Position numbers and translations under genes: made by a program | The notes under the pieces: model-generated | What the model was told of the DNA's origin: nothing | The model's input: the letters and a program-made list of their open reading frames with translations, nothing else | Database searches by the model: none | Shown: positions 1 to 21,130 of the stretch, one piece after another | Layout: each line of letters begins with the position of its first letter | Position numbering within the stretch: the stretch's first letter is position 1 | Source: a virus | Strand: one strand, 5' to 3' | DNA length: 21,130 bases | Virus record (IMG/VR): IMGVR_UViG_3300037843_000081 | Span: 1 to 21,130 of that record

Positions 1-1
1 C

Positions 2-100
2 TATAGGTGTTTTCATTACCACTCCGAGACCCTGAGAATACTGAAGTGCCAGACGTTCGACGCTTACATGGACGAAGCTGAGGGGGTGCTTGCGCTTTGA
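2..100 (+). CDS. 3' end of an unidentified gene (partial)
   Basis: An open frame enters from the left edge and ends at the TGA at 98-100. About 32 codons are visible, with product ending DEAEGVLAL. No domain can be recognised in so short a tail. The stop overlaps the TTG start of the next gene (TTGA at 97-100), an arrangement typical of translationally coupled phage genes, and this is the main support for calling it coding. The true start and length lie outside the window. Confidence 0.45.
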   Translation, partial: YRCFHYHSETLRILKCQTFDAYMDEAEGVLAL

Positions 101-309
101 AGTGGACTGACGAGGGCTGGGACGCTCCTGCCGATGAAAGGGCAGTCCCCTTTGAGAAGTGGCGGCATGATGCGACTACGGCGACAATAACCGAAGAAGT
201 ACGGGCGCGGTCGCAGCCTACCCTTAGTGTGCAACAAGAAAGCAGCGGCCCTCCGGCGAAGGCCAAGAAAAAACCACAGATGGGGCTTTTGTTCAAGGAT
301 AAGACTTGA
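97..309 (+). CDS. small hypothetical protein
   Basis: A 70-residue protein starting at TTG, with a purine-rich AGGGGG at 81-86 about ten bases upstream as a possible ribosome binding site. The N-terminal half is acidic and Trp-containing. The C-terminal third is low-complexity and basic (PPAKAKKKPQ) and ends GLLFKDKT, which suggests a flexible tail. No known family is recognised. The start overlaps the stop of the upstream frame by four bases, implying coupled translation. Being short and lacking homology evidence, it rests on its tight packing between neighbours. Confidence 0.5.
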   Translation: MKWTDEGWDAPADERAVPFEKWRHDATTATITEEVRARSQPTLSVQQESSGPPAKAKKKPQMGLLFKDKT

Positions 310-337
310 ATGTATCTTATAGTTCGATGTATGCTTA

Positions 338-1147
338 ATGCTGGTGGAGCCCCAAACACTCTTTGATAGGCATCTGGCGCAAGCCGACAGGGTGGCCGAA
401 AGGCTCTGTTGGAGCTATCGCGTATCGGGAGCGTTGACCTATCAGGAAGAGGCCAGATCTGAGGCTAGGCTGGCATTGTGGCGCTGTTGCCTATCCTACA
501 ATCCTGATCTCCAGGCATTCCAAAAGAAACTTGCCCACGTAGCCGACCTCATCATCTTCTGGTCGCCAGTGTTGGGGATTGCGGTTACTGAGCCTCGCAA
601 AGACCCCTACGCTTCTTTCTGGATCTGGGCTGTCCAGCGCGTAGGTGGGCGAGTTTTAGACTTTTTCCGATCCCAACACTTGATAACGCGGCTAGCCCCA
701 GGCGAAACCCATACGATGCTCTACCGAGAGCGCTTCGTTTCAATGGGGACGCCAAAGGGGCAGACAGCGAGAGGAAGCTCGAACCCCAGCCTCCGCGACG
801 AATACTTGAGTCAGGACTACACTGACTCTTTTTTTTCGTCTGATCGGGCCGACACGTATAACGAGTTAGAATCCATACAGTTAGAAATCTCCACCATCAT
901 GTCAGACGCTCATCTCACACAGACGGAGCAACAGGCAATTGATCTGGCATATGGGGATGAAGAGATGGAGCCTGCGGAAATTGCGGAGATGATGGGGATT
1001 GGTACGGCCACAGCCAAGTTGCTATTGAAAACAGCCTTGGGCAAGTTACAGGACGCGGCTCACTCGCTTTGTAACGGCTATGGACGCTCAGCCTTGAGCC
1101 ACGCTTCCGCCACAAAATCAATAACCTTACCCATGCTGCAACCTTGA
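338..1147 (+). CDS. sigma-70-like factor, probable phage transcription regulator
   Basis: A 269-residue protein with two separated sigma-70-like parts. Residues ~37-56 (EEARSEARLALWRCCLSYNP) look like sigma region 2.1. Residues ~92-118 (SFWIWAVQRVGGRVLDFFRS, then QHLITR) match the region 2.3/2.4 pattern that contacts the -10 element. About 33 residues lie between them, longer than usual. Residues ~193-240 form a region-4-like helix-turn-helix (LTQTEQQAIDL, then AEIAEMMGIGTATAKLLL) that would bind the -35 element. Such proteins redirect host RNA polymerase. The ATG at 338 has no clear ribosome binding site, and an out-of-frame ATG lies at 331. The last 70 bases overlap a minus-strand gene in a convergent arrangement. 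A sigma-like role is likely; genuine promoter recognition is inferred. Confidence 0.75.
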   Translation: MLVEPQTLFDRHLAQADRVAERLCWSYRVSGALTYQEEARSEARLALWRCCLSYNPDLQAFQKKLAHVADLIIFWSPVLGIAVTEPRKDPYASFWIWAVQRVGGRVLDFFRSQHLITRLAPGETHTMLYRERFVSMGTPKGQTARGSSNPSLRDEYLSQDYTDSFFSSDRADTYNELESIQLEISTIMSDAHLTQTEQQAIDLAYGDEEMEPAEIAEMMGIGTATAKLLLKTALGKLQDAAHSLCNGYGRSALSHASATKSITLPMLQP

Positions 1148-1275
1148 ACGGCGGTCCTTTCTAATAGGAAAGACATAGTTTGGGGCGAAACCCTGCATCC
1201 AATCCTCACTCGTTTCTTATCTTCTGGCAGGGCCTTACGGCCTAATTTCTTGGGAGTGGGGATTGTGTTATCCAT
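1078..1275 (-). CDS. ribbon-helix-helix-like DNA-binding protein
   Basis: A 65-residue protein on the minus strand, the only convincing minus-strand gene here. After a basic lead (KKLGRKALPEDKKRVRIG) comes a short strand RIGCRVS, then PQTMSFLLERTAVQG and SMGKVIDFVAEAWLKAE. This strand-helix-helix order with 'RVSPxT' at the strand-helix junction is typical of CopG/Arc-type repressors, which dimerise and bind operators through the strand. The frame extends upstream to an ATG at 1311, but the ATG at 1275 fits the family and has GGA about seven bases before it. It converges on and overlaps the sigma-like gene by 70 bases and diverges from the gene at 1306 with only 30 bases between. Likely a repressor; its target is unknown. 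Confidence 0.65.
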   Translation of the reverse strand: MDNTIPTPKKLGRKALPEDKKRVRIGCRVSPQTMSFLLERTAVQGCSMGKVIDFVAEAWLKAERP

Positions 1276-1305
1276 AAATCCACAGTACACTGATGTTGGG
1301 CGAAA

Positions 1306-1758
1306 ATGCAAACAATTCTGTTGGCCATCTTTGGTACGTTCTGCTTCTGCCTTTTCCTAGTGGCATTGGCCGTTGGCGGCTATTGGATGTACCGCAGCCG
1401 AAAGAAGCAGATCGAAGTCCAGGAGCAGTTCTGCAAGGCCGTCGAGACTCTTTCCTCTGTCGCTAAGGATCTGAGCGACATCCCCAAACTCATCGCAGGG
1501 CATGGCAACGCAGCCGGGGCCATCGCTATTGAAGTGGCGAAGCTCCGAGACTCGATTGATCGCTTCGTTGGCGTCGTAGTGAAGCCGAGAGAGACTGAAG
1601 CGGGCGTGGACTACACCAAAGAAGAGGACGCCAGCCTGCATTGGGAAGTAGCGCAGGTCCTAGCCGAAGATCCCTCTGTTGGTATCGAGAGGGCTAAGGA
1701 GATAGCCGAAGGGCGGATTGCGGAGCAGGCGGCGCTACCGCACTTGGGAATGGAGTGA
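1306..1758 (+). CDS. membrane-anchored coiled-coil protein, unknown function
   Basis: A 150-residue protein with one strong N-terminal hydrophobic segment (about residues 3-28, ILLAIFGTFCFCLFLVALAV) followed by basic YRSRKKQ, which predicts an anchor with the C-terminus in the cytoplasm by the positive-inside rule. Residues ~35-90 are helical and heptad-like (VEQ/LSSVAKDLSD/IEVAKLRDSIDRF), a probable coiled coil. The tail is acidic. The layout resembles small phage membrane proteins with a cytosolic coiled coil, but no family is recognised. The ribosome binding site is weak (TTGGGCG just upstream). It is divergent from the RHH gene. Confidence 0.6.
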   Translation: MQTILLAIFGTFCFCLFLVALAVGGYWMYRSRKKQIEVQEQFCKAVETLSSVAKDLSDIPKLIAGHGNAAGAIAIEVAKLRDSIDRFVGVVVKPRETEAGVDYTKEEDASLHWEVAQVLAEDPSVGIERAKEIAEGRIAEQAALPHLGME

Positions 1759-1759
1759 C

Positions 1760-1987
1760 ATGGGTGACCTGACCGATCTGAAGATTGTTGAAAACGAATA
1801 CCTGCCCGAAGGGTTTGTCCAGTTTAATGACGGTCATGGCGTGTCTATCTTAGACGTAAAAAGTGGTAACGTGGTCCGTATCCCGCATGGTAGTTTTCAA
1901 GTAAGCTATAAACTTTCTCCAATATGCGAGCAGAAGGAAGACTCGACGGTTTTCTATTTGCTGTGCACGATGAGGTTCTATGAGTGA
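1760..1987 (+). CDS. small hypothetical protein
   Basis: A 75-residue protein. The frame stays open upstream to a TTG at 1718, but the ATG at 1760 is preferred because GGAG lies at 52-55 of the same line (1752-1755), at good spacing, and because it avoids a long overlap with the preceding gene. The sequence alternates beta-prone stretches (GFVQFNDGHGVSILDVKSG, VVRIPHGSFQVSYKL, STVFYLLCTMRFYE), suggesting a compact all-beta fold. No family is recognised. Its end overlaps the next gene by eight bases (ATGAGTGA), so the two are probably translated together. Confidence 0.55.
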   Translation: MGDLTDLKIVENEYLPEGFVQFNDGHGVSILDVKSGNVVRIPHGSFQVSYKLSPICEQKEDSTVFYLLCTMRFYE

Positions 1988-2213
1988 GACCGTAGCCACG
2001 CGATCCCCGTCTGAGGCTCTGATGACTTGCCTTGAAGAGTTTGGTAAGGCAGAGCCAACCCATGTCCTAGTGGTTTGGACTGATGAATATGGAGATATTT
2101 GTTGGAGTGGCTCTAGGCCAAGTTCAGTTGTGTCCTTGCTGGGAATGTTGAAATGCGTCGAAGTAGCATTGGAGCAGGATTTTCTAAAGGACCGGGAGAA
2201 GCATGACTCCTAA
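1980..2213 (+). CDS. small hypothetical phage protein
   Basis: A 77-residue protein. A central strand-like stretch THVLVVWTDEYGDICWSGS is followed by a helix (VVSLLGMLKCVEVALEQDFL). Short proteins with this 'vlVvWtdedG..-LGmle.a' look recur in phage genomes, recalled from memory and with no assigned function. The ATG lies within the end of the preceding gene, and the stop overlaps the next gene by eleven bases, making this part of a coupled run of genes from 1760 to 2985. Confidence 0.55.
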   Translation: MSETVATRSPSEALMTCLEEFGKAEPTHVLVVWTDEYGDICWSGSRPSSVVSLLGMLKCVEVALEQDFLKDREKHDS

Positions 2214-2985
2214 GCAGTTCAAGCCCATAATTCTTCGCACCTTGAAAGCAGGGCAGAAGTTCCAAACCGTAGAAGCCTTTGCGGACCATCTCATAGCAAA
2301 GATGGAGGACTTCGCGGATATGTTTGCCATGGCGCTGGAGGTGGCGGGAACTACTACCAGCCCGGCAATCGAGTCTGTATCCAGACAAGAGCTTCCTCCC
2401 GCAGACCCAGCCATCATCCTCCCCACGGCGAGGGACGCTGCCGACGTCTCGGAGAGATTCAAGCCCAAACAGCCTACGGTGGGATTCATAGAGAATTTCA
2501 CTAAAGAGGAGATGTTTGAGCACTACAGCAAGAACCTCCCGGCTACCCTGCAAGTCCATCCTCCTGGGTGTAAAGCCCCAATCACATTGACCCGAAGCAT
2601 TCAGAGAGGGCCTGGGGAGAGCTTTGCCGACATGCGAAATGGCGGCATCTACATGCCGACCGTAAAGATCAGTTACGCACAGCCGGGGGTGTCTGACCCA
2701 GCAGAATGCGTTAGTGTGGTAGTGTCCACGTCCGATGCGGACATGAACCCGAAGCGAGTACTGGACGAGATTACAGCGCAAGCCAATGCCCGCTACACCT
2801 CTGAGCGCCGGAAGATAGAACCGAAGTTCGCCATCCCCCCACCGCAATCCCTAGACGAGACGATCCGAGGGACGCAGGAGGAGCGCACCCCATGGAACAC
2901 AACCGACGAGCAGGCTTCAGGCAACGATTTAAGCCAGTGGGGAGCGCCGGTCGCGGGAGTGGCGGCATCGAAGTTTAGCAAGTGA
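2203..2985 (+). CDS. hypothetical protein upstream of terminase
   Basis: A 260-residue soluble protein with no signal peptide or membrane segment. The N-terminal ~50 residues look helical (KQFKPIILRTLKAGQKF, ADHLIAKMEDFADMFAMALE). A Pro/Ala-rich linker follows. The middle (~105-190) looks beta-rich (ATLQVHPPGCKAPITLTR, PTVKISYAQPG, CVSVVVSTSDAD). The tail is Pro/Gln/Gly-rich and probably disordered. GGGAG just before the ATG is a good ribosome binding site, and the start overlaps the previous stop by eleven bases. No family is recognised. Its position before the packaging genes hints at a DNA-related or early structural role, but that is only inference. A long antisense frame across the same bases is a shadow. 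Confidence 0.65.
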   Translation: MTPKQFKPIILRTLKAGQKFQTVEAFADHLIAKMEDFADMFAMALEVAGTTTSPAIESVSRQELPPADPAIILPTARDAADVSERFKPKQPTVGFIENFTKEEMFEHYSKNLPATLQVHPPGCKAPITLTRSIQRGPGESFADMRNGGIYMPTVKISYAQPGVSDPAECVSVVVSTSDADMNPKRVLDEITAQANARYTSERRKIEPKFAIPPPQSLDETIRGTQEERTPWNTTDEQASGNDLSQWGAPVAGVAASKFSK

Positions 2986-3005
2986 TAGGCGATTCCTAAC
3001 AGTGT

Positions 3006-3410
3006 ATGGCGGATCAGTCCACAAACCCCAGTTTCCTGGGGATAACGAACCAGGGCGGCGCAACTGAGGCCCTTACACCCCCCATCAGCCGCTCCGCCAT
3101 CAAGGTTACGCGCAAGAACATCGCCAAGATCCCAGAGCGCCATCTCATAGAGAACATTGACCCGATGCTCACAGAGGCGTTCATAGGCTTGCGCCAGAAG
3201 ATCAAAGACGGAAACGTGCGCTGCATCGAGTTGGCCCTGCAAATTGTGAACCTCATCAAGCCGCCAGGGGGCGTCACCGTCACCAACAACCTGCTCCAGC
3301 AGAACAATAACAAAACCGAGAACACCTCCGTCAGCTTCGAGTCCCTTGTCCGCAAATTGGAGAAAAGAAATCTCTCTGCCACCAACGTCATTGATGTGAC
3401 CCCAGAGTAA
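3006..3410 (+). CDS. possible terminase small subunit
   Basis: A 134-residue protein directly upstream of the large terminase subunit, ten bases before its start. The N-terminus is flexible, followed by a basic segment (SRSAIKVTRKNIAKIPERHL). Residues ~55-82 are helical (MLTEAFIGLRQKIKDGNVRC, IELALQIVNLIK), and 'GNVRCIELALQIV' resembles the helical repeats of small-terminase-like proteins ('..GD..A..~l~l..'). Small terminases recognise the packaging site and load the large subunit. The assignment rests mainly on position and size; no clear helix-turn-helix is visible. An Asn/Gln-rich stretch (NNLLQQNNNKTEN) is probably a linker. Confidence 0.5.
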   Translation: MADQSTNPSFLGITNQGGATEALTPPISRSAIKVTRKNIAKIPERHLIENIDPMLTEAFIGLRQKIKDGNVRCIELALQIVNLIKPPGGVTVTNNLLQQNNNKTENTSVSFESLVRKLEKRNLSATNVIDVTPE

Positions 3411-3420
3411 GGGCGTGTGT

Positions 3421-5691
3421 ATGGCCGACTCCCGTTGGCACCAAGATCTTGAGGTTGCTCAGCTTATCGAGCACCTGAATCAAGACGGCAAATTCAATCA
3501 ATCCGACAACCTCACCCCTTCGGAGGTCAGGGTCATCCTCCGCGAACTCGAACACTGCCGGAACGACTTCGTGTATGCGGCCAGAAACTACTTCTGGATC
3601 ACTACCAAAAAGCTAAGAAATCAATTACTTACGCTGTTACCGGCCCAGGAACTTATATTGGAAAAAGTTCTTGAAATGAAGGCTAAGAAACAGCCACAAA
3701 AGATTATAATCATCAAAGCGAGACAATTGGGATGTTCGACTTTAATTGAAGCGTTGATAGCTTGGCGTACTATGTTCTTTTCAAACATCAATGCCCTCGT
3801 AGTCTCTTACGACAAGGCCCATACTTCGGATGTTTTGTTCCCTATAATGTGCTTCATTTACGATAATATGCCCTGGTGGATGAAGCCGATGTGCGCCCAG
3901 AGGAAGGCTGACGAGCTTCTATACTTCGACAATCCCAAGCCAGACTTAAGGAGCATAGACCCAGGATTAAACAGCAAGGTGTTCGTTAGGGGAGCGAATT
4001 CTTCTGGCGTCGGGCAGGGAATAAGGTTAAGCGCCGTACACGTTTCTGAGTTCACGGAATATACGGAGGACGTAGCTCGCGGGATTATTGATGAAGACAT
4101 GGTGAATGCTCTTGTGGAAGATGAGAACACCTTTGCTATTTTGGAATCAACGGCTAAGGGGGCCAACCGTTACGGGCATAAACTCTGGAAGCGCTGTATG
4201 GAATTGCTGGGGAGCGATGAGGCTGAGTGGTATCCACTATTCCTTCCGTTCTTTTTTGAGGCAACTAGAGTCCGCCCGGTGCCTGTCAACTGGAGGGTTG
4301 AGACGCCGGAGTTTAGAATGAGGGAGAAAGTAGAGTCGGAGTGGCTTCGCTGCCAGCGAAGTGAATGTTTACAGTATCACTACCGCTACGTTCAAAAGGT
4401 AGACAGATCTGGTTTAATTTGCCCAACCTGCGAGATTGGGATACTTAACCCATACGTGTTGGCCGACGAGCAACTGGCATGGTATGAGCATCGTAGAAAG
4501 AATTCGGACAGAGACGAAGAGAGTTCTAAGTTACTGAAACAGGAAATGGCCAGCACAGGCGAAGAGGCATTCCAGTTGCAGGGTTATCAGATATTCGGGC
4601 AGAAGGCGCAGGACTTCGCCAATATAAACGTGCGGAACCCGATAGCAGAGGGAGACTTTGATCTGGCTGGAAGATTCCACGGATGTAATACTACCAATCC
4701 AAAGAACGAAGCTGGGTTTTATTCCTGCTACCAGGAGGATTGCAACCTCGATCACACTTACGACGATGCTCCGCTGAAGATCTGGGAGTGGCCCATGCCG
4801 GAGGCTGAATACTGCATAGGCGCTGATCTCTCGGAGGGGTTGGGCGGCAAGTCGGCCTACAGCGTAGGGGTCGCTATCCGGTTTAGCACGACAGGCGGCG
4901 GAGATTATCAGGTAGCAACGTGGAGGGCAAACACGATTGATCCTATTGGGTTTGCCTACAAACTGAACCATCTTGGTTTGCTTTACAACAGCGGACTGAT
5001 GTCTGTCGAATGCAACCGATATGACATTTGCTTAGGCACGCTGCGCTACCAGTTGGGGTATCCCAATCTATACCGCTGGAAGCACTTAGATTCCCTGAAC
5101 ATCATGTCAAACAAGTTGGGATGGTGGACAAATATGTCTTCCCGTCCCCGGCTCTGGCAGACGTTTAAGCGATGGCTCCAGCAGGAATTGTTCTTTGTCC
5201 GATCCCGCAATCTCGCAGAGGAGATGAAGAATTTTGTTAAGGACGAGGAAGACTCCTACAGTGCTGGAGGCGACCAGGACGAGTGGGACGATGAGCTTTT
5301 AGCGTGTATGATTTCCCTTTATACGGCCCACGAGGGAGACTGGAACGACGCTTTAGGTATGATCGCGCCGAAGGCGAAGTTAGCAAAAGAAGATGCCGTC
5401 TATGTGATAAAGTGCCAGAACTGCCCGAACGAATGGTGGGCCAACACAGTCGAGGATAAGAACATAGACCCGACAGAGTTTCAGCCGCAGATGGACCCCA
5501 ATCACAAAGTAGTCCAGTCTGGAGGGATGCGGTGTGCGGTATGTGGGAGCCGTAGGCTTGAGATTACGCGGAACAATAATGGTGGTGCTCCAGTGTCGCA
5601 ACAAGGGGAAGATGATCTTATCAATGAAGCGAACCAGTATTGGGACCCATCGCAGGAGTGGAATAATCCGAACGACATGGAAGTTTTCTAG
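3421..5691 (+). CDS. terL: terminase large subunit (packaging ATPase/nuclease)
   Basis: A 756-residue protein. The ATG at 3421 is preferred over a GTG at 3415 because AAGGG lies seven bases before it. The ATPase half shows a Walker A-like loop KARQLGCST (residues 99-107), an acidic Walker B-like segment AVHVSEF (205-211), and the coupling motif ESTAKG (242-247). The nuclease half is RuvC/RNase H-like: IGADLSEG with Asp469, VECN with Glu530, and WDDELLACM with Asp623/624. These power DNA translocation into the head and cut concatemers. Unusually, there are two Cys clusters: C311/C316 with C334/C337 between the domains, and C665/C668 with C705/C708 at the C-terminus, both zinc-ribbon-like. The length exceeds a typical TerL (~450-600) partly because of these. 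The gene is noticeably AT-rich in places (20 G/C in bases 3661-3720). Confidence 0.92.
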   Translation: MADSRWHQDLEVAQLIEHLNQDGKFNQSDNLTPSEVRVILRELEHCRNDFVYAARNYFWITTKKLRNQLLTLLPAQELILEKVLEMKAKKQPQKIIIIKARQLGCSTLIEALIAWRTMFFSNINALVVSYDKAHTSDVLFPIMCFIYDNMPWWMKPMCAQRKADELLYFDNPKPDLRSIDPGLNSKVFVRGANSSGVGQGIRLSAVHVSEFTEYTEDVARGIIDEDMVNALVEDENTFAILESTAKGANRYGHKLWKRCMELLGSDEAEWYPLFLPFFFEATRVRPVPVNWRVETPEFRMREKVESEWLRCQRSECLQYHYRYVQKVDRSGLICPTCEIGILNPYVLADEQLAWYEHRRKNSDRDEESSKLLKQEMASTGEEAFQLQGYQIFGQKAQDFANINVRNPIAEGDFDLAGRFHGCNTTNPKNEAGFYSCYQEDCNLDHTYDDAPLKIWEWPMPEAEYCIGADLSEGLGGKSAYSVGVAIRFSTTGGGDYQVATWRANTIDPIGFAYKLNHLGLLYNSGLMSVECNRYDICLGTLRYQLGYPNLYRWKHLDSLNIMSNKLGWWTNMSSRPRLWQTFKRWLQQELFFVRSRNLAEEMKNFVKDEEDSYSAGGDQDEWDDELLACMISLYTAHEGDWNDALGMIAPKAKLAKEDAVYVIKCQNCPNEWWANTVEDKNIDPTEFQPQMDPNHKVVQSGGMRCAVCGSRRLEITRNNNGGAPVSQQGEDDLINEANQYWDPSQEWNNPNDMEVF

Positions 5692-5702
5692 GTGGACGAA
5701 AA

Positions 5703-5759
5703 TACGATTTCATAGTATCGTAGGGGCGTAAGACGGCGCTGGCATAGCCCGACCCCCTA
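5703..5759 (+). promoter_or_regulatory. possible structured leader between terL and the next gene
   Basis: The 95-base gap after terL can form two stem-loops: TACGAT (5703-5708) with ATCGTA (5717-5722), and TAGGGG (5721-5726) with CCCCTA (5754-5759). The second encloses a small inner hairpin (38-40 with 46-48 of the line). The two outer stems share bases 5721-5722, so they would compete slightly. No T-run follows, so it is not an ordinary terminator. It may be an mRNA processing or translation-control element for the GTG-started gene downstream. Chance folding cannot be excluded. Confidence 0.25.
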
Positions 5760-5786
5760 AAAGGAATAGGGAAGGAGAAAAATCCC

Positions 5787-6326
5787 GTGTCCTCCTGCAA
5801 TACAGCGACGACATACACTTCGACTTTGAATTACCGCCAGGACACTGGTGGGACGGACATCGTATATCAAGGCAAGGGGATCTGTGCGATTCACAGCCAG
5901 ATGCCAAGCCAGATGACGTTGACTACCAATGCGGGTAGCGCTGCCGGTACCTATGTCCTGTATTTTCCTTCAACCGCTGGGCTTTATACTGGCGTTTGGG
6001 CCAATGCTGCTGGTATCCCAGCCAACACGCATGTCCACACAATCCAATCAACCTTTGTCCAGCTTGACACAACGCTAGCCACGACCATCACGACTGGCAC
6101 GCCGATCATATTTACCCCCGGCCCTATTGGTGTTCCAACGATCTGGGGGTCAACCCCCGCCAACACCTATGCCATACCAGCCCCAAACAGCGACGGGACT
6201 TACGGTCCGCAACACGCTACCGATCCCTTTACCTATACTGTGCAGATGGCCGCTGCTGATTTGGGGTTCGGACAAAGTTTTAAGTTTGCTTACAATGGGC
6301 AGATTATCTACGGCGAGGTAGTGTAG
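5787..6326 (+). CDS. hypothetical beta-rich protein, possibly structural
   Basis: A 179-residue protein starting at GTG with a strong AGGAG at 5773-5777. It is rich in Thr, Ser, Gly, Pro and aromatic residues, with alternating beta-prone stretches (MTLTTNAGSAAGTYVLYFPS, STFVQLDTTLATTITTGTPI, FKFAYNGQIIYGEVV) and no helices of note. There is no signal peptide. Composition resembles phage virion accessory or surface proteins, but no family is recognised. It opens the block between terminase and portal, and a potentially structured leader precedes it. Confidence 0.6.
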   Translation: MSSCNTATTYTSTLNYRQDTGGTDIVYQGKGICAIHSQMPSQMTLTTNAGSAAGTYVLYFPSTAGLYTGVWANAAGIPANTHVHTIQSTFVQLDTTLATTITTGTPIIFTPGPIGVPTIWGSTPANTYAIPAPNSDGTYGPQHATDPFTYTVQMAAADLGFGQSFKFAYNGQIIYGEVV

Positions 6327-6350
6327 ACAGATACGCGACTAGGGAGCACC

Positions 6351-6614
6351 ATGGACAACCCATCGTTCGACATCGCTCCGGTAACTCGGGCACAGGTAGA
6401 CAATCTACTCGCTCAACTCACAGCCAATGGCTCAACCGTGAAACCGGGCAGCACGCCTGATTCCTGGGACATCAAGGGGCATAAATTCTTCATCGAGGTC
6501 GAAGCCGACGCTCGGTATGATGAGTCCCTTCAGATCCTCGCAGTCGAAGTGGTTCATGGGCCAGCGGGCAGGGTCGAAGCAGAACTCAGGAAGCAACTAG
6601 GTTTGCCGTCGTAA
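6351..6614 (+). CDS. small hypothetical protein
   Basis: An 87-residue protein with GGGAG about six bases before the ATG. A helical N-terminus (RAQVDNLLAQLTANG) leads into a strand-turn-strand part (SWDIKGHKFFIEVEADARYD, LQILAVEVVHGP) and a C-terminal helix (GRVEAELRKQLGL). This alpha-beta-beta-alpha pattern suggests a compact domain. No named family is recognised and no catalytic motif is visible. It lies between a beta-rich protein and the possible lipoprotein, in the same direction with short gaps. Confidence 0.55.
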   Translation: MDNPSFDIAPVTRAQVDNLLAQLTANGSTVKPGSTPDSWDIKGHKFFIEVEADARYDESLQILAVEVVHGPAGRVEAELRKQLGLPS

Positions 6615-6635
6615 GAAAGTTAAAGGAGATTCCCG

Positions 6636-7175
6636 ATGAAATTCAAACCATTCCTGGCCGTGTTTGCCGCGGCCGCCATGCTCACCCAGACCGGCTGTAC
6701 CGGTTCCGACATTCTGCTCACCTTGGAAGCGAGCGTGGCGGCGTCCGAGATCCTTGTCGCCAGCCTCGCCACGGCGGGCAAGATCCCAGCCGCTGACGCT
6801 ACGCCCATCGAGGCGGCGATTGCCGATGTCCCGGCTGCTTACACCCAGACGAGTACGGAACTCGCCTCTTCGGATGCGCCCGCAGTCAAGACGCTGAAGA
6901 TCACCGCCTACTTCGCCAACGCGCTCCAGAAGTTGAATGCGCTCCCTCCGGAGGCGCAGGTGTACGCTATCCCCGTGACACAAGCCATCAACGCCTTCCT
7001 GAACGCCATCAACCCGCCGCCAGCGGCTACGGGTGCGTTTAAGGCGAATGTGCGTACTACGGCGACGGCGTTCCCAGCCACCGGCTGGGCTCACCAGATA
7101 GCGCGTCATCACCTCAGCGACGTCAAGACCAGGGCGCTGAATCTTCAAATCGCCATCGACAACCTCAAGAAGTAG
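6636..7175 (+). CDS. possible phage-encoded lipoprotein
   Basis: A 179-residue protein with an excellent ribosome binding site (AAAGGAGA before the ATG). Its N-terminus has basic residues (MKFKPF), a hydrophobic core (LAVFAAAAML) and then TQTGC with Cys21, a near-lipobox (the -3 residue is Gln, so not canonical). If processed, Cys21 would be lipidated and the rest displayed in the periplasm. The mature part is Ala-rich and helical, with no membrane segment and no enzyme motif. Phage lipoproteins commonly act in lysis (outer-membrane spanins) or superinfection exclusion; neither can be assigned. The gene is GC-rich (38 G/C in bases 6661-6720), unlike terL. Four bases separate it from the next gene. 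Confidence 0.6.
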   Translation: MKFKPFLAVFAAAAMLTQTGCTGSDILLTLEASVAASEILVASLATAGKIPAADATPIEAAIADVPAAYTQTSTELASSDAPAVKTLKITAYFANALQKLNALPPEAQVYAIPVTQAINAFLNAINPPPAATGAFKANVRTTATAFPATGWAHQIARHHLSDVKTRALNLQIAIDNLKK

Positions 7176-7178
7176 CCC

Positions 7179-7634
7179 ATGCGCGCGCTGCTCCTGCTGA
7201 TGATCGTATCGGGATCGGCCCTCGCTCAAGATAACTTTGCGGCGGCTGGAGTGAGCTACAACCATACCAGCGCCGCTTCATTGGCTGGTACAGCGGTTTA
7301 CGCGCACGCTATTGCCGGAAGTTCCTGGTTCTTTTCCAGCCTGGACGTGCTGTCCGACTCCACTAAGCCGGGAAATGTGTCCACGAACTTCGCCCCTGGC
7401 GTGGCGCAGAAGCTATTCACGGTTCACTGGCTGGGCCTCTATACGGTCACTGGGGCCGGGGTGAGTTGGGCCGGGTCGAACACCGGCTGGACCTGGAGCG
7501 GCGGCGAGATGCCCATCATCCATTTGCCGCGCGGGTTTGTTATCGCACTTCCGGTGCGGTTCGTCAAAAGCAGCGTGAACAACAACTCCAACTATCAAGT
7601 GATCGCCACATTCCTGATTGGCAAAGGATGGTAA
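7179..7634 (+). CDS. exported beta-rich protein, possible outer-membrane barrel
   Basis: A 151-residue protein with a clear signal peptide: MRALLLLMIVSGSALA, likely cleaved before Gln17. The mature part (~135 residues) is rich in Ser, Gly, aromatic and alternating hydrophobic residues (SSWFFSSLDVL, LYTVTGAGVSWAG, FVIALPVRFVKSSV) and ends on a strand, NYQVIATFLIGKGW, with a terminal aromatic. That is the usual mark recognised by the Gram-negative barrel-insertion machinery. A small outer-membrane barrel, comparable in concept to phage-encoded Lom of lambda, is therefore plausible, but at this size a secreted beta-protein is also possible. The gene follows the possible lipoprotein by three bases, so they are probably co-translated. 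Confidence 0.55.
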   Translation: MRALLLLMIVSGSALAQDNFAAAGVSYNHTSAASLAGTAVYAHAIAGSSWFFSSLDVLSDSTKPGNVSTNFAPGVAQKLFTVHWLGLYTVTGAGVSWAGSNTGWTWSGGEMPIIHLPRGFVIALPVRFVKSSVNNNSNYQVIATFLIGKGW

Positions 7635-7641
7635 GTGGGCT

Positions 7642-7797
7642 ATGCTGATTCTAATCATCATTCTGATTCTGCTGTTCGGCTCGGGCGGAGGTTGGTACGG
7701 CTATAACCGCTTCGGCGCAGGGGGCGGGTTCGGTATCAGTCTCGGTACCATTCTGCTAATCCTGCTCATAGCCTACCTGTTGGGCGGATTCCGCTAA
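7642..7797 (+). CDS. DUF3309-like small membrane protein
   Basis: A 51-residue peptide that begins MLILIIILILLFGSG and ends GTILLILLIAYLLGGFR. Two hydrophobic segments (about residues 2-12 and 33-48) flank a Gly/aromatic loop (GGGWYGYNRFGAGGGFG). This hydrophobic, Gly-Trp-Tyr loop, hydrophobic pattern is that of the DUF3309 family of tiny membrane proteins, common in proteobacteria and acidobacteria and of unknown function. A phage copy is unusual. Downstream by ten bases is the peptidase gene. It could act as a small lysis or membrane-targeting peptide, but that is a guess. Confidence 0.65.
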   Translation: MLILIIILILLFGSGGGWYGYNRFGAGGGFGISLGTILLILLIAYLLGGFR

Positions 7798-7807
7798 GGG
7801 GCCTACC

Positions 7808-9658
7808 ATGCCAGAATTTACATGGAAGCTCGGTCGGAACCCGAGTCCGCCCGATGATCGCAATCTGAAGCTCACCAAATACCTAACCATAGGGAAACTG
7901 CCGCCCACGCCGCAGAGCGTCCAGTACAGCCCCGCCGTGATGAAGCAGGGCGGCTACCGGATGCTGCTGAACGACCGATATGGTTGCCACGATGCCACAA
8001 CTGAGGTGCTGACAGAGAAAGGCTGGCAGCCCTGGCCGGAATATGACGGCTCCCCGTTGGGGACGATGAACCAAACTACAGGCCTCCTAGAGTTCCAGCA
8101 GCCGTCTGCTCTTCAGCGGTGGGACTACGACGGCCCAATGTACTTTGCCGACCATAGGAGTCTGGACTTTGGCCTAACACCCAATCACCGCATGTTTCAC
8201 CGGCCCTATGTAATCCCGTACCAAGACGGGCAGTACGTTCCTGGGACTTCCGGTTACGGCCACTATCAGTTCTCCCCGATCTCGGAGTTGGGCACGCGGG
8301 TTGCTTTACCAGCATCGACTACCGGATTCCTGGGGGCGGAGTTGCGATCCCTGCGGATTGGAGGCAGGGACTGGGATGGTGACGATTTTCTGGCCATCCT
8401 GGCACTGGTCCTTTCCGATGGATACGTCAGTAACGCCGAGCACCACCGAGATACGATAAGTTTCTGTTGCTTTCGGGAAGATCGGCGCGAGATGGTGGCG
8501 GCGCTTGCATGTCGGCTTGGCATCAGCGAGTTCCCCAAGCGCAGGGGCGTATGGCAGTTCACGGATGGCGCTCTCGCAGAGTGGATGAAGGTGAACTGCT
8601 ACACGAACCCGACCCTGAAGAGTCCATTCAAGCGGGTTCCCGACATTGTCAAGGTGGCGTCCGTTTCGCAAGTACAAGGCTTCTTGAAGTTCTACGGAGA
8701 TCAGCACGTTTCAGGGGAGGGCTCCCGGAGCTTCAGTTCCACCAGTAGGCGCATGATTGATGACCTACAAGAACTTCTTCTGCGAATTGGCAAACGCGGG
8801 GGCATCTATTCTCGCCCAATGCGCGACGGGATAATCAAAGGCAAGATAGTCACCGGGGCAACGGACCACGACGATCACACATTGACGGAATGGAGAATGC
8901 AGGGCCTAGTTACCCTTCAAAGGCTATCAAGCAAGCCAACCGTTCAGATTGACCACTATCGCGGGGAGGTGTTCTGCGCCACGGTCCCTAACTCAACCCT
9001 GGTGACGCGGCGCAATGGACAGGTTCTTATCTCAGGAAACTGCTGTGTACCCGCGCAGATGTGCCACACTGTTATGCAGCACGCCGCCAATGCGGGACAT
9101 CCTATGCCGGTGCCGAGCGATGCCGAAGTGATTTCGCTGTACTCGGCCATCGGCGGCTATGTTCCCGGCGATCCATCAACCGACAACGGATGCGATATGT
9201 TGACCGCGTTGAACTACTGGCGCAACACGGGCATCACCATCGGCGGCGTTGTGCATAAGATTGGTGCATTCGCGCAGATCAACTTAGCCGATCCCGACGA
9301 AATCAACGCGGCCCTTTGGATCTTCGGTTCGACCTTCGATGGCGTAAACCTTCCTGCCGCCATGCAGAATTCTAACTTCTGGGGTAATATCCCATCCGAC
9401 CTGAGCGGGGATTGGGAACCCGGTAGTTGGGGCGGGCACTGCGTCGGTCAGGCAGACGCCACACTGGACCCAAACCTAGACCTCTACCAGACAGTTACGT
9501 GGGGCGGATTGATGGCAACCGACGCCACATTCATGAAGGCCTATTGCGACGAGGCTTATGTGGTCATCTCGCAAGACTGGCTCGCCGACAACGGGCAATG
9601 CCCGGCTGGGTTCGACATCGCCGCATTGACGGACGATCTGGCTGCGGTGTCCGCATAA
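7808..9658 (+). CDS. papain-like cysteine peptidase interrupted by an intein
   Basis: A 616-residue precursor, AAGGGG before the ATG. Residues 1-59 and 412-616 are the host protein (264 residues after splicing). It resembles a papain-fold peptidase family seen in bacteria and phages, whose members run 'NDRYGDCvxAgxxH'. Here the joined sequence reads NDRYG then CCVPAQMCH, placing the predicted nucleophile at Cys413. A second active-site signature is GGHCVG with His544, followed by TWGG (564-567), and the tail CDEAYVVISQDWL is typical of the family. No signal peptide is seen. The substrate is unknown; the location beside a holin-like gene permits a lysis role. Residues 60-411 are the intein, listed separately. 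Confidence 0.8.
   Translation: MPEFTWKLGRNPSPPDDRNLKLTKYLTIGKLPPTPQSVQYSPAVMKQGGYRMLLNDRYGCHDATTEVLTEKGWQPWPEYDGSPLGTMNQTTGLLEFQQPSALQRWDYDGPMYFADHRSLDFGLTPNHRMFHRPYVIPYQDGQYVPGTSGYGHYQFSPISELGTRVALPASTTGFLGAELRSLRIGGRDWDGDDFLAILALVLSDGYVSNAEHHRDTISFCCFREDRREMVAALACRLGISEFPKRRGVWQFTDGALAEWMKVNCYTNPTLKSPFKRVPDIVKVASVSQVQGFLKFYGDQHVSGEGSRSFSSTSRRMIDDLQELLLRIGKRGGIYSRPMRDGIIKGKIVTGATDHDDHTLTEWRMQGLVTLQRLSSKPTVQIDHYRGEVFCATVPNSTLVTRRNGQVLISGNCCVPAQMCHTVMQHAANAGHPMPVPSDAEVISLYSAIGGYVPGDPSTDNGCDMLTALNYWRNTGITIGGVVHKIGAFAQINLADPDEINAALWIFGSTFDGVNLPAAMQNSNFWGNIPSDLSGDWEPGSWGGHCVGQADATLDPNLDLYQTVTWGGLMATDATFMKAYCDEAYVVISQDWLADNGQCPAGFDIAALTDDLAAVSA
7985..9040 (+). mobile_element. intein with LAGLIDADG homing endonuclease domain
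   Basis: A 352-residue in-frame insert (precursor residues 60-411) with the diagnostic blocks of inteins. Block A begins at Cys60 (CHDATTEVLTEKGW). Block B contains TPNH (124-127), with the usual Thr and His. A first LAGLIDADG-like helix is FLAILALVLSDGY (Asp204) and a degenerate second is FLKFYGDQHVS (Asp298). Block F is EVFCATVPNSTLVT (387-400). Block G is VLISGN with Asn411 followed by Cys412 as the +1 nucleophile. So it should self-splice by the Cys/Cys route. The penultimate residue is Gly instead of the common His, which can slow Asn cyclisation. The insertion lies one residue before the predicted catalytic Cys413, a conserved site as inteins prefer. Confidence 0.85.
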
Positions 9659-9667
9659 AGGAAAGTC

Positions 9668-10036
9668 ATGCTCTCAACCGAACTTGGAAGTCAGGCGGGC
9701 GTCAGCGTCATCCTGGTCTACCTGCTCCAATGGCTCAAAGGCTCACCGTGGTTTCCCTGGCTCTCAGCGAGAACGGACACCATTAACCGGGTGCTGGCGA
9801 TTGCCGTTGCCTTCTTCACCTCGGTTGGCTTTCAGGTCTCAATGACCGGTACCTGGACATCGGGTGGCACGCTGGTCATCCAGATCCCGGCCGCCACCGC
9901 CGTCCTCTCCGTAATCCTGCACACCGCCTCACAGAGCGGGTTCCAGGAACTCTTCTACAAACTGGCGGTCAAGCCGCCACGCGAGCCCCTGCTCAAACTC
10001 AGCAAAGACGATTCAGTCTGCGTAACGAAAGGGTGA
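9668..10036 (+). CDS. holin-like small membrane protein
   Basis: A 122-residue protein with AAGGAAAG before the ATG. Three hydrophobic segments are visible, around residues 9-23 (QAGVSVILVYLLQWL), 41-57 (RVLAIAVAFFTSVGFQV) and a weaker one at 68-85 (TLVIQIPAATAVLSVIL). The tail is charged (KPPREPLLKLSKDD), as in many holins. Holins open the inner membrane at lysis. The placement right after the peptidase and right before another two-helix membrane protein supports a lysis cassette. The weak third segment, and the lack of a recognisable family, leave the function uncertain. Confidence 0.5.
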   Translation: MLSTELGSQAGVSVILVYLLQWLKGSPWFPWLSARTDTINRVLAIAVAFFTSVGFQVSMTGTWTSGGTLVIQIPAATAVLSVILHTASQSGFQELFYKLAVKPPREPLLKLSKDDSVCVTKG

Positions 10037-10041
10037 GTTCA

Positions 10042-10203
10042 ATGACCGTTTCAATTCTCTTCCTGGTGATCGCCGTGGTACTGTTCGGTATCGGCGCATG
10101 GTCGCGCTGGTGGAACAGCCCACAGCCGTACTATCCGTCATTCGTCTGCGGCGGCTTGTTCTTCTGGGCACTATCCCAATTGTGGCCCATGATCTCCAAG
10201 TAG
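10042..10203 (+). CDS. small two-helix membrane protein
   Basis: A 53-residue peptide, five bases after the holin-like gene, with AAAGGGTGAG before the ATG. Two membrane segments are clear: residues 3-19 (VSILFLVIAVVLFGIGA) and about 33-49 (SFVCGGLFFWALSQLWP). They are separated by an aromatic, Pro-rich loop (RWWNSPQPYYP). No family is recognised. Its size and location suggest a second holin or antiholin, by inference only. Confidence 0.55.
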   Translation: MTVSILFLVIAVVLFGIGAWSRWWNSPQPYYPSFVCGGLFFWALSQLWPMISK

Positions 10204-10227
10204 CGGCAGGCCCATAAATTAAGCGCA

Positions 10228-10257
10228 GGGGACCGTCGCCTAAGGGCGACGGTCTCC
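10228..10257 (+). terminator. strong hairpin, possible terminator or mRNA processing site
   Basis: Two 13-base arms (10228-10240 and 10245-10257) pair perfectly apart from one G-T wobble, around a TAAG loop. The 3' flank is TTGAGAAAA, not a T-run, so it is a poor intrinsic terminator on the + strand. It may stall or protect transcripts, or separate the envelope genes from what follows. Confidence 0.45.
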
Positions 10258-10270
10258 TTGAGAAAATCGT

Positions 10271-10552
10271 ATGATGACAATTCTAAACTTGGTTCACCAG
10301 ATCATCGCCCTACTGCGAAATGTGCTAACGAACCAAGCCAATTTGGCCTCACAGGTCAAAGTAGGGCAGTCGGGGCTTTCGGCTCAGATTGCTGCCGTGC
10401 GATCCCTCGTCCAGCAGCAAGGCGAGGCTCAAGTTCTTACGCTGGCTCAGATCACGGACAGTCTCGCAGTCATCGAGAAGGCCGTTTTCTACATACCAGG
10501 ACCGCCAGTGAAGTTGCAAATCACTCTCGGGAAACCGCAACCACAGAAATAG
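10271..10552 (+). CDS. small coiled-coil protein, unknown function
   Basis: A 93-residue protein, starting at one of two adjacent ATGs (10271 or 10274). The first ~75 residues are helical with heptad-like hydrophobics (ILNLVHQIIALLRNVL, LSAQIAAVRSLVQQQ, LAQITDSLAVIEKAVF). A Pro-rich turn then leads to a strand-like tail ending KLQITLGKPQPQK. No signal peptide is present. A competing frame from 10258 to 10578 has irregular composition and is judged a shadow. The ribosome binding site is weak. The short tail motif 'ITLGxPxxQ' also closes the next protein. Confidence 0.55.
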   Translation: MMTILNLVHQIIALLRNVLTNQANLASQVKVGQSGLSAQIAAVRSLVQQQGEAQVLTLAQITDSLAVIEKAVFYIPGPPVKLQITLGKPQPQK

Positions 10553-10570
10553 AATCCTATAGGAGTTCAC

Positions 10571-10915
10571 ATGGCTAATTTCCAACTTCAAGATGCACAG
10601 AAGGTCTCGTATGCGGTGGCTGTCACCGACGTAGACAACAACCCGACAACCCTCCAGCCCGGCGATGTGGTGACTGCCATTTCGTCCATGCCCGCCTCTT
10701 TGGCCGTCGTGCCCGACGCGACTCCTGTAGCTGGCAGCGTGGCCTCCGGCTTCCTGGTGGCTAGCTCGACGCTCGCACTCAGCGTTACGTTCACGGTGAC
10801 GATCACTCCGGCTGCCACTGGCGCAGCGGCCATCGTTGCCACCGACCTGATTGATGTGGTCGCTGGTGCCGATACCGGTGTGACCATTACGCTCGGCACG
10901 CCCGTCAGCCAGTAA
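10571..10915 (+). CDS. Ig-like beta-sandwich protein, possible virion decoration
   Basis: A 114-residue protein with TAGGAG before the ATG. It is Thr/Val/Ala-rich with alternating strands: KVSYAVAVTDVDNNPTTLQP, GDVVTAISSMPASLAVVPDA, LALSVTFTVTITPAATGAAA, DTGVTITLGTPVSQ. This resembles bacterial Ig-like (Big2-type) domains that phages fuse to or carry beside virion proteins to decorate capsids or tails. No signal peptide or catalytic motif is visible. A UUCG terminator follows directly, so it ends a transcription unit. Confidence 0.6.
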   Translation: MANFQLQDAQKVSYAVAVTDVDNNPTTLQPGDVVTAISSMPASLAVVPDATPVAGSVASGFLVASSTLALSVTFTVTITPAATGAAAIVATDLIDVVAGADTGVTITLGTPVSQ

Positions 10916-10928
10916 CTCTTGCAAGAGT
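10915..10928. repeat. 14-base perfect palindrome after an Ig-like gene
   Basis: ACTCTTGCAAGAGT is a perfect two-fold palindrome that overlaps the stop codon region of the upstream gene and sits just before the terminator. It could be an operator half-pair for a dimeric repressor, or only the outer part of the terminator region. It is recorded because it is exact and intergenic. Confidence 0.3.
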
Positions 10929-10933
10929 GTAAG

Positions 10934-10961
10934 CCGGGGGCTTCGGCCCCCGGTATTGTTT
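10934..10961 (+). terminator. intrinsic terminator with UUCG tetraloop
   Basis: An eight-base GC stem, CCGGGGGC (10934-10941) with GCCCCCGG (10946-10953), is closed by the very stable C-UUCG-G tetraloop and followed by TATTGTTT. It lies between two + strand genes, so it should end transcription of the envelope block or attenuate into the portal operon. Confidence 0.8.
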
Positions 10962-10977
10962 CGTAGAAAGGTCAACC

Positions 10978-11562
10978 ATGCCCGTCCAGCCGTCTATCCA
11001 TATCCCTTTGACGCTCGTACTTCGGGAGGAAACCGCGAAGCAATTCCAGGACTCCCTGAAAGATGTCCCCTTCACCGATTGGCTGGCTACCAGAGCACGG
11101 CTTTGGTTCGAGAATTATGCTAACGGCGGCGTCATGCTGTCGCCCGATCAGGTCAAGAAGATCGAGGAAACTGTCGAAAAGCCAGTCAGCAACGGCAGCG
11201 ATGTTGTGAATGCCGTTGGGGCAAGCCGCAATATCCAGGACGGCTCCCACACGTTTCTCTTGACGTTGGACCCAACTTGGGTGCAGCCGCTTAAAGATCG
11301 CGCTGCCGAGATGGGCCGCACGCCAGAGGAGCTTATCGACGATATGTTCTCCATCGGCATGGAGAACAACTGGGCCTATTCGCTAGACCCGGCGTATCAG
11401 CCTCCGGTGTATTTCCCGCATCCTGAGATTCTGAAGGGGCTGACGGGGAAAGATCGCCCAACCGGCGCGGAGGTTGAAAAGGGTATCCAGCAACTCGTTA
11501 CGGAAGCGCGGAAGGCCGTGGATCGGGCAAAGGCGCTGGAGGCTCCGGTAGAGGTTGCCTAA
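10978..11562 (+). CDS. hypothetical protein with RHH-like segments
   Basis: A 194-residue protein with AGAAAGG before the ATG. Two parts each look like a strand followed by helices: residues ~7-48 (IHIPLTLVLREETAKQFQDS, then DWLATRARLWFENY) and ~92-130 (FLLTLDPTWVQPLKDRAAEM, then RTPEELIDDMFSIGMENNW). The second resembles the ribbon-helix-helix layout ('ld..w...l...A...g.s.eelI'). Residues 150-194 are a charged helical tail. If both are RHH units, one chain would contain a dimer-like pair, but this is inference. The stop overlaps the next ATG (TAATG at 11560-11564), so it is co-translated with the zinc-ribbon protein. Confidence 0.5.
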   Translation: MPVQPSIHIPLTLVLREETAKQFQDSLKDVPFTDWLATRARLWFENYANGGVMLSPDQVKKIEETVEKPVSNGSDVVNAVGASRNIQDGSHTFLLTLDPTWVQPLKDRAAEMGRTPEELIDDMFSIGMENNWAYSLDPAYQPPVYFPHPEILKGLTGKDRPTGAEVEKGIQQLVTEARKAVDRAKALEAPVEVA

Positions 11563-12077
11563 TGCCAATTTATGAATTCGCCTGCGCTCACGAAGGATGC
11601 TACTTGCAGGGGCGCGTCTGGGAAGCCTACTTCACGAAGATTGGTGCTACGATGCCCAACTGTGTGGAGTGTGGCAATCCGACGCAGCTTATGCCTTCAA
11701 TCTCCCACGCCATCTGGTTGGGCACTCTCGACAAGTACAACCAGCCGGGATGCGTAACCCAGAACCCCACAGAGGACGGCGGGCACGTCGCCTATCGGGT
11801 CAGAAGTAGCCGTATGGTGGATGGCTCCCCTGAGCCCGTTCGCATCCGCACAGTTCAAGAGCAGAGGGAGTATTGCAAGGCCGAAGGACTGACAATGCCG
11901 AGCGACATGCCGCCGCACGCGGAGTATTCGGCTAAGGGGGCAAGCTGCCAAGGAATGCCGGGGTGCTGGGCCAGTGTCAACGAGGATTTTATTGCAGAGC
12001 AGAAAGCAAAGCCCCTACCGCCAGAGGCACCGGCTCCCATCACTGTGGTTGAGCGGTCTGTGGAGGTTGCGGACTAG
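11562..12077 (+). CDS. FmdB-type zinc-ribbon protein
   Basis: A 171-residue protein beginning MPIYEFACAHEGC, the typical opening of the FmdB/CxxC zinc-ribbon family (MPxYEYxCxxC). The four ligands would be Cys8, Cys13, Cys34 and Cys37 (PNCVECGNP). FmdB-like proteins are putative regulatory or assembly factors of unclear function, and are frequently found in phage structural regions. The rest (~45-171) has no clear domain but includes more Cys (CQGMPGCW) and a Pro/Ala-rich tail. The ATG overlaps the upstream stop by one base. It directly precedes the portal gene. Confidence 0.7.
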   Translation: MPIYEFACAHEGCYLQGRVWEAYFTKIGATMPNCVECGNPTQLMPSISHAIWLGTLDKYNQPGCVTQNPTEDGGHVAYRVRSSRMVDGSPEPVRIRTVQEQREYCKAEGLTMPSDMPPHAEYSAKGASCQGMPGCWASVNEDFIAEQKAKPLPPEAPAPITVVERSVEVAD

Positions 12078-12104
12078 GGCCTCGATTCAAAGTAACGAGA
12101 GCGT

Positions 12105-14021
12105 TTGTCTGTATCCAGACACGACGAAACTATGGATTTTTTGCCAGTTGGCCCACATTACGGCTCTGACTCAGATGGTGAGAACGCGCATTATGCCACC
12201 GGGAATCAGGGCGAGGACAGGCAGAAGTACCTGTCAGGGTTAGAGCATTGGCGCGAATCCGCAAAAGAGGAAGCCTACAAAACAGCAGACCTGAACCCAG
12301 AAAAGGAAGCTGCTGCTAGGTACATGCGGGCGCTTGGCGGGGAGTATTGGGATCGGCGTAGAGCGAAGTACAAGTCAAAGGTTTTCGACAATCGCCTCAA
12401 CAATTCTCGCATTACCGACCTTTCCCTCCTTACCCAAACCCGTCCTACGATAGACATCTCTACCAAAATTGACGCCTACAAAGGGGAGGCAGACATCGTT
12501 TCTAAGGTCATCCGCTCAGAGTGGCTGACAAGAGACATGGATGCTGAATTCATCCGCGTCAACGACATCACCAAATTGAACGGGACAGGGTTCTGGAAGA
12601 TTGGCGCGGCGTCTCCAGGGATGATGCAGGCTATTTCCTGTGGGCCGGATTCTGTATTCCCGATCCAGCCTGGATTCCATTTACAGAATTCCACAGCCAT
12701 GCTCTACAAGACGTGGAAAGCCCTGTCATATTTCAGGAACAAGTTTCCTTACGGCTGCGCTGGAATTGAAAAAGAACTGTCCGACGTAGAACAGGGCGCG
12801 GGCGGAGCGGCGCAGTTCACGCGGCCTAAAGAATATCCAGAGTACACTTGGGAGCGCTTATCGCCAGCAATGCGGCGCTCTGTTGGGATTCGCATAGGAT
12901 CGGGGGATATTGGCACCAGCGTTTTCAAATCATTGGAAATGCAAGAGTACTACGTCGATGACCCGCAGGTGAACGAATCCAAGAACAAGGTCTTGATGCG
13001 GCATCCCTATCTGCCGCTTACCCTTTACAACTGGTGGTACTGGGTCAACCCCGGAGAGCGTCTGTATCCACGTAAACGGCTCCTGGTGTTTGCGGGCCGC
13101 AGGCTGATGTACGATGGGCCTGCCCCGTTCTGGCATGGGCTGTTCCCCTTCGCTACGCTGCGCCTCAATCCAGTCCCGTGGTCCTTCTGGGGCCTGTCGA
13201 AGTATCGAGACCTGCTACCTCTTAACGAGGGGATGAATGAGATCATCGCTGGCATCCTGGACATGGTGCGGCGGGCTCTCAACCCCACGGTTGTCACCAA
13301 AGCGGGCGCTGTGCCCCAAGCAACGTGGCGGGAGTTCTACCCCGACATGCCAGGGGCAAGACTCTACATGCTGCCGAACAGCAATCCTCAGACGGACGTG
13401 AGGTACATAGCTCCCCCAGAGATCCCCGCGTGGGTGATGCAGGCCCACCAATACCTGTCGATGGAGTTTGACCGCCTTGCCGGGATTGTCGATCCAGGGG
13501 CACTTGGGAAGAAGAAGCAAGTTCCAGGCGGCGACACCATCGAACAGATGCGGGAAATGCTGAACACCCCAACTCAATTGGAATCCCGCTACGGGGAATT
13601 GTTCCTGCGTGATGTGGGCGTACAGGCTATGTCCAACGTTTTCCAATACTTCGAGTTGCCCATGCGGTTGCGACTCTTAGGGAAAGACGGGATCAGCCTG
13701 GAGGACTTCAACTACGAAGGGCCAAATCTCATTCCTGACCACGTAACCCGCGAAGATCACTGGAAGAACTTCTCGATGATGATTACGCCGGGATCGCTGT
13801 TAGGATCTAGCCGTGACCGTGAAAAGCAGACAGCCATCAATATGGCCGCAAAGGGCCTACTGCCCCTGCAATATCTGTGGAGCGTTTTGGAACTCAACCC
13901 GAAACAGCTTATGGAAATGCTCAAGCAGGAACATGAGATGGGTATTGGGGCCAAAGCGCCTAAGCCGTCAGGGCAGTCTGCTCCCAAGATGACGGGTGGC
14001 CAGAAGACGGGGAACGTCTGA
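12105..14021 (+). CDS. portal protein
   Basis: A 638-residue protein, the size of a podovirus-like portal, lying before the scaffold and capsid genes. Support comes from the gene order and from portal-like sequence: an N-terminal helical region with YMRALGGEYWDRRRAKYKSK, then FDNRLNNSRITDLSLLTQTR preceding PTIDI, a mixed core with many Trp/Tyr, and a helical region LNEGMNEIIAGILDMVRRAL, followed by a C-terminal helical part. Portals form the ring at the head vertex through which terminase pumps DNA. The TTG at 12105 has GAGAG close by; an ATG at 12132 (residue 10) lacks a ribosome binding site, so the start is uncertain. No catalytic motif is expected. Confidence 0.85.
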   Translation: MSVSRHDETMDFLPVGPHYGSDSDGENAHYATGNQGEDRQKYLSGLEHWRESAKEEAYKTADLNPEKEAAARYMRALGGEYWDRRRAKYKSKVFDNRLNNSRITDLSLLTQTRPTIDISTKIDAYKGEADIVSKVIRSEWLTRDMDAEFIRVNDITKLNGTGFWKIGAASPGMMQAISCGPDSVFPIQPGFHLQNSTAMLYKTWKALSYFRNKFPYGCAGIEKELSDVEQGAGGAAQFTRPKEYPEYTWERLSPAMRRSVGIRIGSGDIGTSVFKSLEMQEYYVDDPQVNESKNKVLMRHPYLPLTLYNWWYWVNPGERLYPRKRLLVFAGRRLMYDGPAPFWHGLFPFATLRLNPVPWSFWGLSKYRDLLPLNEGMNEIIAGILDMVRRALNPTVVTKAGAVPQATWREFYPDMPGARLYMLPNSNPQTDVRYIAPPEIPAWVMQAHQYLSMEFDRLAGIVDPGALGKKKQVPGGDTIEQMREMLNTPTQLESRYGELFLRDVGVQAMSNVFQYFELPMRLRLLGKDGISLEDFNYEGPNLIPDHVTREDHWKNFSMMITPGSLLGSSRDREKQTAINMAAKGLLPLQYLWSVLELNPKQLMEMLKQEHEMGIGAKAPKPSGQSAPKMTGGQKTGNV

Positions 14022-14026
14022 AGTGT

Positions 14027-14103
14027 GCGCCCATGGCTCAATTGGATAAAGCAACTGACTCTTAATCAGTAGATTGAAGGTTCGACTCCTTCTGGGCGCA
14101 CCA
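14027..14103 (+). tRNA. tRNA-Lys (anticodon CUU)
   Basis: A complete 77-base tRNA with encoded CCA. The acceptor arms GCGCCCA and TGGGCGC pair fully, followed by discriminator A and CCA at 14101-14103. The anticodon arm is ACTGA, loop CTCTTAA, TCAGT, giving anticodon CUU for AAG lysine codons. The T arm is GAAGG, TTCGACT, CCTTC. The D stem has three pairs and one C-A mismatch. It starts five bases after the portal stop. Phage tRNAs usually compensate codon-usage differences with the host; some also serve as attachment sites, for which no evidence is seen. Confidence 0.95.
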
Positions 14104-14176
14104 TCCTAAGCCCCTTAGCCGATTTATTAGTAACGGTTGGGACTCCAGCCAAAACTGAGAAAGGGGGATCTACATT

Positions 14177-14227
14177 ATGGCACGTAAAAAGGGCCGCAAG
14201 GCGAAGCGCGGGCACAAGCGCGCGTAA
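14177..14227 (+). CDS. tiny Lys/Arg-rich peptide
   Basis: A 16-residue frame, MARKKGRKAKRGHKRA, with AAGGGGGA eight to nine bases upstream of the ATG. Ten of sixteen residues are Lys, Arg or His. It is too short for normal gene calling but has a good ribosome binding site, lies in an otherwise non-coding gap, and is closely related to the tiny peptide at 20387 (shared MAR-KKGRK). Four of its five Lys codons are AAG. Such a peptide could bind nucleic acid (packaged DNA, RNA) or the ribosome, as the small Thx-like ribosomal peptides do. The function is unknown. Confidence 0.55.
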   Translation: MARKKGRKAKRGHKRA

Positions 14228-14242
14228 CTCAACGCCGATAGG

Positions 14243-14293
14243 GGGTAGTGGAGAACAGGCAGAATCGCTTGGACACTACCCTCTGCGCCTGCC
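14243..14293 (+). other. possible folded RNA (pseudoknot-like) between small genes
   Basis: GGGTAGTG (14243-14250) can pair with CACTACCC (14274-14281), while GGCAG (14258-14262), inside that loop, can pair with CTGCC (14289-14293). Together they would make an H-type pseudoknot. Alternative pairings exist (CAGGC 14256-14260 with GCCTG 14287-14291; GCAGA 14259-14263 with TCTGC 14282-14286). No protein frame is supported in this 82-base gap. Whether it folds in the cell is unknown. Confidence 0.25.
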
Positions 14294-14309
14294 ATAAAAG
14301 AGAGACCAC

Positions 14310-14588
14310 ATGGAAAAACAACTTCTTGGATCAGAAGCCTCGCTTCAGAAGAACAGTCCGCTGAATGTCGAGCACGATGGCAAGACGGGGACTCCTGAAG
14401 AGCAGTTGCTTGGCTCCCATGCCCCGACTTCTCGCACACCTGTTCCGTTGCAGCAATTCAATAAGGGAGAAAGGGCCGGGACGTTCCAACTCTCCGGTTC
14501 AGAAGCTCTCTTGGACCACACGCCGACCAAAGGCTATACGTCGTTCAAAACTCCGCTGAGCGACCGTGCGGTGAAACAATCGAAGTAG
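14310..14588 (+). CDS. small hydrophilic protein with three 28-residue repeats
   Basis: A 92-residue protein with AGAGAG before the ATG. It contains three evenly spaced copies of QLLGSEA-type motif: Q4 (QLLGSEAS), Q32 (QLLGSHAP) and Q60 (QLSGSEAL), exactly 28 residues apart. Each is followed by a Pro-containing stretch (NSP, RTP, HTP). The remainder is polar and probably disordered, with no membrane segment. It lies among head-assembly genes. A repeat protein binding several identical subunits (portal or capsid) is conceivable; no family is recognised. Confidence 0.6.
   Translation: MEKQLLGSEASLQKNSPLNVEHDGKTGTPEEQLLGSHAPTSRTPVPLQQFNKGERAGTFQLSGSEALLDHTPTKGYTSFKTPLSDRAVKQSK
14319..14570 (+). 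repeat. three tandem 84-base coding repeats
   Basis: The unit starts at 14319, 14403 and 14487, each beginning with codons for Gln-Leu, then Gly-Ser-x-Ala. Only the first eight or so residues are well conserved, so the duplication is old or selected at these positions. The exact in-frame spacing of 28 codons is the evidence. Confidence 0.55.
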
Positions 14589-14599
14589 GTTAGGCGTTT

Positions 14600-14974
14600 A
14601 TGGCCACCACAGCCACCCCTCCTCTTTCCCCTGACGTGACCCAGCAGCAGGCTCCCCCACTCCAGCGATACGCCGAAGGTGCGGCTCAACAGAGTGCGGG
14701 GGCTGGCGGTGCATCCGGTCCCCAGGCGTCCATGCAATTTGTTCTGCAAAAGATGCAGTCCATTTCAAAGGACATGATGGACGTGGCGAAGGTGTTGTCG
14801 ATTGAGAAGCCCGCGCTGATGCCAATCGTGACAAGGGCGGCGGGCATGATGAAGATGATCGAGAAAGAAGCACAGCAGAGTTTACAAGGCCAGGGGAGCC
14901 CAATGTCCACTGGGTCGGAACCGGCGCAAACCGCGATGGCGATGCCGGAAGGCCCTGAAGCAATGGGCGCATAA
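14600..14974 (+). CDS. hypothetical head-region protein
   Basis: A 124-residue protein. The first ~45 residues are Ala/Gln/Pro/Gly-rich and probably disordered. Residues ~44-97 are helical with Met-rich hydrophobics (SMQFVLQKMQSISKDMMDVA, LMPIVTRAAGMMKMIEKEA). The tail is again low-complexity (EGPEAMGA). It lies between portal and scaffold genes. An assembly or head-accessory protein is likely. A near full-length antisense frame is a shadow caused by GC-rich codons. Confidence 0.6.
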   Translation: MATTATPPLSPDVTQQQAPPLQRYAEGAAQQSAGAGGASGPQASMQFVLQKMQSISKDMMDVAKVLSIEKPALMPIVTRAAGMMKMIEKEAQQSLQGQGSPMSTGSEPAQTAMAMPEGPEAMGA

Positions 14975-14998
14975 CCCTCTGGCTGGAAGGGACGCGCT

Positions 14999-15907
14999 AT
15001 GGCTAAGAAGACGAGCAGTGCGTTTGACGCGCTGCTTGAAACGTTTGGGAACGATGAAGACAAAACCCTCTTCACCCAGTTGGCAGAAAAGAACCCCAAG
15101 GTCATGGAGTTCGGGCTTCGCCAGGACGACTACTCAAGAAAGCTTGACGAACACCGAACAGAGCTAGAGGAGCTTCAGGGCTGGCGCGATTGGCGCACTG
15201 CAAACTGGGACTCTGAAGCAAAGATGACCAAGGCGGAACGAGAAAAACAGACACGGCTCGAAACTCTGGAAACAGAAAAGGCCGACCTGGAAAGCCGAAT
15301 TGCACTGGGAGGGGATATGTCATTTGAAGATGTGGAACGCTTCGGCAACGAGTGGCTGAAGAAAACGGGGATCGACCCCACCAAGCTAGTCAAAACTGAT
15401 GTTTTTGACGAGAAGGTTAAGGGATTTGAACAGTGGACTAAGAACCTGAACGCCTATACGGCGAAGGCGGCACTGGAGGTTCCTTACCTGAACTCTAAGC
15501 ATCAACAGGAATTCGGGGAAATGTTCGATCCCGAAGAGTTCCTGAAGGCGGCGAACGAAGCCGGAACGGTCGATTTGAGGGGTTTCTACAACGACAAGTA
15601 TGTAGCTTCCAAGCGGATCGACAAGATGAAGGCTGACTACGACGCGAAGCTGAAGGAAAAGGATGACGCTCTTGTCGCAGAGAAGAAAGCGGCAGACGAG
15701 CGGCTGGCGCGAGTGGCTGGGATGGGGCCGCAAGGCTCTGGAAGCCCAACCGACATGGAAGGCCCTACGATGGGTCCGCTCCAGAAAAAGTTGCTCGGGA
15801 TGGAAAAGAAGGACGATTCAAGCGGGGCTCCCGAAGTCCCACTTGGCGACGGCGGGATTGCCGCCTACGCGGCAAGGGAATTCAACAAGAACGCGGCTGG
15901 CCGCTAA
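14999..15907 (+). CDS. probable capsid scaffolding protein
   Basis: A 302-residue, highly charged and mostly helical protein. Long coiled-coil-like segments occur around residues 35-95 (RKLDEHRTELEELQGW, KAEREKQTRLETLETEKADL) and 208-240 (KMKADYDAKLKEKDDALVAE). The tail is Gly/Pro-rich and ends AAYAAREFNKNAAGR. This composition, and the position directly before the major capsid gene and after the portal, is the usual picture for a scaffolding protein, which guides coat assembly and then leaves the head. No protease motif is visible. A good GGAAGG-like site precedes the ATG at a longer distance. Confidence 0.75.
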   Translation: MAKKTSSAFDALLETFGNDEDKTLFTQLAEKNPKVMEFGLRQDDYSRKLDEHRTELEELQGWRDWRTANWDSEAKMTKAEREKQTRLETLETEKADLESRIALGGDMSFEDVERFGNEWLKKTGIDPTKLVKTDVFDEKVKGFEQWTKNLNAYTAKAALEVPYLNSKHQQEFGEMFDPEEFLKAANEAGTVDLRGFYNDKYVASKRIDKMKADYDAKLKEKDDALVAEKKAADERLARVAGMGPQGSGSPTDMEGPTMGPLQKKLLGMEKKDDSSGAPEVPLGDGGIAAYAAREFNKNAAGR

Positions 15908-15965
15908 GCTCAAATAGTAGAGCGTAGTGCCATAGCCGCCGATTTGGACTAACGAAGGATTGTCT

Positions 15966-17048
15966 ATGGCACTGCAATTAAGCGACCTCACTGCATTTAC
16001 TGAGCAGTATATTGTGGAGAGGACGACTGATGTGATCTTCAAACAGTCGCCGCTCTTCACACGACTGCTCAATCGGCGTAGAATGCGTTTCTCCGGCGGA
16101 ACGTATGTTCAGCGCCCTATAATCTATAGCGAACTGAACGGCGACTGGTTCTCGAAAGGTGACACTTTCAACATCAGTTATGTGACCACGGACACGGCCT
16201 TCACGGTCAACATGAAGACCAACTACGTCAACGTAACCCTCTACGGGATCGATGACATTTTGAACCGTGGCCCGCAGGCAGCGTTCTCCATCGTGGAGTC
16301 CAAGTTCGCTAACGCTTCGATGAAGATGGCGAAGCTGATTGCGACTGGTTTGTACCAGGACGGTCAGAGTTCAGTATCGCCGCCTTTCACCGGAGCCCTG
16401 TCAGGCACCAAGTCGATGGATGGCTTGCTGGCTTGGGTTGACGACGGCAATTCCAGCGGCACGTATTTGACGGTTGGCGATCAGACGCAGAGCACCGCAG
16501 CCATCGGCGGCATTACCCGCACCGACCTGTTCGCAGCCAGCGCCTATTCCTTCACCACCGGCATTACGCCAGCCGCCGCAGTTGGCGGAGCAAACTCCTA
16601 CGTGAATCGTGGGTACTCTGCGTACTCCCTGATCGATGTGAACACGGCCTACTGCTTCGCGTGGTTCGGCAACGACTACGTGGACCTGATGACAGGGACG
16701 CAGACGGCCTACAACAAGATCTGGAACACCCTTCAGCCCCAACAGCGCTACAACGACGGTCAGAGCGACGTTGGCAAGGTGGGCTTCCAAGCGTTTCGGT
16801 TCAATGCTGCCGAAGTCGTCATCGACAAGTACATCCCCTCGGATGGCACTAACGGGCTGCTGCTTGGCCTCAACACCAACTACATCGAACTGTACATCAG
16901 CGAGAACAAGAAGTTCCAGTTCGGGTTCACCGGCTTCAAAGAAGCGCAAAACTCCATCGACATCGCCGGGCAGTTCTTGTTTGCCGGAAACCTCATGGTG
17001 CCGAATCCAAGATGCTGCTTCAAAATCGTAGGTCCGGTCCTCCTATAA
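15966..17048 (+). CDS. major capsid protein (HK97-fold probable)
   Basis: A 360-residue protein starting at ATG 15966, with AAGGA six bases upstream (a TTG at 15960 is in frame but less likely). The N-terminus is helical (LSDLTAFTEQYIVERTTDV) and is followed by FKQSPLFTRLLNRRRMRFSG and a strand-rich part (YVQRPIIYSELNGDWF, YVTTDTAFTVNMKTNYVNVT) as in HK97-fold coat proteins. A helix follows (AFSIVESKFANASMKMAKLI). The C-terminal part is beta-rich, with SENKKFQFGFTGF and a final PRCCFKIVGPVLL. Position after the scaffold gene fits. No delta-domain or protease is seen, consistent with an uncleaved coat on a separate scaffold. Confidence 0.85.
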   Translation: MALQLSDLTAFTEQYIVERTTDVIFKQSPLFTRLLNRRRMRFSGGTYVQRPIIYSELNGDWFSKGDTFNISYVTTDTAFTVNMKTNYVNVTLYGIDDILNRGPQAAFSIVESKFANASMKMAKLIATGLYQDGQSSVSPPFTGALSGTKSMDGLLAWVDDGNSSGTYLTVGDQTQSTAAIGGITRTDLFAASAYSFTTGITPAAAVGGANSYVNRGYSAYSLIDVNTAYCFAWFGNDYVDLMTGTQTAYNKIWNTLQPQQRYNDGQSDVGKVGFQAFRFNAAEVVIDKYIPSDGTNGLLLGLNTNYIELYISENKKFQFGFTGFKEAQNSIDIAGQFLFAGNLMVPNPRCCFKIVGPVLL

Positions 17049-17075
17049 CGAGAAAAGGCGAAAGGAGACACAGAT

Positions 17076-17726
17076 ATGTATAACCCCGTTTCTTACGGTG
17101 TGGACTCGCTGACGTTGGCTAGTGGTGTGACTTTGGGTTTCGGCCCCGGTCAAACCGCCCCGCCTCGTCTGCTTGTCATCGTCCCCACGGCGGCAACAGG
17201 AATCGTCCTGCCCGCCATCGCTTCTACTCCCCCGACCCCTCCCGGCACGCCGGGAACAACTCCAGGCGTGGGTGATGGCTTCTGCATCACCGTCCGCAAC
17301 GGCGCGGCCTATGCGGTCACGCTGGCAGCGGCAACTGGCAATACGCTGGCGGATTCGCTCATCCTGAACTATACGGGCGCTATGGAGACCCTTCAGGCGT
17401 GTGCGAAAGATACCAAGTGGTATCGCATCGTGAATCCGCTCGGTGCGGTTGGTTATCGAACCGTTGGCGGGACCGTCACGGTCGCCACTACGGATCGGTA
17501 TATCAACGTCGCCACGGCCACTACTACGGTCGTTCTGCAAGCTGCATCGGTCTACCCCGCTGGGGTCGAATTCGTGAGCATCATGAACTACTCTGGCAGC
17601 AGCATCAGCATTGCCGCTTCGGGGAACACCATCAACACTACGGCGTCCCCATACATCGTCAGCACGAAGGTAAGCACCGGAATTTGCACGGATGGGGTCG
17701 CCTTCTACCTCACGCATACAGCGTAA
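17076..17726 (+). CDS. modular beta-rich virion surface protein, paralogue 1
   Basis: A 216-residue protein with AAGGAG nine bases before the ATG. Two beta-rich modules are visible: residues ~30-115 (containing LLVIVPTAATGIVLPAI, then FCITVRNGAAYAVTLAAATG and KWYRIV) and ~125-216 (TVTVATTDRYINVATA, then VEFVSIMNYSGSSISIAASG and VAFYLTHTA). Each ends in a 'dg..wy' strand. A Pro/Gly-rich loop (TPPTPPGTPGTTPG) interrupts the first. The next gene is a close paralogue. Repeated small beta modules like this are common in phage capsid-decoration and tail proteins. No signal peptide is present. Confidence 0.65.
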   Translation: MYNPVSYGVDSLTLASGVTLGFGPGQTAPPRLLVIVPTAATGIVLPAIASTPPTPPGTPGTTPGVGDGFCITVRNGAAYAVTLAAATGNTLADSLILNYTGAMETLQACAKDTKWYRIVNPLGAVGYRTVGGTVTVATTDRYINVATATTTVVLQAASVYPAGVEFVSIMNYSGSSISIAASGNTINTTASPYIVSTKVSTGICTDGVAFYLTHTA

Positions 17727-17741
17727 ACAGGAGAAGCAACT

Positions 17742-18386
17742 ATGATTAACCCTGTCTCTTACGGCGTGGATTCCTTAACGCTCGTGAGTGGCGTGACGCT
17801 GGGCTTTGGGCCTGGGATGACGGCTCCACCCCGTCTACTGGTCATTGTGCCTACGGCGGCTACCGCCATCACTCTGCCTACTATCGGTCCTACTCCCCCG
17901 ACCCCTCCCGGTACGCCGGGAACGTCGCCGGGAGTTGGCGACGGGTATCAAATCACCATTCGCAACGGAGCTGCTTACGCAGTTACCGTGTCAGCGGCCA
18001 GCGGCAACACCTTAGCCGACTCGCTTGTCATGAACTACACGGGTTGCCAGGAAACCCTCCAAGCCTGCGAGGCTAACAGCAAGTGGTATAGGATTGTTCC
18101 GGTCCTTGGCGCTGCTATGTACCGCAAGGCTGGCGCTCCGCTGACCATCGCCACCTCAGATCGGTATGTCAACATCGCCACAGCGGGCACCATCACGCTG
18201 CTTGCTCCATCGTCCTATCCGCCTGGGGTTGAGTTCGTCACGTTGCTGGACGGTGCAGGCGTCACCTACACCGTTGCTCCAACTTCCGGCAACATCAACG
18301 GAACCGCTGCGCTTACGGTAGCGTCTGCAATTGCGGTCGGGGTTTTAACTGACGGCTCAAACTTCTTTTTAACGCACAGTGCGTAG
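17742..18386 (+). CDS. modular beta-rich virion surface protein, paralogue 2
   Basis: A 214-residue protein with AGGAG before the ATG. It is a close tandem paralogue of its upstream neighbour: both open with NPVSYGVDSLTL, share VSGVTLGFGPG/ASGVTLGFGPG and APPRLLVIVPTAAT, and carry the same Pro-rich loop, whereas the second module has diverged more. The function should match the first. Since the two copies retain the N-terminal half better than the C-terminal half, the N-terminal part may bind the capsid and the C-terminal part may face outwards. This is inference. Confidence 0.65.
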   Translation: MINPVSYGVDSLTLVSGVTLGFGPGMTAPPRLLVIVPTAATAITLPTIGPTPPTPPGTPGTSPGVGDGYQITIRNGAAYAVTVSAASGNTLADSLVMNYTGCQETLQACEANSKWYRIVPVLGAAMYRKAGAPLTIATSDRYVNIATAGTITLLAPSSYPPGVEFVTLLDGAGVTYTVAPTSGNINGTAALTVASAIAVGVLTDGSNFFLTHSA

Positions 18387-18401
18387 AAAGCAAAGGACTT
18401 T

Positions 18402-18881
18402 ATGGCACTACAGCAAGCAAAAGTTTGGAACATCAACCAACAGGCGATCTATTTTGCCACGGCGGGGGTAGCGGACCTCCCTACCACCGCCGACTTCTTT
18501 AATGTCGGGGACTGGGTGATTAACATCAACCCAACGATGGCGACGGGAGAACCCGCAGCCTGGGTTGTCACTACGGTTGCTAGTGGGACGACTCCCTCAT
18601 TTAGTCCCTTCTCTCGCTCGTTGCAAGCGAAAACGGCGGGATCGGCCTATACGGTAAGCACCAATACCGACAGGGTTGTTTTAGCTGGGGCTGTCCCGAT
18701 TACCCTTCCGGCTGCGACTGCTTGGCCCAAAGGGCAGGAGATTGCTTTCAGTTGTCTCACGTCTTCGACTACCATTACTCCAGCTTCAGGGAACATCGGA
18801 GGGAATGCCTCCGTGACTTTGACAACCGGGCAATACGGACGATGGGTTGGAGACGGAACAAATTACTGGCAGATTGGGTAA
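18402..18881 (+). CDS. modular virion surface protein, short form
   Basis: A 159-residue protein. An N-terminal domain (residues ~1-62, KVWNINQQAIYFATAGVADL, NVGDWVININPTMATGEPAA) is also found in the next protein. One beta module follows (AYTVSTNTDRVVLAGAVPIT, PAATAWPKGQEIAFSCL, TTITPASGNIGGNASVTL) and ends NYWQIG. A similar module closes the two upstream proteins. There is no signal peptide and no enzyme motif. Start-to-neighbour spacing is 15 and 9 bases, so the genes form one operon. Confidence 0.6.
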   Translation: MALQQAKVWNINQQAIYFATAGVADLPTTADFFNVGDWVININPTMATGEPAAWVVTTVASGTTPSFSPFSRSLQAKTAGSAYTVSTNTDRVVLAGAVPITLPAATAWPKGQEIAFSCLTSSTTITPASGNIGGNASVTLTTGQYGRWVGDGTNYWQIG

Positions 18882-18890
18882 GGGGGATCT

Positions 18891-19979
18891 ATGGCGTGGC
18901 TTGAATCAAAAGCATGGGACGTAAACCAGCACGCAGTTTACTTTGTGACCGCTGGATCGACGGACCTTCCAACTACCTGCGATTTCCTCAACGTCGGAGA
19001 TTGGGTTGTCAACGTCAACCCCAGCATGGCGGTCGGCGATCCGGCTGTTTGGGTTGTGACTTCAATATCAGGCGTCACGCCGACGTTTACAGCCTTTGCT
19101 AATGTTGGCTCAAACCCAGTCTCGACGGTTACGGCGAACACCACCGTTGCCACCTCAGCTAAGACGCTTTTAGCAAATGCTGTGTCGGCTGGGTTTAAGA
19201 TCACCCTTCCGGCTATTGCTACCGCGAACAAAGGGTTCGCTCCCAGAATAATCAAGAGTGATACCTCCACAAACCCTGTCACCGTGACTCCTTCTGGAGC
19301 GAACACCATCAACGGGCAGACGGGCGACTACGTGATGAATACGCCTTATCAAGCCATGGAGATTGCTAGCGATGGGTCTTCCAACTGGGATAGGGTATTA
19401 GGATCTGTCCCAAGCAACCAGCGATCTGCTGGATCGGCTACGACAGTGACGCCAGCAGACAGCTACATATTAGTTAGCGCTGGTGCGACAGTCACGTTTC
19501 AGGCCGCAACGGCGTACCCAGTGGGCCAAGAAGTCACGATACGAAACATCAGCACCGCGAATGTCACCGTCACTCCAGCGCAGGGGAACATTGACGGATA
19601 CGCGAGCCTCACGCTTAACCCATATGCTTCTGTGGGCGTGGTCACGGATGCTTCTAATTGGTGGACCGTCACCCAGTTCGTCAACCACGGGATACGGTTG
19701 GCGACTCTCACCACCACGATGTCACCCAGTTCAACAATCACCACAGCAGACCAGATTGTGATTTTCACCAGCGCCGGTATGGCTAATATCCCCAGTGCTT
19801 CTACGTGGCCTTCTGGATACGTCCTGACCCTCAAGGCCGTGGGAGCGGCTACGGTCAGCACTCCTGGAGGCAACATCTATACCGCCGCCGCGCAAACCAC
19901 CGTTACTACCTTGGCTGCGTATGCGGCTCTTCAACTTACGGTCGATCCGGCCCAGACCAACTGGTATTCGGTCGGCTAA
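18891..19979 (+). CDS. modular virion surface protein, long form with three modules
   Basis: A 362-residue protein with AAGGGGGA before the ATG. Its first ~65 residues are related to the N-terminal domain of the preceding protein (KAWDVNQHAVYFVTAGSTDL, FLNVGDWVVNVNPSM). Three beta modules follow, at about residues 76-165, 175-265 and 268-362, each with a 'tv..a..dG' or 'ITP..GNIDG' turn and ending in a Trp-containing strand (NWDRVLG, NWWTVTQ, NWYSVG). The protein therefore looks like the short neighbour with two extra modules, a sign of module duplication. Likely a decoration or fibre component; assignment to capsid or tail is not possible from sequence alone. Confidence 0.65.
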   Translation: MAWLESKAWDVNQHAVYFVTAGSTDLPTTCDFLNVGDWVVNVNPSMAVGDPAVWVVTSISGVTPTFTAFANVGSNPVSTVTANTTVATSAKTLLANAVSAGFKITLPAIATANKGFAPRIIKSDTSTNPVTVTPSGANTINGQTGDYVMNTPYQAMEIASDGSSNWDRVLGSVPSNQRSAGSATTVTPADSYILVSAGATVTFQAATAYPVGQEVTIRNISTANVTVTPAQGNIDGYASLTLNPYASVGVVTDASNWWTVTQFVNHGIRLATLTTTMSPSSTITTADQIVIFTSAGMANIPSASTWPSGYVLTLKAVGAATVSTPGGNIYTAAAQTTVTTLAAYAALQLTVDPAQTNWYSVG

Positions 19980-19991
19980 TAGTAGGCCCCT

Positions 19992-20360
19992 ATGCCTCAA
20001 AGCACATTGAACTACTGGGCTGCAACACTGACGGTGCCGACCACCGCGACGAGCTTGTGGACCCTCGCCACTACCTATTTTGCGGCTAATCGCACAACTG
20101 ATTCCATCGACCAGTCGGCCACGGTAATGTTCCTGACCGGGGAAGCGGGCAATGGGGCTACGGTCATCTACGTTGGGGACAAGACTCTTAACGTCACAGC
20201 TACGCCACCTGTCGGTGTTGGCTTAGAACTTACTGCGGGTGCATCGGCGTGGAGTGGGCAGAGCATGACTGGCGGACTAACTACTGATTTGAACTACTTT
20301 TATGTTCAAGCGGCTACCACCGTTACGCCGTATCTGTGCGTCCTTGTCATGAAAATGTGA
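19992..20360 (+). CDS. hypothetical beta-rich structural protein
   Basis: A 122-residue protein of Thr/Ala/Val/Tyr-rich composition, with likely strands (TLNYWAATLTVPTTATSLWT, GATVIYVGDKTLNVTATPP, LNYFYVQAATTVTPYLCVLV). It has no clear module match with the four preceding proteins, though its composition is alike. No signal peptide or catalytic motif is visible. It follows the long surface protein by twelve bases and precedes the tiny basic peptide. A minor virion protein is likely by context. Confidence 0.55.
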   Translation: MPQSTLNYWAATLTVPTTATSLWTLATTYFAANRTTDSIDQSATVMFLTGEAGNGATVIYVGDKTLNVTATPPVGVGLELTAGASAWSGQSMTGGLTTDLNYFYVQAATTVTPYLCVLVMKM

Positions 20361-20371
20361 CGGGGCGCAGA

Positions 20372-20378
20372 AAGGAGG
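20372..20378 (+). promoter_or_regulatory. perfect ribosome binding site for a 13-residue frame
   Basis: AAGGAGG matches the 16S anti-Shine-Dalgarno completely and lies eight bases before the ATG at 20387. It is the best ribosome binding site seen in the window and decides that the very short frame behind it is real. Confidence 0.7.
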
Positions 20379-20386
20379 GACTTTCA

Positions 20387-20428
20387 ATGGCGCGTCACAA
20401 GAAGGGCCGGAAGAAGGTTCGGAAGTAG
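20387..20428 (+). CDS. tiny Lys/Arg-rich peptide, paralogue
   Basis: A 13-residue frame, MARHKKGRKKVRK, with a perfect AAGGAGG site. Nine of thirteen residues are Lys, Arg or His, and all five Lys codons are AAG. It shares MAR(H)KKGRK with the 16-residue frame at 14177, so the pair looks paralogous although six kilobases apart. It lies at the end of the surface-protein operon and just before a strong terminator. Possible roles are DNA or RNA binding, or packaging with the genome; none is shown. A translated leader peptide regulating the downstream terminator is another possibility. Confidence 0.6.
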   Translation: MARHKKGRKKVRK

Positions 20429-20453
20429 GGCAAGGGCCGGTTTACTGGCTTGA

Positions 20454-20490
20454 GGGGCGGAGGGCGGTTGCCCCTGCCCCTTTCGTTTTT
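20454..20490 (+). terminator. intrinsic terminator after the surface-protein operon
   Basis: GGGGC (20454-20458) pairs with GCCCC (20476-20480), and GGGC (20462-20465) with GCCC (20470-20473), with a small internal loop and a GGTT apical loop. TTTCGTTTTT follows. This has the GC-rich stem and T-run of a factor-independent terminator on the + strand. It separates the tiny-peptide gene from the fibre-like gene. Confidence 0.8.
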
Positions 20491-20523
20491 GAGGAGTCTC
20501 GATACAGACAAGGGAATCTTATT

Positions 20524-21130
20524 ATGCGAACAGCAATTTTGTTTTTGTTTACGGCCTTGGGGTGTCTTGGGCAGGGGGTAACTCCTAAGTCTGGTGGCAG
20601 CGCGACCAGCCTCAAGGGCGTCCCATTTTGTACTGGGTTCACGCCGACCAACGGGCAGGTGGTCCAATACACCACGGGATCTAGCCCGAACCCATGCTAC
20701 ACGGCTGCTGCTGCGGGGACTGCTGCTGCGGGTGGGTCTTCGGGTCAGCTTCAATGGAACAATTCAACCGTGCTGGGCGGCGTCACGATCTGGTCCACGA
20801 ACGGCACCACGACCATCACCGGAGCGGCGACGGGCATCCTGGACATGAGCGCGGCGGCGACGCTGAAGGTGCCGGTAGGCGCTGGCGCTACTTCATCCGC
20901 TGATGGAGTGGTGGCTTATGACTCCATGGGCAAGCTCACTCACGTTCGCACGAATGGCGCGGATTCGACCGTGGTGGCGGCGACGGCAACTGACACGACC
21001 ACGACCGACGTACTGCACGCGACGGCGGTTGCGGGCATCGGGGCATTCGGGGCCATCGCGGCGGCAGACATTCCATCCGCGCTTAGGGCGCGCGGTGTCG
21101 GCATGAACTTCAACGCAGGCGGCTCCGCCA
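20524..21130 (+). CDS. secreted fibre-like protein (runs off the window)
   Basis: An open frame of 202 codons without a stop before the edge, starting at ATG with AAGGGA eight bases upstream. The first ~16-18 residues (MRTAILFLFTALGCLGQG) form a hydrophobic signal-like segment, with ALGC (Cys14) a poor lipobox. The rest is Ala/Gly/Thr/Ser-rich: SPNPCYTAAAAG, then GGSSGQLQWNNSTVLGG, a short motif recurring in phage tail and surface proteins (recalled from memory), then VTIWSTNGTTTITGAATG, and regular 'DSTVVAAT' stretches. It is probably a long fibre or stalk. A virion fibre with an export signal would be unusual, so a host-surface role is also possible. Confidence 0.65.
   Translation, partial: MRTAILFLFTALGCLGQGVTPKSGGSATSLKGVPFCTGFTPTNGQVVQYTTGSSPNPCYTAAAAGTAAAGGSSGQLQWNNSTVLGGVTIWSTNGTTTITGAATGILDMSAAATLKVPVGAGATSSADGVVAYDSMGKLTHVRTNGADSTVVAATATDTTTTDVLHATAVAGIGAFGAIAAADIPSALRARGVGMNFNAGGSA

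Follow-up and report, generated by a model that had tools for sequence, protein, structure and literature searches.

Probable recent homing of an intein to the active site of a papain-like phage peptidase

Does an intein that splits a phage peptidase beside its predicted catalytic cysteine act as a timer of that enzyme, or has a selfish element homed to a conserved codon? The question is raised by a viral record from IMG/VR (IMGVR_UViG_3300037843_000081) in which terminase, portal, and major head proteins are encoded. The whole stretch of 21,130 nucleotides analyzed here, positions 1 to 21,130 of the record, is referred to as the window. A first-pass annotation had described the insertion and proposed that self-splicing could delay the action of the peptidase until late infection.

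The split gene and its intein-free alleles

The gene and its parts are arranged as follows.

7808..9658, + strand: precursor open reading frame, a papain-like peptidase split by an intein (616 aa, stop within the coordinates; match to phrog_19005, E value of 3e-26)
7808..7984, + strand: N-extein, 59 aa, with the C-terminal end ...NDRYG; its junction with the C-extein is as in the intein-free contigs L002 to L006
7985..9040, + strand: class 1 intein, 352 aa (C60-N411), with a Hint splicing domain and a LAGLIDADG endonuclease, from Pfam, alignments, and a fold model
9041..9658, + strand: C-extein, 205 aa plus stop, from the translated open reading frame
9041..9043, + strand: Cys412, the +1 splicing nucleophile, from the homologue alignment and the intein-free allele

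The calculated masses are 67.9 kDa for the precursor, 39.6 kDa for the intein, and 28.3 kDa for the ligated extein, whose calculated length is 264 aa. When viral contigs were scanned with the joined extein as query, five of them (L002 to L006) proved to carry a 95% identical intein-free allele, all the contigs compared here being public metagenomic ones. This allele reads NDTLG-CCVPAEMFH, compared with NDRYG/intein/CCVPAQMCH in the window, and its two halves join precisely at the splice points predicted by the first-pass annotation. The comparison with homologues thus confirmed both these points and the joined reading NDRYG-CCVPAQMCH. The extent of the insert had been given correctly as residues 60 to 411; however, its nucleotide end had been placed at 9046 instead of 9040, which is wrong because the codons of C412 and C413 belong to the C-extein.

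The same intein occurs in two further contigs, L007 and L008, and is therefore no assembly artefact; none of the three intein-bearing contigs contains a stop or frameshift. Sister phages, which share 91 to 98% identity across long stretches, have this peptidase gene in the corresponding place without the intein, and of approximately 90 homologues, the window allele alone is interrupted by an intein at the catalytic-Cys site. Of 62 homologues, 55 have Asp immediately before the catalytic Cys and six, including the intein-free allele, have Cys. Since the intein-free allele already has the Cys-Cys pair, the +1 nucleophile need not have come with the intein. Judging from these sequences, only homologues with Cys at that position could be hosts for a class 1 intein at the Cys412 codon.

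Intein anatomy and the fold of the host protein

The first-pass annotation had listed blocks A, B, F, and G as well as LAGLIDADG-like helices, all of which are present and could be aligned among relatives.

7985..8023, + strand: block A, CHDATTEVLTEKG, with the nucleophile Cys1 (intein alignments)
8177..8200, + strand: block B, TPNHRMFH (intein alignments)
8396..8428, + strand: LAGLIDADG motif 1, ILALVLSDGYV, with Asp145 of the intein (clade alignment)
8681..8710, + strand: LAGLIDADG motif 2, FLKFYGDQHV, with Asp239 of the intein (intein alignments)
8957..9004, + strand: block F, YRGEVFCATVPNSTLV (intein alignments)
9017..9040, + strand: block G, GQVLISGN, with a penultimate Gly and the terminal Asn (alignments; precedent in PMC5050341)

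C60, the block B His, and the terminal Asn are invariant in a 47-row intein alignment. Block B contains the TxxH of class 1 inteins, and the terminal Asn is followed by Cys (LISGN/C), as in this class, in which the penultimate residue is commonly but not obligatorily His; the window intein has Gly at that position. Within a clade of eight, D145 and D239 of the intein are invariant, and Asp239 is kept in at least 90% of 47 relatives. Motif 2 reads GDQH versus DGDG (GDGS in other inteins). We considered that this motif might be degenerate or decayed and rejected the idea, as its Asp is kept throughout the clade. The six-intein alignment (A3) was too diverged for a pattern scan.

A Pfam search of the precursor returned LAGLIDADG_3 (E value of 5e-7), and hundreds of phage relatives of the intein were found. 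A sequence search of solved structures with the window intein gave no match. Such searches were uninformative for the intein and the extein alike, and fold comparison was therefore needed. The intein model, built from 47 related inteins, reached a pLDDT of 92.6; its best match in the PDB was the TliVMA intein (7qsu; Z of 25.4 over 309 residues), in agreement with a Hint fold carrying an embedded LAGLIDADG domain. By its motifs, the insert is a class 1 homing intein with predicted self-splicing and a presumably active endonuclease.

The host protein belongs to phrog_19005, a family of unknown function, with C-extein residues 413 to 614 aligning to profile positions 53 to 255 (E value of 3e-26). 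A model of the natural intein-free protein, made from an alignment with 61 relatives, had a pLDDT of 91 and a pTM of 0.90. Its top PDB matches were papain-type enzymes or their precursors, led by xylellain (3ois; Z of 21.6, 210 residues, rmsd of 2.5) and including pro-papain (3tnx; Z of 16.8). The sole match of the extein profile to sequences of solved structures, Muskelin, was probably spurious. The residues relevant to the active site are the following.

7970..7972, + strand: Asn55 at Cys-6, where papain has the oxyanion-hole residue Gln19 (invariant, 62/62)
9044..9046, + strand: Cys413, predicted catalytic nucleophile (invariant, 62/62)
9437..9439, + strand: His544, predicted catalytic His in GGH (invariant, 62/62)
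9497..9505, + strand: TWG, counterpart of papain SWG (homologue alignment)

Cys413 and His544 of the precursor correspond to Cys61 and His192 of the intein-free protein. Together with the xylellain fold match, the invariant Cys and His support the papain-like nature of the extein put forward by the first-pass annotation, and its placement of the insertion beside the predicted catalytic Cys holds as well, the intein ending one residue before Cys413. The Gln expected at Cys-6 in family C1 is Asn in all 62 homologues, and the catalytic Asn before SWG is lacking in the window family: the position of papain Asn175 is not conserved, being Val in the window and Val, Asp, Ile, or other residues across homologues. 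Neither PF00112 nor any other Pfam peptidase model matched the window precursor. Because of the Asn at Cys-6 and the non-Asn residue before (S/T)WG, the modeled extein is best described as a predicted peptidase family of the papain fold (clan CA-like) that is not a member of family C1.

The expected course of splicing begins with an N-S acyl shift at Cys60, after which Cys412 would receive the N-extein by transesterification. Cyclization of Asn411 would then release the intein, and ligation of the exteins would yield the 264-residue peptidase with Cys413 and His544. Before splicing, 352 residues would lie between Asn55, on the side of the oxyanion hole, and the helix bearing the catalytic Cys, which would leave the precursor inactive. 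As the intein parts Asn55 and the whole N-terminal part from Cys413, the activity of the peptidase likely depends on splicing.

Divergence at the insertion site and relatives of the intein

The window gene and the intein-free allele differ at 39 of 795 nt. Of these differences, 29 lie between -60 and +30 nt of the insertion (hypergeometric P of ~1e-21), while random placement gave at most 17 differences per 90-nt window in 20,000 placements. The affected segments flank the intein on both sides.

7922..7984, + strand: left part of a likely co-conversion tract, with dense differences from the intein-free allele
9041..9064, + strand: right part of the likely co-conversion tract

Such clustering is as expected from recent homing with co-conversion, in which the homing endonuclease would cut the empty allele and repair would copy the intein together with a little flanking donor DNA. 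Clustered divergence could alternatively stem from selection acting on the target sequence or from general recombination. The flanks at 6624-7807 and 9658-10038 are less similar to the sister phages (~75% upstream) than are the exteins away from the insertion (~98%), and because the genes on both sides also diverge, general recombination may have contributed at the insertion. Around the peptidase gene, the comparison with sister phages displays a mosaic boundary pattern. In the endonuclease region of a close pair of related inteins (L125 and L126), dN was 0.037 and dS 0.70, giving a dN/dS of ~0.05.

The nearest inteins, most of which are 41 to 53% identical to that of the window, sit in other papain-like peptidases and always at the catalytic Cys (LG/SCTGHA, LG/SCTANG, EGS/CVANAT, LGY/CWTWSG, HGY/CWAYST, TPQ/CWANGP, QCGS/CWDFSG, and others). 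In a tree of 49 inteins, 16 distinct papain-Cys inteins formed one clade (98/98; all 200 bootstrap trees), and the remaining relatives in the sample, whose hosts are mostly unrelated phage proteins, fell outside it. Of note, the intein trees are built on short, diverged proteins, and the placement of one member, L131, is unsure: in an earlier 67-row tree it lay outside the peptidase clade, whose other eight rows held together at 100/99, whereas it lay inside in the 49-intein tree with its wider sampling of the clade. In 13 of the 16 the intein directly precedes the catalytic Cys, which is thus the +1 nucleophile for splicing; in the other three (the window, L122, and L123) the intein is inserted one codon farther upstream.

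Every host in the clade except the window has Gln at Cys-6, and most hosts have recognizable His and NSW motifs downstream. The spliced exteins of L122, L123, and L131, and likewise those of L137 and L159 (see below), pass Pfam PF00112 (Peptidase_C1). In pairwise comparison, the exteins of the clade hosts gave only short or chance-level alignments with the window extein, that is, similarity at chance level. These dissimilar sequences therefore suggest that the intein probably moved between distant peptidases.

Further inteins occupy other catalytic motifs. An HNH-type intein interrupts members of the peptidase family to which the window extein belongs (L087, positions 3971-5851; also L088, L115, and L116), and in L087 and L088 it sits directly after the catalytic His motif (DENNGH/CFTSDT...FVHN/CFVGLG); the L087 intein matches the Pfam models Intein_splicing (E value of 4e-19) and HNH_3 (E value of 3e-7). 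In L137 (2501-3481) and L159 (2501-3637), inteins of the window's wider family interrupt the catalytic Asn motif (NSWG/SDWG) in phage peptidases that match PF00112. Inteins are thus found at all three catalytic motifs, Cys, His, and Asn, of papain-like phage peptidases. A related intein was also observed in L016 (5001 onward), right after the GNHD motif of a probable metallophosphoesterase, with similar sites in L182 and L196 (SNHD and GNHE).

The gene adjoining the peptidase gene encodes a small membrane protein.

9668..10036, + strand: small membrane protein, 122 aa, two predicted transmembrane segments, holin-like judged solely from position and hydropathy

Searches against PHROG and Pfam gave no match for this protein. 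The neighbors of peptidase relatives include endolysins, SLT and LysM proteins, and r1t-type holins. From these raw neighborhood observations, a role of the peptidase near lysis is plausible. Elsewhere, positions 10039-10232 (from the holin-like gene to 10233) differ between L008 and the window, which are otherwise ~99.9% identical. A protein with sigma-70 region 4 (Pfam E value of 3e-7), possibly a phage-encoded sigma-like factor, is encoded at the contig start (338-1147). Two tandem pairs of paralogous genes lie at 17076-18386, where MxNPVSYGVDSLTL... appears twice, and at 18402-19979, with a common W-xNQxAxYF...VGDWV start; they possibly encode virion decoration or fibre proteins.

Alternative readings and known systems

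We consider it probable that a homing intein recently entered this gene for a papain-like phage peptidase, at a point one codon upstream of the catalytic Cys, and that no timing role is needed to account for it. Selfish homing toward conserved active-site codons accounts for where the intein sits, for its presence or absence in sister phages, and for the clustered divergence. The intein would be maintained by its LAGLIDADG endonuclease, which would copy it into intein-free alleles, and by the cost of imprecise loss at the insertion site, which would destroy the peptidase. Several features sit less comfortably with this reading, namely, the Gly in block G, the GDQH of motif 2, and an extein without equivalents of Gln19 and Asn175 and without a Pfam peptidase match. 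The last of these bear on whether the extein is a protease at all. Its Asn in place of papain Gln19, the unconserved Asn175 position, the missing Pfam match, and the cell-wall hydrolases encoded nearby in relatives would all suit another papain-fold enzyme, such as a peptidoglycan amide hydrolase or transferase, or a pseudoenzyme. With the Cys and His unchanged in all 62 homologues and a cysteine protease, xylellain, as the closest solved fold (Z of 21.6), we regard this as a serious but minority view, which would alter the substrate and not the account of the intein. Decay of the element, with splicing lost and the intein-bearing phages devoid of a functional peptidase, might be read into the penultimate Gly and the unusual second LAGLIDADG motif. 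It is highly improbable, given that all splicing residues are kept across the clade, that three contigs lack stops and frameshifts, that the extein away from the insertion is nearly identical to the intein-free allele, that the L125/L126 pair is under purifying selection, and that a penultimate Gly is compatible with efficient splicing (PMC5050341).

The late-infection switch suggested by the first-pass annotation fared less well than its description of the insertion. In a fuller version of that scenario, slow or conditional splicing would hold the peptidase inactive until late infection or a signal, protecting the host cell or timing lysis. The insertion does part active-site residues, members of the family often lie near endolysin, transglycosylase, and holin genes, the whole intein clade keeps to the catalytic-Cys position in many peptidases, and regulatory roles have been proposed for active-site phage inteins (PMC5050341). 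Nevertheless, the sister phages have the peptidase gene in the same place without the intein and the delay is therefore dispensable, the window allele stands alone with an intein at this site among approximately 90 homologues, and the insertion bears a homing-like signature. The conserved endonuclease motifs and a lineage of inteins that tracks the active-site codon also speak against a switch. Moreover, the Bethlehem RDF intein, which has a penultimate Gly, was completely spliced by time zero, and changing this Gly to His slowed splicing (PMC5050341); the penultimate Gly is hence no argument for slow splicing and counts against a slow timer. We consider such a switch very unlikely. Only a little less doubtful is a broader proposal in which the lineage has specialized on the catalytic Cys of papain-fold phage peptidases and moves among distant members of the fold. 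One thiol would then serve as the +1 splicing nucleophile and afterwards as the peptidase nucleophile in most hosts, making the intein a mobile propeptide that removes itself; losing or mutating it would entail losing the enzyme, and phages may have taken it up for zymogen control. Collectively, the element looks less like a built-in timer than like a selfish homer to the active sites of proteases.

Active-site inteins are already known. Here, a single lineage can be traced through numerous divergent peptidases that share one fold, its insertion point staying at the catalytic Cys throughout; a recent arrival is marked by natural alleles without the intein and by a likely co-conversion tract. 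The locus thereby offers a clean system in which to ask whether an intein persists by homing alone or whether the host enzyme gains from delayed activation. It also points to naturally occurring cysteine peptidases that would activate themselves and in which a single thiol may take part in both reactions.

Inteins favor conserved host sites (PMC5784728; PMC2814812), phage inteins sit in active centers, and a penultimate Gly is known in splicing-competent phage class 1 inteins (both PMC5050341). The class 1 inteins of mycobacteriophages (Bethlehem RDF, ShiLan DNA methylase, and BeanWater nucleotidyltransferase; PMC5050341) share with the window intein the Hint plus LAGLIDADG layout, the motifs CxxxTEVLT, TPNHR, and RRNGxVxxxGN, insertion in an active center, and Gly before the terminal Asn, with 26 to 27% identity over the full length. 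In contrast to them, the window intein resides in a papain-like peptidase and has GDQ, not GDG, in motif 2. The inteins of chloroplast ClpP and of Lon (PMC5784728) also lie inside proteases; these, however, are serine proteases of an unrelated fold, and the likeness to the window lineage is one of host type. Xylellain (3OIS), a papain-type cysteine protease of Xylella fastidiosa, shares the papain fold with the phage family at 14% identity, but it has no intein, and the phage family differs by its Asn at Cys-6 and by lacking a conserved catalytic Asn. Within phrog_19005, the extein's own family, the relatives compared here lack an intein at the Cys, near-copies of the window excepted. In the open-licence literature, we found no reports of inteins in papain, peptidase C1, or phage cysteine proteases, and the lineage that follows the catalytic Cys was likewise absent from the literature searched. 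Papain-fold peptidases are apparently a new class of intein hosts, while the intein itself is of an already known sort, an active-site phage intein.
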